Part shown: piece after piece, positions 1-64,000 of the stretch
Layout of the letters: each line of letters begins with the position of its first letter
Numbering within the stretch: the first letter of the stretch is position 1
NCBI RefSeq assembly: GCF_022808695.1
Contig: NZ_JAKZKW010000003.1
Span: 1 to 64,000 of the forward strand
Direction of reading: 5' to 3'
DNA: 64,000 bases
DNA from: Fundidesulfovibrio soli
GTDB lineage: Bacteria > Desulfobacterota > Desulfovibrionia > Desulfovibrionales > Desulfovibrionaceae
Translations under genes and position numbers: made by a program
Notes under the pieces: model-generated
Database searches by the model: none
Told to the model about the DNA's origin: nothing
Seen by the model: only the letters and a program-made list of their open reading frames with translations

Positions 1-66
1 GCTGATGTTCTTCAAATACAGCGGACAGTTCGGCCCCGGAGAGGCCTCGGCTGGACCTAGGACAAA

Positions 67-112
67 CCGGAGGCCTCCGGCGGCCAAAGGGAGTTCCTCC
101 CTTTGGAATCCC
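67..112 (-). repeat. Copy 1 of a short 3'-end palindromic element
   Basis: A 10-bp perfect stem (84-93 with 97-106, loop TTC) is flanked on the left by the palindrome CCGGAGGCCTCCGG. Read on the minus strand it runs GGATTCC-hairpin-GGCCGCCGGAGGC. It lies about 110 nt beyond the stop codon of the chemoreceptor gene and is oriented with it. Related copies are at 6275-6311, 6365-6410 and 48644-48690. Nothing else is recognisable in positions 1-160. Confidence 0.75.
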
Positions 113-160
113 GCTTCGCTTCGCGTTCACGGCGGGAGCATCGAGTTCATTCGATACGAA

Positions 161-199
161 AACGCCGGGTGATCCTGACGGATCACCCGGCGTTTTTTT
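161..199 (-). terminator. Rho-independent terminator of the chemoreceptor gene
   Basis: A 15-bp perfect inverted repeat (161-175 with 180-194, loop tgac) rich in GC. On the plus strand it is followed by seven T; on the minus strand by a shorter TTTT. It sits 26 nt beyond the (-) chemoreceptor stop, so it probably works for that gene and also in the opposite direction. Confidence 0.8.
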
Positions 200-219
200 G
201 GGGGGAAAAGGCAGGGATG

Positions 220-2370
220 CTAGGCGGGCAGGGCGTTGGCCCCGGAGCCGTTCTGCATGTCCTCGATGAGCTGCTTGAGCACCACGGCCTGGCGCGAGAG
301 CTGCCCCACGGCCTCCGAGGCCTGGATCATGGCCTGCGAGGTCTCGCCCGAGATGGCGTTGACCTCCTCGATGGAGCGGTTGATCTGTTCGCTGGCCGCG
401 GACTGCTCCTCCGAGGCCGCCGCGATGGAGCGCACCTGGTCGGCGGCGGCGTCCACCAGGGTGACGATCTCCAGCAGGGATTCGCCCGAGGTCTGGGCCA
501 TGCGGGTGGCGTCCTCGATGGCGCCCACGGCCTTCTCCACGGTGACGATGTTGGTGCGCGTGCCCTGCTGGATGCCGGAAATGGACTCCCCCACCTCCTT
601 GGTGGCGGTCATGGTCTTCTCGGCCAGCTTGCGCACCTCGTCGGCGACAACCGCAAAGCCGCGGCCGGCCTCTCCGGCGCGGGCGGCCTCGATGGCCGCG
701 TTGAGGGCCAGCAGGTTGGTCTGGTCCGCGATGTCGGAGATCACATCCATGATCTGGCCGATCCCCTCGGCCTGATGCCCCAGGGAGGACATGTCCGTCT
801 TGAGATTCATGGCCTGGCGCTGCACCTCGCGGATGCTCTCCACCACCTTGGCCACCACGGCGGAGCCGCCCTCGGCCTTGTGCTTGGCGCCCTCGGCGGT
901 CTGCGCCGCCTGGGAGGCGTTGCGGGCCACCTCCAGCACGGTGGCGTTCATCTGCTCCATGGCCGTGGCGGTCTCGGCCACGCGCTGGGCCTGGGTCTGC
1001 GCTCCGGCGCTGGAGTGGTCCACCTGGGCGGAGAGCTGGTCAGAGGCGGAGGCCAGAATTTCAGTCACGTGCTGCAGCTCCCCGGCCACGCGCAACATGC
1101 TGGAGAGCGTCTGGTCAGCCTGCACCCGGGCCGCGTCGGACTCGGCCCTGGCGGCCAGCGAGGCCTCGGCCTGCTCGGCTGCCAGGCGGGACTGCCTGTC
1201 GGCCTCCTCGATCTTCTCCTTGAGGCTGCCCACCATGGTGTTCAGGTTGGCGGCCAGCTCGCCTATCTCGTCCTTCTGGTCCAGCTCCAGGGTGCTGCCG
1301 TAGTCCCCGGCGGCCACCTTGCGGGCGAAGTCCACGCCCTTGCGCACCGGGCCGGTTATGGCCCGGGTGATGAACAGCGAGACGATGGCGCCCAGGCCCA
1401 GGGCCACGGCCAGTCCGATGGCCAGCTCCAGGCGGGCCATGCCCAGCTCCGCGCTGGCCTGCTCGGAAAGCTTGGTCAGCTGCTTGATGCCCGCCTCGGA
1501 GATGGAGGCCGTGCTGGCAAGAATGGCCTGGGCGGCCTTGGCCCCTGCCGCGTTCTGCTCGCGCACGTCGGCGGAGGCGGCGATCTGCTTGTCCAGCCTG
1601 TTGGAATAGACGGTGATGGTCTCCACCAGCGTGTTGAAGGTATTCTTCTGTTCTGCGTCGGTGGCGAAGGCCTTGAGCGTGGCGATGTTGCTGTGCACCT
1701 GCTGGAACAGGGCCTTGGCCTGCTTGTATTCGGCGGCATCGCCCGTGAGGTCGGCGCGCAGCACGTGGAACTGGATGGAGGAGGCCGCCTCCAGGATGCC
1801 GTTGGCGAGCTCAAGGTTCTGGAGGTCGTCCTCCAGCGTGTTCTTGCCCGCGTCCTTGGCGATGGATTTGTGCAGTATGCTCTCGTAGAGGCGGGCCACG
1901 TCCTGCGCGGCCTTGAAAAACCGTTCCGCCGCAGCCACGCGCTCGTCCCTGGCGGCGTTCAGGGCCTCCATGATGACCACGGTCTGGGAGGAGAGTTTTT
2001 CATAGTCGGCCAACTGGGTGGATACGGGGCCGATGGCCTCGCGCAGGGCCACGAGCTTGGGGTAGCGGTCGGCCAGAGCCTGGGCGTCCGCCAGGGCCTT
2101 CTTGGCCTCGGCCATCTGGGCGCGCATGGTCTCGAATTCGGCCTTGCTGCCCGTGTAGGCATAGCCGCGCATGGCGAACATGGCGCGCTGGGCGTGGTTT
2201 TGGATGTCGTTGGCCAACTCGACTTCCGGGACGTATTCGTCCTTGATCCGGGTGGAGGTCTCGCTCACGGAGGACATGCCCAAGAAAGCAACCGCACCGA
2301 GGACGACGACCAGCGCCAGGACCACGCCGAAACCGATCCCGATCTTGAGGGACAGCTTGAAATTCTTCAT
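220..2370 (-). CDS. Methyl-accepting chemotaxis protein
   Basis: Transmembrane chemoreceptor of 716 residues that would signal through CheA/CheW to the flagellar motor. Start chosen at 2370 because GGGAGT lies just upstream and the protein then begins with a normal TM1 (about residues 9-31). The upstream in-frame extension looks non-coding. A long alpha-helical periplasmic sensor (about 35-310) is followed by TM2 (about 312-336), HAMP, and a cytoplasmic helical hairpin whose tip has the conserved signalling signature ([20 protein letters not shown], near residue 560). There is no CheR-tethering pentapeptide at the C-terminus. The ligand cannot be told from sequence. It is a single gene, divergent from cysK. 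Confidence 0.95.
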
Positions 2371-2480
2371 AACGACTCCCGATGCCGAAGAGGATATCCG
2401 TAAAAAGATGAGTGACGCGAACTGGTTGGGGTTCGCAAGTTCCATCGTATCTAGAGGGGCCATTCATTCACCGGGTTACC

Positions 2481-2495
2481 ACATTTGTCAAATGT
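2481..2495. promoter_or_regulatory. Perfect 15-bp palindrome upstream of the chemoreceptor
   Basis: ACATTTG-T-CAAATGT is a perfect 7+1+7 inverted repeat. On the minus strand it contains TTGACA, a consensus -35 for the chemoreceptor about 110 nt downstream, although no strong -10 follows at the right spacing. It sits in the 268-nt divergent space between the chemoreceptor and cysK and is a candidate operator, for example for a Crp/Fnr-type regulator. That assignment is a guess. Confidence 0.4.
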
Positions 2496-2638
2496 CTCTT
2501 TTCAGTCGGGATGAAGGCGGCCCTGGGGCGGAGGGAAATTCCACACCCTCTTCCGACCGCATCTGGCGGTCTTCCCTGAATGGGTCTATAGTGGGCACTT
2601 GCAAAAGAACCGCGCCTGGCGCGCAGAGAGGATACCCC

Positions 2639-3577
2639 ATGAAAATAGCAGAGAGCATGGTGGAGCTGGTCGGCAAGACGCCCCTGGTCCGCCTGAACAG
2701 GATAGGCCAGGGTCTTGGCGTCACGCTGGTCGCCAAGCTGGAGTCCGCCAACCCGTGCTTTTCCGTGAAGGACCGCATCGGCCGCAACATGATCCTCGAC
2801 GCCGAGAAACGCGGCGTCCTGGACAAGGACACGGTGATCGTGGAGCCCACCAGCGGCAACACCGGCATCGCCCTGGCCTTCATGTGCGCGGTGCGCGGCT
2901 ATAAACTCATCCTGACCATGCCCGAATCCATGAGCCAGGAGCGCCGCACCCTGCTCAAGGGCTTCGGGGCGCAGCTGGTGCTCACCGAGGCGGCCAAGGG
3001 CATGCGCGGGGCCATCGAGAAGGCCCACGAACTCGTGGCCGAGCTGCCCAAGGCCTTCATGCCCATGCAGTTCGCCAACCCGGCCAACCCCGAGGCCCAC
3101 GCCCTGACCACCGCCGAGGAGCTCTGGAGCGACACCGACGGCGCGCTGGACGCATTCGTGGCAGGCGTTGGCACGGGCGGCACCATCACCGGCGTGGGGC
3201 GCGTGCTCAAGCCGCGCAAGCCCGGCCTCCAGGTGGTGGCCGTGGAGCCTGACGCCTCCCCGGTGCTCTCCGGGGGGCAGCCCGGACCCCACGCCATCCA
3301 GGGCATCGGAGCGGGTTTCGTGCCTGACGTGCTGGACACCGCCCTGCTCGACGAGGTGGTCCGCGTCGCCAACGAGGACGCCCTGGCCATGGCCAGGCGC
3401 CTGATACGGGAGGAGGGCATCCTCTGCGGCATTTCCTCCGGGGCCAACTGCCACGCCGCGCTGGAGCTGGCCAAACGGCCGGAGAACAAGGGAAAGATGA
3501 TCGTGTTCATCGTTTGCGACACGGGCGAGCGTTACCTGAGCACGGCCCTGTTCACGGCCATGGAGGGCGCGAAATGA
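2639..3577 (+). CDS. cysK: Cysteine synthase (O-acetylserine sulfhydrylase)
   Basis: PLP enzyme of 312 residues that makes L-cysteine from O-acetyl-L-serine and sulfide in the cytoplasm. The PLP lysine is K44 in the SVKDR motif, the substrate-binding TSGNTG loop follows, and the C-terminal GISSGA segment is present. Length matches the family. ATG at 2639 was chosen because AGAGAGG lies upstream and the preceding in-frame sequence overlaps the opposite-strand chemoreceptor. A TATAGT -10-like box is at 2587-2592. The stop overlaps the start of serine acetyltransferase (ATGA), so the two steps of cysteine synthesis are translationally coupled. CysK and CysE usually form a complex. Confidence 0.95.
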
Positions 3578-4497
3578 TGCGCGAGCACCACGTGCTGGTC
3601 AACATGACCCCCGACAAGTCCGTCATCGAGGACGTGGTGGGCCGGCTCACCGCGCCCAGCTCCTACCAGGCCTTCGCCAGCCGCAAGCTCACCGACGCGC
3701 CCATGCCCTCCATAGAGGTGCTGAGCGAGGTGATGAAACGCCTGAAGGCGGTGCTGTTCCCGGGATACTACGGCGACTCCGAGGTGACGCCCGACACCCT
3801 GGCCTATCACACCGGCGCGCACCTGGACATCGTGTTCCGCCGCCTGGCCGACCAGATCAAGCGCGGCTTCTGCTTCACCTGCATGGGCGAGAACAAGGCC
3901 TGCACCGGCTGCGAGGAGCAGGCCATGGAGAAGGCCACGGCATTCCTCCAGAGCCTGCCCGCCATACGGGACGCGCTCATCCTGGACGTGCAGGCCGCCT
4001 ACGAGGGCGACCCCGCCGCCAAGAGCCCCGGCGAGACCATCTTCAGCTACCCCAGCGTGGCGGCGCTCATCCACCAGCGCGTGGCCCACAGCCTGCACGT
4101 GCTCGGGGTGGACATCATCCCCCGCATCATCACCGAGATGGCCCACGCCGTCACCGGCATCGACATCCACCCCGGGGCCACCATCGGCAAGGGCCTGTTC
4201 ATCGACCACGGCACCGGCGTGGTCATCGGGGAGACCTCCATCATCGGCAACAACGTGCGCCTCTACCAGGGCGTGACGCTCGGGGCCAAGAGCTTCCCCA
4301 AGGACGAGCACGGCAACCCCGTGAAGGGCCTGCCCCGCCACCCCATCGTGGAGGACGACGTGGTCATCTATTCCGGGGCCACGGTGCTCGGGCGCATCAC
4401 CGTGGGCAAGGGCGCGGTGATCGGCGCCAACGTGTGGGTCACTTCCGATGTGGAGCCGGGCGCCAAGGTCCTCCAGGCCAGAAACCCCAAGGAGTAG
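3574..4497 (+). CDS. cysE: Serine O-acetyltransferase (EpsC/CysE family)
   Basis: Transfers acetyl from acetyl-CoA to serine, giving O-acetylserine for CysK. 307 residues. An alpha-helical N-terminal region is followed by a left-handed beta-helix of hexapeptide repeats ([13 protein letters not shown] through [12 protein letters not shown]), with the catalytic-type HG dipeptide in FIDHGTG. The start overlaps the cysK stop by four bases; two ATG codons in tandem (3574, 3577) could each serve. The N-terminal domain carries an unusual CxxC-x6-CxxC cluster (C100, C103, C110, C113), not part of the classic E. coli enzyme, that could bind zinc or iron-sulfur. Confidence 0.93.
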
Positions 4498-4500
4498 CGC

Positions 4501-5721
4501 ATGTCCTCGGCCAAGCTGGTGATCGCCATGGTGGGGCTGCCCGCCTCGGGCAAGTCCACTGTGGCCTCCAAGATAGCGCAGTGCCTGGCGGCCGAAGGCG
4601 TGGCCGTCCGCGTGTTCAACAACGGCGACGTGCGCCGCGAGATGCTGGCGGGGCAGGACTCCGCCAGCCCGGAGTTCTATTCCCCGGCCAACCGCGAGGG
4701 CGCGGCCCTGCGGGAGAAGATCGCCCGCATCAACCTGGAGCGTGCGGCGGACTATCTGCGCGGCGGGGGCGAGGTGGCGGTGCTGGACGCCACCAACGTC
4801 TCGGCGCAGCGCCGCAGGGTCATCAAGCAGATGATGGCCGGGCACACCCAGTTCTTCATCGAGTGCGTCAACCCGGACCCGGAGCTCCTGGCGGCCAGCA
4901 TCTCCCGCAAGGCCAAACTGCCCGAGTTCAGCCATCTGCCGCAGGAACAGGCCGAGCAGCACTTCCGGGAGCGCATCGGATACTACGAGACCATCTACAC
5001 CCCCCTGGCCGACGAGGAGAACTTCGTGGTGCTCGACACCCTGGACAACCGCATCCTCCGCGAGCGTGTCCAGGCCGTTCTGCCCTACTACCGCATCCTG
5101 CGGGACTTGCTGGTCTCCGACTGGGTGCGAAGCCTCTACCTGGCCCGTCACGGCGAGACCGCCTACAACCTGGAGATGCGCATAGGCGGCGATTCCGACC
5201 TCACGGCCCGGGGCATGGTCCAGGCCCAGGCCCTGGCCTGGGCCTTCAAGGAGGTGCCCCTGCCCTACGTGTTCACCAGCACGCGCAAGCGCACCCGCCA
5301 GATGGCCATGGTGCTCTGCGACGGCCGGGAGGACTGCCGGACCATCGCCCTGCCCGAGTTCGACGAGATAGACGCGGGCGTGTGCGAATCCATGACCTAC
5401 GACCAGATCGCCAGGGACATGCCCTCCGTGCACGAGGCCCGCACCCGGGACAAGTTCCATTACGTCTACCCCGGGGGCGAAGGCTACGTGACCCTGCAGG
5501 AGAGGGTGGAGCGGGGAGTGAAGAAGGCGCTCTATCTCTCCGGCAACGCGGAGAACATCCTGATCATCGGGCATCAGGCCGTGAACCGCATGATCCTCTC
5601 CCATTTCCTCTACCGGCGCACCGGGGACGTGCCCTACATACACATCCCGCAGGACCGCTATTTCCACATCGTGTCCACCCAGTCCCGCAAGCTTTTTGAA
5701 CTGGTCAGATTCATGGGTTGA
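4501..5721 (+). CDS. 6-phosphofructo-2-kinase / fructose-2,6-bisphosphatase-like fusion
   Basis: A 406-residue fusion. The N-terminal P-loop kinase half has Walker A GLPASGKST at residues 12-20 and the FNNGDVRR and DATN segments typical of 6-phosphofructo-2-kinases. The C-terminal histidine-phosphatase half has the RHGE motif with phospho-acceptor H217 and a second catalytic H358 in GHQAVNR. The order is that of eukaryotic PFKFB enzymes, which set fructose-2,6-bisphosphate levels. The start lies 3 nt after the cysE stop, with AAGGAG inside the cysE end, so it is the third gene of the cysK operon. Whether the bacterial protein makes F2,6BP is unknown; the kinase could act on another phosphosugar or nucleotide. 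Confidence 0.85.
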   Translation: MSSAKLVIAMVGLPASGKSTVASKIAQCLAAEGVAVRVFNNGDVRREMLAGQDSASPEFYSPANREGAALREKIARINLERAADYLRGGGEVAVLDATNVSAQRRRVIKQMMAGHTQFFIECVNPDPELLAASISRKAKLPEFSHLPQEQAEQHFRERIGYYETIYTPLADEENFVVLDTLDNRILRERVQAVLPYYRILRDLLVSDWVRSLYLARHGETAYNLEMRIGGDSDLTARGMVQAQALAWAFKEVPLPYVFTSTRKRTRQMAMVLCDGREDCRTIALPEFDEIDAGVCESMTYDQIARDMPSVHEARTRDKFHYVYPGGEGYVTLQERVERGVKKALYLSGNAENILIIGHQAVNRMILSHFLYRRTGDVPYIHIPQDRYFHIVSTQSRKLFELVRFMG

Positions 5722-5785
5722 TCTGCGTCCGGCAAAGTGCCATAGCTCAAGGGGGGGGTAACATCACACCCAGTGGGAGGATAGT

Positions 5786-6181
5786 ATGCTCGGATTGGAA
5801 AAACGTGTCGACGCCATGAGGGACATGCAGGGCATTTCCAGCACGGAAGCGCAGAGCCCCGCCAAGAGCACCGCAACAACGGGCATCATGCTGGCCCTGG
5901 TGGCCATCGTCGTCGCGGTGGGCGTCTATTTCGCGGTGGACGGCAAATACGCCGGCAAACTGAGCGCCTCGGAAACCCGCCTGGCCGCCATGGAAGCCAA
6001 GGTGGCCGAAGCGGTGAACGCCCCCAAGGAGATGGCCCGCAAGGCGATCGCCGCCAACAACCTGGACGAGATGGCTCTGAAGGTCAACCAGCTCAAGGGC
6101 CAGCTCGAAGCGGCCCAGCAGGAGAAGCTGGCCAAGATCGAGGAGCTGGTGAAGGGCCTGCAGGCAGACATGGCCAAATAG
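5786..6181 (+). CDS. Small bitopic membrane protein with coiled coil, unknown function
   Basis: 131 residues: a short polar N-terminus, one TM helix (about residues 33-52, IMLALVAIVVAVGVYFAV), then an Ala/Glu/Lys-rich helical tail (about 60-131) with heptad character, predicted coiled coil. It would be anchored with the long tail probably outside the cytoplasm. A good RBS (GGGAGG, 8-10 nt upstream) supports the start. It lies 64 nt behind the PFK-2-like gene, has its own terminator, and may or may not be part of that operon. No family recognised. Confidence 0.75.
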   Translation: MLGLEKRVDAMRDMQGISSTEAQSPAKSTATTGIMLALVAIVVAVGVYFAVDGKYAGKLSASETRLAAMEAKVAEAVNAPKEMARKAIAANNLDEMALKVNQLKGQLEAAQQEKLAKIEELVKGLQADMAK

Positions 6182-6208
6182 GCTTCACCCGGAATCGGTA
6201 TCGAAAAT

Positions 6209-6248
6209 GGCCGCCGGAAGCATCGCTTCCGGCGGCCTTGTTTGTTTT
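6209..6248 (+). terminator. Rho-independent terminator after the small membrane protein gene
   Basis: A 13-bp perfect stem (6209-6221 with 6225-6237, loop atc) is followed by TTGTTTGTTTT. The core GGCCGCCGGA is reused in four other terminators in the window (23920, 25878, 27091, 27989). Confidence 0.9.
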
Positions 6249-6274
6249 CCAGGGGCACGTAGGCGGCAAGGAGC

Positions 6275-6311
6275 GGATTTCCAAAGGGTGTAGCCCTTTG
6301 GCTGCCGGGGC
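6275..6311 (+). repeat. Copy 2 of the 3'-end palindromic element
   Basis: GGATTT is followed by an 8-bp stem CCAAAGGG/CCCTTTGG (6281-6288 with 6294-6301) and then GCCGGGG. It is in plus orientation, downstream of the plus-strand small membrane protein gene and its terminator, and back to back with copy 3, which belongs to the convergent gene. Confidence 0.65.
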
Positions 6312-6364
6312 TTCCATCACAACCTGCGGGCCGAATCAGACACTAGGGACATTGCGAACCGGAA

Positions 6365-6410
6365 GACGCCTCCGGCGGGCAAAGGGAGTTCCTCCCTTTG
6401 CGATCCCTTC
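6365..6410 (-). repeat. Copy 3 of the 3'-end palindromic element
   Basis: 9-bp stem CAAAGGGAG/CTCCCTTTG (6380-6388 with 6392-6400), flanked by GCCTCCGGCGG on the left. On the minus strand it follows the stop of the NapH-like gene by about 27 nt. The core from CAAAGGG to CCCTTTG is identical to copy 1. Confidence 0.7.
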
Positions 6411-6436
6411 CCGCTTCGCGTCGTCCTTGTGAACGT

Positions 6437-7222
6437 TCAGGGCTTGGCGTTCTTCGGGGGCTTGCCGAACCCGATGGCGTCCACCGGGCAGCTGCCCAGG
6501 CAGTCGCCGCAGTTGGTGCAGCCGCGTTCGTCCGGACGCGCGCCCATCTCGCAGACCTTGCGGCACTTGTCGCAGCCGTTGCAGGCCTCGGTCTTGTAGA
6601 ATCGCAGCAGGCTCAGGCGGTTCAGCAGCCCCAGCCCGGCCCCGGTGGGGCAGGCGAAGCGGCACCAGAAATTGGCCAGTATCAACCCGGCGGCCAGCAG
6701 CCCCAGCACCACGGCCGTGCGCACGAGCCAGAACGTGCCCGCGTGCTCGAAGGTCAGGGCCACGGAGCCGAAAAACTCGCCTGCGCGGATGGGCACGTTG
6801 CCGCGTGGCTGGCCCAGGGCGAACCACACCCATGCGCATAGCAGCAGCGCCGCTATCCCGCCGTAGGATGCGGCCGAGGTCCAACCGTTGCGAATCCTGG
6901 CCTTGAGGGGCGCCACAAGCCCGAGCAGTTGGTTGACCAGACCGCCTGGGCAGGCCCAGCCGCAGAAGGCGCGGCCCACGGCCAACGCCGAGAGCGGCAG
7001 CAGCAGCCAGAGGCCCCAGAACATGGTCAGGAGCCTGCCGTGGCAGGTGATGACCGGGCAGTTTTGGCAGCTGACGTATGGCACGATGAACGGGCAGCGG
7101 AAGATGCCGTAGAAGGACCATTGGCCCAAGAGGGCGAGCATTCCGAGCTGCACGGTCCTCCTGATCGCGCGCAGGCGGGTGGTGCGGGCCGGGTGCAGGG
7201 GGCTGGCGATGACCTCAGACAT
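6437..7222 (-). CDS. NapH-like membrane polyferredoxin (4Fe-4S)
   Basis: 261-residue integral membrane iron-sulfur protein of the NapH/CcoG type. It has about four to five hydrophobic segments, a CxxC...C pair near TM1 (CPFIVPYVSCQNCPVITCH) and an FCGWACPGG motif typical of the family. A C-terminal cytoplasmic ferredoxin domain has two [4Fe-4S] signatures (CNGCDKCRKVC and CTNCGDCLGSCP). Such proteins pass electrons between quinol or ferredoxin and periplasmic partners. Its start overlaps the stop of the ModA-like gene by 8 nt (ATGTCTGA), so the two are co-translated. No Nap or Nos catalytic subunit is nearby, so the electron acceptor is unknown. Confidence 0.85.
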   Translation of the reverse strand: MSEVIASPLHPARTTRLRAIRRTVQLGMLALLGQWSFYGIFRCPFIVPYVSCQNCPVITCHGRLLTMFWGLWLLLPLSALAVGRAFCGWACPGGLVNQLLGLVAPLKARIRNGWTSAASYGGIAALLLCAWVWFALGQPRGNVPIRAGEFFGSVALTFEHAGTFWLVRTAVVLGLLAAGLILANFWCRFACPTGAGLGLLNRLSLLRFYKTEACNGCDKCRKVCEMGARPDERGCTNCGDCLGSCPVDAIGFGKPPKNAKP

Positions 7223-8078
7223 CCTTCACCCCCAGCTTCTCGGTGAGTTCGCGCCCCTTGTCCGACACGGCTGGGATGAAGCCCGCCCGCTCCAGGGTGG
7301 CCTGGGACTGGGAGGAGAGCATGTGCTCCACGTAGTCCTGGGCGCGGGAGCGATCCTTTGCGCTCTTCATCACGCCGATGGTGAAGGTCAGCGGCGGCGG
7401 CGGGAAGAACTTCGCGTCGATGGGCACCACGTCGAGCTTCCCGGCGAAGCCGGGCAGGCGGGTGACGCGCAGCTCCACGATGGAGACGTCGCCCTTGCCG
7501 GAGATGACGTCGTCCATGGTGCGCTGCACGCAACTGCCCAGGCTCACTGCGTTGGCCATGGCCTGGTCGTGGACGCCGGACTTCTTGAGGATGGCTATGG
7601 CCGCAGCTCCGCCCGGCGGAGATGCCTCGGGGGCAAGCACCACGCGCACGCCGGGGCGGGCCATGTCCTCGATGGAGGCGATTCTGGCCGGGTTGCCCTT
7701 GGGCGTCACCAGCACGTAGCTGGTGAAGCACAGCGGCGAGAATGAAACCATCTTGCCCGTCTGGCGCAGCTTCTTGGCCAGGTCGAGCACGCGCCCGGCG
7801 AAGACGTCCGTTTCGGCGCTTCCCAGCAGGGACTTGCCCAGCGCCGCTGCGAAGGCTCCGGTGTAGGCCACGCGGCACCCCGTGCGGGCCTCGTAGGCTT
7901 GGTTGGCTGGGATCATCGCCTCTGCCAGCCCCCCGCAGGACCAGACCTGCAACAGCCCGCCCGCGGCCGCGCGCGACGGCGCAACAGGCAGCACCGCGCC
8001 CGCGATGGCCGCCGCCGTGGAGGCCGCGGCCGATTTTAGAAAGTCCCTCCGCCCCCTCGATGTGTCCGAGGAATCCAT
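7215..8078 (-). CDS. Tat-exported ModA-like substrate-binding protein
   Basis: 287 residues. The start at 8078 gives a twin-arginine signal (RRDFLKSAAAS, about residues 10-20, followed by a hydrophobic stretch ending near SRA) and has GGGAGGGG upstream. The mature part resembles molybdate/tungstate or other anion-binding proteins of the ModA type: LLQVWSCGGLAEAMIPANQAYEARTG start, then a FAGRVLDLAKKL segment and a C-terminal SQATLERAGF motif. There is no permease or ATPase gene; the partner is the overlapping NapH-like polyferredoxin. Tat export hints at folding or cofactor loading before export. The ligand is not determinable from sequence. Confidence 0.8.
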   Translation of the reverse strand: MDSSDTSRGRRDFLKSAAASTAAAIAGAVLPVAPSRAAAGGLLQVWSCGGLAEAMIPANQAYEARTGCRVAYTGAFAAALGKSLLGSAETDVFAGRVLDLAKKLRQTGKMVSFSPLCFTSYVLVTPKGNPARIASIEDMARPGVRVVLAPEASPPGGAAAIAILKKSGVHDQAMANAVSLGSCVQRTMDDVISGKGDVSIVELRVTRLPGFAGKLDVVPIDAKFFPPPPLTFTIGVMKSAKDRSRAQDYVEHMLSSQSQATLERAGFIPAVSDKGRELTEKLGVKDV

Positions 8079-8148
8079 GCGCCCCTCCCTGCTCCGGCCC
8101 TTCGCGGTGGAACCGCTCGTGTGGAATGGGCGCATCATACTGTGTAAA

Positions 8149-8178
8149 TATCTATGAATAAAATAGATAATATCTATT
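8149..8178. promoter_or_regulatory. Three-half-site palindromic operator candidate
   Basis: AATAGATA-A-TATCTATT (8162-8178) is a perfect 8+1+8 inverted repeat. A third half-site TATCTAT lies at 8149-8155. This AT-rich island is immediately upstream of the (-) ModA-like/NapH-like operon (start 8078) and is the only AT-rich stretch in the area, as expected for a promoter-operator. The regulator is unknown. Confidence 0.55.
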
Positions 8179-8180
8179 CG

Positions 8181-8470
8181 AGGCGTGCTGCCGGGGAGCC
8201 TTGCGCAATAGGCGGCGTCCGAGGCGGCGGCTGAAGTGCAAGTCAGGCGGACGTACCGTAGGCCTGGCAACCGTTGGTTCCGGCAAACGGAGAACCGGCA
8301 TTCAGGGGGCCGACAGGCTGTGGCCGGGCGACCGGAGTGCAGGCGGACAGCGGGGTAGGCGGGCGTGGTCGGGCGACAGGTGGGCAGCCAGGTGGGCAGG
8401 CAGGCCGTGGTTGAGCAATCGCTGGATCGTCAACCGGGGCCGGGCGAGCAACCGGCGGCGATGTTCAGGG
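8181..8470. other. G-rich spacer without a recognisable gene
   Basis: About 290 nt between the operator and the porin terminator. The sequence is repetitive and G-rich (recurrent GGGCGAC, GGGCAG and AACCGG words) and has no RBS-start pair or family-like reading frame on either strand. It may be decaying DNA or form G-rich secondary structure; I see no function. Confidence 0.5.
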
Positions 8471-8480
8471 CGACGCGCGC

Positions 8481-8513
8481 AAAAAAAACGGCCGGGACTT
8501 TCGTCCCGGCCGT
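8481..8513 (-). terminator. Terminator of porin gene 1
   Basis: 11-bp perfect stem ACGGCCGGGAC/GTCCCGGCCGT (8488-8498 with 8503-8513), followed on the minus strand by eight T. It lies 27 nt after the porin stop. The porin 2 terminator at 10227 uses the same stem. Confidence 0.92.
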
Positions 8514-8539
8514 ATGGCGCATGTCCGGCGGAATCCTTT

Positions 8540-9985
8540 CTAGAACTTGTACTGCAGGCCGAAAGCGACCTTCCAGGCGTCGCCGCCCTTGGCTTCGTTC
8601 ACGAGGCGACGGCCCCAAACGGAGCGCTGGAAGTCGCCGTGAGCCCAGCCGGCTTCAACGATGGCAGCCAGGTTCTGGTAGATGTTGTACTGGTTGTCGA
8701 AGTTGATGCCCATCACGTACTCGTTGACGGTCAGGTCACGACCCATCAGCACGTAGGCGCCCTGGCCCCAGAGGGCGTTGGCGTCACGCAGGGCACGGGC
8801 CTGGTTGGTGCCGCGAGCGTAGGTGAAGGTCAGGCGGTGCGTCAGATCCTGAATGAAGGAGATCTTGTTCAGGGAGAACGCGAAGCCCCAGGAGCCCTGG
8901 GCGTTCAGGCCCATGTGGCCCTGGTTGAAGGCCTGCGAGCAGTCGAACAGGAACGAGGTGGAGGGGCCCCAGGAGCCGACGACGGTGGGCATACGCTCGG
9001 AGCCGTCGCGCATGGAGCTGTTCTCACCAGTGGAGTACCAGAAGGTCAGCTGAGGAGTCAGGATGTCGAAGCCGGTGTACTCGGCGGCGACGTCGAAGAA
9101 CAGGCCGTGACGCTGACGGCTGCCCTGACCACCGGCGCCCTCGCCGTAGATCACGTCGGCGTAGAACTTGAAGGGGTCAAGAGCGGTCACAGCGAAGGTG
9201 GAACCGATCCACCAGTACACGGTCTGGGCGTCCTTGAAGCCAGCGGGAGCCAGGGCGTAGCCGGCGGACACCAGGTTGGAGGCCAGGCCGCGGGTGGGGG
9301 ACACGCCGACGCTGGTGCCAGCGTAGTTGGCGTTCTTGCCGGCAACCGCGATGGTGGCCCAGGGGGTGGCGGCGAAGCCGTCAACGGTGATGGGCAGAGC
9401 AAGGAAGTAACCATCGAACTCATCAGGCACCTGGGTGGTGGTGGGGTCGAAGTCCTTGTTGCTGTCCAGGAAACGGGTGAAACCGACGATGGCCTTGAAC
9501 TGGTCGGTCACCGGGATGGACACGATGGCGGCCGCGGCGCGGGTGCCACCGAACACGGGGTTGGCGTTCAGCATGCCCTCGTTGGAGATGGGCAGACCGA
9601 AGTCCTGCATGCCGATGGTGAACTCAACGTTGGTGTTGGGCCACTTGAACTGCAGGAAAGCCTGGTACACGTCGATGGAGACGGTCGGGTTATCAACGGT
9701 GAAGGTGTCGTTACCCCAAGCCTTGTTGTTCACGCGGATGCCCAGGCGGAACTTCAGGCCCTCGTTGGCGATGAAGTCGGAGCGCAGGCGGAAGCGTTCC
9801 CAAATGGTGAAGGGGTCGCCGGTCTGGCGGCCGTTGTTGGTCCAGCCGGTGTAGTCGATCTTGGACCAGGCGTTCGCGTGGATGCGAGCGTCGCCAACCA
9901 TCTTCACCTCGGTGGCGGCGGCGGCGATAGCCGCGAAGCCGAACACCATGGCGAAGAGCAGAGCGATGGATGCAAAGCGCTTCAT
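8540..9985 (-). CDS. Outer-membrane homotrimeric porin, paralogue 1
   Basis: 481 residues with a cleavable signal peptide (MKRFASIALLFAMVFGFAAIAAA, mature from about residue 24). The repetitive amphipathic beta strands and the C-terminal FGLQYKF (terminal Phe) recognised by the BAM machinery are those of the Desulfovibrio-type major porin. It would form general diffusion channels in the outer membrane. The tandem neighbour at 10281 is a close paralogue with long identical stretches, including the first residues and the C-terminus. It has its own leader, RBS (AAAGGAGAGAAG) and terminator, so it is probably expressed separately from paralogue 2. Highly biased codon use suggests abundant expression. 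Confidence 0.92.
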   Translation of the reverse strand: MKRFASIALLFAMVFGFAAIAAAATEVKMVGDARIHANAWSKIDYTGWTNNGRQTGDPFTIWERFRLRSDFIANEGLKFRLGIRVNNKAWGNDTFTVDNPTVSIDVYQAFLQFKWPNTNVEFTIGMQDFGLPISNEGMLNANPVFGGTRAAAAIVSIPVTDQFKAIVGFTRFLDSNKDFDPTTTQVPDEFDGYFLALPITVDGFAATPWATIAVAGKNANYAGTSVGVSPTRGLASNLVSAGYALAPAGFKDAQTVYWWIGSTFAVTALDPFKFYADVIYGEGAGGQGSRQRHGLFFDVAAEYTGFDILTPQLTFWYSTGENSSMRDGSERMPTVVGSWGPSTSFLFDCSQAFNQGHMGLNAQGSWGFAFSLNKISFIQDLTHRLTFTYARGTNQARALRDANALWGQGAYVLMGRDLTVNEYVMGINFDNQYNIYQNLAAIVEAGWAHGDFQRSVWGRRLVNEAKGGDAWKVAFGLQYKF

Positions 9986-10055
9986 TTTCTTCTCTCCTTT
10001 TGTCTTTCAGGATTGCCGGAACACTTCGCGGGAGGGGCGACTTACCAGGGACGAC
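9986..10055 (-). promoter_or_regulatory. Conserved 5' leader of porin 1
   Basis: On the minus strand, CATGGCA...CCTGGTAAGTC...CCC...AAAGGAGAGA precedes the ATG. The same blocks at similar spacing occur upstream of porin 2 (11733-11826), although the linking sequence has diverged. This suggests a shared promoter or untranslated leader element. Further upstream (10105-10150) is an A/T-rich tract. Confidence 0.5.
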
Positions 10056-10226
10056 CCTTCCGCTATGCCATGAGCCCCTTCTATCCCCGTCAAGCGGGGG
10101 GTGCAAGACAAAAATGATGATTTTTTGACTTCCGTAAAATTTTTTTTACGGTCCAGTTTTTTGAATCGCCGGGGTCCCCCTGCCGTGGGCGGGCTCTGAA
10201 AGCGAGGGCAGCAAAGGCGTGAACGA

Positions 10227-10253
10227 AAACGGCCGGGACTTTCGTCCCGGCCG
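10227..10253 (-). terminator. Terminator of porin gene 2
   Basis: 10-bp stem CGGCCGGGAC/GTCCCGGCCG (10230-10239 with 10244-10253), followed on the minus strand by TTTTCGTT. It is about 27 nt past the porin 2 stop and nearly identical to the terminator of porin 1. Confidence 0.85.
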
Positions 10254-10280
10254 GCATGGGGCAGGTTCGGCGGATGCGCG

Positions 10281-11732
10281 TTAGAACTTGTACTGCAGGC
10301 CGAAGGCGACCTTCCAGGCGTCGCCGTCCTTGGACTGGTTCACCAGGCGCCGGCCCCAGACGGAGCTCTGGAAGTCGCCGTGGGCCCACCCGGCCTCCAC
10401 GATGGCGGCCAGGTTCTCGTAGATGTTGTACTGGTTGTCGAAGTTGATGGCCATGACGTACTCGTTGACGGTCAGGTCGCGGCCCATCTGCACGTAGTTG
10501 CCGGTGCCCCAGAGGGCGTTGGCGTCACGCAGGGCGCGGGCCTGGTTGGTGCCGCGAGCGTAGGAGAAGGTCAGGCGGTGCGTCAGGTCCTGAATGAAGG
10601 AGATCTTGTTCAGGGAGAAGGCGATGCCCCAGGAGCCCATGGGGTTCAGGCCCATGTGCCCGCCGGCGAAGGCCTGGCTAGAGTCGAACAGGAACGAGGT
10701 CGAGGGGCCCCAGGAGCCGACGACCGTGGGCATACGCTCGGAGCCGTCGCGCATGGAGCCGTTCTCGCCGGTGGAGTACCAGAAGGTCAACTGCGGGGTC
10801 AGAAGGTCGAGGCCGGTGTATTCGGTGGCCACGTCGAAGAACATGCCCTTGCGCTGGCGGCTGCCCTGGTTGCCCGCGCCTTCGCCGTAGATCACGTCAG
10901 CGTAGAACTTGAAGGGGTCGAGGGCGGTCACGGCGAAGGAGGACCCCACCCACCAGAACACGGTCTGGGCCTGCTTGAAGCCGCTGGGGCTCAGCATGTA
11001 GGCGGCGGAGGCCAGGTTGGTGGCCAGGGACTGGTCGGTGTAGCGCGGCGAGGAGCCGACGGTGGTGGAGTACCCGGCGTCCCTTCCTGCCACGGCGACC
11101 ATGCCCCAGGGGGTGGCGCTGAAGCCGTCCAGGGTGATGGGCAGCACCAGGAAGTAGCCGTCGAACTCGTCGGCCACCTGGCGGGTCGTGGTGTCGAAGT
11201 CCTTGTTGGTGTCCAGCAGGCGGGTGAAGCCGGCCACGGCCTTGAACTGGTCCGTCACGGGGATGGACACAACGGCCGCGGCGGCGCGGGTGCCGCCGAA
11301 CACGGGGTTGGAGTTCAGCAGCGCGCTAGAGGAGATGGGCAGGTCGATGTCCTGCAGGCCCACGGTGAATTCGACGTTGGTGCCCGGCCACTTGAACTGC
11401 AGGAAGGCCTGGTACACGTCGATGGAGGTGGCCGGGTTGTCCACCGTGAAGGTGTCGTTACCCCAGGCCTTGTTGTTCACACGGATGCCCAGGCGGAACT
11501 TCAGGCCCTCGTTGGCGATGAAGTCCGAGCGCAGGCGGAAGCGCTCCCAGATGGTCAGCGGGTCGCCCGTGTTGGTGCCTTTGGCGTTCCAGCCGGTGTA
11601 GTTGATGTCGCTCCAGAAGTTGGCGTGGATGCGTGCGTCGCCAGTCATCCTGACTTCGGTGGCGGCCGCGGCGAGCGCCGCGAAACCGAACACCATGGCG
11701 AAGAGCATCGCGATGGATGCAAAGCGCTTCAT
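10281..11732 (-). CDS. Outer-membrane homotrimeric porin, paralogue 2
   Basis: 483 residues. Start set at 11732, where an AAAGGAGAGAT RBS and a signal peptide almost identical to that of paralogue 1 (MKRFASIAMLFAMVFGFAAL) begin; the upstream in-frame extension crosses the leader and looks non-coding. The mature protein is a beta-barrel ending in FGLQYKF. Differences from paralogue 1 cluster in short segments that are probably surface loops (for example YSTTVGSSPRYTDQSLATN in place of YAGTSVGVSPTRG), suggesting altered pore or surface properties. Tandem duplication with separate leader and terminator. Confidence 0.92.
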   Translation of the reverse strand: MKRFASIAMLFAMVFGFAALAAAATEVRMTGDARIHANFWSDINYTGWNAKGTNTGDPLTIWERFRLRSDFIANEGLKFRLGIRVNNKAWGNDTFTVDNPATSIDVYQAFLQFKWPGTNVEFTVGLQDIDLPISSSALLNSNPVFGGTRAAAAVVSIPVTDQFKAVAGFTRLLDTNKDFDTTTRQVADEFDGYFLVLPITLDGFSATPWGMVAVAGRDAGYSTTVGSSPRYTDQSLATNLASAAYMLSPSGFKQAQTVFWWVGSSFAVTALDPFKFYADVIYGEGAGNQGSRQRKGMFFDVATEYTGLDLLTPQLTFWYSTGENGSMRDGSERMPTVVGSWGPSTSFLFDSSQAFAGGHMGLNPMGSWGIAFSLNKISFIQDLTHRLTFSYARGTNQARALRDANALWGTGNYVQMGRDLTVNEYVMAINFDNQYNIYENLAAIVEAGWAHGDFQSSVWGRRLVNQSKDGDAWKVAFGLQYKF

Positions 11733-11826
11733 TCTATCTCTCCTTTTGTGTTGCGATACTTCCGAACCCAATGGTGGAGAGGGTGACTTACCAGGCACAC
11801 CCGATCCACACTGCCATGCAGACGGT
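11733..11826 (-). promoter_or_regulatory. Conserved 5' leader of porin 2
   Basis: Carries the same ordered blocks as the porin 1 leader on the minus strand: CATGGCA, CCTGGTAAGTC, CCC, AAAGGAGAGA. The remaining 11830-11960 is AT-richer sequence without a gene and probably contains the promoter. Confidence 0.5.
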
Positions 11827-11961
11827 ATGTGCGCTGTTATCCGGTCTTGGTTACATGAAATTGTGCTTGTAAAATAGAAATGGTTTGCTGGTGCGAGAAA
11901 ATGCTGGTGTGGTGCGGCTTTCGTGCCGCATTGCAAAATTGAAAGTGCTTCGTGCACTGAA

Positions 11962-11988
11962 TAAAAAAGGGGCGCAGGGCGCCCCTTT
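11962..11988 (-). terminator. Terminator downstream of the carbonic anhydrase gene
   Basis: 10-bp stem (11966-11975 with 11979-11988, loop agg) containing AAAGGGGCGC, followed on the minus strand by TTTTTTAT. It is about 90 nt after the carbonic anhydrase stop and is the only terminator between that gene and the porin 2 promoter region. Confidence 0.8.
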
Positions 11989-12077
11989 CGTTCCAGTACG
12001 GTAATATTATGCTATGAAATAGTGATGCCTGTGCATTATATGCGTCCCTTTTAGTAAGGGGTGCTGCGCATCTGCGG

Positions 12078-12800
12078 CTATTTCGGGCCTCCGGTGAGGG
12101 CCAGCAGCTCCTGCTGCTTGGGGTGCTCGCCCAGCCAGTTCACCTTGCCGGAATCCACGTCATAGATGGCGCCCACGACCTTGACCTTACCGGCCTTGAC
12201 CATGTCGCGCATGATGGGGCTCTGCTTGAACAGATCCTCGATGGACTGCCAGGTGTTGGCCTCGATGGCCTTGTTGGTCAGCTCGGCGGTGGCCATGCCG
12301 GGGTTCTCGGACTTGACCTTCTCCACGGGCGGAACGATGTTGGCCACCATCGCCGGGATGTTGCCCTCCACGTGGTCGCCCTTGACCACGGCGGTCACCG
12401 CGCCGCAGCGGGTGTGCCCGAGCACCACCAGCAGGTTCGCGCCCAGGTGCTCGGCGCCGTACTCGATGGTTCCGGCCTGGTCGAAGTAGGTGACGTTGCC
12501 CGCCACGCGCACCACGAAGAGATCGCCAATGCCCGTGTCGAAGACCACTTCCAGGGGCACCCGGCTGTCGGCGCAGCCCAGGATGGTGGCGAAAGGCTTC
12601 TGGCCTTCCTTGGCGGTGGTGGTCCGGCGGAACGCGTCCTGGTTGGGATGGATCATCTTGCCAGAGACGAAACGTTCGTTGCCGCGCTGGAGGCGCTCCA
12701 GGGCCAGATCCGGGGTGAGCAGGGATGCGGGCGCGGAGGCCAGCGCCGCGGCGGCGCACAGGGCCAGCAAGGAAAGGGACAGGACCAGAAGGCGTTTCAT
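12078..12800 (-). CDS. Periplasmic beta-carbonic anhydrase
   Basis: Interconverts CO2 and bicarbonate. 240 residues with a signal peptide (about 1-23), so it acts in the periplasm. The beta-class zinc site is complete: C76, D78/R80 dyad (CADSR), H129 and C132 (HTRCGA). Start at 12800, with AAGGAG 8 nt upstream; the ORF could open ten codons earlier without RBS support. A sigma-70-like promoter (12840-12869) and a terminator (11962-11988) frame it as a single-gene unit. Exported beta enzymes probably help retain or buffer CO2/HCO3-. Confidence 0.95.
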   Translation of the reverse strand: MKRLLVLSLSLLALCAAAALASAPASLLTPDLALERLQRGNERFVSGKMIHPNQDAFRRTTTAKEGQKPFATILGCADSRVPLEVVFDTGIGDLFVVRVAGNVTYFDQAGTIEYGAEHLGANLLVVLGHTRCGAVTAVVKGDHVEGNIPAMVANIVPPVEKVKSENPGMATAELTNKAIEANTWQSIEDLFKQSPIMRDMVKAGKVKVVGAIYDVDSGKVNWLGEHPKQQELLALTGGPK

Positions 12801-12839
12801 TGTCGATCTCCTTATGTGGTTGGTGTCCAACGGTAGGAT

Positions 12840-12869
12840 GTCTTAGGGGAAGACACCGGAAGAAGTCAA
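12840..12869 (-). promoter_or_regulatory. Sigma-70-like promoter of the carbonic anhydrase gene
   Basis: On the minus strand, TTGACT (12864-12869) and TAAGAC (12840-12845) are 18 nt apart and 40 nt upstream of the ATG. The spacing is slightly long but both boxes are good matches. Confidence 0.55.
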
Positions 12870-12914
12870 ACTTTCAGCCCGGCCCGTGCGGCCGGCGGAT
12901 GCGGGGCGCGGAGC

Positions 12915-13277
12915 ATGGTCTGGTCGATCCGTTCGTTGGTGGGGAGCCTGCTGGGGCAGGGCGGGAGCGAACCCGCCCCGATGTCCGCCGAGGTGGCGCT
13001 GGACACCTTCGCCCTGGAGTGCGTGGACCCGCGCCTGGCCCGCAAGCTGTTCCAGGGACAGGAGCTGGAGCTGGCCGCCGGGGAGGGCGGCCGCCTGGAG
13101 GCGCGCGCCGCCGGGAGGAAAGGCGCGCTCACGGCCGGAACTGTCCCGCCGGAGCGGGCCGGCCGCCTGGCGGAGCTGCTGGAGCGGGGCGCGCGCCTGG
13201 GCTGCCGGGTGGTCCTGGCGGAGGCGGACCGGCAGGACGCCCCGCTGGTGCGCGTGAGGGTCTCCGTGCTGATGTAG
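12915..13277 (+). CDS. Small protein, possibly HIRAN-like
   Basis: 120 residues, no TM segment. The central part (LARKLFQGQELELAAGEGG... then GTVPPERAGRLAELLERGAR) has the rhythm of HIRAN-type domains, with a hydrophobic-G-L-L beta stretch followed by an 'address' helix. The core HIRAN residues are not clearly present, so this is only a suggestion. Only a weak, closely spaced GGAG precedes the ATG. It is flanked by two minus-strand genes and its codon use is fully high-GC coding-like. Function unknown. Confidence 0.5.
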   Translation: MVWSIRSLVGSLLGQGGSEPAPMSAEVALDTFALECVDPRLARKLFQGQELELAAGEGGRLEARAAGRKGALTAGTVPPERAGRLAELLERGARLGCRVVLAEADRQDAPLVRVRVSVLM

Positions 13278-13298
13278 GCGGCTGTTCGGGCCTCGGCC

Positions 13299-16200
13299 TT
13301 AGTGCCCCGGGGGGAGTTCCTTGGCCTCGGCCTCGGGAGCGGGTTCATGCTCCTGCTCCTCGGGGGGATAGAAGCGCTCGATGATCCCCTGGACCACCAC
13401 GTAGAACACCGGCACCACCATCACCGCCAGCAGCGTGGAGGCCAGCATGCCGCCGAACACCGCCGTGCCCACGGCGCGCTGGCTGGCCCCGCCCGCGCCC
13501 GAGGCCGAGAGCAGGGGCACCACGCCCAGGATGAAGGCGAAGGACGTCATGAGGATGGGCCGGAAGCGCAGCCTGGCCGAGTGCACGGCGGCCTCCTGGA
13601 TGGACATGCCCTTTTCCCGCAGTTCGCGGGCGAACTCCACGATCAGGATGGCGTTTTTCGAGGCCAGCGCGATGAGCAGCACCACGCCCACCTGGGTGTA
13701 GACGTTATTATCCATGTTGCGCACGTACACGGCGATGGCCGTGCCCAAAAGGGCCAGGGGCACCACCATGATCACCGACGTGGGCAAAAACCAGCTCTCG
13801 TACTGGGCGGCCAGCACCAGGTAGACCAGCAGCACGGCCAGGGCGAAGATGAAGTAGGCCTCGTTGCCGACCTTCTTCTCCTGGTAGGCCATGTTGGTCC
13901 AGGAGATGCCCATGGAGGCGGGCAGCTTGTCGCGGGAGAGCTGCTCCATCAGGGTCAGGGCCTCGCCGGAGCTGAACCCGGGGGCCGCCGCGCCGAACAC
14001 CGAGGCTCCGGTGTAGAGGTTGTAGCGCGTCAGGATGCTCGGCCCCACGATGTCCCGCACGGAGATCACCGCGCCAAGCGGCACCATGTTGCCCTGGTTG
14101 TTGCGCACCTGCAGGTTCATGATGTCGCGGGTCTGCTGGCGGTAGTTGGTGTCGGCCTGGGCGCGCACCTGGTAGGTGCGGCCGAAGAGGTTGAAGTCGT
14201 TGACGTAGGTGGAGCCCAGGTAGGTTTGCAGGGTGGAGAAAAGGTCCTGGATGGCCACGCCGTAGGTCATGGCCTGGGTGCGGTTGATGTCCGCCCATAT
14301 CTGCGGGGTGCTGGCCGAGAAGGTGGTGTTGAGCCCCGCCAGCCCGCTCTGGGTGTGCCCGGCGATGATGAGCTCGCGCAGGGCGTTCTCCAGGGCCGAC
14401 GGCCCGAGGTTGCCCATGTCCTGCACGACCATCTCGAAGCCGCCCGCCTGCCCGAGGCCCTGGATGGCGGGGGGGATGAAGGCGAAGGCCGCGGCGTCCT
14501 GAATCTGAGCCAGGCCGCGGCGGATGTTCATCAGGATGGCGTCCTGGGTTTCGTCCTTGCCGCGCGCGCTCCAGTCCTTGTAGATGACGAAATACGTCAG
14601 CATGTTGGACTGGTTGGCGTTGTCCAGGATGGACATGCCGCCGAAGGTGATCCAGTTGGCCACTCCGGGCACCTTGGGCAGCATGGCGTTGATCTGCGAG
14701 GCCACCTCCCGGGTGCGTTCCTGCGAGGCGGCCGCTGGCAGTTGCACGCTCATGATGCAGTAGCCCTGGTCCTCGTCGGGGAGGAAGCCGGTGGGCAGGC
14801 TCGAGAAGAAGAACAGCGTGGCGCCGATGAGCCCCGCGTAGATGAGCATCGCCAGCTTGCTGTGGCCCACCATGAAGGTCACGCCGCGGGTGTAGACGTT
14901 TTCGAAGCGCTGGTAGACCGCGTTGAAGCCCCGGAAGAAGGCGCCCGGCTCCGTGGTGCGGGGCTTGAGCCACAGCGCGCACTGCGTGGGCTTGAGCGTG
15001 GCCGCGTTGATGGCCGAGATGAGCGCGGTGGAGGCGATGACCAGCGCGAACTGCCGGTATATCTGCCCGGTGATGCCCGGCAGGAAGGCCACGGGCAGGA
15101 ACACCGCCGAGAGCACCAGCGTGATGCCGATGATGGGGCCGAACAGCTCGGACATGGCCGTGATGGCCGCCTGCTTGGGTTTCTGGCCCTGCTCCATGTG
15201 GTGCATGGCCCCTTCCACCACGATGATGGCGTCGTCCACCACGATGCCGATGGCCAGGATGATGCCGAAGAGCGTGATGAGGTTCACCGAGAACCCCAGG
15301 GCGGACATGGCCACGAACGCGCCCAATATGGTCACCGGCACCGTGGTTGCCGGCACCAGCATGGCCCGCCAGTTCTGCAGGAAGACCATGATGACCACCA
15401 GCACCAGCACGGCCGCCTCGATGAGGGTCTTGTAGACGTCGTCGATGGCGCGGCTGACGAAGAGGGTGGTGTCGAAGGGGATGGCGTATTGCAGGCCCGG
15501 CGGGAAATCCTTTGAGAGCCGCGCTATCTCGGTGCGGACCTTCTGGGCCACGTTGAGGGCGTTGGCCCCGGGCAGCAGATAGATGGGTATGCAGGCCGCG
15601 GGCTGCCCGTTCTGCTGGCCGAAGAGGGTGTAGGTCTTGGCGCCCAGCTCCACCCGGGCCACGTCGCGCACGCGCACCACCTTGCCGGTCTGGTTGAAGG
15701 AGCTTTTGACGATGATGTCGCCGAACTGCTCGGTGGTCACCAGGCGGCCCTGGGTCTGGATGGTGAGCTGGAACTGCTGGTCCTTGGGGGTGGGGGGCTG
15801 GCCCAGCATGCCCGAGGCCACCTGCACGTTCTGCTGCGACAGGGCGTTGACCACGTCCTGGGCCGACAGGTTCAGGGACTTGAGCTTGTCCGGGTCCAGC
15901 CAGACGCGCATGCCGTAGTCGTCCGCGCCCACGATGGAGAGGTCGCCCACGCCGTCCAGGCGGGCGAGCTCGTCCTTGATGCGCAGGGTGGCGTAGTTGG
16001 AGAGGAAGAGGTCGTCGTAGGTGCCGTCGGGCGAGATGAGGTCGATGACCAGCAGGATGGCCGTGGACTTCTTCTTGACGTTGATGCCCTGGCGCTGGAC
16101 CTCCTGCGGCAGGCTGGAGAGCGCGGTGTTCACCCGGTTCTGGACCAGCATGGTGGCGGTATCCAGGTTGGTGCCCACCTCGAAGGTGATGGTCAGCGTG

Positions 16201-16466
16201 TAGGAGCCGTCAGAGGCCGATTTGGAGGACATGTAGAGCATGCGCTCCACGCCGTTGACCTGCTGCTCGATGGGCGCGGCCACGGTCTCGATGATGACCT
16301 CGGGGCTGGCTCCGGGGTAGGCCGTGGAGACCTGCACCGTGGGTGGCGTGATCTCCGGGTACTGGGCCACGGGCAGCTCCAGCAGGGCCACGCCGCCCAG
16401 CAGCATCATGACGATGGCCAGCACGTTGGCCAGTACCGGGCGCTCGATGAAGAACTTTGAGAACAT
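13299..16466 (-). CDS. RND efflux pump inner-membrane transporter (HAE1/AcrB family)
   Basis: 1055-residue proton/drug antiporter, the energy-coupled subunit of a tripartite multidrug pump. It has an N-terminal TM helix ([19 protein letters not shown]), two large periplasmic loops and twelve expected TM helices. The paired aspartates of the proton relay are present in [13 protein letters not shown], as is the second-loop signature [10 protein letters not shown]. Length is standard for AcrB/MexB. It is the last gene of the operon OMF-MFP-RND, starting 8 nt after the membrane fusion protein stop. The substrate range cannot be read from sequence. No local repressor gene is seen. Confidence 0.95.
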
Positions 16467-16474
16467 GGGCCCGC

Positions 16475-17620
16475 CTACTGTTTGGCTTCTTCAGGGGCCA
16501 CGGGTGCGCCTGGCCTGGCCCGCTGCATCCCGTTGACGATCACGCGCTCGGTGCCGTCGAGCCCCTTGTCGATCACGCGCAGGCCGTTGACCGCCTGTGC
16601 CGTGGTGACGGGCCGCTGCTGGACCACGTTCTTGTCGTCCACCACCAGCACGTAGCTGCCCACCTGGTCCACGCCCACGCAGGACTCGGGCACCGTCAGG
16701 GCGTCGCGGCTCTCCAGGGCGGCGCGCAGCCTGACGAACAGGCCGGCCACGATGTCGCCCTTGGGGTTGGGGAACACGCCGCGCAGCAGTATGGTGCCGG
16801 TCTGGGGGTCCACGCCGATGTCGTAGTAGTCGAACTCGCCCTTGAGCGGGTAGCCGCTCTGGTCGGAGAGGCCCATCTCCACCGTGACGCGCTTGGGCGC
16901 GGACTGCCGTTGCTTGGCCTGGTTGACGCGCTCCACGCGCAGCATGTCGCGCTCGTTGAGGGTGAAGTAGGCGTAGATGGGGTCGTCCTTGACGATGGTG
17001 GCCAGCTGGGTGGCCTGGCCCCCGCTGCCCACCAGGTTGCCCGGGTCCACCTGGCGGCGGCTGACGCGGCCGTCGAAGGGCGCCGTGACGCTGGTGTAGC
17101 CCAGGTTGATCTCCGCGATCTGGAGGTTGGCCTTGGCGGCCTCCACGTTGGCCAGGGCGGTGTCGCGCTCGCGCTGCCAGCGCACCACCTCGGTGTCGGG
17201 GCCGGCGCGCTCGGCGAAGAGCTTCTTGGAGCGGGTCAGTTCGGTTTCGGCCTGCACCAGCTGGGCCTTCTGGGAGTCGAGGTCCGCCTTGGCGCGGTCC
17301 ACCTTGGCCTTGTAGGGTGCGGGCTCGATCAGGAAGAGCTTCTGGCCCTGCTTCACGCGGGCGCCGTCCTCATAAAAGACGCCTTGGAGGAACCCCTCCA
17401 CGCGCGCGTTGAGGTTCACGGTTTGCACCGCCTGGGTGTTGCCCGTGAACTCAAGGTAGTCCACCACGGTCTGGCGCACGGGCTTGGCCACCGTGACCTT
17501 GGGCGGCGGCGGGGGCACGTAGGCGTTGCGTTTGTCGCAGGCCGCCATGGCGGCCAGGAGGATCAATGCGGCCGCCAGGCCCGTCAGGCGGAGGGGAAGG
17601 CGCGTGGCTGATGCGTGCAT
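16475..17620 (-). CDS. RND efflux periplasmic adaptor (membrane fusion protein)
   Basis: 381 residues bridging the RND pump and the outer-membrane channel. The signal ends in LLAAMAAC, a lipobox-like site, so it is probably a lipoprotein. Domain order: barrel-sandwich half (about 40-75), helical hairpin (about 95-160, [23 protein letters not shown]), second barrel-sandwich half ([18 protein letters not shown]) and beta-barrel/membrane-proximal domains with [15 protein letters not shown]. It sits 28 nt after the channel gene and 8 nt before the RND gene. Confidence 0.94.
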
Positions 17621-17648
17621 GCGGTGCGTCCTCGTCTGGGGTTCGGTG

Positions 17649-19256
17649 TCAGAAGCCGGGGGCCAGGCGGCCTGCGGGGGCCTTGGCCGGGTCTTCGTAT
17701 TTCTCGGGAGCGGTATTGAGCATGGAGCCCCAGTAGGTGCGGGCCTTCATCTCCCCGGCGACATCCGCCGGGACGGGCTCGGGCCGCTCTTCCCAGCCGC
17801 CGCCCAGGCCCCGGTACAGGCCCACCATGCCCAGCACGATGTTGCCCTGGGCGCTGGCCAGGGCGTCCTGCTGGGTGAGCTGGTTCTGCTGGGCCACGAT
17901 GACGGTGGTGTAGTCGGTCTTGCCTTCCTTGTACTGGATGAAGGCCAGGTCAGCCCCGCGCGTGGCGGCATCGGCCGCGCGGGCCAGGTCCGCGGTCTGA
18001 GCGCGGGTGAACTGGTAGTCCGCAAGGGAGTCCTCCACCTGCTTGAGGGCCGTGAGCACGGTGTTGCGGTAATTGAGCAGCGCCGCCTCGAACCTGGCGT
18101 CCTGCACGCGCACGTTGTTTACGATGCGCCCGTAGTTGAACAGGTTCCAGGTGACCGAGGGGCCGAACCCGGCCGTGAGGCTGCGGGCGGAGAAGATGTC
18201 CGCCAGGTTGAAGGCCCCCATGTTGGAGGAGAGCCACCCGATGTTGCCCGTGAGCGAGAAGGAGGGGAACAGGTCCGCCTTGGCCACGCCGATGTTGGCG
18301 CACTGGGCGGCGGCCAGGTACTCGGCCTGGCGCACGTCCGGGCGTCGGCGCAGCAGGTCCGCCGGGATGCCCACCCCGATCTGCTCCGGGCACTCGGGGA
18401 TGCGCGAGGGGCCTTCCAGCAGGGGGGCGATCTCCTTCGGGGTCATGCCCAGGAGCAGGGCCAGGGCGTGGCGGGCCTTGTGAACCGAGGAAGTCAGCAC
18501 CGGGATGGTAGCCTCGGTGGAGGAGAGCAGGGTCAGGGCCTGCATCACGTCGCGCTCGGAGGTGGCGCCCAGGCGGAAGCGGATATCCGCGATGTTCCAG
18601 CCTTCCTTCTGCAGGACCACGTTGTTCTTGGCTATGCGCAGGCGCTCCTCGCTGACGCGCAGCAGCACGTAAGTGCTGGCAACGTCGGAGCCGAGGCTGA
18701 CCAGGACGTTGTCGTAGTCGGCCACGGAGGCGGCCAGGCTGGCGTCGGCGGATTCGATGGCCCGGCGGAACTTGCCCCAGAAGTCTAGCTCCCAGGCGGC
18801 CTGGAACCCGGCCGAATCCTGCCAGTAGCTGAACTGGCCCTTGCCGTCGTTGGGGGGCTGGGCGGAGCCGGGGGCGCGGCGGCTGGGCTGGTTGTAGGTG
18901 AGGGCTCCCACGCCCTGCTGGGTCTGCGGGTAGATGTTGCCCACCGCGATGCCCAGCTGGGCCCTGGCCTCCAGGATGCGCACGCCCGCGATGTGCAGGG
19001 TCAGGTTCTGCTTGCGGGCGGTGGCCACCAGGTTGTCCAGCACGGGGTCGTTCAGGCTCTTCCACCAGTCCTCGGCGGGGGGGATGTCGGGCCGTGTCTT
19101 GGCGTAGTCCGACTCCATCCAGGACTTGGGCGAGGCTGTCTCAGGCTTCTTGAAGTCCGGCCCCACCTTCATGCATCCCGCCGTCGACAGCGCAAGGATG
19201 CAGAGCAGCAGGCAAAGTCGCGGCCAGGATATGCGTCCAGGGAGGCTCGTCGGCAT
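17649..19256 (-). CDS. Outer-membrane efflux channel, NodT/OprM family lipoprotein
   Basis: 535-residue TolC-like channel. The signal peptide ends in ALSTAGC, a plausible lipoprotein site. The family opening motif KVGPDFKKPE follows, then two repeated helical-barrel halves (AWELDFWGKFRRAIESADASL and PSVTWNLFNYGRIVNNVRVQD are the typical landmarks). First gene of the efflux operon. Its start lies 165 nt from the divergent lytR-like gene, and the promoter must be in that gap. The C-terminal tail after about residue 480 is longer than in OprM. Confidence 0.94.
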   Translation of the reverse strand: MPTSLPGRISWPRLCLLLCILALSTAGCMKVGPDFKKPETASPKSWMESDYAKTRPDIPPAEDWWKSLNDPVLDNLVATARKQNLTLHIAGVRILEARAQLGIAVGNIYPQTQQGVGALTYNQPSRRAPGSAQPPNDGKGQFSYWQDSAGFQAAWELDFWGKFRRAIESADASLAASVADYDNVLVSLGSDVASTYVLLRVSEERLRIAKNNVVLQKEGWNIADIRFRLGATSERDVMQALTLLSSTEATIPVLTSSVHKARHALALLLGMTPKEIAPLLEGPSRIPECPEQIGVGIPADLLRRRPDVRQAEYLAAAQCANIGVAKADLFPSFSLTGNIGWLSSNMGAFNLADIFSARSLTAGFGPSVTWNLFNYGRIVNNVRVQDARFEAALLNYRNTVLTALKQVEDSLADYQFTRAQTADLARAADAATRGADLAFIQYKEGKTDYTTVIVAQQNQLTQQDALASAQGNIVLGMVGLYRGLGGGWEERPEPVPADVAGEMKARTYWGSMLNTAPEKYEDPAKAPAGRLAPGF

Positions 19257-19421
19257 TGAAAACCCCGTGACTGATTGGAAACGTTGTGCATTTAGACAAT
19301 AGAAACCTACGGATTGGCAATAGGAAATAAATACCGCCCGGCAAGGTTCCTGTTCCTGGCATCCCTGTTGCGGGCTTTACAAGCGCGGGGCCCGGCATTA
19401 ACCGGGGGGCAACTGGAGCGC

Positions 19422-20195
19422 ATGATGACCATCCGAGCCCTGATAGTGGACGACGAGGCCCCGGCCCGCGACGAACTGGCCTACCTGCTGGAGGCGCACC
19501 CCGACGTGGCCGCCCTCCAGGCCGCCTCCGCCGAGGAGGCCCTCTCCGTCATCGCGCGGGGGCTGGCGGACGTCGTCTTCCAGGACATCCACATGCCCGG
19601 GCAGGACGGCTTCCACGTGCTCTCCCACTCCAAGGAGTTCGACTCCCCGCCGCTGTTCGTTTTCGTCACCGCCTACGACCAGCACGCCATCCGGGCCTTC
19701 GAGGAGAACGCCACCGACTACCTGCTCAAGCCCGTCTCGCCCGACAGGCTGGCCAAAAGCCTGGACCGGGTGCGAGCCGCCCTGGCCGCCAGGGAGGCCC
19801 AGCCCCTGCACCAGGCCGTCGAGCGCCTGCTCTCCTGCGTGGGGCCGGGCAAGCCGCTGCCCAAGCTGGCCGTGGAGCAGGGCGGGCGCATCAGGCTCAT
19901 CGCGCTCGCGCAGGTGGCCTTCATCGAGGCGGAGGAGAAGCGCCTGGTGGCCGCCACGGCCCTCGGCAAGCTGGCCTGCCACGGCATGTCCACCCTGGCC
20001 AAGGCCTGCGAGCGCCTGGCGGGCCTGAGCTTCTTCCAGGCCAACCGCGCCCAGCTCATCAACCTGGAGCATGTGGCCGAGTTCTCCCCCTGGTTCGGGG
20101 GCAAGTACCATGTGGTCATGGCCGACAGCGAACGCACGGAGATCGTGGTCAGCCGCAACAGGGTCCGCGAATTCAAGACGAGGCTCGGGATATGA
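19422..20195 (+). CDS. LytTR-family response regulator (LytR/BtsR-like)
   Basis: 257 residues. Receiver domain 1-120 with phospho-acceptor D55 (QDIHMPG) and conserved K in LLKPVSPDRL. The C-terminal LytTR DNA-binding domain runs from about 155 to 257 (IALAQVAFIEAEEKRLVAAT... FFQANRAQLINLEHVAEF). Start chosen at the ATG following GGAG; a second ATG follows directly. Its last codon overlaps the sensor kinase start (ATGA). In enterobacteria, LytTR/LytS-type pairs such as BtsR/BtsS and YpdB/YpdA respond to pyruvate and control BtsT/CstA or YhjX transporters, matching the two cstA-like genes immediately downstream. Confidence 0.92.
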   Translation: MMTIRALIVDDEAPARDELAYLLEAHPDVAALQAASAEEALSVIARGLADVVFQDIHMPGQDGFHVLSHSKEFDSPPLFVFVTAYDQHAIRAFEENATDYLLKPVSPDRLAKSLDRVRAALAAREAQPLHQAVERLLSCVGPGKPLPKLAVEQGGRIRLIALAQVAFIEAEEKRLVAATALGKLACHGMSTLAKACERLAGLSFFQANRAQLINLEHVAEFSPWFGGKYHVVMADSERTEIVVSRNRVREFKTRLGI

Positions 20196-21907
20196 CCGAT
20201 CTGCTCAACCCACAGGTGCCCGAACTTTTTTTGAACCTCTCCCAGCGCTTCGGACTGCTGCTGGCGGGCGGGTTCGCCATCATGACCGTCACCTCCCTGG
20301 ACAAGCTCGGCCCCCGGCGCGACAGGCCCCTGTGGGCCACCGTGCTCCTGGTGGTGCTCTTCGGCCTGTTCGGGGTGCTGGGCACCTATACGGGCAACGC
20401 GGTGTTCAAGTCCTTCGCGAACCTGCGGGCCATGGTGGTGGTCACGGCCGGGCTCTTCGGCGGGCCGGGCGTGGGCATCGGCGTGGGCTTCATCGCCGGG
20501 GCGCACCGCTACCTCATCGATATCGGCGGCTTCTCCGCGCTGCCCTGCGGCCTGGCCACCCTGCTGGAGGGCACCGCGGCCGGGTTCATCGCCCGGCGCA
20601 ACCCCGGCAACAGCCTGGACTGGCAGATGGCCATGGGCATCTGCCTGGCGGGCGAGACCCTGCACATGGGCCTGGTGCTGCTCTTTTCGCAGCCCTTCGT
20701 GGAGGCCGTGGCCCTGGTGCAGGTGATCGCCCTGCCCATGATCGTGTTCAACTCCCTGGGCGCGGCCCTGTTCGTCAAGGCGCTGGACCTGCAGATGCGC
20801 TTCAAGCAGGCCCGCGACCGCGACCTGGCCCGCCAGATCCTCTCCATCGCCAACCAGACCGTGGGCCACCTGCGGGGCGGCTTGAACCCGGCTTCGGCCC
20901 AGGCCACGGCGGCCATCATCATGAACGAGGCCCAGGTGGCGGCGGTGGCCCTGACCTCCAACAACACCATCCTGGCCCACGTGGGCGAGGCGGAGGACCA
21001 CCACGTCAGCGGCGGGCAGGTGCTCACCCAGGCCACCCAGCGCGTGGTGGACACGGGCGAGCCCCTCTTCGTGCACGACCGCCAGAGCATCGCCTGCTCA
21101 AGCGAAGGCTGCCCGCTCACCGAGGCCATCATCGTGCCCCTGCGCAAGGGCAGCCGGATCATGGGCTGCCTCAAGCTCTACGGCACGCGCCGCTCCCCCC
21201 TGGACGAGACCCTCTTCGAGCTGGCCAAGGGGCTGGCGGACCTGTTCTCCACCCAGCTGGAGCTGGAGGACATCGGCATCAAGAACCAGCTGCTGGCCCA
21301 CGCCGAAATCAGGCGGCTCCAGGCCCAGATCAACCCGCACTTCCTGTTCAACTCGCTCAACACCATCGCCAGCTTCTGCCGCACCGCGCCCGCGCAGGCC
21401 CGCGAGCTGCTGCTGGACCTCTCCCGCTACATGCGCCGCAACCTGGACTCCAGCCGGGGCCTGATCCCCCTCTCGGAGGAGATCGAGCAGACCAGGGCCT
21501 ACCTGGCCATCGAGCAGGCCCGCTTCGGGACCCGCGTGAAGACCGAGATCGACCTCGGGCCGGGCGCCGCCGAGTGCCTGGTGCCCCCGCTGCTCATCCA
21601 GCCCCTGGTGGAGAACGCCGTGCGCCACGGCATCCTGGCCAAGCCCGAGGGCGGGCTGGTGCGCCTGACCGCCTGGCGCGAGGACGGGCACCTTCTGGTG
21701 GAGGTGCACGACGACGGCGCGGGCATGGACGGCGTGGCCGTGCAGGCCATCGTGCGCAGCGCCTCCTCCGAGTCGCTCACCGACGGCATCGGGGCGCGCA
21801 ACTCCAACCAGCGCCTCATGCAGCTCTACGGGCCGGACTACGGCCTGCTCGTGGACAGCGCCCCGGACAGGGGCACCTCCATCTCGCTTCGCATCCCGCA
21901 GCAGTAG
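20192..21907 (+). CDS. LytS-family sensor histidine kinase
   Basis: 571-residue membrane kinase. The N-terminal 5TM-Lyt sensor has five to six TM helices (about 20-210, including NLRAMVVVTAGLFGGPGVG), followed by a GAF-like domain (about 215-345). The His_kinase domain carries phospho-accepting H in INPHFLFNSLNTIASF, and a HATPase follows (PLLIQPLVENAVRHGI, then DDGAGMDG and GTSISLRIP). It phosphorylates the overlapping LytTR regulator. The architecture is that of LytS/YpdA/BtsS; extracellular pyruvate is the likely but unproven stimulus. Confidence 0.93.
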   Translation: MTDLLNPQVPELFLNLSQRFGLLLAGGFAIMTVTSLDKLGPRRDRPLWATVLLVVLFGLFGVLGTYTGNAVFKSFANLRAMVVVTAGLFGGPGVGIGVGFIAGAHRYLIDIGGFSALPCGLATLLEGTAAGFIARRNPGNSLDWQMAMGICLAGETLHMGLVLLFSQPFVEAVALVQVIALPMIVFNSLGAALFVKALDLQMRFKQARDRDLARQILSIANQTVGHLRGGLNPASAQATAAIIMNEAQVAAVALTSNNTILAHVGEAEDHHVSGGQVLTQATQRVVDTGEPLFVHDRQSIACSSEGCPLTEAIIVPLRKGSRIMGCLKLYGTRRSPLDETLFELAKGLADLFSTQLELEDIGIKNQLLAHAEIRRLQAQINPHFLFNSLNTIASFCRTAPAQARELLLDLSRYMRRNLDSSRGLIPLSEEIEQTRAYLAIEQARFGTRVKTEIDLGPGAAECLVPPLLIQPLVENAVRHGILAKPEGGLVRLTAWREDGHLLVEVHDDGAGMDGVAVQAIVRSASSESLTDGIGARNSNQRLMQLYGPDYGLLVDSAPDRGTSISLRIPQQ

Positions 21908-21913
21908 CCTTTC

Positions 21914-21947
21914 GGGGCCTTTCCGGGCCACCCGGGGAGGCCCCTTT
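21914..21947 (+). terminator. Hairpin after the lytRS pair
   Basis: GGGGCCT/AGGCCCC (21914-21920 with 21938-21944) encloses a second CCGGG/CCCGG stem and is followed by TTT only. It is a weak terminator or attenuator separating lytRS from cstA1. Confidence 0.55.
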
Positions 21948-22060
21948 CAGACCCTCCTTCCTCCGCTTCAGCCCCCAAAACGTGCCTTTCGCGCCAGGTG
22001 CGTTGCAATCTTTCATGGAGGGGGCGTAGGCCGGGCTCAACATCTCGGAGGAGGAAAGTA

Positions 22061-23872
22061 ATGAACGCGTTGACTCTGGTATTCGCGGCTTTGTGCGTGT
22101 TCGCCATCGCCTACCGTTTTTACGGTTTGTTCATCGCCAGGAAGGTGCTGGGCGTGAACGAGGCGCGGCTGACGCCCGCGATCAAGATGGCCGACGGCGT
22201 GGACTACGTTGAAACCAACAAATACATCCTGTTCGGGCACCATTTCGCGGCAATCGCCGCGGCCGGGCCGCTGCTCGGGCCCGTGCTCGCCGCCCAGTTC
22301 GGCTACGCGCCGGGCGCGCTCTGGATCCTCATCGGCTGCGTGCTGGCCGGCGCCGTGCACGACCTGGTGGTGCTGTTCGCCTCGGTGCGCCACAAGGGCC
22401 AGAGCCTGGCCTACATCGCCACCCAGGAAGTGGACAAGTTCACCGGCGGCGTGGCCTCCTTCGCGGTGCTCTTCATCCTGATCCTGACCCTGGCCGGCCT
22501 GTCCATCGCCTGCGTCAACGCGATGTTCCACAGCCCCTGGGCCACCTTCACCGTGTTCGCCACCATCCCCATCGCCATCCTCATGGGCCTGTACCTGCAG
22601 TTCTGGCGTCCCGGCGACGTCACCGGCGCGTCAGTGATGGGCGTGGCCATGCTGGTGGCGGCGGTCATCGGCGGGCACTGGATCGCCGAGCACGAGACCC
22701 TGAAGCACGTGTTCAACCTGTCCAAGCCCGCGCTGTCCCTGGCCGTGCCCATCTACGGCATCGCGGCCTCCATCCTGCCGGTGTGGCTGCTGCTGTGCCC
22801 GCGCGACTACCTCTCCACCTATCTGAAGATCGGCACCATCGCCATGCTGGCCATCGGCATCTTCTGGGTCATGCCCGACCTCAAGATGCCCGCCATGACC
22901 CAGTTCATGGGCGGCGGCGGCCCCATCATCCCCGGCGCGGCGTTCCCGTTCCTGTTCATCACCATCGCCTGCGGCGCCATCTCCGGCTTCCACGCCATCA
23001 TCGCCACCGGCACCACGCCCAAGATGCTCGACTCCGAGCGCAACCTGCTCTTCGTGGGCTACGGCGCCATGCTGACCGAGGGCTTCGTGGCCATGATGGC
23101 CCTGGTGGCCGCCTGCGTCATGTTCCCGGCCGACTACTTCGCCATCAACTCCGCCCCGGCGGCCTTCGCCAAGCTGAACATGCAGGTGGTTGACCTGCCC
23201 TTCCTGTCCCAGGCCGTGAGCGAAGAGCTGGTGGGCCGCACCGGCGGCGCGGTCTCCCTGGCGGTGGGCATGGCCGAGATCTTCCGCCGCATCCCCTTCA
23301 TGGATACCATGATGGGCTACTGGTACCACTTCGCCATCATGTTCGAGGCCGTGTTCATCCTGACCGCCATCGACGCCGGCACCCGCGTGGGCCGTTTCTT
23401 CCTGCAGGAAATGATCGGCAACTTCGTGCCCAGGTTCAACGACAAGCGCTGGTGGCCGGGCGTGTGCATCACCTCCGTGCTGTTCACCAGCACCTGGGGC
23501 TACCTGCTGTACACCGGCGACATCGCCACCATCTGGCCGCTGTTCGGCATGTCCAACCAGTTGCTGGCGGCCGTGGGCCTGATCATCGGCACCACCATGA
23601 TCATCCGCATGAACAAGGGCAAGCTGGCCCTGATCACCGCCGTGCCCGGCCTGTCCCTGGTGGGCGTGACGGTCTGGGCGGGCTACCTGCAGATCGTGAA
23701 CACCTACCTGCCCAAGGGACTCTACCTGCTGGCCACGCTGGCCGTGACCGTCCTCGTGATGATGACCGTGGTCATCATCGGCGCGGTGAGGCGCTGGATC
23801 GCACTGAACAAGATCAACAAGACGGTCAACGACCCCTACGGCGAACCCGTGCTGGAAGTCGTGCCCGAGTAG
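22061..23872 (+). CDS. CstA/BtsT family transporter, paralogue 1 (probable pyruvate symporter)
   Basis: 603-residue polytopic membrane protein, probably sixteen or more TM helices. Family hallmarks are DGVDYVETNKYILFGHHFAAIAAAGP, FGYAPGALWILIG, VRHKGQSLAYI, GGGGPIIPGAAFPFLFITIACGAISGFH and IWPLFGMSNQLLAA. E. coli members CstA and BtsT import pyruvate (and have been linked to peptides) with protons. Start fixed by GGAGGAGGAAAG just upstream and the conserved MNALTLVF opening. It follows lytRS by 153 nt and is probably their target. It is shorter at the C-terminus than E. coli CstA, as in many anaerobes. Confidence 0.93.
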   Translation: MNALTLVFAALCVFAIAYRFYGLFIARKVLGVNEARLTPAIKMADGVDYVETNKYILFGHHFAAIAAAGPLLGPVLAAQFGYAPGALWILIGCVLAGAVHDLVVLFASVRHKGQSLAYIATQEVDKFTGGVASFAVLFILILTLAGLSIACVNAMFHSPWATFTVFATIPIAILMGLYLQFWRPGDVTGASVMGVAMLVAAVIGGHWIAEHETLKHVFNLSKPALSLAVPIYGIAASILPVWLLLCPRDYLSTYLKIGTIAMLAIGIFWVMPDLKMPAMTQFMGGGGPIIPGAAFPFLFITIACGAISGFHAIIATGTTPKMLDSERNLLFVGYGAMLTEGFVAMMALVAACVMFPADYFAINSAPAAFAKLNMQVVDLPFLSQAVSEELVGRTGGAVSLAVGMAEIFRRIPFMDTMMGYWYHFAIMFEAVFILTAIDAGTRVGRFFLQEMIGNFVPRFNDKRWWPGVCITSVLFTSTWGYLLYTGDIATIWPLFGMSNQLLAAVGLIIGTTMIIRMNKGKLALITAVPGLSLVGVTVWAGYLQIVNTYLPKGLYLLATLAVTVLVMMTVVIIGAVRRWIALNKINKTVNDPYGEPVLEVVPE

Positions 23873-23885
23873 CCGAAGCTCCATC

Positions 23886-23956
23886 GCTCCCCGCCGTGCG
23901 GGGAGCTCCTCCTCGAACGAAGGCCGCCGGACCGCCCCGGCGGCCTTCCTGTTTTT
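23886..23956 (+). terminator. Double-hairpin terminator after cstA paralogue 1
   Basis: A first 9-bp hairpin GCTCCCCGC/GCGGGGAGC (23886-23894 with 23898-23906) is followed by an 11-bp hairpin AAGGCCGCCGG/CCGGCGGCCTT (23920-23930 with 23937-23947) and CCTGTTTTTC. It separates the two paralogues into different transcripts, or attenuates the second. Confidence 0.85.
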
Positions 23957-24043
23957 CAGAGCCGGCCGCCGGTGAAAGGTGTTGTGTTCTTCCAAGCAGT
24001 TATGGCAGGAAGAAGCATCGCCAACCTAGGAGGAGGGGACCAC

Positions 24044-25855
24044 ATGAATGCATTGACGCTGGTGTTCGCGGCTCTGTGCCTTTTCGCCATTGCCTATCGC
24101 TTTTATGGCCTTTTTCTCACCAAGACGGTTTTGGGCGTGAATGAGACGAGGCTCACCCCGGCCATCAAGCAGGCCGACGGGGTGGATTACGTGGAAACCA
24201 ACAAATTCGTGCTCTTCGGCCACCACTTCGCGGCCATCGCAGCCGCCGGCCCGCTGCTCGGGCCCGTGCTCGCGGCCCAGTTCGGCTATGCGCCGGGCGC
24301 GCTGTGGATCCTCATCGGCTGCGTGGTCGCCGGCGCCGTGCACGACACGGTGGTGCTCTTCGCCTCCGTGCGCCACAAGGGCCAGAGCCTGGCCTACATC
24401 GCCACCCAGGAGGTGGACAAACTCACCGGCGGCGTGGCCTCCGTGGCGGTGCTCTTCATCCTGGTGCTGACCCTGGCGGGGCTCTCCATCGCCGTGGTCA
24501 ACGCCATGTTCCACAGCCCCTGGGGCACCTTCACCGTGTTCGCCACCATCCCCATCGCGCTGCTCATGGGCGTGTACCTGCACGTCTGGCGCCACGGCGA
24601 CGTGGCCGGAGCCTCCCTCATGGGCCTGGTGCTCCTGGTGCTGGCCATCCTGGCCGGGCCTTACGTGGTGGCGAGCCCCACGCTCTCCAGCTGGTTCACC
24701 ATGAGCAAGAACAGCATCGCCGTGAGCATCCCCATCTACGGGTTCGTTGCCTCGGTGCTGCCGGTCTGGCTGCTGCTGTGCCCGCGCGACTACCTCTCCA
24801 CCTATTTGAAGATCGGCACCATCGCCATGCTGGCCATCGGCATCTTCTGGGTGCGCCCCGACCTGCAGATGGAGGCCTTCACCAAGTTCACCGGCGGCGG
24901 CGGCCCGATCATCCCCGGCGCGGTGTTCCCCTTCCTGTTCATCACCATCGCCTGCGGGGCCATCTCCGGCTTCCACGCCATCATCGGCTCGGGCACCACG
25001 CCCAAGATGCTCGACAACGAGCGCAACATCCTGTTCGTGGGCTACGGCGCCATGCTCACCGAGGGCTTCGTGGCCATCATGGCCCTCATCGCGGCCTGCG
25101 TGATGATTCCGGGCGACTACTTCGCCATCAACACCACCCAGGCGGCCTTCGCCAAGCTGGGCATGACCACCACCCACCTGCCCGAACTCTCCACCGCGGT
25201 GGGCGAGACCCTGGCCGGGCGGCCCGGCGGCGCGGTGTCCCTGGCGGTGGGCATGGCCTACATCTTCTCCTCCATCCCCTTCATGAAGGGGCTCATGGGC
25301 TACTGGTACCATTTCGCCATCATGTTCGAGGCCGTGTTCATCCTGACGGCAGTCGACACCGGCACCCGCGTGGGCCGCTTCTTCCTGCAGGAGATGATCG
25401 GCACCTTCGTGCCCAAGTTCCAGGAGAAGCGCTGGGTGCCCGGCATCGTCATCACCAGCGCGCTGTTCACCTTCTCCTGGGGGTATCTGGTCTACACCGG
25501 CGACATCTCCACCATCTGGCCGTTGTTCGGCATGTCCAACCAGCTGCTGGCGGCGGTGGGCCTGATCATCGGCTCGGTGATGATCATCCGCATGGGCAAG
25601 GCGAAATACGTGTGGATGACCGTGGTGCCGGGCTTCGCCCTGGTCTGCATGACCATGTGGGCGGGCTACCTGAACGTGACCGCCAACTTCCTGCCCAAGA
25701 ACCTCTACCTGCTGGCGACCCTGGCCATCATCGTCATGGTGCTCATGGCCTTCGTGATCGTGGGCGCGGTGCGGCGCTGCATGCACCTGATGAAGATCCA
25801 CAAGACCGTTCCGGACCCCTACGGCGAGCCGGTGTTGGAAGTGGTGCCCGAGTAG
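24044..25855 (+). CDS. CstA/BtsT family transporter, paralogue 2
   Basis: 603 residues, same length and same landmarks as paralogue 1, with the identical opening MNALTLVFAALC and closing DPYGEPVLEVVPE. Differences concentrate in the middle loops and some TM segments (for example MSKNSIAVSIPIYGFVASVLP against LSKPALSLAVPIYGIAASILP). A strong AGGAGGAGGGG RBS sets the start. The pair looks like a tandem duplication that has diverged, perhaps giving two affinities or substrates under one LytRS system. It has its own terminator. Confidence 0.93.
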   Translation: MNALTLVFAALCLFAIAYRFYGLFLTKTVLGVNETRLTPAIKQADGVDYVETNKFVLFGHHFAAIAAAGPLLGPVLAAQFGYAPGALWILIGCVVAGAVHDTVVLFASVRHKGQSLAYIATQEVDKLTGGVASVAVLFILVLTLAGLSIAVVNAMFHSPWGTFTVFATIPIALLMGVYLHVWRHGDVAGASLMGLVLLVLAILAGPYVVASPTLSSWFTMSKNSIAVSIPIYGFVASVLPVWLLLCPRDYLSTYLKIGTIAMLAIGIFWVRPDLQMEAFTKFTGGGGPIIPGAVFPFLFITIACGAISGFHAIIGSGTTPKMLDNERNILFVGYGAMLTEGFVAIMALIAACVMIPGDYFAINTTQAAFAKLGMTTTHLPELSTAVGETLAGRPGGAVSLAVGMAYIFSSIPFMKGLMGYWYHFAIMFEAVFILTAVDTGTRVGRFFLQEMIGTFVPKFQEKRWVPGIVITSALFTFSWGYLVYTGDISTIWPLFGMSNQLLAAVGLIIGSVMIIRMGKAKYVWMTVVPGFALVCMTMWAGYLNVTANFLPKNLYLLATLAIIVMVLMAFVIVGAVRRCMHLMKIHKTVPDPYGEPVLEVVPE

Positions 25856-25877
25856 CGGGCGTCGCGACGAAATGAAG

Positions 25878-25910
25878 AAGGCCGCCGGACGAGAGTCCGG
25901 CGGCCTTTTT
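25878..25910 (+). terminator. Terminator after cstA paralogue 2
   Basis: 13-bp perfect stem AAGGCCGCCGGAC/GTCCGGCGGCCTT (25878-25890 with 25895-25907, loop gaga), followed by TTTTTGG. Strong. Confidence 0.95.
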
Positions 25911-26168
25911 GGTTTGTTGGCCTATGCAGTTGGAGACCGCCATGGGGCGGCGCGAGTGTGCGCTTGCGGTTTACAAGTCGGCGTGTTATCGCGTTTGCCG
26001 AATGAAATATTATGCATTGGATGTATTTTATCCGCTGACTGACGCGTGGGTGGGCAGTGTGAAAACTCGCGACCCCGAGCAGGAACGGGCGCTTTGGAAA
26101 CCCGGCGGGTCTCACTCATGATTTGGAACGGGGAGGGCGTGCATGAGGGCGAAAGCAGGAGATACCTC
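25911..26168. other. AT-richer spacer at the start of an accessory patch
   Basis: Between the cstA2 terminator and the secreted-protein gene the composition drops clearly (for example near 26000-26035, ATGAAATATTATGCATTGG). No gene with RBS support is seen; the in-frame ATG at 26118 has no RBS and is not favoured as the start of the next gene. Confidence 0.5.
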
Positions 26169-27062
26169 TTGTTCAGAAATCTAGCATTCGCCTTAACGCT
26201 GATGGCAAGTTTGTCCTGCGTGCAAGCAAACGCAGCGGAAACTGTCCAGAATGCAACCACGGCTCGCTTTGAGAAGAACGAGCCTTTCTCAGTCCATACA
26301 GCGATGCGTGTGATCTACGGGCAGACGGACGAAAACGATGCCTCCTTCTTCAAACCGGAGTTCAAGCCCAGAGGACCATACGAAATCCCGGAAGAGCTCA
26401 TCGGGACGATGCTTGTGGCATCACCTGTCGCATACAAAGAGTTGGAGGAGTCCGGCACAAAAAAAGTGTACATGGTCACCAGCGCAATACCCGCAGAGGG
26501 TAAGTTCTTCTGCCGCATCTGCTACCCGGTGTTGGGATTGTTCGTGTTTGAACACCGCGATGGGCGATGGGGATTGACAGTGTATGACAAGGATCTTGTC
26601 ATACTTGGAGGATACGGATCTTCGCCGGAGGTTGCGTTCGTGCAGATTGGCCCTTCGCGTTGGGCCGTTGCATTCACAAAGTCTGATGCGCACCTTGGGC
26701 ACAATTACTTTTGGGTCGTGCTCTACGCCGTTGAAGGCGGAGCCATCTCCGAGGTGTTCGAGGGGTTGACTTTCGACGAATACGACGGCGACGAAACGGA
26801 CTGCACGTTTGGCCCAAGCTACAGGTATGATGTTGATTTGTTCACGGTACACTCCTCAGGGGACTATTACGGCATCAAATCCGCGACGAAGGGAACCATC
26901 CCGCAGGGGGCCAACGCCTGCTTGCCAAGTGTAGCTGTCTCGAAGGAGGAGTACTTCCAGTACGACACGAAGTTGAGGAAGTATGTTCCAGCCCAGATGA
27001 CCGAGGAGATCGGGCCGGTCGTCCCGCTTGGGGAGCACAAGCGGGAGAAGGGCGGCGGGTGA
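26169..27062 (+). CDS. Secreted protein of unknown function, low-GC, TTG start
   Basis: Starting at TTG 26169, with AGGAGA six nt upstream, the protein has 297 residues and a textbook signal peptide (FRNLAFALTLMASLSCVQANAA), which the ATG at 26118 would bury behind 17 charged residues. The mature part is mixed alpha/beta with two cysteines close together (FFCRICYP) and aromatic-rich strands, and lacks a recognisable domain. Base composition is about 50-55% GC by eye, with rare codons for this chromosome, unlike its neighbours. It is next to a toxin-antitoxin locus. Likely horizontally acquired. Function unknown. Confidence 0.7.
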   Translation: MFRNLAFALTLMASLSCVQANAAETVQNATTARFEKNEPFSVHTAMRVIYGQTDENDASFFKPEFKPRGPYEIPEELIGTMLVASPVAYKELEESGTKKVYMVTSAIPAEGKFFCRICYPVLGLFVFEHRDGRWGLTVYDKDLVILGGYGSSPEVAFVQIGPSRWAVAFTKSDAHLGHNYFWVVLYAVEGGAISEVFEGLTFDEYDGDETDCTFGPSYRYDVDLFTVHSSGDYYGIKSATKGTIPQGANACLPSVAVSKEEYFQYDTKLRKYVPAQMTEEIGPVVPLGEHKREKGGG

Positions 27063-27090
27063 TGACACGCCTTGAATGCCAGCCAAAAGG

Positions 27091-27124
27091 CCGCCGGACT
27101 CACGTCCGGCGGCTTTTGCGTTTT
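27091..27124. terminator. Bidirectional terminator between convergent genes
   Basis: 10-bp stem GCCGCCGGAC/GTCCGGCGGC (27091-27100 with 27105-27114), followed by TTTTGCGTTTTT on the plus strand and preceded by AAAAGG, so CCTTTT follows on the minus strand. Serves the secreted-protein gene (+) and the GNAT toxin gene (-). Confidence 0.85.
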
Positions 27125-27144
27125 TATTGGACGGCGCTTGGCGG

Positions 27145-27651
27145 CTACTCCACGAGCCGTTCGAGGTCCTTCATGAGCAGCATCAACTTATTAGGCGCGA
27201 AGGGGCAGGGTTCGAAATCGTAACGCTTGTAGAATTCGGTGGCCGAGGCGTCCTTGGCGTGTACCAGCACGGCCCGGATTCCTGCGATTTTCGCCGCTGC
27301 CGCCGTGCGCAGCAGGGCGTCCTTCAGCAGGCCGGAGCCGATGCCCGCGCGCTGCTCCCCGAGGTGGACGGCCAGACGGGCCAGGATCATGACCGGGATG
27401 GGATGCCGGGCGAGCCCCTTGCCCACGCGCGCCGGGGCGTCCTGGTGCTCCACTGCGCCGACGGCCAGGGAGTAGTAGCCTACCACCACGCCGTCGCGGT
27501 GCGCGGCGTAGGTCTGGGCGCTGTTGGCCTTCTGGTTCATGAGCGCGAAGGATTGGAGAAAGCGGTTCAGCTCGGGCTTTCCGCAATCGAAGGCGCGGCA
27601 GTCAAGGCCGGGGTGGAGCTTCTCGATCCTCAAGCCGGACCGGCCCGTCAT
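27145..27651 (-). CDS. GNAT-family toxin of a type II toxin-antitoxin system (TacT/AtaT-like)
   Basis: 168-residue GNAT acetyltransferase. TacT/AtaT-type toxins acetylate the amino acid on charged tRNA and stop translation. Seen: FDCGKPELNRFLQSFA near the N-terminus, VGYYSLAVGAV strand, the acetyl-CoA loop (LAVHLGEQRAGIGSGLLKDAL, Q/RxxGxG type) and C-terminal ATEFYKRYDFEPC with the conserved Tyr. Start at 27651 overlaps the antitoxin stop (ATGA). Gene order antitoxin-toxin and size match TacA-TacT pairs. Confidence 0.92.
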   Translation of the reverse strand: MTGRSGLRIEKLHPGLDCRAFDCGKPELNRFLQSFALMNQKANSAQTYAAHRDGVVVGYYSLAVGAVEHQDAPARVGKGLARHPIPVMILARLAVHLGEQRAGIGSGLLKDALLRTAAAAKIAGIRAVLVHAKDASATEFYKRYDFEPCPFAPNKLMLLMKDLERLVE

Positions 27652-27920
27652 TCGAAGACGCTCTTTTCCTGAAGCAGCTTCTCCAACCGGGGTTTGGGCT
27701 TGGCGGGCTCGTCTAGGGCCTGCACGAAGCCGGTCCACTGCTCATCGGTAAGGATGAAGCGGCCCTGCTCGGCCAGCACGGCGTCGGCTTCCTTCAGGGC
27801 CGCGTCCAACACGAACTCGGATACGGTCTTGCTCCGGGCCGTGGCCGCGTCCTGCAGGGTGCGCTTGGCGAGCGGCGAGGTGCGTATGTCGATGCGTTCG
27901 TTCTTGGCGGCGGCTGGCAT
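27648..27920 (-). CDS. DUF1778 (TacA-like) antitoxin
   Basis: 90-residue ribbon-helix-helix antitoxin. The N-terminal RHH (ERIDIRTSPLAKRTLQDAATARSKTVSEFVLDAAL, about residues 8-42) would dimerise and bind the operator. The C-terminal part (LTDEQWTGFVQALDEPAKPKPRLEKLL) has the typical toxin-wrapping motif with F/W and the KP-rich tail. Strong RBS AAGGAG and a consensus promoter lie upstream inside an 8-bp inverted repeat. Represses its own operon, presumably together with the toxin. Confidence 0.92.
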   Translation of the reverse strand: MPAAAKNERIDIRTSPLAKRTLQDAATARSKTVSEFVLDAALKEADAVLAEQGRFILTDEQWTGFVQALDEPAKPKPRLEKLLQEKSVFE

Positions 27921-27938
27921 GAGGAGTCTCCTTGGATG

Positions 27939-27981
27939 GAGTACCTATAATGTACGGATGTTGTCCTGACAAGAGGTACTC
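27939..27981 (-). promoter_or_regulatory. Toxin-antitoxin promoter bracketed by an 8-bp operator repeat
   Basis: On the minus strand, TTGTCA and TATAGG are 17 nt apart. The perfect inverted repeat GAGTACCT (27939-27946) / AGGTACTC (27974-27981) flanks the promoter core and overlaps its -10 side. This arrangement suits RHH antitoxin autoregulation. Confidence 0.75.
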
Positions 27982-27983
27982 GC

Positions 27984-28018
27984 CGAAAAAGGCCGCCGGA
28001 CTCACGTCCGGCGGCCTT
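27984..28018 (-). terminator. Terminator of malate synthase G
   Basis: 13-bp stem AAGGCCGCCGGAC/GTCCGGCGGCCTT (27989-28001 with 28006-28018, loop tcac), followed on the minus strand by TTTTT. It is 25 nt from the malate synthase stop. Same stem as at 25878. Confidence 0.92.
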
Positions 28019-28042
28019 CCTCATTCTCGGTCCAGTTCCAGT

Positions 28043-30217
28043 CTACAGCAGCCCGAACTTCGCCTTCGCCTCACGCCGTCTGGCGTGCAGGATGGGCTCG
28101 GTGTAGCCGTTGGGCTGCACGCGTCCCTTGAACACCAGGTCCAGCGCCGCCTGGAAGGCCACGCTGGCGTCGAAGTCCTTGCTCATGGGGCGGTAGGCGG
28201 GGTCGCCCTCGTTCTGTCTATCCACCACGGCGGCCATGCGCTTCATGGTCTCCAGCGCCTGATCCTGCGTGCACACGCCCTGCAGCAGCCAGTTGGCGAA
28301 GTACTGGCTGGAGATGCGCAAGGTGGCGCGGTCTTCCATCAGGCCCACGTCGTGGATGTCGGGCACCTTGGAGCAGCCCACGCCCTGGTCCACCCAGCGC
28401 ACCACGTAGCCGAGGATGCCCTGGGCGCTGTTGTCCAGCTCCTGCTGCACCTGCTCTGGCGTCAGGCCCGGGGCGGGCATGAGCGGGATGGTCAGGATGT
28501 CGTCCAGGGTGGCGCGGCGCTTGCCCGCAAGCTCGCGCTGGCGCGCCTGCACGTCCGCCATGTGGTAGTGCATGGCGTGCAGGGTGGCGGCGGTGGGGGA
28601 GGGCACCCAGGCGGTGTTTGCACCGCTCTTGGGGTGGGCGATCTTGGTCTCGACCATTTCGGCCATCATGTCGGGCTTGGCCCACATGCCCTTGCCGATC
28701 TGGGCCTTTCCGGCCAGGCCGCAGGCCAGGCCCACGTCCACGTTCCAGTCCTCGTAGGCGGTGATCCAGCGGGCGGCGCGCATGTCCGCGCGGCCCATCA
28801 CGGGCCCGGCTTCCATGCTGGTGTGGATCTCGTCGCCGGTGCGGTCCAGGAAGCCGGTGTTGATGAAGATCAGGCGGTTCTTGGCCTGGCGGATGCACTC
28901 CTTGAGGTTGGCGGTGGTGCGCCGCTCCTCGTCCATGATGCCCATCTTCATGGTGTAGCGGGCCAGGCCCAGGGCGTCCTCCACGGCGGCGAAGAGGTCG
29001 TTGGTGAAGGCCACCTCGTCCGGGCCGTGCATCTTGGGCTTGACGATGTAGACGGAGCCCGCGCGGCTGTTGCGGTTGCCGCCCGTGGCCTTGAGGTCGG
29101 AGAGTGCCAGCAGGCCGGTGACCATGGCGTCCAGGATGCCCTCGGGGATCTCCTCGCCGCCTTCGGTGAGCACGGCGTTGGTGGTCATCAGGTGGCCCAC
29201 GTTGCGCACCAGCAGCAGGCTGCGCCCGGGCAGGCTGAAGGTCTTGCCGTCGGGGCCGAACCAGGCCCGGTCGGGGTTGAGGCGGCGTTCAACGGTCTTG
29301 CCGCCCTTCTGGAAGGTCTCCACCAGGTCGCCCCGGAACAGGCCCAGCATGGTGCCGTAGGCCCGGGCCTTGTCCGGGCCGTCCACGGTGGCCACGGAGT
29401 CCTCGCAGTCGAGGATGGTGGTCAGGGCGGCTTCGAGCACCACGTCCTTCACGCCGGCCTGGCTGGCCTTGCCGATGGGGTGGGCGCGGTCGATCTGTAT
29501 CTCGCAGTGCAGGCCCCGGTTGGCCAGCAGCACGGCCGAGGGCTCGGGCGCGCCCACGTAGCCGGTGAACTGGGCGGGGTCCTTCAGGCCGGTCTTGGCC
29601 CCGGAGGCCAGCGTGACGGCCAGGGCGCCGTTCTCCACGGCGTAGGCCGCCACCTCGGCGTGCGTGCCCTGGGCCAGGGGGAAGGCCTTGTCCAGGAAGG
29701 TGGCGGCGTAGGCCACCACGTGCGCGCCGCGCGTGGGGTTGTAGGCGGCACCCTTGGCAGTTGCGCCGCTGTCCGGGATGACGTCGGTGCCGTAGAGGGC
29801 GTCGTAGAGGCTGCCCCAGCGGGCGTTGGCCGCGTTGAGCGCGTAGCGGGGGATGGTCACGGGCACCACCAGCTGCGGCCCGGCCACGGTGGCGATCTCG
29901 GGGTCCACGTTGGCGGTCTCGATGGCGAAGTCAGGGCCTTCGGGCACCAGGTAGCCGATCTCCTCCAGGAAGGCGCGGTAGGCGGCCGCGTCGTGGGGCT
30001 GGCCCTTGCGCTCGCGGTGCCAGGCGTCGATCCTGGCCTGCATGGCGTCGCGGATGGCCAGCAGCTCACGGTTGCGGGGGGTGAAGCGGGCCAGCACCCC
30101 GGCCAGCGCCTCCCAGAAGCGCGCGGGATCGAACCCTGCTCCGGTTGCGGCTTCCTGCACGACGTCGTGGAGAGGCTTGGAGATGTTCAGCGAGGATACA
30201 GTCACACGTGGGTCCAT
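28043..30217 (-). CDS. glcB: Malate synthase G
   Basis: Condenses glyoxylate and acetyl-CoA to malate. 724 residues, the usual length of the monomeric G isoform. Landmarks: [25 protein letters not shown]-like region ([20 protein letters not shown]), [40 protein letters not shown] and [17 protein letters not shown], which carry catalytic and magnesium-binding residues. Single gene with its own terminator. No isocitrate lyase or glycolate oxidase gene is in the window, so the glyoxylate source is not shown. The protein probably serves glyoxylate/glycolate assimilation or detoxification. Confidence 0.96.
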
Positions 30218-30378
30218 CGTTGGGTGCTCCTGTAGAAGTTAAGGCGAGTTGTCCGACCGTAACAAAAAACCCTGCGATTGTCGCCGGGTCAGCCAAGTGA
30301 TTTGTTTCACCCCCCTTGCGTCCGGGGCCTCATGCCCGTATGCCACGGGCAACGCATTTCTCCTCCCAGGAGCCTCCC

Positions 30379-31443
30379 GTGCCTGCCATGAACTTCAATT
30401 TCCTTTGCCCAGGCCCGGCCACTCCCGCCGGCCGCAGCGTGGGCATCATCGGCGCGGGGCCTTCGGGGCTCGCCGCCGCCGGACACCTCTCCTGCCTGGG
30501 CTACCAGGTGGAGGTCTACGACAAGTTGCCCAAGCCCGGCGGGCTGATGCTCTTCGGCATCCCCGGCCACCGCATCCCCCGCCAGCGCATCGCGGACGCC
30601 ACCCGGCGCATGGAGCGCGAGCACGGGGTGGTGTTCCATCCGCAGACCAAGATCTGCTGCTCCGCCCCCATGTTCGAGGAGGAGGGCGACCACTTCTGCC
30701 GCGAGGTGCTGGGCCTCAAGGACCTGGTCATGCGCCACGACGCCAGCATCATCTGCACGGGCTCCTGGAAGTCCCGGCGCATGGGCATCGAGGGCGAGGG
30801 CCTGCCCGGGGTTTATTCGGGGCTTGAGTTCCTGTTCCCCATCCGGGCGGCGCGCTACGCCTCCTCCAAGGTCAAGACGCCCGAGGTCAAGGGCAAGGAC
30901 GTGATCGTGGTGGGCGCGGGCCACTCCGCCGTGGACGCGGCCCACGGGGCCGTGAGCCTGGGCGCGGCCAGCGTGACCATGCTCTACCGGCGCACCGCGC
31001 GCGAGGCACCCTGCGGCACCTACGAGATCGAGCGCCTCAAGGAGATGGGCGTGACCTGGCGCGAGCTGGCCACCCCGCTCAAGGTGCTGGGCTCGCAGTC
31101 GGCGGAGGGCCTGGAGGCGCGCATCGGCGGCGAGGTGGAGACGCTCCCCGCCCAGGCCGTGATCGCCGCCATCGGCGAGATCGCCACCCCGCCCTTCGCC
31201 AAGGAGCTGGGGCTGGAGGAGGTCCGCAAGGGCGAGGTGCACTGGCTGCACATGACCGCCATCGAGAACCTGTTCGTGGCGGGCGACGCCCTCACCGGCC
31301 CCAGCAAGATCGGCAAGGCCATCTACTCCGGGCTCAAGGCCGCGCGCTCCCTGGCCAACTGGCTGGATCTCAAGGCCCAGAACCGCCTGGCCGAGTACGC
31401 CTACGACGACCTGGTGGCCAAGGACGAACGTTTCAGGAAATGA
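30379..31443 (+). CDS. GltD-like FAD/NAD(P)-dependent oxidoreductase without Fe-S domain
   Basis: About 354 residues. Dinucleotide motifs: FAD-binding GIIGAGPSGLAAAGHL near the N-terminus and NAD(P)-binding VVGAGHSAVDAAHGAVSLGA in the middle, with C-terminal FVAGDALTGPSKIGKAIYSG. This is the glutamate-synthase small-subunit fold but lacks the N-terminal iron-sulfur domain of GltD. The overlapping next gene encodes a four-cluster ferredoxin that could supply it. GTG at 30379 is preferred because AGGAG lies six nt upstream; ATG 30388 is the alternative. It probably moves electrons between NAD(P)H and ferredoxin for an unknown partner. Confidence 0.85.
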   Translation: MPAMNFNFLCPGPATPAGRSVGIIGAGPSGLAAAGHLSCLGYQVEVYDKLPKPGGLMLFGIPGHRIPRQRIADATRRMEREHGVVFHPQTKICCSAPMFEEEGDHFCREVLGLKDLVMRHDASIICTGSWKSRRMGIEGEGLPGVYSGLEFLFPIRAARYASSKVKTPEVKGKDVIVVGAGHSAVDAAHGAVSLGAASVTMLYRRTAREAPCGTYEIERLKEMGVTWRELATPLKVLGSQSAEGLEARIGGEVETLPAQAVIAAIGEIATPPFAKELGLEEVRKGEVHWLHMTAIENLFVAGDALTGPSKIGKAIYSGLKAARSLANWLDLKAQNRLAEYAYDDLVAKDERFRK

Positions 31444-31448
31444 CCGTC

Positions 31449-31958
31449 ATGAAGACTTTACATATCGATTACTCAAAGTGCATCGGCTGCGAGACCTGCG
31501 AGTTCGTCTGCCGCTTCGTGCACTCCACGCCGCGCATCATGATGACGCGCACCACCGACGGCCTGATGATGCCCCTGTACTGCCGCCACTGCGAGGACCC
31601 CAACTGCGCCCGCGTGTGCAAGCAGGGGGCCATCACGCGCGACCCCCACGGGGCCATGGTGCTCGAGCCGCTCAAGTGCCGCGGCTGCGCCAGCCGCGCC
31701 TGCATGCTGGCCTGCCCCTTCGCGGCCATGCTGGAGACGGACAAGGGCGTGATGCTCACCAAATGCGACCTCTGCGCCGAGCGGCGCGGGCGCGGCATGG
31801 GCCCCGCCTGCGTGGACATGTGCCCCTGCGGGGCCATCTCCCACGTTGAGGTTTCGGAGCTGGCCGCGCTGGACACTCCCGAGGCCCGGGCGGCCGAGGC
31901 CCTGGTGCTGGCGCACATCCGCCCGGGCGGGAGCCCCTCGGGGAGCAAGGCGGGCTGA
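31449..31958 (+). CDS. Four-cluster ferredoxin (CooF/HycB-like electron-transfer subunit)
   Basis: 169 residues with sixteen-plus cysteines in four [4Fe-4S] patterns: CIGCETCEFVC, CRHCEDPNCARVC, CRGCASRACMLAC and CDLCAERR...CVDMCPC. This is the layout of CooF, HycB and related adaptor subunits. The 5' end overlaps or abuts the flavoprotein gene: ATG 31440 overlaps its stop, but ATG 31449 starts at the conserved MKTLHIDYSKC and is preferred. It probably forms an electron-transfer complex with the flavoprotein. No hydrogenase or CO dehydrogenase gene is in view. Confidence 0.9.
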   Translation: MKTLHIDYSKCIGCETCEFVCRFVHSTPRIMMTRTTDGLMMPLYCRHCEDPNCARVCKQGAITRDPHGAMVLEPLKCRGCASRACMLACPFAAMLETDKGVMLTKCDLCAERRGRGMGPACVDMCPCGAISHVEVSELAALDTPEARAAEALVLAHIRPGGSPSGSKAG

Positions 31959-32018
31959 CACCTCCGCCAGACGACGGTTGACCTGCCCGGCGTTTGTGCG
32001 GCACACAACACATTCGCC

Positions 32019-33101
32019 ATGATTCCGCGCATCCTGACCATCAACCCCGGCTCCACAAGCACCCGTGCCACGCTCTTCGAGGGCGGGGCCTGCCTGCGCG
32101 ACGTGGAGATCGCCCACCCCCAGGCGGAGCTGGCGGGCTTCCCGTGCGTCATGGACCAACTGGGCTACCGTCTGGAGGCCCTGGCCGGGCACCTGGGCGA
32201 CGTGGGCCGCCTGGACGCCGTGGCCGGGCGGGGCGGGTTCCTGCGGCCCATCCCCGGCGGTGTCTACGCCGTATCCCAGGCCATGCTGGACGAGCTGGCC
32301 CAGGCCCCGCACGGCGAGCACGCCAGCAACCTGGGCGCCTTCCTGGCCGTGGACTTCGCCCGGCGCGCGGGCTGCCCGGCCTTCGTGGTGGACCCGGTGG
32401 CCACTGACGAACTCGACGACGTCTCCCGCCTGACCGGCCTGCCGGAAATTTCCCGCCGCACCATCTTCCACGCCCTGGGCCAGCGCGGGGCCGCGCGCGA
32501 GGCCGCCGCCCGCCTGGGCCTGCGGTATGAGGATGGCCGCTTCGTGGTGGCCCACCTGGGCGGGGGCATCTCCGTGGGCGCGCACCGCCTGGGGCGCGTG
32601 GCGGATGTGACCAACGCCATGGACGGGGAGGGCCCCTTCAGCCCGGAGCGCTCGGGCGCGCTGCCCCTGCTGCCCGTGCTGGATCTGCTGGACAGCGGCG
32701 TGCACTCCATCTGCTCCCTGCGCCGGGCCGTGACCACCCAGGCCGGGCTCACGGCCCACCTGGGCGTGAGCGACCTGCGCAAGGTGGAGGCCATGATCGA
32801 GGCCGGCGACGCCAAGGCCGCGAGGGTGTTCGAGGCCTTGGCCTACAACATCGCCAAGCACGCTGCCTCCATGCTCCCGGCCCTGCGCGGCCCGGCCGAC
32901 GCCATCGTGCTCACCGGGGGCATGGCCCGCAGCAAGCGGCTCATGGAGGCCCTCGAGGGTCTGCTCGGCGGCCTGGCCCGGGTGGAGGTGGTCACCGGCG
33001 TGGAGGAGATGTCCTCCATGTGCCGGGGCGCGCTGCTGGCCCTCAAGGGCGAGCTGCCCGTGCAGGCCTATCCGCCGGGAGCGGAGGACGCCGGGTTGTG
33101 A
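32019..33101 (+). CDS. buk: Butyrate kinase (acetokinase family)
   Basis: 360 residues, the family's usual length. Phosphate-binding NPGSTSTRATLFEG at the N-terminus, then VAHLGGGISVGAHRLGRVADVTNAMDGEGPFSPERSG in the centre (adenosine/phosphate loops; AMDGEGPF is typical of butyrate rather than acetate kinases) and VLTGGMARSK near the C-terminus. It interconverts acyl phosphate and ADP with fatty acid and ATP, perhaps acting on branched-chain acyl phosphates from amino-acid degradation. No phosphotransbutyrylase gene is in the window. No convincing RBS is seen. The stop overlaps the next gene's GTG start. Confidence 0.93.
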   Translation: MIPRILTINPGSTSTRATLFEGGACLRDVEIAHPQAELAGFPCVMDQLGYRLEALAGHLGDVGRLDAVAGRGGFLRPIPGGVYAVSQAMLDELAQAPHGEHASNLGAFLAVDFARRAGCPAFVVDPVATDELDDVSRLTGLPEISRRTIFHALGQRGAAREAAARLGLRYEDGRFVVAHLGGGISVGAHRLGRVADVTNAMDGEGPFSPERSGALPLLPVLDLLDSGVHSICSLRRAVTTQAGLTAHLGVSDLRKVEAMIEAGDAKAARVFEALAYNIAKHAASMLPALRGPADAIVLTGGMARSKRLMEALEGLLGGLARVEVVTGVEEMSSMCRGALLALKGELPVQAYPPGAEDAGL

Positions 33102-34603
33102 GGGCGCTCGCGGTCTGCTGCCTGGCGTTGTTCTGCCTCGTTTCATCCCTTCCTCCAGCTTTCGGCGCTTCGCAGGCTCAAATCCAGGCTCAAGCGCAGA
33201 CTCCGGCACAGACTCCGGCGCAGGCCCCGGCGAAGCCCTCCACCAAAGCACCCGCCCGAGACAAGCCCGCATTCAATCCCGTGCCGATCCCGCTGGAGGC
33301 TTCGCCCACGGAGCCAGCCGGTTCCGGGGAGGCCCCGGTGCCCCGCGCGGCCAAGCCCGAAGCCCGCGATCAGTCGCCCGTCCCTCCGGCCGCAGCCCCC
33401 GGGGCCACGGCGCAGAAGATGGCCGGACCGCCCTACGAGCGCCCCCTGGCCCTCCAGGCATCGCGCATCCTGCCCAAAAAGCTGCTCACTGGCCCCCACC
33501 ACAGGGTGGAGGAGGCCGTGGAGAACGACGGCTACATGAACACCTACACCGTGCGCTCCCGCTACGGGGACTACCGCGTGGCCTCCACGGCGCTGCTGGC
33601 CGTGCGGGTGGACGAGTTCGCGGCCATGGCCGCCATGGACAAGGTGCAGGGGGCCTCCGAGTTCGGGCGCGGCGTGTGGGACGGCGGGGTCAGCCTGGTG
33701 GAGGGCGTGAAGAACCTGGTGCTGCACCCCGTAGACAGCGTGGAGAACGCGGCCTCGGGCGTGGGCACGCTCTTCAACCGCGCCGGGGACAGCATGTCCG
33801 CCGACGCGTCCAGCAAATACGAGGACTCCACCGGGGCCAAGCTCACGGGCTTTGCCTCCACCCGGCGCGAATACGCCAAGGAGTTCGGCGTGGACCCCTA
33901 TTCCACCAACGAGCGCATGCAGGGGAAGCTCGATTCCGTGACCAAGGCCGGCTACGCGGGGGGGCTGACCTCCATGGGCCTCAAGGCGCTCATCCCCGGG
34001 GGCATCGGCATCGCGGTCTCCTCGGTGAGCGGCGTGCACTGGCTGGGCACGGTTGACCTGACCCAGCCCCCGCTGGAGCTGCGCGTGCGCAACCGCCGCA
34101 AGCTGGCCGAGATGGGCGTGGAGGAGTCCGCCATCGGAGCCTTCATGGACAACGCCGAGTTCACGCCCACGCAGCAGAGCCTGCTGGTCAAGGCCCTGGG
34201 GGACCTGGGCCGCAAGAACGGGCTCACGGCCTACGTGCGGCTGGCCGCGCGCACCCACAACCAGGACCAGGCCCTCTTCCGCCAGCGCATGGCCCAGATG
34301 TACGCGGGCTACCACCGCGCCGTGGCCCATGTGGACGGCTTCCTCCCCCTGGGGGACCTGGTGGCGGCCAGGAACGCCAAGGGCGCGCTGGTGCTGTGCT
34401 ACCCGCTGGACCACCTCTGCTGGACGGAGAACGTGGCCCGGATGGCGGCCCGGGCGGCCAAGGCATCGCGGGAGCGGGGCGGCTGCCCGGTGGAGCTGTG
34501 GGTCACCGGGACGGTGAGCGCCGCGGTGCGGGAGAACCTGGAGAAGTCCGGCTGGACCGTAAAGGAGAAGACCGGGAAGACGCTTCTGGGGGAGGCGATG
34601 TAG
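33098..34603 (+). CDS. Exported orphan protein translationally coupled to butyrate kinase
   Basis: Starting at GTG 33098 (overlap GTGA with the kinase stop, GGAGGA upstream), 501 residues. Signal peptide (about 1-24, ALAVCCLALFCLVSSLPPAFG), then a low-complexity Ala/Gln/Pro linker with QAQ and TPA repeats (about 25-115), then a globular part. That part contains a Gly-rich helical segment (EFGRGVWDGGVSLVEGVKNLVLHP), a hydrophobic stretch around 310-335 (GGLTSMGLKALIPGGIGIAVSSV) and a C-terminal alpha/beta region with a YPLDHLCW cysteine motif. No family recognised. The secreted nature and coupling to a cytoplasmic kinase are odd. Confidence 0.75.
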   Translation: MRALAVCCLALFCLVSSLPPAFGASQAQIQAQAQTPAQTPAQAPAKPSTKAPARDKPAFNPVPIPLEASPTEPAGSGEAPVPRAAKPEARDQSPVPPAAAPGATAQKMAGPPYERPLALQASRILPKKLLTGPHHRVEEAVENDGYMNTYTVRSRYGDYRVASTALLAVRVDEFAAMAAMDKVQGASEFGRGVWDGGVSLVEGVKNLVLHPVDSVENAASGVGTLFNRAGDSMSADASSKYEDSTGAKLTGFASTRREYAKEFGVDPYSTNERMQGKLDSVTKAGYAGGLTSMGLKALIPGGIGIAVSSVSGVHWLGTVDLTQPPLELRVRNRRKLAEMGVEESAIGAFMDNAEFTPTQQSLLVKALGDLGRKNGLTAYVRLAARTHNQDQALFRQRMAQMYAGYHRAVAHVDGFLPLGDLVAARNAKGALVLCYPLDHLCWTENVARMAARAAKASRERGGCPVELWVTGTVSAAVRENLEKSGWTVKEKTGKTLLGEAM

Positions 34604-34745
34604 GGCCGGGGCATCTTCATCGCGAGCCAAGGGGGCCGTCTCTCCACGACGTTGTTGCGCCATTGTGAAGAGGCGGGTACTTTTGGCCAACCCCGTCCCG
34701 GTCTCCAGCGCCAGCAACCGTCAACCTGGCAGACCTTCCCGGGCC

Positions 34746-34802
34746 GGGCCATCGCCCGTCGTGCCAGGGCGAATCCTCAGGATCACAACCCAGGGGGATC
34801 GC
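34746..34802 (+). promoter_or_regulatory. Conserved leader of secreted paralogue 1 with RBS-sequestering potential
   Basis: 49 nt here (34746-34794) are identical to 37260-37308, and after one mismatch the next 17 nt through the start codon are identical again. ATCCTC (34773-34778) can pair with GGGGAT (34794-34799) that overlaps the ribosome-binding site, with one G-U pair. An upstream CGCCC/GGGCG hairpin is also conserved. Confidence 0.6.
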
Positions 34803-36989
34803 ATGGTGACGTTGTATCCTCATTCCAGCGGCCGACTGTCTTCAGGCGCCTCCCTGCGTGGCGAAATCAGACCATCTTTCAGGCTGCCGACGGGTTGGTT
34901 GCGTTGCACATTGGTGCTTTGGGTTTGCCTCTGGTGCGTGGCGACCTGCGAAGCGGCAGCCGATGACGAGTTGTTGCTGCTGACCAGCGGCGCCAGGGCC
35001 GCGAGCGGCCCTTCCTCCGTGGTGAGGACCATAGGTCCAGGGGGCGGCGCCGTGCAGGCGGGCAAGGTTGGCGTCACCATCCCCCCGGGGGCGCTCGCCT
35101 CCCCGGTCCCCGTCACGCTGAAGCGGACCGCACCGGGGGCGGACTTCGGCAACCAGTCCGCCGCATGGTCCTACACGCTGGTGATGCCGCAACTCCAGGT
35201 CGGCCAGGACATCCCAGTGGTCTTCTCAGGCTTCGGTGGACCTGACCGGCGGGCGGCTGTCGCCCTGGCCGACTCGTCCACCACCTCCGGCCAGACGGTC
35301 GCGGTGCCCGCTCGGCTGGTTTGGGGCGATGTGGTCGCTGGCGCGCTGCGCTTCCATTTGCCCGCCGATGAACTCGCCGGGGGCGGTCAGGCCGCGGCTG
35401 CCATGGCCGCCGATACGGCCACGGCCTCGGGCGAGAAACGCAGTTTCAGCTGGTGGTCCGTCACCAACGTCGCACAGAAGACCAGCCAGCATTTCACGCT
35501 GGAATACCCCACCGCCATCATCGGGGTCAGCCCCGACGCGCCGGAGCGCATCCTGGCCGCCGCCGAGGATGCCTACCAGAAACTTGCCGACCTGCATTTC
35601 GACCTGCCAGGGTCGCTCAACTGGCCCATGTCCATCACTGTGAAATACGGCATGGGGGAACGTGAAGGGGAGACCGGAATCCCCCTGTCGGGCAAGAAAA
35701 ACAGCTACCTGAACCTCAGCGCGGACATCTGCGGCAGCGCGTCGTCCGAAAAGATGCGCACCACCGTGGGGCATGAAATATTCCACGCCATCCAGAGCGC
35801 CTACGACCCGCGCGGTTCCCTGACCATCCGCCACTCTTGGAGCACGCCGTATTTCCTGATGCTCTCCGAGGCCAGCTCCACGTGGTTCGAACGCAAGGTG
35901 ATGGGGGGCGGGGCGTATGTCTCCCCGCAGTTCCTCACCAACATGGATATGAAAAGCACGGGCCTGGAGATGTGGCAGGACAAGCCCGAGGCTCAGAACC
36001 TGGGCTACTGGGCTTCGGGGTTCCTGCGCTTCCTGACGGACAAATACCAGGACGCCTTCATCCTGACCCTGTGGCAGAAGGTGCGGGGCCAGAAAAATTC
36101 ATCCTTGGGCTATTCGGACCTGCGGGCGCTGATGGACGCCGTGGGCTCAGGCATCGACACCTCCTTCGCCTGGAATGACTTTGTGGGCAAGGTCGTCAGC
36201 GGCACCACGGGGTACTCAGGCTGGACGCTCCCCGCCAGCAACGCCGTCTGGTACAACGTCAACCCGTTCGCCGGCGTGTTTTCCGAGGACATCGCGCCGT
36301 TTTCGGCCCTGAAGTGGACAGCCATCTTCAATACGTCGCGCACCAGCATGAAATATATGTTCAATGTGACCGCGGAGTCACCTGACATCTCCTATACGCT
36401 TTACAAAGCCAATGATGCGAACGGACCCTTCACGTTTGTGACCTCGCTCAAGCCGTTCACGCCGCAGACTGTCACGGTTGGGGTGGGCGATATTTATGTC
36501 ATGGCTGTTGCGAACAGCGATGCCGCAAGTCCGTATAAGACGCGTTCAACTGCTCAGGTGATCGTGGGTAATTCCGAGGTGTGCCGTTTTTGCCCGGACG
36601 TTTCCCGTGATGCGGTGTTGGATGTCATGCCAGGTGGATACAAGGTCTGGTGGGATAGTACCCGCGAGTATCAACAGGCTGTGGAGTATTACTGGGATTA
36701 TGCGTTGGGAAATGTTTATTTCTGTGCGTGCTATTGGCCTGGGTCCAATTATCTTAAAAGCAGGGTGACTTTTTTTGAAAATGGAGCCAATGCTGCTGTC
36801 GATCAATATGATGAATCCGGGCAGCGACATGGACGAAGGACGATTTATTACGAGACCGGGGGCGTTTGGTACATTGAACAGTATGTGCATGGCAGAATCC
36901 AGGCCAGATCCTTTTATACTCCGAGCGGTGAGCTTTACTGGCGTTGCACGTATGATGCACAAGGGGCGGAGACGTGCGGCGCTCCCTGA
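34803..36989 (+). CDS. Secreted multi-domain protein with HEXXH motif, paralogue 1
   Basis: 728 residues. Signal segment near residues 35-52 after a long N-region, so secretion is inferred. A beta domain (about 55-200, VGVTIPPGALASPVPVTLKRT, as in ZU5-type modules) is followed by a central domain with HEIFH at residues 324-328 and E356 in EASSTWFER, which fits a gluzincin zinc-peptidase pattern (HEXXH then downstream Glu). A CRFCPD motif and C-terminal MORN/YwqK-like repeats (GQRHGRRTIYYETGG and following) complete it. The first two thirds are high-GC; the last third (from about 36300) is clearly AT-richer. Function unknown; possibly a cell-surface or secreted protease. Confidence 0.75.
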   Translation: MVTLYPHSSGRLSSGASLRGEIRPSFRLPTGWLRCTLVLWVCLWCVATCEAAADDELLLLTSGARAASGPSSVVRTIGPGGGAVQAGKVGVTIPPGALASPVPVTLKRTAPGADFGNQSAAWSYTLVMPQLQVGQDIPVVFSGFGGPDRRAAVALADSSTTSGQTVAVPARLVWGDVVAGALRFHLPADELAGGGQAAAAMAADTATASGEKRSFSWWSVTNVAQKTSQHFTLEYPTAIIGVSPDAPERILAAAEDAYQKLADLHFDLPGSLNWPMSITVKYGMGEREGETGIPLSGKKNSYLNLSADICGSASSEKMRTTVGHEIFHAIQSAYDPRGSLTIRHSWSTPYFLMLSEASSTWFERKVMGGGAYVSPQFLTNMDMKSTGLEMWQDKPEAQNLGYWASGFLRFLTDKYQDAFILTLWQKVRGQKNSSLGYSDLRALMDAVGSGIDTSFAWNDFVGKVVSGTTGYSGWTLPASNAVWYNVNPFAGVFSEDIAPFSALKWTAIFNTSRTSMKYMFNVTAESPDISYTLYKANDANGPFTFVTSLKPFTPQTVTVGVGDIYVMAVANSDAASPYKTRSTAQVIVGNSEVCRFCPDVSRDAVLDVMPGGYKVWWDSTREYQQAVEYYWDYALGNVYFCACYWPGSNYLKSRVTFFENGANAAVDQYDESGQRHGRRTIYYETGGVWYIEQYVHGRIQARSFYTPSGELYWRCTYDAQGAETCGAP

Positions 36990-37259
36990 ATGTTCGTGAC
37001 GCTCGTTGGGTTTCCCGCTGTGTCCTGATGGCCTCAGCCGTTCAGAAGCAATAATAAGGGCCGTCGTCCTGCGATAGGTTCTATTGTTTACATTGCGTTA
37101 AGCAGCGCGTTCACTCGCGCTGCCGTTGCGATCGTTGTTCTGGCTGGTGCCAGAGGCGGCTTAGTGGTTGCTCATGCCCGCCAAGATGGTTATTTTTGAA
37201 CCAGTCCAATTCAGCTCCCACTGCCCGGTCCCTTCCCCCGGGCTCTAGGAGCAAGGAAA
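36990..37259. other. Spacer between the secreted paralogues, no gene seen
   Basis: 270 nt of moderate GC, continuing the AT-richer composition of the preceding gene's end. No terminator with a T-tract and no RBS-start pair was found. It might hold a promoter for paralogue 2 (for example TTGTTTACATTG near 37085), but this is weak. Confidence 0.4.
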
Positions 37260-37316
37260 GGGCCATCGCCCGTCGTGCCAGGGCGAATCCTCAGGATCAC
37301 AACCCAGGAGGATCGC
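37260..37316 (+). promoter_or_regulatory. Conserved leader of secreted paralogue 2 with RBS-sequestering potential
   Basis: Second copy of the leader described at 34746. ATCCTC (37287-37292) pairs perfectly with GAGGAT (37308-37313) at the ribosome-binding site, 3 nt from the ATG, leaving a 15-nt loop. CGCCC/GGGCG (37267-37271 with 37281-37285) forms an alternative upstream hairpin. The sole difference between the copies falls in this pairing and is compensated by wobble. Confidence 0.6.
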
Positions 37317-39488
37317 ATGGTGACGTGGTTTCCTACCCTCGACGGCAGTCCGCCGTCCGTGTCCATCCGTCAAGGCGGAATCCTCCGCAGCTTTCCATTG
37401 TTACGCCTCCTGCTGGGGCACGCTTTTGCGCTGCTGGCCATGATCGGCTTTTCCGCCCCAGGCGCGGCGGCCGCGGACGACGACCTCCTGCTGCTGACCA
37501 GCGGGGCGCGCGCCGCCGGCGGCCCCTCCGTGGTCACCAAGACCATCGGCCCGTCCGGCGGGGTCCTGCGGGCGGGCAGGGTGGTCGTGACCATCCCGCC
37601 GGGGGCTCTGGCCTCCCCGGCGCAGGTTACGCTCAGGCGAACCGCGCCGGGCGCGGACTTCGGAAAGCAGTCCGGGGTGTGGTCCTACTCGCTGGAGATC
37701 CCTCTGCCGCAGGCCGGGCAGGACATCGACGTGGCCCTCTTCGGCCTGGGCGCGCCCGACCGGCAGGCCGCCGTGGCCCTGGGCGACTCCAGCACCATCT
37801 CCGGGCAGACCGACGCCGCTCCCGCCAGGGTGGTCCGGGGCAATGTGGTGTCCGGGGTGCTGCGCTTCAAGCTGCCGGCGCACGACCTCTCCCAGGGCCT
37901 GCTGGCGGGGGGCAACGGCGACGGGCACACCGCCGCCTGGTGGACCCTGGCCGGGTATGCAAGCAAGAGCAGCCAGCACTTCACGGTAGAATACCCCGCA
38001 GCCGTGCTCGCGGTGAGCGCCGACGCCCCGGACCGCGTCCTGGCCGCCGCCGAGGACGCCTACCAGAAGCTTTCCGACCTGAATTTCGACCTGGTTGGCT
38101 CGCTCGCCTGGCCCATGCCCATCTCCGTCGGCTACGCCACGCATGACGAACCCTGCCCGGCGGGCCTGCCCCTCTCCGGCAAGGGCAAGGGCTATCTGGT
38201 GCTGAACGCGGACCTCTGCGCCGCCGCCTCCTCAGACGCCATGCGCGCCGCCGTGGGACACGGGCTGTTCCACGCCGTGCAGGCCGCCTACGACCCACGC
38301 TCCACCCTGGCCGTGCGCCACTCGGCCGCCGATCCGCACTTCGCCATGCTCGGGGAGGCCAGCTCCACCTGGTTCGAGCGCAGGATACTCGGCGGAGGGT
38401 ACGTCTCCCCGAACTTCCTCGCCAACGTGGGCCTGAAGGGCACGGGCCTGGAGGCCTGGCAGGGCACGCCCCAGGCCCAGGCCCAGGCCCGCAATCTGGG
38501 CTACTGGGCCTCGGGCTTCGTGCGCCACCTCGTCGACCAGCTCCAGGGCCAGGTCGTCCTCGGGCTGTGGCAGAAGGTGCACAACCAAGCCAGCCCCTCG
38601 CCGGGCTACTCCGACCTGCGCGCGCTCATCGATGCCGCCGGGGCGGGCGGCGTCGCGGCGTTGGCCTGGGCTGACTACATGGGCAAGCTCTTCAGCGGCA
38701 ACACGGGCTATGCCGGCTGGCCGGTGCCCGCCAGCGACGCGGTCTGGCACAGCTCCGACCCGCCGCCGGGCCGCCTGACCGGCAGCCTCGCCCCGTTCTC
38801 GGCCCTGAAGTGGACGGCGTTCATCGACTCCGTGCCCTCCGGCGTGCAGTACATGCTGAGCCCCATCTCCGAGACGCCGGACATGACCTATGTGCTCTAC
38901 AAGGGCACGAACGCCAACGGGCCGTTCAGCTATGTGGCCACGCTCAAGATGTTCAACCCGCACATGCTCGCGGCCGCGCCCGGCGACGTGTACGTGATCG
39001 CCGCCGTCAACGGGGACTCCAAGAGCCCCTACACGACGGTCTCCGGGGCGGACCTCATGCTGGGCGACGCGGCCAAGTGCCGCTTCTGCCCGGAGGTGCC
39101 GGACGACGCGCCCATGCTGATCTCGGAGGACGGGCTCTCCCGCTGGTGGGTGGACGAGTCGCACCTGATCACGCTGGCCCAGGAGCACTATCAGGACCCG
39201 CAGTGGACGAAATTGTGGTCGTTCTACTGTAGCTGGCCGAACGTGGCGGCATTCAAGACCGGCGTGAGATTCCGCCTGGACGGCACCACGGTCTACGATA
39301 TCCAGCACTACGACCAGCAGGGCAGTCTGCACGGGGTCTGCAAGGAGTTCTATGAGGCCGGGAGCATTCACTTTATCCAAACATACTCCCACGGACTGAT
39401 CCTGACCAGGACGGAGTACGGCCCGGACGGGGCGGTCATCCAGTATTGCACCTTCGACGGGCAGGGAGTGGCGACGTGCACGCCGTAG
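37317..39488 (+). CDS. Secreted paralogue 2, degenerate HEXXH motif
   Basis: 723 residues, collinear with paralogue 1: signal segment (about 25-50), beta domain (VVVTIPPGALASPAQVTLRRT), central domain, CRFCPEV motif and C-terminal MORN-like repeats (GSLHGVCKEFYEAGS and following). The metal-binding motif reads HGLFH at 315-319, so the catalytic glutamate is replaced by glycine (codon GGG at 38262) while both histidines and the downstream E347 (EASSTWFER) are kept. If paralogue 1 is a zinc peptidase, this one should be inactive but could still bind metal. Uniformly high GC, unlike the end of paralogue 1. Confidence 0.78.
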   Translation: MVTWFPTLDGSPPSVSIRQGGILRSFPLLRLLLGHAFALLAMIGFSAPGAAAADDDLLLLTSGARAAGGPSVVTKTIGPSGGVLRAGRVVVTIPPGALASPAQVTLRRTAPGADFGKQSGVWSYSLEIPLPQAGQDIDVALFGLGAPDRQAAVALGDSSTISGQTDAAPARVVRGNVVSGVLRFKLPAHDLSQGLLAGGNGDGHTAAWWTLAGYASKSSQHFTVEYPAAVLAVSADAPDRVLAAAEDAYQKLSDLNFDLVGSLAWPMPISVGYATHDEPCPAGLPLSGKGKGYLVLNADLCAAASSDAMRAAVGHGLFHAVQAAYDPRSTLAVRHSAADPHFAMLGEASSTWFERRILGGGYVSPNFLANVGLKGTGLEAWQGTPQAQAQARNLGYWASGFVRHLVDQLQGQVVLGLWQKVHNQASPSPGYSDLRALIDAAGAGGVAALAWADYMGKLFSGNTGYAGWPVPASDAVWHSSDPPPGRLTGSLAPFSALKWTAFIDSVPSGVQYMLSPISETPDMTYVLYKGTNANGPFSYVATLKMFNPHMLAAAPGDVYVIAAVNGDSKSPYTTVSGADLMLGDAAKCRFCPEVPDDAPMLISEDGLSRWWVDESHLITLAQEHYQDPQWTKLWSFYCSWPNVAAFKTGVRFRLDGTTVYDIQHYDQQGSLHGVCKEFYEAGSIHFIQTYSHGLILTRTEYGPDGAVIQYCTFDGQGVATCTP

Positions 39489-39509
39489 GCGGGGAGTGAG
39501 GGCCAAGAA

Positions 39510-39543
39510 AAAAGCCCCCGTCGCGAGACGGGGGCCTTTTCAT
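39510..39543. terminator. Bidirectional terminator
   Basis: 9-bp stem GCCCCCGTC/GACGGGGGC (39514-39522 with 39527-39535, loop gcga), followed by CTTTT on the plus strand and TTTTTTC on the minus strand. Shared by secreted paralogue 2 (+) and the DEAD-box helicase gene (-). Confidence 0.93.
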
Positions 39544-39563
39544 TTCAATAGTGCGGGCTCAGC

Positions 39564-41237
39564 TTAAGCAGCGCGGTTGCCGTCGGCGTCTTCGCGGCGG
39601 CGGCTGCCGTTCTGCCTGGAGGGGCGGTTGGCCTCGGAGTCATCGCGGCGGGCAAAGCCCTGTCCGGCCTCCTGGCCCATGCTGCTGCCGTAGAAGGAGG
39701 GCTTGCGCTCTCCGCCCTGGTGGCGGTTGGCGCCCTGGTAGCCCTCGGCGCGGCGGGTGCCGCCCTCGCCGGACTCCTGGCGGCGGTTGTTGGCGTAGGG
39801 ACCCTGGCCGCCCTGGCCGCCCTGGGCGCGGCGGCGCTCGCCAGAATACCCCTGGCGCTCCTGGCCCTGGCGCTTCTGGCCGGCGTGGTGGCCGGGGAGA
39901 TGCCCGGCGGCAGGCTGGGTGGCGGGCTGGCTCACGCCGTCGCCGGAGGCGGGCTGGCGCCTGGTGTCGGCGGAGTAGCCCTCGTAGGCGGGGCGGCGCT
40001 GGCCCTGTCCGCCCTCGGAGCGGCGGTTGTTGCCGCCGTAACCGCCGCGTCCGCCGCCCGGACGCATGATGGGCCGGTCGAAGTCGCTGTGGCGGTCAGG
40101 GGCGGGCACGGCGTAGTCGAAGCCGTCCATCTTCTTGCGCTCGATGGTCTTGCCCAGCAGACGCTCGATGGCCCGGACCATGGAGTTGTCCTCGTGGGTC
40201 ACCAGGGAATAGGCCTGACCTTCACGCTCGGCGCGGCCGGTGCGGCCCACGCGGTGGGTGTAGGTCTCGGGGGTGTCGGGCAGGTCGAAGTTGACCACGT
40301 GGGCCACGCGGGAGACGTCGATGCCGCGCGCGGCGATGTCGGTGGCCACCAGCACGCGGTAGCGGCCGGTGCGGAAGCCGTCCATGGCCTTCTGGCGCTG
40401 CGTCTGGGAGAGGTTGCCCTGCAGGCAGGCCGACGTGTGGCTGGAGCGCTCCAGCTGCTCGGCCAGGCGCTTGGCGCGGTGCTTGGTGCGGGTGAACACC
40501 AGCACGGAGCCTTCGGGCTTCTGCTCCAGCAGGTTGAGCAGCAGCTTGGTCTTCAGGTGCTGGGGCACGGGGAAGAGGCACTGCTCGACGGTGGAGGCCG
40601 GAGCCGTGCGGCCGATGCGCACCAGGGCCGGGTTCTTGAGCGTCTCGTTGGCCAGCCCACGGATGGAGTCGGGCATGGTGGCGGAGAACAGCAGGGTCTG
40701 GCGGTCCTTGGGCAGGGTGGAGAGGATGCGCCGGATATCCGGGAGGAAGCCCATGTCGAACATGTGGTCGGCTTCGTCCAGCACCAGCGTCTCAACGCCG
40801 GAAAGATTCGCGTTGCCCTGGTTCAGGTGGTCCAGCAGGCGGCCCGGGCAGGCCACCAGGATGTCGGCGCCCTGGCGCAGGCGGCTGGCCTGGGGTCCGA
40901 GGCCCACGCCGCCGTACACGGTGACGGTGCGGATGCGCGCGCCCTTGGTGTAGTCGCGGGCGCTCTCGCTGATCTGCTCGGCCAGCTCGCGGGTGGGGGC
41001 GATGATCAGGGCACGGACGGTGCCGCGCAGCGGCTTGGGGTCCTTCATGAACCTGTCGATAATGGGCAGCAGGAAGGCCGCGGTCTTGCCGGTGCCGGTC
41101 TGGGCCAGGCCCATGACGTCGCGCCCTTCGAGCACGTGGGGCATGGCTTCGGCCTGTATGGGGGTCGGGGCTTCATAGCCCAGGGATTTGATGTTGGCGG
41201 AAATGGTGGGATGAAAACCGAAAGAATCGAATTGCAA
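39564..41237 (-). CDS. DEAD-box RNA helicase (RhlE/CshA type) with RGG-rich tail
   Basis: 557 residues. The helicase core (1-380) has the Q motif (GYEAPTPIQAEAMP), motif I AQTGTGKT, Ia PTRELAEQ, II DEAD (VLDEADHMF), III SAT, and VI HRVGRTGRAER. The C-terminal 170 residues are a disordered Gly/Arg/Gln/Tyr-rich tail with RGG-like repeats for RNA binding. The start is a TTG codon (CAA on the plus strand at 41235-41237), which alone gives the conserved opening FDSFGF; GAGG lies 8 nt upstream. It probably acts in RNA remodelling and cold adaptation. A promoter about 190 nt upstream implies a long leader. Confidence 0.93.
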   Translation of the reverse strand: MQFDSFGFHPTISANIKSLGYEAPTPIQAEAMPHVLEGRDVMGLAQTGTGKTAAFLLPIIDRFMKDPKPLRGTVRALIIAPTRELAEQISESARDYTKGARIRTVTVYGGVGLGPQASRLRQGADILVACPGRLLDHLNQGNANLSGVETLVLDEADHMFDMGFLPDIRRILSTLPKDRQTLLFSATMPDSIRGLANETLKNPALVRIGRTAPASTVEQCLFPVPQHLKTKLLLNLLEQKPEGSVLVFTRTKHRAKRLAEQLERSSHTSACLQGNLSQTQRQKAMDGFRTGRYRVLVATDIAARGIDVSRVAHVVNFDLPDTPETYTHRVGRTGRAEREGQAYSLVTHEDNSMVRAIERLLGKTIERKKMDGFDYAVPAPDRHSDFDRPIMRPGGGRGGYGGNNRRSEGGQGQRRPAYEGYSADTRRQPASGDGVSQPATQPAAGHLPGHHAGQKRQGQERQGYSGERRRAQGGQGGQGPYANNRRQESGEGGTRRAEGYQGANRHQGGERKPSFYGSSMGQEAGQGFARRDDSEANRPSRQNGSRRREDADGNRAA

Positions 41238-41428
41238 AAGGAGAACCTCGTGTTCTGGTTGTGAGGCGATGAGCGAGCGTGACTTGGCGTGCTGCCGACC
41301 CGTCAGGGAAGCGTCATCGGGGATAATGTCGTTGGTTTCGGCAGGAACAGTCTGGCGGGATGGGCGGGGCTGCAGCTAGCCCCCGCCACGCAGGCAGGCA
41401 TGCCGTGGCGCGGTGTGCGCCGGGAACA

Positions 41429-41456
41429 CCAATAAGCCTTTTAACGGCGGTGTCAA
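41429..41456 (-). promoter_or_regulatory. Sigma-70-like promoter of the DEAD-box gene
   Basis: On the minus strand TTGACA (41451-41456) and TATTGG (41429-41434) are 16 nt apart, giving a leader of roughly 185 nt before the TTG start. The remaining 305-nt divergent region to upp has no gene; no clear upp promoter could be chosen. Confidence 0.5.
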
Positions 41457-41542
41457 CAACGGTCTTGACCGGCCAGCGCCAATTCTGCAAGAACCTGGAG
41501 GTTTGCTGCACATGTGAAAACTTAAAAAATAAGGAGAGGTCC

Positions 41543-42169
41543 ATGCCTGTCACAGTGGTCGACCACCCTCTGGTGAAGCACAAGCTGGGCATTCTGCGCC
41601 AGGACGGCGTGAGCACCAACCAATTCCGCGACCTCGCCGGAGAGGTTGCCAGGCTGCTCACCTACGAAGCCACCAAGGACCTCAAGACCGAGCCCAAGAC
41701 CATCAAGGGCTGGGCCGGGCCCGTGGAAGTTGAGCAGATCAAGGGCAAGAAAATAACCGTTGTTCCCATCCTGCGCGCGGGCCTGGGCATGATGGACGGC
41801 GTGCTGGACATGATCCCCGGGGCCAAGGTCAGCGTGGTGGGCATGTACCGCAACGAGGAGACCCTCTCCCCCGTGCGCTACTACGTGAAGCTCGCCAAGG
41901 AGATCCATAAGCGCACCGCCCTCATCCTGGACCCCATGCTGGCCACGGGCGGCACGCTCATCGCCACCATCGACCTCCTCAAGGAGGCGGGCTGCAAGAA
42001 GATCAAGGGCCTGTTCCTGGTGGCCGCCCCCGAGGGACTGGCGCGCCTGGAGGCCGCCCACCCGGACGTGCACGTCTACGTGGCGGCCATCGACGAGCGC
42101 CTCAACGAAGTGGGCTACATCCTGCCCGGCCTGGGCGACGCTGGCGATAAAATCTTCGGCACCAAATAG
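41543..42169 (+). CDS. upp: Uracil phosphoribosyltransferase
   Basis: Salvages uracil with PRPP to UMP. 208 residues, standard length. PRPP loop [25 protein letters not shown] and the uracil-binding C-terminal [17 protein letters not shown] are clear. Start at 41543 after AAGGAGAGG. The uracil permease gene follows 9 nt after its stop, forming a salvage operon (uptake plus phosphoribosylation). Confidence 0.97.
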
Positions 42170-42178
42170 GGGGGAGTC

Positions 42179-43426
42179 ATGGCTTTGGTTAACAACGGCG
42201 ATTACCAGCTGCGCCTGCGGGACGTGCCCGTGGGAGCCCAGATGTTGTTCGTGGCCTTTGGCGCCCTCGTGCTGGTGCCGCTGCTCACCGGGCTGGACCC
42301 CAACGTGGCCCTGTTCACCGCGGGCCTGGGCACGCTCATCTACCAGGTGCTGACCAAGTTCCAGATTCCCATCTTCCTGGGCTCCTCCTTCGCGTTCATC
42401 GCCCCGGTGATGCTCTCGGTGCAGCGCCACGGCACGGCCGCCACCCTGGGCGGCCTGGCCTCGGTGGGCATCATGTACGTGCTCTTCGCGCTGCTCATCA
42501 AAGCCAAGGGCACGAGCTTCCTGCTGCGCATCCTGCCGCACGTGGTCACCGGCCCGGTGATCATGGTCATCGGCCTGATCCTGGCCCCGGTGGGCGTGTA
42601 CATGGCCATGGGCAAGACGGGCGACGGGGCCAAGGTGCTCTACCCCGAGAACCAGGCCATGATCATCTCCATGATCTCTCTGGCCGTCACGGTGCTCATC
42701 GCCATCAAGGGCCGGGGCATGCTCAAGCTGATCCCCATCGTCTGCGGCATCGTGGCGGGCTACGCCACAAGCCTCGTCATGGGCATCGTGGACTTCGCCC
42801 CCGTGGCCGCCGCGCCCTGGTTCAAGATGCCCAACTTCGTGGCCCCGGCGTTCAGCTTCGACGCCATCATGATCATCCTGCCCGTGGCCATCGCGCCCAT
42901 CATCGAGCACATCGGCTCCATCCTGGCCATCGGCTCCGTCACGGGCAAGAATTACATCGACAAGCCCGGCGTGCACCGCTCCCTCATGGGCGACGGCGTG
43001 GCCACCACCCTGGCGGGCTTCCTGGGCGGCCCCCCGCTGACCACCTACGCCGAGGTCACGGGCGCGGTGTCGCTGATCAAGATCTACAACCCCGCCCTGA
43101 TGACCTGGGCCGCGCTCACCGGCATCGCCCTGGCCTTCGTGGGCAAGCTGGGAGCCCTGCTGCAGACCATCCCCGCGCCGGTCATGGGCGGCATCATGCT
43201 GCTGCTCTTCGGCGCGATCATGGTGGTGGGCCTGAACTCCCTGGTGCAGGACGGGCAGGACCTCATGAAGCCCCGCAACATGGTCATCGTGGCGCTCATC
43301 GTGGTGCTCGGCATGGGCAAGATGAGCTTCAGCTTCTGGGGCATCCACCTGGAGGGCATCGGCCTGGCCGGCGTGGCGGGCGTGGTGCTGAACCTGCTGT
43401 TGCCGCAGGACAGGGCCGAAGGATAG
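42179..43426 (+). CDS. uraA: Uracil permease (NCS2 family)
   Basis: 415 residues with about fourteen TM segments. NCS2 hallmarks: FLGSSFAFIAPV in TM3, IAPIIEHIGSILAIGSVTGKNYIDKPG (the Glu in EHIG contacts the nucleobase) and GGPPLTTYAEVTGAVSLIKIYNP. Imports uracil with a proton. Co-transcribed with upp and followed by the long palindromic element at 43428, whose right arm also forms a terminator. Confidence 0.95.
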   Translation: MALVNNGDYQLRLRDVPVGAQMLFVAFGALVLVPLLTGLDPNVALFTAGLGTLIYQVLTKFQIPIFLGSSFAFIAPVMLSVQRHGTAATLGGLASVGIMYVLFALLIKAKGTSFLLRILPHVVTGPVIMVIGLILAPVGVYMAMGKTGDGAKVLYPENQAMIISMISLAVTVLIAIKGRGMLKLIPIVCGIVAGYATSLVMGIVDFAPVAAAPWFKMPNFVAPAFSFDAIMIILPVAIAPIIEHIGSILAIGSVTGKNYIDKPGVHRSLMGDGVATTLAGFLGGPPLTTYAEVTGAVSLIKIYNPALMTWAALTGIALAFVGKLGALLQTIPAPVMGGIMLLLFGAIMVVGLNSLVQDGQDLMKPRNMVIVALIVVLGMGKMSFSFWGIHLEGIGLAGVAGVVLNLLLPQDRAEG

Positions 43427-43427
43427 C

Positions 43428-43552
43428 GCCTGTTGCAATTCCCGCGCAGGCCGCGTTGCGTGGAAAAAGCCGGACCCTCACGTATGCGCAATACGCTTCG
43501 GACCCGGCTTTCCCGCGCGCCTTGCCCGCGCGGTTTTTGAACAGACGCTGGA
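43428..43552. repeat. Long three-tiered palindromic element, copy A
   Basis: Nested stems: CCGCGC/GCGCGG (43442-43447 with 43528-43533), AAAGCCGG/CCGGCTTT (43466-43473 with 43504-43511) and CGTAT/ATACG (43481-43485 with 43491-43495). Conserved single-strand blocks are ACCCTCACGTA (43474-43484), TACGCTTCGG (43492-43501), GCGCCTTGCC (43517-43526) and GCGTTGC (43453-43459). Copy B at 59286-59409 is its reverse complement. The distal CCGCGCG/CGCGCGG hairpin plus TTTTT (43513-43538) also makes a plausible terminator for uraA. Confidence 0.8.
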
Positions 43553-43591
43553 ATGGCGCCCCACAACGTGACCGCAACCCACGGAGAAGCC

Positions 43592-44095
43592 ATGATTGAC
43601 CCGCGCGAGGCGGCCTGCAGGCTGTACATCAACAAGGTGCTCTACCTGCGCGCCCTGGAGGCCCGAAAAACCCGCCAGGACGACATCAAGGAGCTGCTCG
43701 GGGCCACCCGGCCGGACCTCTCGCCCGAGGCGGCGGCCTGCGTGGCCGAGACGGTGCCCGCGCTCTTGCCCGAGCTGCACCGCAAGTGGATCGGCATGTT
43801 CGTGGAGACGCTCTTCGCCACGGCCGGCTTGGAGCAGATCGTGGTGCTCTGCGACGGCTCGGAGGAGAATAACGCCGCCCTGGCCCTGGCCTACGTGATG
43901 TTCCTGGAGTCCGAGCGCATGGAGAAGCAGATGGCCGCCGACCTGGAGCACGTGGAGAGCCTGGGCGGGGCGGGCGTGGCCGAGGTGGCCGCAACCCTCT
44001 GCGCCCGGCTGGACGGCCTGGAGGCCGAGGTGCTCAAGGAGCGCGAGGAGAAGGCCAGGCTCTACGCCGCGAACAAGGGCCGCACCGTGCATTAG
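43592..44095 (+). CDS. Helical cytoplasmic protein of unknown function
   Basis: 167 residues from ATG 43592 (GGAG 6-7 nt upstream). It has no signal peptide or TM segment, is Ala/Glu/Leu-rich and helical throughout, with a likely coiled-coil C-terminus (VAATLCARLDGLEAEVLKEREEKARLYAANK). No catalytic motif or known family. Composition and codon use match the chromosome. It lies alone between the uraA terminator element and greA. Confidence 0.7.
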   Translation: MIDPREAACRLYINKVLYLRALEARKTRQDDIKELLGATRPDLSPEAAACVAETVPALLPELHRKWIGMFVETLFATAGLEQIVVLCDGSEENNAALALAYVMFLESERMEKQMAADLEHVESLGGAGVAEVAATLCARLDGLEAEVLKEREEKARLYAANKGRTVH

Positions 44096-44390
44096 GGCGG
44101 AGGTTCGATTCTCCGGGTCCGTGCCCGGCCGCTGCGGCCCGCGCGGACCCGGGCCTGATCAAGCTGCCGGGGAGGACGCCCATCTGGCGCAAGCGCCAGC
44201 GCAAGATCATACCCGCGCCCGCTCGGGCCTCAGCTGCCGGGCACGAACCCCAGCCGGCCATCGCGTCGCGGGCCGTCCCCCCTTGACCGCGGCCGGGAGC
44301 TGCCTTAAGAATGACCAACCGGATTGAGCCCGGGACCGCAAGGTTCCGGGCCAGTCATTTTTTTATTCCGAAGTCCTCTGGACGATTCGA
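44096..44390. other. Spacer upstream of greA, no confident gene
   Basis: About 300 nt of very high GC. A reading frame around 44128-44283 ends in TGA but has no start with an RBS and no recognisable family. A tRNA-like T-loop word near 44100-44118 was rejected. From about 44330 (CCGGGACCGCAAGGTTCCGGG) an inverted repeat CCGGGACC/GGTTCCGG sits 50-70 nt before greA and could be a leader hairpin. Confidence 0.4.
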
Positions 44391-44400
44391 GGTGCCGAAC

Positions 44401-44889
44401 ATGCAGAACATCCCCATTTCCGTCGAAGGCTACAGGCGTCTGGAAAAGGAACTGGACAACCTGAAGAAGGAGCGTCCCGCCGTCATCGAGGCCATCAAAG
44501 AGGCCCGCGAGGAAGGCGACCTGAAGGAGAACGCCGGCTACGACGCCGCGCGCGAGCGCCAGGGCATGCTTGAAGCCCGCATCCGCTACCTGGAGGGCCG
44601 CCTGGGCACCTGCCGCGTCATCGACCTGGCCACCCTGGACGGCGAGAAGGCCATCTTCGGGGCCACCGTGGAGATCGAAGACGTCAACACCGGCGAGAGC
44701 AAAACTTACACGCTGCTGGGCCCGGACGAGTCAGAACCCTCCAAGGGCAGCATCTCCATCCTTTCCCCCGTGGCCCAGGCCATGATCGGCAAGGAGGAGG
44801 GCGACGAGTTCATCGTGGACGCCCCGCGCGGCAAGATCCAGTACGAGATCGTCTCCATCCGCTTCCTCGGCCCCCAGGCCCAGTCCTGA
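44401..44889 (+). CDS. greA: Transcription elongation factor GreA
   Basis: 162 residues; inserts its coiled coil into the RNA polymerase secondary channel to rescue backtracked complexes. N-terminal coiled coil (about 12-78) with the acidic tip EEGDLKENAGYDAARERQG and C-terminal FKBP-like domain (GATVEIEDVNTGESKTYTLLGPDE through PRGKIQYEIVSI). ATG 44401 follows GAGG at 8 nt; the longer frame upstream is not supported. Monocistronic with a strong terminator. Confidence 0.97.
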   Translation: MQNIPISVEGYRRLEKELDNLKKERPAVIEAIKEAREEGDLKENAGYDAARERQGMLEARIRYLEGRLGTCRVIDLATLDGEKAIFGATVEIEDVNTGESKTYTLLGPDESEPSKGSISILSPVAQAMIGKEEGDEFIVDAPRGKIQYEIVSIRFLGPQAQS

Positions 44890-44910
44890 TCGGCGGGCGA
44901 TAAACAGCGA

Positions 44911-44937
44911 GACCCCGGCCCCGGCCGGGGTCTTTTT
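44911..44937 (+). terminator. greA terminator
   Basis: 9-bp stem GACCCCGGC/GCCGGGGTC (44911-44919 with 44924-44932), followed by TTTTTG. Strong. Confidence 0.95.
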
Positions 44938-45080
44938 GTTTGCGGCCCCCGGGACCCAAGGGGCGGGGCGGGTCCGTCACCCCCTTGCCACAAAGCCCGG
45001 CATCCTATAGGTGGTGCGGGTTTGCCCGCGAAGCCGGGCGGTGTCTCTGGCAAGGCACGCAATCACAACTGGAGGCTGAA

Positions 45081-45869
45081 ATGAAACGCATCTGGATTCT
45101 GGCTCTGGCGCTTCTTCTGATCGGTTTCACCGGAATGGCGCAGGCGGCCGACGGCTCCTGGGACGCCGTGAAAAAGGCCGGCAAGCTTGTCATCGGCCTG
45201 GACGACTCCTTCCCCCCCATGGGCTTCAAGCAGGACGACGGCAAGCTGGTGGGCTTCGACATCGACGCCGCCGAAGAGCTGGGCAAGCGCCTGGGCATCA
45301 AGATCGAGTGGCAGCCCACCGCCTGGGACGGCGTGATCCTCTCGCTCGACTCCAAGAAGTTCGACTGCATCTGGAACGGCATGACCATCACCCCCGAGCG
45401 CGCCGAGAAGGTGCTGTTCACCAAGCCCTACATCATGGACGGCCAGATCGCCGTGGTGAAGGCCGACAGCAAGGTGAAGGGCTTCGCCGAGCTGGGCGGC
45501 AAGGTCATCGGCGTGCAGAAGGGCTCCTCCGCGGTCGAGGCCGTGAAGAAGCTGCCCAAGGCCCCCACCGAGGTGAAGGAATACGACGCCAACCCCAAGG
45601 CCTTCCTTGATCTGGACGCCGGCCGCCTGGCCGCCGTGGTGATCGACAACGTTTCCGGCCGCTATTTCGTCTCCACCAACCCCGGCAAGTACAAGGTCGT
45701 GCCCGGCTTCATCACCAAGGAGCCCTTCGGCATCGCCTTCCGCAAGGCCGACAAGGACCTGGAGGCCCAGGTGCAGAAGACCCTCGACCAGATGGTCGCC
45801 GACGGCACCATGGCCAAGATCAGCAAGAAGTGGTTCGGCGAGGACATCGCCAACCCCAAGAAGTGGTAA
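45081..45869 (+). CDS. Polar amino-acid ABC transporter, periplasmic binding protein
   Basis: 262 residues of the family 3 solute-binding proteins (GlnH/HisJ type). Signal peptide (1-22, ending AQA). Ligand-site signatures LVIGLDDSFPPMGFKQDDGKLVGFDIDAAEELGKRLG and DCIWNGMTITPERA are clear. Start at 45081 after GGAGG. First gene of a three-gene transporter (binding protein, permease, ATPase). A GC-rich hairpin after the stop would reduce read-through so that the binding protein is made in excess. The amino acid is not determined. Confidence 0.95.
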   Translation: MKRIWILALALLLIGFTGMAQAADGSWDAVKKAGKLVIGLDDSFPPMGFKQDDGKLVGFDIDAAEELGKRLGIKIEWQPTAWDGVILSLDSKKFDCIWNGMTITPERAEKVLFTKPYIMDGQIAVVKADSKVKGFAELGGKVIGVQKGSSAVEAVKKLPKAPTEVKEYDANPKAFLDLDAGRLAAVVIDNVSGRYFVSTNPGKYKVVPGFITKEPFGIAFRKADKDLEAQVQKTLDQMVADGTMAKISKKWFGEDIANPKKW

Positions 45870-45893
45870 CGCTTCGGCTCCGTTGACGAATGC

Positions 45894-45920
45894 GGGGGCC
45901 CGGCGCGCCGGGCCCCCTTT
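45894..45920 (+). terminator. Intercistronic hairpin / attenuator
   Basis: 11-bp stem GGGGGCCCGGC/GCCGGGCCCCC (45894-45904 with 45907-45917) with only TTT following. It lies between the binding-protein and permease genes and probably sets their stoichiometry or stabilises the upstream mRNA, rather than fully terminating. Confidence 0.7.
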
Positions 45921-45983
45921 GACGCGCAACCGGCCAGCCCTCTCATCAGGGCGGCACAAAAGCATCCCCACAGGCACCGCGCA

Positions 45984-47036
45984 GTGAGAAATCCCGTCCG
46001 ACGTTCTGCTCCCCCGACGCGCCTGGCCATCATCCTGGCCCTGCTCTGCGCGCTGTGCGCGGGCCTTCTCCACGCCCCCCTTCAGGCTTTCGCGGCCGAC
46101 GTGGAAGAGCTCATGCGCCAGGGGCGCGACGCCATGGCCGAGGGCCGCCTGGAGGACGCCGAGGCCGCCTACCTGGCCGTACCCGCCCCGGGCGAAGGCA
46201 CCCAGGAGGACGAGGGCGAGTACGCCTCCGCGCGCATGCAGGTGGCCCGGCTGCGCCTGGCCCGGGAGGACTTCGACGGCGCGGTGCAGGCCGCCCGCGA
46301 CGTGCTGGCCCACTTCTCCGGCCACGCCGAGGCCAAGAACCTCATCGCCTCCATCGAGCGGGACCGCATGCCCGGCTGGGAGCGCTTCCTCAAGGATTGC
46401 CAGCGCTTCCTGCCCTCGCTGCTCTCCGGCGCGGGCATGACGCTGCTGCTGGTGTTCTGCACCATCATCATTTCGCCCATCGGCGGGCTGATCATCGCCC
46501 TGGGCCGCCTGAGCTCCTTCAGGGTGCTGCGCATGCCCTGCTGGTTCATCATCTGGCTCTTCCGGGGCACGCCGCTCTTATTGCAGCTCTTTTTCATCTA
46601 TTACGGCCTGCCGTCGCTGGGGATCACGCTGAGGCCCCTCACGGCGGCGCTCATCGGCCTGGGCGTGAACTACTCGGCCTACCTGGCCGAGATCATCCGC
46701 GCAGGCATCGAGTCGATCCCCGCCGGACAGATGGAGGCGGCCAAGGCCCTGGGCATGACCTACGGCCAGGCCATGCGCCGGGTCATCATCCCCCAGACCT
46801 ACAAGCGCCTGATCCCGCCCGTGGCCAACGAGTTCACGGCGCTGATCAAGGACACGGCCCTGGTCTCCACCATCGCCATGGTGGAGCTGATGCGCGCGGC
46901 GGACCAGATGTTCAACACCTATTTCAACGTCACGGCCATCATCCTGGCGGGCGTGATCTACCTCTTCTTCACCACGGTGTTCACGTTCATTTTCGAGCGC
47001 ATCGAGGAGCGGGTGGGAATCTATGAGAAACGCTGA
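45984..47036 (+). CDS. Amino-acid ABC permease with an N-terminal periplasmic TPR-like extension
   Basis: 350 residues; usual HisM/GlnP permeases have about 220-240. The last 215 form the permease: five TM helices, GxxIALGRLS entry and the EAA loop EAAKALGMTYGQAMRRVIIPQ that docks the ATPase. The first 130 form a signal-anchor (about 13-37) and then a helical domain with tetratricopeptide-like spacing (VEELMRQGRDAMAEGRLEDAEAAYLAV and ARLRLAREDFDGAVQAARDVLAHFSG). That domain should lie in the periplasm, perhaps near the binding protein. GTG start with weak RBS. The 3' end overlaps the ATPase gene by 14 nt. Confidence 0.88.
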   Translation: MRNPVRRSAPPTRLAIILALLCALCAGLLHAPLQAFAADVEELMRQGRDAMAEGRLEDAEAAYLAVPAPGEGTQEDEGEYASARMQVARLRLAREDFDGAVQAARDVLAHFSGHAEAKNLIASIERDRMPGWERFLKDCQRFLPSLLSGAGMTLLLVFCTIIISPIGGLIIALGRLSSFRVLRMPCWFIIWLFRGTPLLLQLFFIYYGLPSLGITLRPLTAALIGLGVNYSAYLAEIIRAGIESIPAGQMEAAKALGMTYGQAMRRVIIPQTYKRLIPPVANEFTALIKDTALVSTIAMVELMRAADQMFNTYFNVTAIILAGVIYLFFTTVFTFIFERIEERVGIYEKR

Positions 47037-47802
47037 CGCGGCCCCGCTGATCGAGTGCCGCAGCATCCGCAAGCACTTCGGCGAGCACGCCGCCCTGGAC
47101 GACGTGAGCATCACCGTGGACCGGGGCGACAAGGTGGTCATCATCGGGCCTTCGGGCTCGGGCAAGTCCACGCTGCTGCGCTCCATGAACTTCCTGGAGA
47201 CCATCGACTCCGGCGAGATCCTCTTCGAGGGCAAGCCCGCGGGCTACCGCACCGTGAACGGCAAGCTGGTGCTGGACAACCAGAAGAACCTCTGCGCCCT
47301 GCGGACCCAGATCGGCATGGTCTTCCAACAGTTCAACCTTTTCGCGCACATGACGGTGCTGGGCAACGTGATGGAAGGGCCCGTGACCGTGCTCGGGCAG
47401 CAGAAGGCCGAGGCGCGCGACCTGGCCCTGGCGATGCTCGAGAAGGTGGGCATGGCCGACAAGGCCGAACGCTTCCCGGCCACGCTCTCGGGCGGGCAGA
47501 AGCAGCGCGTGGCCATCGCGCGGGCACTGGCCATGCGGCCCAAGCTGATGCTCTTCGACGAACCCACCTCCGCGCTGGACCCGGAGCTGGTGGGCGAGGT
47601 GTTCGAGGCCATCAAGAAGCTGGCCCTCGAAGGCATGACCATGATCATCGTCACGCACAACATGGGCTTCGCCCGCGAAGTGGCGGACAGCGTGGCCTTC
47701 ATGGAGGACGGACGCATCCTGCTGAAAGACCCTCCAGCGGAGTTCTTCGGCAAGGACTGCGAGCTGCCGCGCATCAAGAGCTTCATCGACCGCATCATGT
47801 AG
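47023..47802 (+). CDS. Amino-acid ABC transporter ATPase (GlnQ/HisP type)
   Basis: 259 residues. Walker A GPSGSGKST, Q-loop FQQFNLF, signature LSGGQKQR, Walker B MLFDEPTSALDP and H-loop VTHNMGF are all intact. It energises uptake through the overlapping permease gene's product. ATG 47023 lies inside the permease 3' end. A short insertion (GYRTVNGKLVLDNQKNLCA) before the Q-loop is seen in some polar amino-acid ATPases. Last gene of the operon. Confidence 0.96.
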   Translation: MRNADAAPLIECRSIRKHFGEHAALDDVSITVDRGDKVVIIGPSGSGKSTLLRSMNFLETIDSGEILFEGKPAGYRTVNGKLVLDNQKNLCALRTQIGMVFQQFNLFAHMTVLGNVMEGPVTVLGQQKAEARDLALAMLEKVGMADKAERFPATLSGGQKQRVAIARALAMRPKLMLFDEPTSALDPELVGEVFEAIKKLALEGMTMIIVTHNMGFAREVADSVAFMEDGRILLKDPPAEFFGKDCELPRIKSFIDRIM

Positions 47803-47846
47803 CGCCGGATTTCGCCCTCCCGAGGGCTTGGTCTTCCAAAATGTTG

Positions 47847-47878
47847 AAAGCCGACGGGCATGGCCCGTCGGCTTTTTG
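47847..47878 (+). terminator. Terminator of the amino-acid ABC operon
   Basis: 13-bp perfect stem AAAGCCGACGGGC/GCCCGTCGGCTTT (47847-47859 with 47863-47875, loop atg), followed by TTTTT in total. Confidence 0.95.
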
Positions 47879-47879
47879 C

Positions 47880-48280
47880 GTTCTGAATAATCGCGCTGTG
47901 GACGCGAAGCGGAAGGGGAGTCGAGAGCTGAAGGCTCGTTTGCAGGGAGACGCTGGAGCCAGCCGAGCGAACCAACTCACAACCTGCTCCGCCAGTGCTG
48001 CGGTGTCAGGTGACAATCGTCGCTATGCGCCGTCCATTCAGGAATATGTGGGAGTCTTCTGGCGGATGGAATCGGTTTGGCAGAAGAACCGCCTTCGGTG
48101 AGCACGATCAGCGTATCCCTGAGCTTGAAGACAAGAAAAGGAATTAATCGCAACAAATGGAGCTGGCCACGGCCTGCTCCATCTTGTTATTTAATCAGTG
48201 AAATCAGATGAGAAACAGTGTCCCGCGTGGCGTCGGCAATGAAGTACGAGATGGCACAGCATGCGGCATCGTGCGATAAA
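47880..48280. other. Spacer of falling GC without a supported gene
   Basis: About 400 nt between the ABC operon terminator and the AT-rich block. The plus-strand frame to 48101 (ending ...VFWRMESVWQKNRLR) has no start with an RBS and could at most be a remnant. From 48110 on, GC drops sharply. No RNA gene or mobile-element end recognised. Confidence 0.4.
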
Positions 48281-48286
48281 TCCAAA

Positions 48287-48303
48287 AAATATATAATATA
48301 TTT
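48287..48303. promoter_or_regulatory. Perfect AT-only 17-bp palindrome
   Basis: AAATATAT-A-ATATATTT, followed on the minus strand by a T-rich stretch (TTTTTTGG). It lies 19 nt beyond the stop of the small (-) ORF at 48322 and could be a weak terminator hairpin for it or a protein-binding site (for example nucleoid-associated). Confidence 0.35.
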
Positions 48304-48321
48304 ATTGTTTAGCATGTCAAA

Positions 48322-48435
48322 TTACCGCATAAAATTGAAGTAAATTGTCCAAAGGACCCAGAAGAAAATCAGTTTCTTGAGTGTGAGGATGACAAGTTTT
48401 CGCCATCTGCTTGTTGGGTTGATTGGTGGTTCCAT
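48322..48435 (-). CDS. 37-residue membrane microprotein candidate
   Basis: Short frame on the minus strand with an excellent RBS (GGGAGG, five nt before ATG 48435) in a region otherwise devoid of genes. The product is 37 residues: a polar, basic N-terminus (MEPPINPTSRWRK) followed by one hydrophobic helix (LVILTLKKLIFFWVLWTIYF) and a short basic end, so a single-span inner-membrane peptide by the positive-inside rule. Two promoter-like pairs lie upstream; the better one is at 48497-48525. No homologue is known to me. AT-rich surroundings suggest an acquired or fast-evolving patch. Confidence 0.55.
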   Translation of the reverse strand: MEPPINPTSRWRKLVILTLKKLIFFWVLWTIYFNFMR

Positions 48436-48496
48436 GTTTGCCTCCCTTGGCTAAGGTATTGAAAATATCATATAAAGTCAATAAGATTTGGCATTG

Positions 48497-48525
48497 TAAA
48501 TATGCAGTGCGGGATGTGATGCCAA
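48497..48525 (-). promoter_or_regulatory. Promoter candidate for the 37-residue ORF
   Basis: On the minus strand TTGGCA (48520-48525) and TATTTA (48497-48502) are exactly 17 nt apart, about 60 nt before the ATG. A second pair, TTGACT (48476-48481) and TACCTT (48453-48458), also 17 nt apart, would start transcription almost at the RBS. Confidence 0.5.
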
Positions 48526-48643
48526 TGCTGGGAATACCGAGCAAGAGTTGAATGATTTCCGATGGAACAGACCCGAAGCTAAAACGATTCGGGATAGCGG
48601 GGGAGCAGCGGAGAGTACTTCCCCAGGGTAGGCGGGCAGGGGG

Positions 48644-48690
48644 AGGTGGAGCCTCCGGCGGCCAAGGGGCCTAAGCCCCTTGGAACCCCA
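48644..48690 (-). repeat. Copy 4 of the 3'-end palindromic element
   Basis: GGAGCCTCCGGCGG is followed by the stem CCAAGGGGC/GCCCCTTGG (48662-48670 with 48675-48683) and GAACCCC. On the minus strand it follows the stop of the HDOD gene by about 60 nt. Stem bases differ from copies 1 and 3 on both arms, yet pairing is kept. Confidence 0.7.
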
Positions 48691-48752
48691 CGCGGCTTCA
48701 CGTTAGTGCGGGATGACCGGCGCGCGGCGGGTGCCGGCGACCTAAAGCCATA

Positions 48753-50036
48753 CTACGCCCCCGCCTGCTCCTGCGCCTCGTCCTCGCCGTCCTTCCCGGC
48801 CCTGAAGCAGTGCCTGGCCCAGCGGGCGGCCTCCAGGTAGTCCCTGGCCGCCCCGAAGCGATTGACCTTCTGGCCTTCCAGGATGGCGGTGACGTCGCAG
48901 AACTGGTTCTGGTCCACGCATTCGAGCAGGTCCAGCCAGGGGGCGAGCATGTTGCGCTCGCCCGTGAGGGCGGCCTTGATGCGCGGGTCCATGGGCATGG
49001 TGCCCACCAGCTCTTCCATGGGCTGATCGAGCATGGCGTCCAGCAGGGAGAACAGGCCCAGCAGGAACATGGAGCGCGGCGGCAGCGGGGAGGAGGCGGC
49101 CCTCGCCGCGATCTTCTCCAGGAAGGCCCCGCGCTGCAGCGAGAGGTAGCCCAGCTCCTCGCCCTTGGGGGTGGAGTCGAGGCTTGAGACCAGGGCCATC
49201 ATGGCCCAGTGCTTGAACGAGGTGTCGCCCAGGATGGCCACGGCGTGCTCGATGGAGCTCACGGTGCGGCCCAGGCCCATGCCCGGCGAGTTGACGTAGC
49301 GCAGCAGGCGGTAGCTCAGGAAGGCGTCCTTGGCGATGGGCGCGGCCAGTTCGGCGAAGGTGGAGTCCTCCTTGAGCAGGGCGGAGATCAGCTCCATGCG
49401 CGTGAGGCTGTTCACCGAGAGTTTGCGGCCCTTCACGATCTCGGGGCGGCCGAAGAAGGTCCCCGAGAAATAGTCGAACGCCAGGGCCTTGGACCCTGCG
49501 AAGGCCTCCCAGGTGCCGATGCCGGAAACCATGAGCTTGAGCGGGAATTTCTTGAGGAACTTGCGCTCCTTGGCCAACTGCATGGGGCTGAGGAGCTTGA
49601 GGTCCAGGATGACCATGCTGGCATAGCGCAGCAGATGCTCGTGCTGGCCGCATCCGCCCTCGAAGCGCAGGGCGATGGAGTAGCCGTAGTCCTGCAGGAA
49701 CTCCAGGACCTCGCTAAGGTTGGAGCGCGTGCAGTGCTCGGGGCTGACCACCAGGTCGCACAGGTCCATGGGCAGCAGATGCACCTCGGGGGCGTCCAGC
49801 ATGGGGTCGGGCACGTTGATGAGCAGGCGGTTGCACTCCTCGAGCAGGCTCTGCAGCTCGGAGGCGCCGTCGGTCACCAGCCAGGAGAAGGCCTGCACGT
49901 CGGAGTGGGCCGGGGTCCCGGGATGCAGACAGGAGCGCGCCACGACCTCGTGCGCGGAGATGGTCTTGTCTCTGTCGAAGACGGGGTGGCGGGAGAGAAA
50001 GCACGCTGCCGACTCGGACTGGTCTTGCTGGAGCAT
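48753..50036 (-). CDS. HDOD-domain protein with degenerate EAL domain, paralogue 1
   Basis: About 427 residues. N-terminal half (about 10-200) has the EAL fold of YuxH-type proteins (FLSRHPVFDRDKTISAHEVV, VILDLKLL, FDYFSGTFFGRPE) but lacks the EAL and metal-binding residues, so it cannot be a c-di-GMP phosphodiesterase. The C-terminal HDOD domain (about 205-400) has the helical LLRYVNSPGMGLGRTVSSIEHAVAILG core without an intact HD catalytic pair. Such proteins are signalling adaptors. Start at ATG 50036; GTG 50054 is the alternative. A paralogue is encoded at 51365. Long single gene with the repeat element at its 3' side. Confidence 0.9.
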   Translation of the reverse strand: MLQQDQSESAACFLSRHPVFDRDKTISAHEVVARSCLHPGTPAHSDVQAFSWLVTDGASELQSLLEECNRLLINVPDPMLDAPEVHLLPMDLCDLVVSPEHCTRSNLSEVLEFLQDYGYSIALRFEGGCGQHEHLLRYASMVILDLKLLSPMQLAKERKFLKKFPLKLMVSGIGTWEAFAGSKALAFDYFSGTFFGRPEIVKGRKLSVNSLTRMELISALLKEDSTFAELAAPIAKDAFLSYRLLRYVNSPGMGLGRTVSSIEHAVAILGDTSFKHWAMMALVSSLDSTPKGEELGYLSLQRGAFLEKIAARAASSPLPPRSMFLLGLFSLLDAMLDQPMEELVGTMPMDPRIKAALTGERNMLAPWLDLLECVDQNQFCDVTAILEGQKVNRFGAARDYLEAARWARHCFRAGKDGEDEAQEQAGA

Positions 50037-50260
50037 ACGACAACCGGGCCTCACTAAACCGTTGATACGACGTATCGTTTTGAAAACACAGAAAAAATGG
50101 AGCAGAAACCTCTTTAAGCTGTTTTGGCCCTCCTTGCAAGGGCGGCTGCGTGTCGCTTCGAACCCTTAACAGTCCGGCGGGGGTAAGCCGAACGTGGCGA
50201 CATGTCTCCCGCTGAGGGCAATCACTTGACCACGCGCCGCAAAGCGGTACATTTTACCGC

Positions 50261-50689
50261 ATGCGCCGCATCACAGTATTGTTCCTCGCGCTTCTGGCCC
50301 TCCCGCTGCTTTCTCCCGCACATACCGGCGTCGCGCACGCCGCCGACCGCTGGGGCGTGACCGCTCCCCAGGCGCCCGTGCCCCCGGACGGCCAGGCCGT
50401 CCTGGGCGTGCGCGGCCTGCAGGAATCCAGGCTGCGGGGGGCGCAATGCGAGGTGACCGCCCCCGGCGGCCGCACGGCGCGCAAGCGCCCGGCGGGGCAT
50501 CAGGAGTCGTTGCGCTATCCGGCCGATTTCGGGGCCGGGAGCCCCATGTCCCAGGGCCTGTACCGGGTGCGCTGGCGCACAGGCCGGGACTGCCGCCAGG
50601 CCCATTTCCTCGTCCTCGACGCGGCGAACCCCCTCAAGAACGCCAAAGAGCTGCAACGGCAGGCCAGCCAGGCCGGCCGCTGCCGCTGA
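50261..50689 (+). CDS. Small exported protein of unknown function
   Basis: 142 residues with a signal peptide (1-27, [27 protein letters not shown]), cleaved before ADRWGV. The mature 115 residues hold one Cys pair ([10 protein letters not shown] and GRDCRQ) that may form a disulfide and a beta-rich [17 protein letters not shown] segment. There is no obvious SD; instead an inverted repeat GCGGTA/TACCGC (50244-50260) abuts the start codon. 38 nt ahead of gpt, so possibly co-transcribed. No family recognised. Confidence 0.7.
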
Positions 50690-50727
50690 GGCCGCACGGG
50701 CGCGCCACAATATCTTCAGGAGTGCAC

Positions 50728-51222
50728 ATGACCGACGCCGAACGCTACAAACGCATGTACCCCGTCAGCTGGGAGCAGCTCCAGCGGGACTGCCGGGCCC
50801 TCTCCTGGCGGCTGATGTCCCTGGGGCCGTGGAAGGGCATCTACGCCATCACCAAGGGGGGCCTGATCCCGGCGGCCATCATCGCCCGCGAGCTGGACAT
50901 CCGGCTCATCGACACCATCTGCGTGGCCAGCTACGAGGGGCAGGTGCAGGGCGAGGGCGTGCGCGTGCTCAAGGGCGTGCAGGGCGACGGCGAGGGCTGG
51001 CTCCTGGTGGACGACCTTGTGGACACCGGCCGCACCGCCGTTGCCGTGCGCGAGATGCTGCCCAAGGCCCACTTCGCCACAGTGTACGCCAAGCCCGAAG
51101 GCCGCCCGCTGGTTGACACGTTCATCACCGAGGTCAGCCAGGATACCTGGATCCTCTTCCCCTGGGACTCGCAACCCCAATTCGTGCAGCCCATCGCCCA
51201 ATGCGCGGCGCCCATGGGCTGA
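50728..51222 (+). CDS. gpt: Xanthine-guanine phosphoribosyltransferase
   Basis: 164 residues. The PRPP-binding signature [20 protein letters not shown] and the [17 protein letters not shown]...WILFPWD C-terminus identify the Gpt type, converting xanthine, guanine or hypoxanthine with PRPP to the nucleotide. Good AGGAG RBS. It complements the uracil salvage genes at 41.5 kb. It is followed by the second HDOD gene after 142 nt. Confidence 0.92.
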
Positions 51223-51364
51223 GGCCGCCGGGATGTATCAGGGAAGGTTCTTGACGCGGGATCGTATTTGATTGATTCATAAATAACGTAAACCTGGGAA
51301 CAAGCCGTCAGTCCGTTCGAGCCGCGCCGCCCTGGTTGGTACGCATTTTTCCAAGGGAGAGCGC

Positions 51365-52639
51365 ATGAGCGACGCACACGATCCCGCCCGGACTGACATG
51401 CCCGCCTACGACTTCGTGGTGGCCAGGCAACCCATCTTCAACCGCAAGCTCGAGACCTTCGGATACGAGGTCCTCTTCAGGACCTGCGACGGCGACAGCT
51501 GCGCCCTGATCACCGATTACGACGAAGCCACCAACAGGATCATCGCCGACGGCTTCGCCCTGGCCTCCAAAGGGGTGAAGCAGGGCCTGAAGCTCACGGT
51601 CAACGTGGGGATGGACAACATCATCTCGCGCCACGTGCTGGCCTTGCCGCCGGGCAAGGTAATCCTGGAGGTGCCCTGCGCGGCCGAAGCGTCCCCCGAA
51701 TTCATCGCCGCCTGCAAGGACCTGCACGGCGCGGGCTACGTCTTCCTGCTGGACAACTTCACGCCCGAGGCCGCCGAGGGCAAGGCGGAGCTCCTGCGCC
51801 TGGCGAGCTTCATCAAGGTGCCCGTGGGCGAAAACCCGGGCCAGCAGGCGGCGCGCATCCGGGCGGGGCTGCAGGGCTGGAAGGGTAAGCTGGTCGCCTC
51901 CCGGCTGGAAACCTGGAAGGCGTTCGAGAGCTGCAAGTTCCTGGGGTTCGACTTCTTCCAGGGCTTCTTCTTCGCCCGCCCGCAGGAGCTCACCGGCAAG
52001 CGCCTCTCCACGCACAAGCTCACGCGGCTCAGGCTGCTCAAGGAACTGGCTGACGACACAGCCGACCTGGACGCCATCGTGCGCAACATCTCCACCGACG
52101 TGGCCCTGAGCGTGCGCCTGCTGCACTTCGTGAACACCGCGGCCTTCGCCATGACCCACCGGGTGGACACCCTCCACCGCGCGGCCTCCCTCGTGGGGAC
52201 CAACACCCTGAGAAAGTGGGCTCTGGCGGCCGTTCTCTCTGATATCGACCCCTCCGACCGGGGGCGCGAGCTGTGCTACCGCACCCTGCACCTGGCCAAC
52301 TTCCTGTCCCTGCTGGGCGGGCGCGTGCCGGGGGGGGGCCACAGCCCGGACAAGCTCTTCCTGCTCGGGCTATTGAGCAACGTGGACGCCTTCCTGGGCG
52401 AATCCATGCGCGACATCGTCGACGACATGCCCCTGAGCGAGGACCTCAAGCGGGCCCTGCTACGCGACGCGAGCGAGCCCCTGTCGCGCTTCACGGCCCT
52501 GGGCGACAGCGTGAGCCATGACGCCTGGGACTCGGCCCGGGCGCATCTCACCGGGCTGAACATCCCCCTTCCGGCGGCCGCGGACCTGTACATGCAGGCC
52601 GGGGAGGCCACCGGACAAGTGTATCAGCAGATGGCGTGA
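51365..52639 (+). CDS. HDOD-domain protein with degenerate EAL domain, paralogue 2
   Basis: 424 residues, same architecture as the protein at 48753. The EAL-like N-terminus is VARQPIFNRKLETFGYEVLFR, with TVNVGMDNI, VFLLDNFTPE and FDFFQGFFFARPQ, but no EAL or catalytic acids. The HDOD half contains RLLHFVNTAAFAMTHRVDTLHRAASLVG and a LHLANFLSLLG region. Probably a signal adaptor rather than an enzyme. RBS AAGGGAGAG. Followed by a diguanylate cyclase gene, which supports a role in c-di-GMP-linked behaviour such as motility or surface life. Confidence 0.9.
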   Translation: MSDAHDPARTDMPAYDFVVARQPIFNRKLETFGYEVLFRTCDGDSCALITDYDEATNRIIADGFALASKGVKQGLKLTVNVGMDNIISRHVLALPPGKVILEVPCAAEASPEFIAACKDLHGAGYVFLLDNFTPEAAEGKAELLRLASFIKVPVGENPGQQAARIRAGLQGWKGKLVASRLETWKAFESCKFLGFDFFQGFFFARPQELTGKRLSTHKLTRLRLLKELADDTADLDAIVRNISTDVALSVRLLHFVNTAAFAMTHRVDTLHRAASLVGTNTLRKWALAAVLSDIDPSDRGRELCYRTLHLANFLSLLGGRVPGGGHSPDKLFLLGLLSNVDAFLGESMRDIVDDMPLSEDLKRALLRDASEPLSRFTALGDSVSHDAWDSARAHLTGLNIPLPAAADLYMQAGEATGQVYQQMA

Positions 52640-52721
52640 CAGAACTGGGCCTCGTACTGTGAAAACGTCGTAACTCAGCTTAGTGCTTGAAGTTCTGCAT
52701 CGCATGAGACAGGGTGAAGCC

Positions 52722-54389
52722 ATGCGGACGACGACGGGCGACGGAGCATCCCTGCCTGAGACGCGAGACGCGTCATCCCCGGGAGCCGTTCAGGCGGGCC
52801 GGGCGCTCCGGTATGCTGTCCTCCTGCTTCTGATGTGCCTCCTGCCGACCTGCCTGTTCGCCGCGCAGGAGGCCAAACCGCAGGCCCGCATCGGCGTGCT
52901 GGCCAACCGCGGCAAGGATGCCTGCCTGGAGCAGTGGTCGCCTCTGGTGCGGAGCCTCTCCCGCGCCCTGCCAAGCGTGGCCTTCACGCTGGTCCCGCTG
53001 GACTTCGAAGAGGTGGACCGGGCCGCGGCCGAGGCCACGGTGGACTACATCCTTGCGAACCCCGCCATCTACGTGAACCTGGAGGTCCGTTACAGGGCCA
53101 TGCGCATCGCCACGCTGGTCAACCAGATGGGCGACCGGGTCACGGCGTCGTTCGGCGGGGTGATCTTCACGCAAGCCGGACGGGACGACATCAACACCCT
53201 GCAGGACATCCGGGGCAAGAGCTTCGCGGCCACCTCCGAGGGCTCCATGGGGGGCTGGCTGGTGGGCCTCTCCACGCTGAGCGCCCAGGGCGTGGATCCT
53301 CGCAAGGTCTGCCCGCAGCTGAGCTTCCCTGGAACCCACGACGCGGTGGTGCGGATGGTGCTCTCCGGCGGAGCGGACGTGGGCACCGTGCGCACCGACA
53401 CCCTGGAGCGCATGGCGCAGAAAGGCCAGCTGCGCCTTGAGGACGTGAAGATACTCCTTCCGCCCGGCTTTCAGCCAAACCCGGCCTTCCCCTTCCTGTA
53501 CTCCACGGAGCTGGTGCCGGAATGGCCCTTCTCCAGGCTGGCCCACACGCCGGAGGGGCAGGCAAAGGCGGTGGCCGCCGTGCTGCTGACGATGCCGCCC
53601 GGGACGTGCACGGACAACAGCGTGCAGTGGACCGTGCCCCTGGATTACGAGTCCATCCACCGCATCATGCGCGAGTTGCGGGTGTCGCCCTACGAGGACC
53701 ACGGGCGCATATCCCTCAGGGATTTCACCAGCCAGCACGGCCTGCTGGTGGCCGTGGTCGGCTCGTTGCTGCTGGCCCTGATCCTGGCGGCCCTGTATCT
53801 GGGGATGCTCAACTCCAGGCTGCAGGAGGCCATGGCCAATCTGCGCGAGGCCGAGGCGGAGCTGACGATCCGCGCGGACACGGACATGCTCACCGGCCTG
53901 TACAACCGCAGGCGCTTCTCGGAGATCGTCAATTCTGAGATTACCCGGGCCTTGCGCTACGAGCGGCCCCTGAGCCTGATCCTCATGGACATGGACCACT
54001 TCAAGCTGGTCAACGACACCTGGGGCCACCCCGTGGGCGACGAGGTGCTGCGCGAAGTGTCGGGGCGGGTGCGACGCTCGGCGCGCTCCAACGATTTCGT
54101 GGCCAGGCTGGGCGGGGAGGAGTTCGCGGTGCTGCTGCCCGAAACCACCCTGGAGGACGCCGTGGCCCTGGCGGAGCGCATCCGGCAGGCCGTCTCGTGC
54201 AGGCCCGCGCACATGGTGGGCGCCCAGGCGGTCAGTTGCACCCTGAGTCTGGGAGTCGCCGAGGTCTGCCCCTCGATCCAGGATTTCTCCTCGCTCTACA
54301 AGGCCGTGGACGAGGCGCTGTACCGGGCCAAGAAACAGGGCCGCAACAGGACGGCCGTGTCCTCCTACTGCGTGCGCAACCCGGCCTGA
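52722..54389 (+). CDS. Membrane diguanylate cyclase with PhnD-like periplasmic sensor
   Basis: About 555 residues. TM1 (about 28-48) is followed by a periplasmic phosphonate-binding-like (PhnD) domain (about 55-335, ARIGVLANRGKDACLEQWSPLV, then GKSFAATSEGSMGGWLV), TM2 (LLVAVVGSLLLALILAALYLGM) and a short coiled coil. The GGDEF domain has an active-site GGEEF and an upstream RxxD inhibitory site (RSNDFVARLGGEEF). It makes c-di-GMP from GTP, probably in response to a small ligand. ATG 52722 is favoured by AGGGTGAAG; earlier starts are possible. Confidence 0.92.
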   Translation: MRTTTGDGASLPETRDASSPGAVQAGRALRYAVLLLLMCLLPTCLFAAQEAKPQARIGVLANRGKDACLEQWSPLVRSLSRALPSVAFTLVPLDFEEVDRAAAEATVDYILANPAIYVNLEVRYRAMRIATLVNQMGDRVTASFGGVIFTQAGRDDINTLQDIRGKSFAATSEGSMGGWLVGLSTLSAQGVDPRKVCPQLSFPGTHDAVVRMVLSGGADVGTVRTDTLERMAQKGQLRLEDVKILLPPGFQPNPAFPFLYSTELVPEWPFSRLAHTPEGQAKAVAAVLLTMPPGTCTDNSVQWTVPLDYESIHRIMRELRVSPYEDHGRISLRDFTSQHGLLVAVVGSLLLALILAALYLGMLNSRLQEAMANLREAEAELTIRADTDMLTGLYNRRRFSEIVNSEITRALRYERPLSLILMDMDHFKLVNDTWGHPVGDEVLREVSGRVRRSARSNDFVARLGGEEFAVLLPETTLEDAVALAERIRQAVSCRPAHMVGAQAVSCTLSLGVAEVCPSIQDFSSLYKAVDEALYRAKKQGRNRTAVSSYCVRNPA

Positions 54390-54410
54390 CCGGCGTCCGC
54401 TCCAGAGCGG

Positions 54411-56009
54411 TCAGTTCATCTCCACTTCGCCCAGGAGCAGGTTGTTCTGCGGCGTCACGGCCCTTTCCAGGCGGACGTTTTTGCGGAAGGCCCAGGTGAG
54501 GGGCTCGTAATGCAGGGTGATGCAGGCGGCGTCGTCGTAGGCCAGGCGCTCGGCCCCGCGCAGTATCCGCCCTCTCTCAAGCGGGTCGCATTCCCTGGCG
54601 GCGGCCTCCACCATCTCGTCCAGGTCGGGGTTGCAGTACCCCGAGTTGGCGGAACCCACGTCCCCCTCCGGCTTGCGGCACATGAGCAGGAACTGGAAGC
54701 TGTTGGCCGAATCCTCCGTGTCGGGCCGCCAGCCGAGCATCTGCAGCCCGGCCCGGCGCTCCTGGAAGGCGGGCCAGTATTGGGCGAGGGGGATGGTTTC
54801 CAGGTCCACGCTCACGCCGATGCGGGCCAGCATAACGACCACGGCCTCCGCCACCAGCACGTCGTTGGTGTAACGGTTGCTGGGGGCGATCATTTTCACG
54901 CGCATGCCCCCCTCCAGACCTGCCTCGCGCATGAGCCTCCGGGCTTTTTCCGGGTCGTAGCGCGGAACGAGGTCGGGGTTGAAGCCGGACATGCCCCTGG
55001 CCGAGAGCTGGTGGGCGGGCACGGTGAGCTTGTTCATCACCTTGTCGGTTATGCCCGCGTTGTTGATGGCCGCGATGAAGGCCTGGCGCACCCTGCGGTC
55101 CTCGAATTCGGGGTTGGCGGCGGGGTTGAAGCCGATGGTTATCACGCGGGAGGACGCCATATAGGTCAACCCGACTTCGGGCGTCTTGCGCAGGCGCTCA
55201 GTCTCCTGCGGGGAGACCGGCGAGACGCAGTCCTGCAGGCCGGAGACCAGGGCGGCGCACCGCGCGGCGGCGTCGGGCATGGCGGTGATCACGACCTTGT
55301 CCACGTTGCCCCTGCTCCTGGCGTCCCAGTATTCCGGGTAGCGCTCCAGGGTCAGCCGCCGGTCGGGGTCGAAGCCGGAGACCATGAAGGGGCCGGTGCC
55401 GCAGGCTTTGGCGTGGGCGAACACGGGGTCGCCCCGGTAGATGGCGTCCTTGGGCTGTCCCTTGGCGTCCGTGCCCTGATAGTATTTGGAATCCATGGGG
55501 AAGATGTAGCAGAGCAGGTTGGCGGCCAGGGGCTCCGGGCGGGAGAAGTGGAAGTCCACCATGTGCTCGCCCACCGCCTCCACGCGCTCCAGGTTGGAGA
55601 ACAGCGCCTTCCAGGAAGGGGAGCCCTGGGCGCGGCGGATGGACCAGACCACGTCCTGCGCGGTCATGCGGTTGCCGGAGTGGAAGGTGACGGACTCGCG
55701 CAGGTACACCCGCAGGGTCTGCGGGTCCTGCAGCAGCCAGCGCTCCGCCAGCCTGGGTTCGAGCTTCATCTCGCCGTTCCAGCGCGCCAGGGGGTCGAAG
55801 ACCCAGTGGGCGTAGGTGGTCAGGTTGCCCGTGAGGGCGCTCATGTAGTCCAGGGTGAAGGGGATGGAGTCGAGGGCGAGCTTGAGCGTCCTGGAGTGCG
55901 CGGGGGAAGGGTCGAGCAGGGCCAGCCACAGGGCGGCGGCCAGGAGCAGGGCGGCCGGGCCGCGCGGAGCAGCCCCGGAGCCGGGCGAACCGGAGCCGGG
56001 GCGGATCAT
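54411..56009 (-). CDS. Orphan peptide/nickel-type ABC substrate-binding protein (family 5)
   Basis: 532 residues; N-terminal signal after a Gly/Ser/Pro-rich stretch (about 20-38, LLLAAALWLALLDPSPAHS). Family 5 features are clear: FDPLARWNGEMKLEPRLAERW, VTFHSGNRMTAQDVVWSIRR, GTGPFMVSGFDPDRRLTLERYPEYWD, ITIGFNPAANPEFEDRRVRQAF. No permease or ATPase genes follow, so it must use a transporter elsewhere or act otherwise. Its ATG overlaps the creA stop by one base (TGATG), coupling translation. A Cys-containing C-terminal part (LLMCRKPEG, GYCNPD) may be disulfide-linked. Confidence 0.9.
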   Translation of the reverse strand: MIRPGSGSPGSGAAPRGPAALLLAAALWLALLDPSPAHSRTLKLALDSIPFTLDYMSALTGNLTTYAHWVFDPLARWNGEMKLEPRLAERWLLQDPQTLRVYLRESVTFHSGNRMTAQDVVWSIRRAQGSPSWKALFSNLERVEAVGEHMVDFHFSRPEPLAANLLCYIFPMDSKYYQGTDAKGQPKDAIYRGDPVFAHAKACGTGPFMVSGFDPDRRLTLERYPEYWDARSRGNVDKVVITAMPDAAARCAALVSGLQDCVSPVSPQETERLRKTPEVGLTYMASSRVITIGFNPAANPEFEDRRVRQAFIAAINNAGITDKVMNKLTVPAHQLSARGMSGFNPDLVPRYDPEKARRLMREAGLEGGMRVKMIAPSNRYTNDVLVAEAVVVMLARIGVSVDLETIPLAQYWPAFQERRAGLQMLGWRPDTEDSANSFQFLLMCRKPEGDVGSANSGYCNPDLDEMVEAAARECDPLERGRILRGAERLAYDDAACITLHYEPLTWAFRKNVRLERAVTPQNNLLLGEVEMN

Positions 56010-56455
56010 CAGTGCACCACCACCGTCGAGAGGGCGTTCTTGGGCGACCCGGCGATGATCTTGCGGCTGATGGCCAGGTAGATCAGGGCCTTGCGCTTGG
56101 CGTCCCACATGCGGGTCACAGTGGTGTCTTTGAAGAGCACGGACGTGCCTTCCGAGAAGACCTTCCTGGTCTTGGGCAGCTTGTCGGGAATTGCCGCCGT
56201 GCCGGTCTGGCGGCAGTCTATCGAGAATTCGGAGGGGTCTTCGGCCACGCCCACCGCCCCGGAGATGCCGCCCGTGCGGGCCTGGCTCAGGTAGCAGGTC
56301 ACGCCGGGGATGTCCGGGTCCTCGAAGGCGTAGACGCAGACCTTGTGGTTGGCGCCCAGGAGCTTCCATTCCGTGGTCACGCAGTCGATCTCTTCGGCAA
56401 GGGCGGGTACGGCCAGCAGCACGGCGCAAAGCAGTGGCAGGATGCGAAGGAACAT
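56009..56455 (-). CDS. creA: CreA family periplasmic protein
   Basis: 148 residues: signal peptide (1-20, ending ALA), then the conserved CreA pattern with ITTEWKLLG-like IDCVTTEWKLLGANHKVCVYAFEDPDIPGVTCYLSQARTGG and C-terminal RKALIYLAISRKII. Four conserved cysteines. CreA proteins are widespread exported proteins without a proven role. Start at 56455 with AGGAG upstream; the longer frame is unsupported. It precedes and is translationally coupled to the peptide-binding protein gene, an uncommon association. Confidence 0.92.
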   Translation of the reverse strand: MFLRILPLLCAVLLAVPALAEEIDCVTTEWKLLGANHKVCVYAFEDPDIPGVTCYLSQARTGGISGAVGVAEDPSEFSIDCRQTGTAAIPDKLPKTRKVFSEGTSVLFKDTTVTRMWDAKRKALIYLAISRKIIAGSPKNALSTVVVH

Positions 56456-56677
56456 GTCAACGGCTCCTATTGGGTTGTGTCGCGCCGGAGTGAACCGGGC
56501 TGGCAAGTCTGTACACAAGCGAGCCCCCGCGGGCAAGGGCGGGCTGGACCGGCGCGCGCCCGCATGAGCGCCGGGGCGAACCCGGCGGTAGAATTTCCCT
56601 TGCCGTAAGACGGGGTTGCCAATAGTTTGATACCGGCTTGGCTGCCTTCAATCCGTTCAATCCCAGGGAACCGCACC

Positions 56678-59233
56678 ATGCCGGACGCACTCCCGAGCAC
56701 GATCTTCAAAAGACGCTCCATCACCACGGCCCTCGTGGTGCCTTTCGTCGCCCTGACCGCTCTGGCTGTGGCCCTGGCCGGTTGGTTGGCCGTGGTGGCC
56801 GGGCACAGCTCCGCTGAGGAAGTGGCCAGGCAGCTCGACGAAGAGGTCTCTGCGCGCATCGTCTCCAGAGCCCGGGAATTCCTGGGCGCGCCCCCCCTGA
56901 CCAACTGGATCGACGCCAACGCGCTGGAACTCGGCGGGCTGGACCTCGGCCGCGAGGAATCCTGGCAACCGTTCTTCGCCCGCCAGATGCGGGCCTTCCC
57001 CACCGCCATGTACAACTTCGTGGGCCTGCCGGACGGCGAGTTCTACGGCGCCAGGCGCGGCGAGCGCGGCGAGGTGCAGCTGGTGCATGCCGGGAAGTCC
57101 ACCGGCGGCAACTCCACCTATTACGCCCTGACCCCGGATGACAGGGCCGGGGAGGTGGTGGCCGTCTTCAAGAACTTCGACCCGCGCACCCGGCCCTGGT
57201 ACGCGGCGGCGGTGGAGGCGGGCAAACCGGTCTGGTCTCCGATCTACCGCCACTTCGTCATCAAGGACCTGGCGATCACCGCATCCCACCCGGTCTACGA
57301 CGCATCCGGCGCACTGCGGGGCGTGTTCGCCGTGGACTATGTGCTCTCCCAGATCAGCGACTATCTGCGCCAGATGCGCATTGGGACCAACGGCTGGGCC
57401 TTCTTCATGGACGAGCGGGGCCTGCTGGTGGCCACATCCATGGATACCCCCCTCTATGGCGACCAGGAGAGCGGCTACAAGCGCATCCCCGCGGAGGAGT
57501 CCGGCGACAGGTCCGTCCGGGCCGCGGCCATCGCCCTGAAACGGCATGCCGCTTCCGGCGGGGCGACGGAACCCGCGCTGTTCGCCTTCGAGCTGGACGG
57601 CGAGACCGTGATGGCCAGGTCCGTGCGTTTCACGGACGCGCTCGGGCTCGATTGGCGGTTGGTGGTGGGGGTGCCGAAATCCGACTTTCTGGCCTCCATC
57701 CAGGAGAACACGCATCGCACGGTGCTGCTCTGCCTGCTCTCCATCCTGGCGGCCAGCTTCGCTGGACTGATTACGGCGCGTTGGATCGTGCGCCCCATCG
57801 AGCAGATCCGGGCCTCGGCCGTCTCGTTGGCCAAGGGCCGCTTCAAGGCCCGCATTCCAGAGGGACGCCAGGACGAGCTGGGGGACCTGGCCCGCGTCTT
57901 CAACGACATGGCCCGGCAACTGCGGGAGTCCTTCGAAGCCCTGGAGTCCCGCAACGCGATCATCACCGGCCAGAACAAGGATCTGGAGCGCAAGGTGGCC
58001 GAGCGTACGGCGGAGCTTTCCCTGGCCAACGAGCGCCTCATCAGGGCCATCTCCCGGGCCGAGAGCGCCAGCCAGGCCAAGACCGAGTTCCTGGCCAACA
58101 TGAGCCACGAAATACGCACCCCCATGAACGCCGTGCTGGGCATGGCGGAACTGCTGCTGGCTTCGGACCTTTCGCCCGAGCAGCGCGAATACCTCGAAAC
58201 GCTCAACGTGGCGGCCAGGGCGCTGCTGGGGCTGCTCAACGACATCCTGGACCTCTCCAAGATCGAGGCCCGCAAGGTGGAGCTACGCCCCGCGCCCATG
58301 CGGATGCGCGACCTCCTGGACACGGTGGTGCGCACCTTGCGCCCCCTGGCCGAATCCAAGGGCCTCGAGCTCGCCAGCTCGATCGGCGAAGGCGTGCCCG
58401 AGGCCGTGCAGGCCGATGAGACCAAGCTGCGCCAGATCCTGCTCAATCTCGTGGGCAACGCGGTGAAGTTCACGGAGCAAGGCACCGTGTCGGTTTGCGT
58501 GCGCCTCGCCGAGGCCTGTCTGCCGGGCGAGCCCCATGGGGATCATGGCAAGGTCGTGCTCAGTTTCTCCGTGCGCGATACCGGCGTTGGCCTGCTGCCG
58601 CAGGACCAGGCCCGGGTTTTCGACTCCTTCACGCAGGCGGGGGGGACGACCAGCCGCCAGGGAGGCACCGGCCTGGGGCTGACCATCGCCAGGCGCCTGG
58701 TGGAAGCCATGGGCGGATATCTGACCCTGCATAGCACCCCGGGGGAGGGCAGCGAGTTCTTCTTCACCCTGGTGCTGCCGACATGCCTCCCCGGAGAGTG
58801 CGTCTGGACCCCGCCGGAGGCAGCGTCCTCCCGGCCGTCACGCCCGCTCAGGGTGCTCATGGCGGAAGACGACCGCATCAACCGCCTGGTGATCGTGAAG
58901 CTGCTGGAGATGGCCGGGCACTCGGTGCGCACGGCGGTCAACGGGCTCGAGGCCCTGGAACTGCTGGGGAAGGAGGCCTTCGACGTGGTCCTCCTGGATA
59001 TGCGTATGCCCGAGATGGGCGGGCTGGAGGCGGCCCGGCGCATACGGGCGGGCGGGGGAAACTGGGACCCTGGGCTGCCCCTGGTGGCGCTCACAGGCAA
59101 CGCCATGCCCGAGGAGCGTGAGGAAGCCCTACGTGAGGGCATGAACCAGTATCTGGTCAAGCCGGTGAGCCGGGTGGATCTTGAGCGGGCTATGGCCCGC
59201 GCCGTCAGCGAGGCCAGGTCCGCCGGGACGTGA
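56678..59233 (+). CDS. Cache-HAMP hybrid sensor histidine kinase with receiver domain
   Basis: 851 residues. TM1 (about 15-40), dCache-type periplasmic sensor (about 45-345, with PRTRPWYAAAVEAGKPVWSPIYR and FAVDYVLSQIS), TM2 (about 350-372) and HAMP. A coiled coil leads to HisKA with phospho-H477 (NMSHEIRTPMNAVLG), then HATPase (LVGNAVKFTEQG, DTGVGL, GGTGLGLTI). C-terminal receiver has D774 (LLDMRMPEMGG) and K in YLVKPVS. ATG 56678 has AGGGA 9 nt upstream. The ligand is probably a small carboxylate or amino acid, as for many Cache sensors. The phosphotransfer partner is not local. Confidence 0.94.
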   Translation: MPDALPSTIFKRRSITTALVVPFVALTALAVALAGWLAVVAGHSSAEEVARQLDEEVSARIVSRAREFLGAPPLTNWIDANALELGGLDLGREESWQPFFARQMRAFPTAMYNFVGLPDGEFYGARRGERGEVQLVHAGKSTGGNSTYYALTPDDRAGEVVAVFKNFDPRTRPWYAAAVEAGKPVWSPIYRHFVIKDLAITASHPVYDASGALRGVFAVDYVLSQISDYLRQMRIGTNGWAFFMDERGLLVATSMDTPLYGDQESGYKRIPAEESGDRSVRAAAIALKRHAASGGATEPALFAFELDGETVMARSVRFTDALGLDWRLVVGVPKSDFLASIQENTHRTVLLCLLSILAASFAGLITARWIVRPIEQIRASAVSLAKGRFKARIPEGRQDELGDLARVFNDMARQLRESFEALESRNAIITGQNKDLERKVAERTAELSLANERLIRAISRAESASQAKTEFLANMSHEIRTPMNAVLGMAELLLASDLSPEQREYLETLNVAARALLGLLNDILDLSKIEARKVELRPAPMRMRDLLDTVVRTLRPLAESKGLELASSIGEGVPEAVQADETKLRQILLNLVGNAVKFTEQGTVSVCVRLAEACLPGEPHGDHGKVVLSFSVRDTGVGLLPQDQARVFDSFTQAGGTTSRQGGTGLGLTIARRLVEAMGGYLTLHSTPGEGSEFFFTLVLPTCLPGECVWTPPEAASSRPSRPLRVLMAEDDRINRLVIVKLLEMAGHSVRTAVNGLEALELLGKEAFDVVLLDMRMPEMGGLEAARRIRAGGGNWDPGLPLVALTGNAMPEEREEALREGMNQYLVKPVSRVDLERAMARAVSEARSAGT

Positions 59234-59285
59234 TCCCGTCGGCTGGGCTTGCGCCCCGGCAGTTCGTTGAAACACGCCGATTCTT

Positions 59286-59409
59286 GCAGCCTGCTCAAAA
59301 AACTCGCTGGCAAGGCGCAAGAAAAAGTCAAGGCCGAAGCGTAGTTGGCTACGTGAGGGTTTGACTTTTTTGCAGCAACGCAGCCAGCGAGGATGTTTCA
59401 GCAGGCTGC
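59286..59409. repeat. Long three-tiered palindromic element, copy B
   Basis: Nested stems: GCAGCCTGCT/AGCAGGCTGC (59286-59295 with 59400-59409), CTCGCTGGC/GCCAGCGAG (59303-59311 with 59383-59391), AAAAAGTCAA/TTGACTTTTT (59322-59331 with 59361-59370) and CGTAG/CTACG (59340-59344 with 59349-59353). It lies between convergent genes and touches the stop codon of the GGDEF-EAL gene. The same conserved blocks as copy A occur in reverse complement (TACGTGAGGGT, CCGAAGCGTA, GGCAAGGCGC, GCAACGC). It may also serve as a transcription stop for both genes. Confidence 0.85.
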
Positions 59410-62297
59410 TAGCAGCCGCTGGAGGTGTTGCACCCCATGAAGTCGTGGCCGGGCAGCTCGAATGCCCGTCCTATCAGGCGCGCGGCCTCCCACCCGGGCA
59501 TGGGCCTGGCGAAGAGGAAACCCTGGGCGCTGCCGCATTCCAGCTCGATCATGCTCTCCAACTGCTCCACGGTCTCCACGCCCTCGGCCACCACGCCCAG
59601 GCCCAGGTTGCGCGCCAGGGCGATGATGGTGCGCACGATCTCCATGTTCTCCCGCCTGTCCCCGCCGCCGCTGATGAAGGAACGGTCGATCTTGAGCCCG
59701 TCGATGGGGAAACGCTGCAGGTAGCTCAGCGAGGAATACCCGGTACCGAAGTCGTCCACCAGCAGTCTGACGCCCAGGCTCTTGAGTCTGGCCAGCTTGT
59801 CCACCGCGCCCCGGGCGTCCTCCATGAGCACGCTCTCGGTGATCTCCAGGCGCAGCCGCGAGGGCGGCAAGGCGAAGGCCTCCAGCACGCGGCGCACCAC
59901 CTCCACCAGATCCGGCTGGCGGAACTGCTTGCTGGAGATGTTCACCGTGATGAAAATGCTGTCCGCCCCGGTGACGCTCTCGCGCCACTGCGCCATCTGG
60001 CGCATGGCCTGGGTGAGCACCCACTCGCCCAGGGGCAGGATGAGCCCCGTCTCCTCGGCCAGGGGGATGAACCGGTCGGGGGGGATCATGCCGCGCGAGG
60101 GGTGGTTCCAGCGCACCAGTGCCTCGAAGCCCTGCAGGCTCCCGTCCACGGTGGAGACGATAGGCTGGAAGTGCAGGGCCAGGTCGTCGTTTTTCAGACT
60201 GTGGCGCAACTCGTTCTCCATGTGCAGCTGCTCCATGGCCTGCTCGCGCATCTTGCGGGTGAAGGCGAGCCTGTCCTTGCCGGACTCCTTGGAGCGGTAC
60301 ATGGCGATGTCGGAGTCGCGCAGGATCTCCTCGGTGGTGTCGTACTCCTTGGTCTTGAGCACGATGCCGATGCTGGCCCCGCAGTACACCTCGTTGCCGG
60401 AGATGGTGAAGGGGCGGTCCAGCACCTCGCGGATGCGGTCCGCAACCTCGATGACCTCGCGGGAGTTTCTGAACTCCTCCAGAAGCACGGCGAACTCGTC
60501 GCCGCCCAGCCGCGCCACGGTGTCCACCGAGCGCAGGCAGCTCTCCATCCTGCGGGCGATGCCCTTGAGCAGCACGTCCCCGGCCAGGTGGCCCAGGCTG
60601 TCGTTGATGCGCTTGAAGCGGTCAAGATCCAGGAGCAGCACGGCGAAGTTGTAGTCCGGGCGGCGCTTGCCGCGCTCCATGGCCCGGCCCAGGCGTTCGA
60701 TGAACAGGGAGCGGTTGGGCAGGCCGGTGAGGGAGTCGTGGAAGGCCTGGTGGGTCAGCTGCTCCTCGAAGCTTTTGCGCTCGGTGATGTCCTCGTAGAT
60801 GTAGTAGATGCCCTCGATGGCGCCATCCAGCATGATGGGATAGCCCAGCACCGAAACCGGGATGAGCACTCCGCTCTTGGTCTTGCGCAGGGTCTCCTTG
60901 CAGACGGTCTTGCCGGAGACCACGGTGCGGTGGAAACCCTCGGCTTCGCTTGTCAGTTCGTCGGGCACGATGAGGTGGCGGTTGTATTCGCCTCGGACAT
61001 CGGGTTTGGTGTGCCCGAAGAGCGCGGTGAAGGCCGGATTGATGTCCAGGATGCGCCCCTCGGGGCTTTTGAGCACGATGGCCTGGGGGGAGCTCTCGAA
61101 GAGCATCTTCAGGTGAACGCGCTCGCGCTGCAGCTCGGCCTCCGTGCGCTTGCGCGCACTGACGTCGCGCACCAGCGCCGTGACGAACACCTCGTCCATG
61201 GCCTCGAAGCGGTTGATGGATACCTCGGCCTCGAACTCGGAGCCGTCCTTGCGCCTGTGCACCCACTCGAAGCGCTGGGGCTCCCCGGCCAGGGCCTTGT
61301 CCAGCAGCGTGCGTGCCTTCTGGGCGGAGGGCGAACCGTCCGGCTGCAGCTCCGGGGAGAGGTCCGCCACGCAGAGCCCGCCGATCTCCTGCCGGGTGTA
61401 GCCGAACAGCTCCAGGGCCTTGATGTTGCTGCTGGAGACCAGGTCGTCCTTGAGGGTCAGGATGCCGTCCGTGGCCGAGCGCACCAGCGAGCGGTAGCGC
61501 TCACGGCTGGCGGTGAGCATGTCCTCGGCCTGCTTGCGGGCGGTGATGTCCGTGACGGTGCCTTCGTAGAAGGCGGGCCGTCCGTCTTCACCGGGCACCA
61601 CGCGGGCGTTCTCGCTGATCCAGATGATCGAGCCGTCCTTGCGGTACACGCGGGATTCGAAGTCCTTGATTTCGCCGTCGCGGGTGATGCGCTCGACGAA
61701 CTCCTCGCGCCTGCCCTCGTCCACGTAGAGCTGGCGGCGGATGTCGCTCAAGGAGGCCATGAGCTCCCCGGGGGATGCGTAGCCGTAGATGCGGGCCAGG
61801 GCCGGGTTGACCACCAGGTAGGAACCCTCGAGTGTGGTCTGGAAGATGCCCTCGGCCGCGTTCTCGAAAAAGGCCTGGAACTGGTTCTCGGCCCGCAGGA
61901 GGTTCTGCTGGGCCACCCGCAGGTGGGAGACGTCGGTGTAGGTGGCGAAGTAGCACTCCCGGCCGGGAGTTTCGCAGACGTTGAAGAAAGTTATCACCAC
62001 GTCGATGAGGCGGCCGTCCTTGCGCCTGCGCGTGGTCTCCATGGTGGCAGGGCGGCCCGGCGCGACGGTGCGGTCCAGGGCGGCCAGCTCGCTGCTCCGG
62101 TCCTCCGGGATGACCAGCCCGCGCAGCGACCTGCCTTCGATCTCCCCCTTGGAAAAGCCGAAAAGCCGTTCGAAGGCCGCGTTCACGAGGATCGCCGTGT
62201 CGCTTGCGTCCATCAGGCAGGCCGCGATGGGAACGTGGGCGAAGAAGGCCTTGAAGTGGGTCAGGCTGGCTGTTGGGTCGCTGTCTGGCTGATGCAT
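59409..62297 (-). CDS. PAS4-GGDEF-EAL c-di-GMP turnover protein
   Basis: 962 residues, cytoplasmic (no TM). Four PAS domains in series (about 10-130, 135-260, 265-385, 395-515), each ending in a PAC-like motif (VTDITARKQAE, VRDVSARKRTE, YEDITERKSFE). The GGDEF domain (about 525-690) has an intact GGDEF and RxxD inhibitory site (RSVDTVARLGGDEF). The EAL domain (about 700-950) has intact EAL (GFEALVRWNHP), the DDFGTGYSSLSYL loop and EGVET, so both activities are possible. It ends in CNTSSGC, two cysteines in the last seven residues. ATG 62297 follows GGGAA; the longer frame crosses AT-rich sequence. Confidence 0.94.
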   Translation of the reverse strand: MHQPDSDPTASLTHFKAFFAHVPIAACLMDASDTAILVNAAFERLFGFSKGEIEGRSLRGLVIPEDRSSELAALDRTVAPGRPATMETTRRRKDGRLIDVVITFFNVCETPGRECYFATYTDVSHLRVAQQNLLRAENQFQAFFENAAEGIFQTTLEGSYLVVNPALARIYGYASPGELMASLSDIRRQLYVDEGRREEFVERITRDGEIKDFESRVYRKDGSIIWISENARVVPGEDGRPAFYEGTVTDITARKQAEDMLTASRERYRSLVRSATDGILTLKDDLVSSSNIKALELFGYTRQEIGGLCVADLSPELQPDGSPSAQKARTLLDKALAGEPQRFEWVHRRKDGSEFEAEVSINRFEAMDEVFVTALVRDVSARKRTEAELQRERVHLKMLFESSPQAIVLKSPEGRILDINPAFTALFGHTKPDVRGEYNRHLIVPDELTSEAEGFHRTVVSGKTVCKETLRKTKSGVLIPVSVLGYPIMLDGAIEGIYYIYEDITERKSFEEQLTHQAFHDSLTGLPNRSLFIERLGRAMERGKRRPDYNFAVLLLDLDRFKRINDSLGHLAGDVLLKGIARRMESCLRSVDTVARLGGDEFAVLLEEFRNSREVIEVADRIREVLDRPFTISGNEVYCGASIGIVLKTKEYDTTEEILRDSDIAMYRSKESGKDRLAFTRKMREQAMEQLHMENELRHSLKNDDLALHFQPIVSTVDGSLQGFEALVRWNHPSRGMIPPDRFIPLAEETGLILPLGEWVLTQAMRQMAQWRESVTGADSIFITVNISSKQFRQPDLVEVVRRVLEAFALPPSRLRLEITESVLMEDARGAVDKLARLKSLGVRLLVDDFGTGYSSLSYLQRFPIDGLKIDRSFISGGGDRRENMEIVRTIIALARNLGLGVVAEGVETVEQLESMIELECGSAQGFLFARPMPGWEAARLIGRAFELPGHDFMGCNTSSGC

Positions 62298-62391
62298 CGT
62301 CGTTCCCGGGTGTCTGCGTGACGCGATTGTAACGCGATGCCACCCAAAAGCAAAGATTAACATTTCTGTGAAAGATAGCCGGATGGCCGAG

Positions 62392-62413
62392 GGTGCCAAC
62401 GGGCGTTGGCACC
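62392..62413. promoter_or_regulatory. 9-bp hairpin in the intergenic region
   Basis: GGTGCCAAC/GTTGGCACC (62392-62400 with 62405-62413), no T-tract on either side. It lies about 95 nt upstream of the PAS-GGDEF-EAL start and 80 nt before the sigma-54-like promoter. An operator or upstream activator site is possible. The remaining intergenic sequence holds no gene. Confidence 0.4.
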
Positions 62414-62494
62414 TTCAGGCCGCCCGTTGGCAGCCTCCGTCGACCATATTCAGAAAAATATGAATGATTAAAGTATATTATGTTTTGAACCCTG

Positions 62495-62511
62495 TTGGTA
62501 CGGCGGTTGCT
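62495..62511 (+). promoter_or_regulatory. Sigma-54-type promoter of the uspA-yeiH operon
   Basis: TTGGTACGGCGGTTGCT has GG (62497-62498) and GC (62509-62510) separated by ten bases and differs from the consensus YTGGCACG-N4-TTGCW at one core position. It is about 97 nt before the usp start. An inverted repeat CATATT/AATATG at 62445-62462 lies upstream and could be an activator site, although nearer than usual. Confidence 0.65.
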
Positions 62512-62608
62512 ATTACGAATGGCCCGGCTACGGCGCAATGCGCACGGATGGTTGGCCCTGACATCAGGGCCCCCGGGTAAGGCATAAACCGCAAGTGGAG
62601 GTTCGTTG

Positions 62609-63031
62609 ATGAACGTGCTTGTTGCTCACGACGGCTCAGCCCTGGCCGACAAGGCCCTGGAAGCCGGAGCGGACCTGGCGGCCGCCAGCGGCGGTGTGCT
62701 CACCATCGTCACCGTGGTGCCCGATCTCTGCCTTTCCACCGAGGAACTCTCCGAGCAGGAGTGCGACGTTGTGGCGGGCAGCCTGGCGGCAGAGGCCAGG
62801 GGACGGATGGCGAAGGTTTCCAATGCGTTGGACACCAGCTCCGTCAAGGCCGGGGTCGTCATCAAGTACGGCCGGCCTGCGGAGTGCATCGTGGAGGCAG
62901 CGGCTGAGGCCGGAGCCGGGCTGATCGTAGTCGGGAGCCAGGGGAAGCACGGGGCGGCGAAGCTGCTCTTGGGCTCCGTCTCCTCGCGCGTGGCGGAACT
63001 GGCGGCCTGCAATGTGTTGATCGTAAAGTAG
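62609..63031 (+). CDS. Universal stress protein (UspA family)
   Basis: 140 residues with the single Usp fold: VLVAHDGSALADKAL at the N-terminus, acidic loop, and C-terminal LIVVGSQGKHGAAKLLLGSVSSRVAELAACNVLIVK with the ATP-binding GxxG-x9-GSVS pattern. Probably an ATP-binding regulator of the neighbouring transporter or a stress response. ATG 62609 with TGGAGG upstream. The stop is 13 nt before yeiH, so the two form an operon. The likely promoter is sigma-54 dependent. Confidence 0.93.
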   Translation: MNVLVAHDGSALADKALEAGADLAAASGGVLTIVTVVPDLCLSTEELSEQECDVVAGSLAAEARGRMAKVSNALDTSSVKAGVVIKYGRPAECIVEAAAEAGAGLIVVGSQGKHGAAKLLLGSVSSRVAELAACNVLIVK

Positions 63032-63044
63032 GGAGTCGAACGAA

Positions 63045-64000
63045 ATGGAAGAGAGAGGTTTTCTGGGGAAATTGGCGGCCATAGTGCCCGGCCTGGCCAT
63101 GATGGTCCTGACGCTGTATCTGCTCAAGCAGGTTGTGGAACCCTGGCTGGCCGGGGTGGCAGTGTTCGGGCAGAAGGGCTACATAACCAAGTCCATCGGG
63201 CTCAACTACGTGCTCATGTCCATCCTGGTGGGCATGGCCTACCGCAACCTGCTGTTCAGGGGCCGCATCCCCGACTGGGCGGCCGAGGGCTTCCGCACCA
63301 CCCGCCTGTTCATCAAAACGGGCGTCATCATGCTGGGCTCGCTCTACACCATCCAGAGCCTGGCCAAGGTCGGCGGCTTGGCCATCGCGCTCATCGTGGC
63401 CTTCGTGTTCGGCACCATCTTCTTCGTGATGTGGATGGGCAAGAAGCTCGGCATGGACCGCTCCATGGTGGGCGTCATGGGCGCGGCCTGCGGCGTGTGC
63501 GGCGTCTCCGCCGCCATCGCCACCAGCCCCGGCGTCAAGGCCAAGCCCGCCGAGGTGGCCCTGGCCATCGCCACCATCCTGGGCTTCGGCATCATGTCCA
63601 TGTTCATCACGCCGCCCATCGGGCGCGCCCTGGGCCTCTCGGACTACCAGTTCGGCGCCTGGGTCGGCACCGGCATCCTGAACTCCGGCCAGGTGCTGGC
63701 CACCTGCCTGTCCTTCAACCCGGCCATCGCTCCGGGCACCGCCGTGGCCTACGGCGAAATCTGGAACGTGGTGCGCGTCATCTCCATCCCCTTCGTGGTC
63801 TTCTTCATCACGCTCTGGTACTGGCGCGGCGAAGCCAAGGAAGAGCACATGAGCCTGTGGGGCATCCTGAAGTCCAAATTCCCCATCTTCGTGCTGGGCT
63901 TCTTCGGCATGACGGCCCTTTCCTCCTTCGACATGCTCGGCAAGGAAGGCTCCGAGACGCTGCACATGCTGCGCGACTGGATGGCCTGGATCTTCGGCAT
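63045..64000 (+). CDS. YeiH-family putative sulfate exporter, 3' truncated by window end
   Basis: Open from ATG 63045 (GGGAG upstream) to the window edge, at least 318 residues and no stop reached. Polytopic, with about nine hydrophobic segments so far. Family marks: ARTTRLFIKTGVIMLGS-like FRTTRLFIKTGVIMLGS, GMDRSMVGVMGAACGVCGVSAAIATSPGVKAKPAEVA and GILNSGQVLATC. YeiH (UPF0324) proteins are annotated as putative sulfate exporters without firm proof; in a sulfate reducer, sulfonate, sulfate or another anion would be of interest. Coupled with the Usp gene. The long loop with WRGEAKEEHMSLWG is an insertion relative to E. coli YeiH. Confidence 0.9.
   Translation, partial: MEERGFLGKLAAIVPGLAMMVLTLYLLKQVVEPWLAGVAVFGQKGYITKSIGLNYVLMSILVGMAYRNLLFRGRIPDWAAEGFRTTRLFIKTGVIMLGSLYTIQSLAKVGGLAIALIVAFVFGTIFFVMWMGKKLGMDRSMVGVMGAACGVCGVSAAIATSPGVKAKPAEVALAIATILGFGIMSMFITPPIGRALGLSDYQFGAWVGTGILNSGQVLATCLSFNPAIAPGTAVAYGEIWNVVRVISIPFVVFFITLWYWRGEAKEEHMSLWGILKSKFPIFVLGFFGMTALSSFDMLGKEGSETLHMLRDWMAWIFG

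Follow-up and report, generated by a model that had tools for sequence, protein, structure and literature searches.

What holds the leaders of two strongly diverged, tandemly arranged genes at near identity is the question raised by a locus in the window, the whole 64,000-nt stretch of Fundidesulfovibrio soli DNA analysed here (Table 1). A preceding sequence-only reading had seen in these leaders a translational switch kept under selection, governed by temperature, a ligand or a small RNA. The analysis described below leads us to regard the 67-nt leader, with somewhat more confidence than doubt, as a cis-acting translational control element common to the two metalloprotease-like genes.

Table 1. 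Features of the gene pair and its leaders; positions are counted from the first base of the window, and structural features are predicted.
Feature	Position	Strand	Remarks
Promoter-like site copy 1, TTGCGC-N17-TACTTT	34655..34683	+	about 63 nt upstream of leader
Leader copy 1	34746..34812	+	5' hairpin 34746-34757, RBS-masking hairpin 34758-34810; predicted fold -29.1 kcal/mol
Anti-Shine-Dalgarno arm ATCCTC, copy 1	34773..34778	+	predicted pairing with 34794-34799
Shine-Dalgarno copy 1, GGGGG	34793..34797	+	5 nt before ATG 34803
Copy 1 gene, putative metalloprotease (728 aa), probably secreted	34803..36989	+	HEIFH motif at 35772-35786
Promoter-like site copy 2, TTGCTC-N17-TATTTT	37168..37196	+	about 64 nt upstream of leader
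Leader copy 2	37260..37326	+	5' hairpin 37260-37271, RBS-masking hairpin 37272-37324; predicted fold -29.9 kcal/mol
Anti-Shine-Dalgarno arm ATCCTC, copy 2	37287..37292	+	predicted fold, arm-blocking calculation
Shine-Dalgarno copy 2, GGAGG	37307..37311	+	opening cost 9.94 kcal/mol
Copy 2 gene, paralogue (723 aa), probably secreted	37317..39488	+	HGLFH motif at 38259-38273

Near-identical leaders before diverged paralogues

The leaders of copy 1 and copy 2 are identical at 66 of 67 positions, the sole mismatch lying at leader column 50, where copy 1 has G and copy 2 has A, exactly as first described. Upstream of the leader the copies match at 61 of 135 aligned bases, and the strong divergence claimed for the sequence just downstream is evident over the first 40 aligned codons (33% residue and 49% base agreement). 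The block shared by the paralogues is sharply bounded, ending at column 67, with the predicted hairpin ending at column 65. Over their whole length the genes show 51.6% amino acid identity and 52.7% identity at third codon positions and are, judged from their sequences, old paralogues. With third codon positions as a neutral proxy, a simple binomial gives a chance of 1e-17 for at least 66 matches in 67, so that the identity of the leaders is not a matter of drift at the observed third-position divergence.

The genome holds only two copies of the leader, each directly before one of the paralogue genes, and the genome search for further copies returned nothing meaningful (next match E 0.04 over 26 bases); a REP-like repetitive element was rejected on these two grounds. 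Protein-coding constraint was likewise rejected as the reason for leader conservation, being consistent in no reading frame. In the ATG frame, the leader codon differences are all nonsynonymous and none is synonymous (two between copy 1 and copy 2, two between copy 2 and the leader of the sister species G001 described below, and four between copy 1 and G001), and in one other frame the two differences between copy 1 and copy 2 are synonymous, whereas the three codon differences between copy 2 and G001 are not.

Both proteins match the NCBIfam model MXAN_6640_HExxH below its curated cut-off of 140 bits, at which level neither can be counted as a member of this metalloprotease family (copy 1, E 3.8e-15, 56.4 bits; copy 2, E 2.1e-8, 34.2 bits). 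Copy 1 carries an HExxH motif (HEIFH), while copy 2 has HGxxH in the form HGLFH, which recurs in its G001 orthologue; by their sequences, copy 2 and this orthologue lack the catalytic glutamate. Secretion of both proteins is probable because each begins with an N-terminal hydrophobic stretch, as read from the sequence. Of the structure models, the first was poor (mean pLDDT 60.9) and the second partly usable (73.0). The best PDB structural matches were aminopeptidases with TM below 0.3; small beta-sandwich domains came next, over about 125 columns with 12-15% identity, and none of these was given weight at such values. No solved structure was related by sequence at E <= 0.1.

The pair sits between a gene present in all seven genus members searched and a putative DEAD-box helicase gene. 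In the other five genus members besides G001, the two flanking genes are again found together in one short stretch, nothing related to the pair separating them, and relatives of both genes are absent genome-wide at E <= 1e-5 in five of the seven genus species searched. The contig search yielded only two remote relatives, with 27-28% identity.

Each leader, including that of G001, has a promoter-like site 62-64 nt upstream. The plus strand of the window has the pattern TTGC[GT]C-N17-TA[CT]TTT at 34655 and 37168 only, and 800,000 strand-bases of 20 other genome stretches have none, a rarity which, since the pattern was derived from these loci, serves as a consistency check and not as a test. A generic sigma-70 scan reported neither site. 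Of the 32 columns spanning the site, only 17 are the same in both paralogues, so that the evidence for a promoter consists of the hexamers and their spacing. The spacer between promoter and leader is alike at 29 of 63 bases between the paralogues, and the sequences suggest a joint duplication of promoter, leader and gene, after which this spacer was free to diverge.

Conservation of the leader in a sister species

A convincing copy of the leader is present in one of the six other genus genomes searched, that of the sister species G001, directly before the orthologue of copy 2 (80.4% amino acid identity to copy 2 vs 49.8% to copy 1). It matches the leaders of copy 2 and copy 1 at 64 and 63 of 67 positions, respectively, amid flanks that are 72-79% identical to those of the window copies. 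Conservation of the leader exceeds that of the whole upstream flank in the comparison with copy 1 (63/67 vs 101/128; Fisher p = 0.007) and that of the downstream stretch in the comparison with copy 2 (64/67 vs 93/130; Fisher p = 3e-5), which supports the earlier proposal that the leader is kept under selection. The interspecies boundary on the upstream side is not sharp, because the nearest 25 bases are also largely kept between G001 and copy 1 (21/25, vs 79/102 in the remainder).

The expectation that homologues would carry the same leader holds for the copy 2 orthologue in G001 but fails for nine homologous genes elsewhere (in seven genomes, one of these genes being the second paralogue of G001), in whose whole loci the best local leader score was 24 of a possible 134, compared with 119 in G001. 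The absence from homologues that had been named as an argument against the switch is thus found in part. Among 288 family genomes, neither BLAST nor a covariance model run with strict filters detected a convincing leader besides those of G000 and G001. In one other genus, BLAST matched three genomes with E 4e-5 to 6e-4; a further five matches were weaker (E 0.04). The three matches precede a small gene that, from its sequence, looks like a c-type cytochrome; they share the SD/ATG context and CCCGTCGTG with the leader. They were rejected as its relatives, since no anti-SD arm is in place, the SD opening cost is only 1.0-4.9 kcal/mol, and the strictly filtered covariance model did not report them at E <= 0.05.

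Predicted fold of the leader

The fold predicted for each of the three leaders consists of a small hairpin (columns 1-12) and, after it, a long hairpin (columns 13-65), the 3' arm of which would carry the SD, the start codon and codons 2-3. In the predicted folds, the ATCCTC arm pairs with the ribosome-binding site (GGGGAT in copy 1, GAGGAT in copy 2), and the sole substitution between the copies turns an A-U into a G-U pair, both as originally noted. The masking hairpin proves larger than first noted, GUC/GAC, GCCA/UGGU and GCGA/UCGC adding to the stem, so that the start codon would be buried too.

All 22 predicted pairs are retained in the three leaders, with none broken, and the changes between G001 and copy 2 (columns 38, 40 and 42) fall inside the predicted 8-nt apical loop. 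These three loop changes, all inside a span of 5 nt, may go back to one event. Among the three near-identical sequences no pair has changed on both sides and 21 of the 22 pairs never vary; the pattern of changes, as far as the alignment goes, fits selection on pairing, though it is not covariation. Dinucleotide shuffles of the 67-nt leaders folded at least as well in 6, 4 and 3 of 200 cases for copy 1, copy 2 and G001, respectively, and those of 97-nt stretches in 81, 11 and 10 of 200. The predicted fold is therefore only moderately beyond chance, and that of copy 1 is not unusual at 97 nt.

Predicted occlusion of the Shine-Dalgarno sequence

The background for the occlusion of the SD consisted of 20 stretches of 20 kb plus the window, with 224 crudely called ORFs; 105 of these had no usable 5-nt SD and were set aside, leaving 119 starts, one of them copy 2 itself. 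Some of the other high opening costs among these 119 may belong to miscalled starts. In 70 nt around the start, opening the SD is predicted to cost 9.61, 9.94 and 10.32 kcal/mol in copy 1, copy 2 and G001, respectively, vs a median of 3.44 kcal/mol for the sampled starts, and costs as high were seen at 3, 0 and 0 of the 119. By minimum free energy alone, 10, 9 and 9 sampled starts fold as well. Both the SD and the start codon are paired in the dominant predicted fold of each leader, and among the nine homologues elsewhere the six with an assignable SD have opening costs of 1.56-5.03 kcal/mol.

When the 47 bases upstream were shuffled against an unchanged SD side, the SD was masked at least as strongly in 30, 6 and 2 of 300 shuffles for copy 1, copy 2 and G001, respectively; copy 1 taken alone is thus not exceptional. 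In a context of 179-181 nt the predicted costs are 7.84, 9.22 and 9.44 kcal/mol in the same order, and in the best fold of copy 1 within its 179-nt 5' UTR context the anti-SD arm pairs internally while the SD pairs with coding sequence. Blocking the ATCCTC arm of copy 2 is predicted to lower the opening cost from 9.94 to 0.06 kcal/mol.

Recombination or selection

The most serious competitor, rather unlikely in our estimation, holds that the identity of the paralogue leaders is mainly the trace of tandem-repeat recombination, by conversion or crossover, and that their fold is incidental or mildly selected. The organization of the G001 locus speaks for it. Its promoter-leader spacer is copy-1-like (49 of 61 bases, vs 27 of 61 to copy 2), and because the upstream flank resembles copy 1 and the gene copy 2, the architecture switches in or at the leader. 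On the sequences compared, the simplest account would be the loss of copy 1 from G001 through a crossover between the two leaders. It is also conceivable that, conversely, recombination within the leader brought a gain to the window's lineage, and gene conversion between the leaders is plausible. Moreover, copy 1 and copy 2 differ by one leader change and copy 2 and G001 by three, contrary to the gene tree, in which copy 1 branches outside copy 2 and G001 (support 100/100, with the bootstrap not fully settled). This branching implies that the paralogues split before the species, unless copy 1 was acquired later. The relative-rate test bearing on this discrepancy is weak, however, its P of 0.10 for at most one of four leader changes on the copy 1 branch being suggestive only.

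Recent gene conversion extending into coding sequence, which had been put forward as a finding that would undo the regulatory reading, does not fit an identity confined to 67 bases from which nearly all coding sequence is excluded, but a conversion limited to the leader would fit. Even so, recombination between the paralogues gives no explanation for a leader that outdoes its flanks between species, and selection on the leader is still needed, since conversion would account for the identity of the paralogues and not for interspecies conservation.

In a further reading, improbable in our opinion, promoter and leader together would form an expression site whose masking hairpin doubles as a recombination joint. 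Crossovers in the 67-bp leader would then swap or delete secreted-protein genes behind a fixed promoter and translational lock, and active (HExxH) and inactive (HGxxH) paralogues could replace each other with their control unchanged.

Possible action at the level of DNA

We give a similarly low probability to the inverted repeat acting as a DNA operator for a regulator of both genes and overlapping the start region by chance. The arms GCGA.ATCCTC and GAGGATCGC do form a dyad, and the interspecies changes fall between them, as an operator would have it, but the substitution in copy 1 breaks the DNA dyad while keeping the RNA G-U pair, the 3' arm occupies the same place as SD, start codon and codons 2-3, and the promoter-like site is 62-64 nt away on the upstream side of the leader.

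Possible release of the masked site

The alternative CGCCC/GGGCG hairpin, which had been taken for the other state of the switch, can form, though not together with the outer part of the long hairpin, and it does not free the ribosome-binding site, the ATCCTC-SD pairing surviving beside it. Structures containing it have predicted energies of -21.5 to -23.9 kcal/mol, vs -29.1 to -29.9 kcal/mol for the masking fold. When growing prefixes of the three leaders were folded, it belonged to the best predicted structure from about 34 to 54 nt, and the masking hairpin appeared from about 57 nt. The SD is partly paired already at 52 nt in these prefix folds, so that only kinetics could give early ribosomes access to it.

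No described riboswitch class was recognized either: a scan of 34400-37700 against the curated Rfam families (E <= 10) gave no match at E <= 0.1, and the three sub-threshold matches, to unrelated families and with a best E of 0.11, were rejected. A thermometer, ligand or small-RNA switch working through the CGCCC/GGGCG hairpin is thus unsupported in the form proposed, given that this hairpin leaves the site masked, that no Rfam family matched and that nothing in the analysis pointed to a ligand, small RNA or protein. What stands of the switch reading is a conserved, predicted RBS-masking element with an SD unusually occluded, as predicted, in all three leaders; opening by heat and release through CGCCC/GGGCG are not supported.

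A version of the translational control reading with a named factor, CsrA-type or small-RNA control acting on the leader, seems very improbable to us. CsrA is encoded in the genome (PF02599, E 1.5e-22) and each leader has two to three GGA trinucleotides, but ANGGA, the core of the CsrA motif, is absent from all three leaders, at or near the SD as elsewhere in them. As to a small RNA, searching the minus strand of the genome with the leader gave short matches only, with E 0.26 or worse. A heat-opened RNA thermometer, for which one might cite the single hairpin masking the SD, is the least credible of all, the predicted SD-open probability being 5e-8 to 2e-7 at 37 C, no more than 2e-5 at 55 C and still below 1e-3 at 70 C (4e-4 to 8e-4); by these energies the site would stay closed to at least 70 C with no melting in the physiological range.

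Proposed mode of action

As a translational control element, the leader would work as follows. During transcription, the CGCCC/GGGCG hairpin would form first, the anti-SD arm being partly held by the 5' GGG or by the AGGA that follows it, and this early structure would yield to the masking hairpin while the SD and start codon are being made. In the finished mRNA, the 5' arm (GUC..GCCA..GCGA.AUCCUC) would pair with the 3' arm formed by the SD, the start codon and codons 2-3, and the default state would be OFF through the masking hairpin. Because the masking hairpin takes over as the SD is made, translation most likely needs a factor that keeps AUCCUC off the SD, and such a factor, holding the anti-SD arm, would be a likelier opener than a short window for early ribosomes. 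The conservation of the leader, its copy in G001 and its position before the genes are observed, whereas the fold, the order in which it forms and the occlusion are predictions; from these we infer repression of both genes, its relief and their joint control. Both genes also have the promoter-like site in common.

Relation to known systems

A stable hairpin whose 3' arm contains SD and start codon, as predicted here, with an alternative 5' hairpin upstream, is likewise found among RBS-sequestering 5' UTR hairpins such as translational riboswitches, thermometers and autoregulated leaders, from which the present leader differs in having no Rfam match at E <= 0.1 and in being, as predicted, too stable for a thermometer. 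Masking in the leader of the MS2 maturation-protein gene is reportedly delayed co-transcriptionally, and there as here, where it is predicted, a different structure precedes the equilibrium masking fold, a likeness in the order of folding; in contrast to MS2, the present leaders belong to a chromosomal gene pair and their predicted window is short. With gene conversion between tandem paralogues the locus shares tandem genes with a near-identical segment and a recombinant architecture in the sister species, but here the identity comprises only the 67-base leader, with nearly no coding sequence, and the leader is conserved between species. The literature searched contained nothing relevant; the RBS-masking leader is probably new, its kind of control known. 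As to its history, the leader would represent unusual recombination at an otherwise known kind of control.

If the proposed reading is true, a common and apparently undescribed translational lock would govern a pair of probably secreted proteins of which only one has an intact metalloprotease motif. The control would be conserved to the base while the proteins under it diverge, and the locus would offer a simple system for asking what opens a very stable RBS hairpin. Should recombination in the leader instead be the main cause, the pair would be a clear example of how a regulatory repeat can shape the genes that sister species carry.

Genomic context of the paralogues

Searches of Pfam and NCBIfam at E <= 0.1 returned no match for the upstream neighbour gene (33020-34603); this gene occurs in 7 of the 7 genomes of the genus, with two members per genome. 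Within 36250-37150, the G+C content drops from about 70% to 49% across the 3' part of copy 1 and remains low in the intergenic stretch after it, which may indicate a foreign or relaxed segment. In the sister species G001, the helicase-like gene is separated from the orthologue of copy 2 by a gene whose translation reads like that of a solute-binding protein; the equivalent position in the window comprises only 75 bases.

Features identified outside the window
Feature	Location	Basis
Solute-binding-protein-like gene	L025 10278-11075 (G001)	Reading of translation
Leader of small c-type-cytochrome-like gene	L039, L040, L041 near 1480-1560	Match to 67-nt leader

A partly similar leader in another genus

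The leaders found in three genomes of one other genus (E 4e-5 to 6e-4 per genome) have CCCGTCGTG in common with the 67-nt leader, as well as its GGAGGATCGCATG start context. They precede a small gene whose product, judging from its translation, resembles a c-type cytochrome, and masking of their Shine-Dalgarno sequence is not predicted to be strong.

Catalytic motif of the paralogues

Motif pattern searches revealed HExxH in copy 1 and in eight of nine other homologues, the G084 homologue being the one exception that gave no match. Copy 2 carries HGLFH (38259-38273), in which the catalytic Glu of HExxH is missing, as does its G001 orthologue (L025 7994-10162). The copy 2 type represents a fixed paralogue that is probably inactive.
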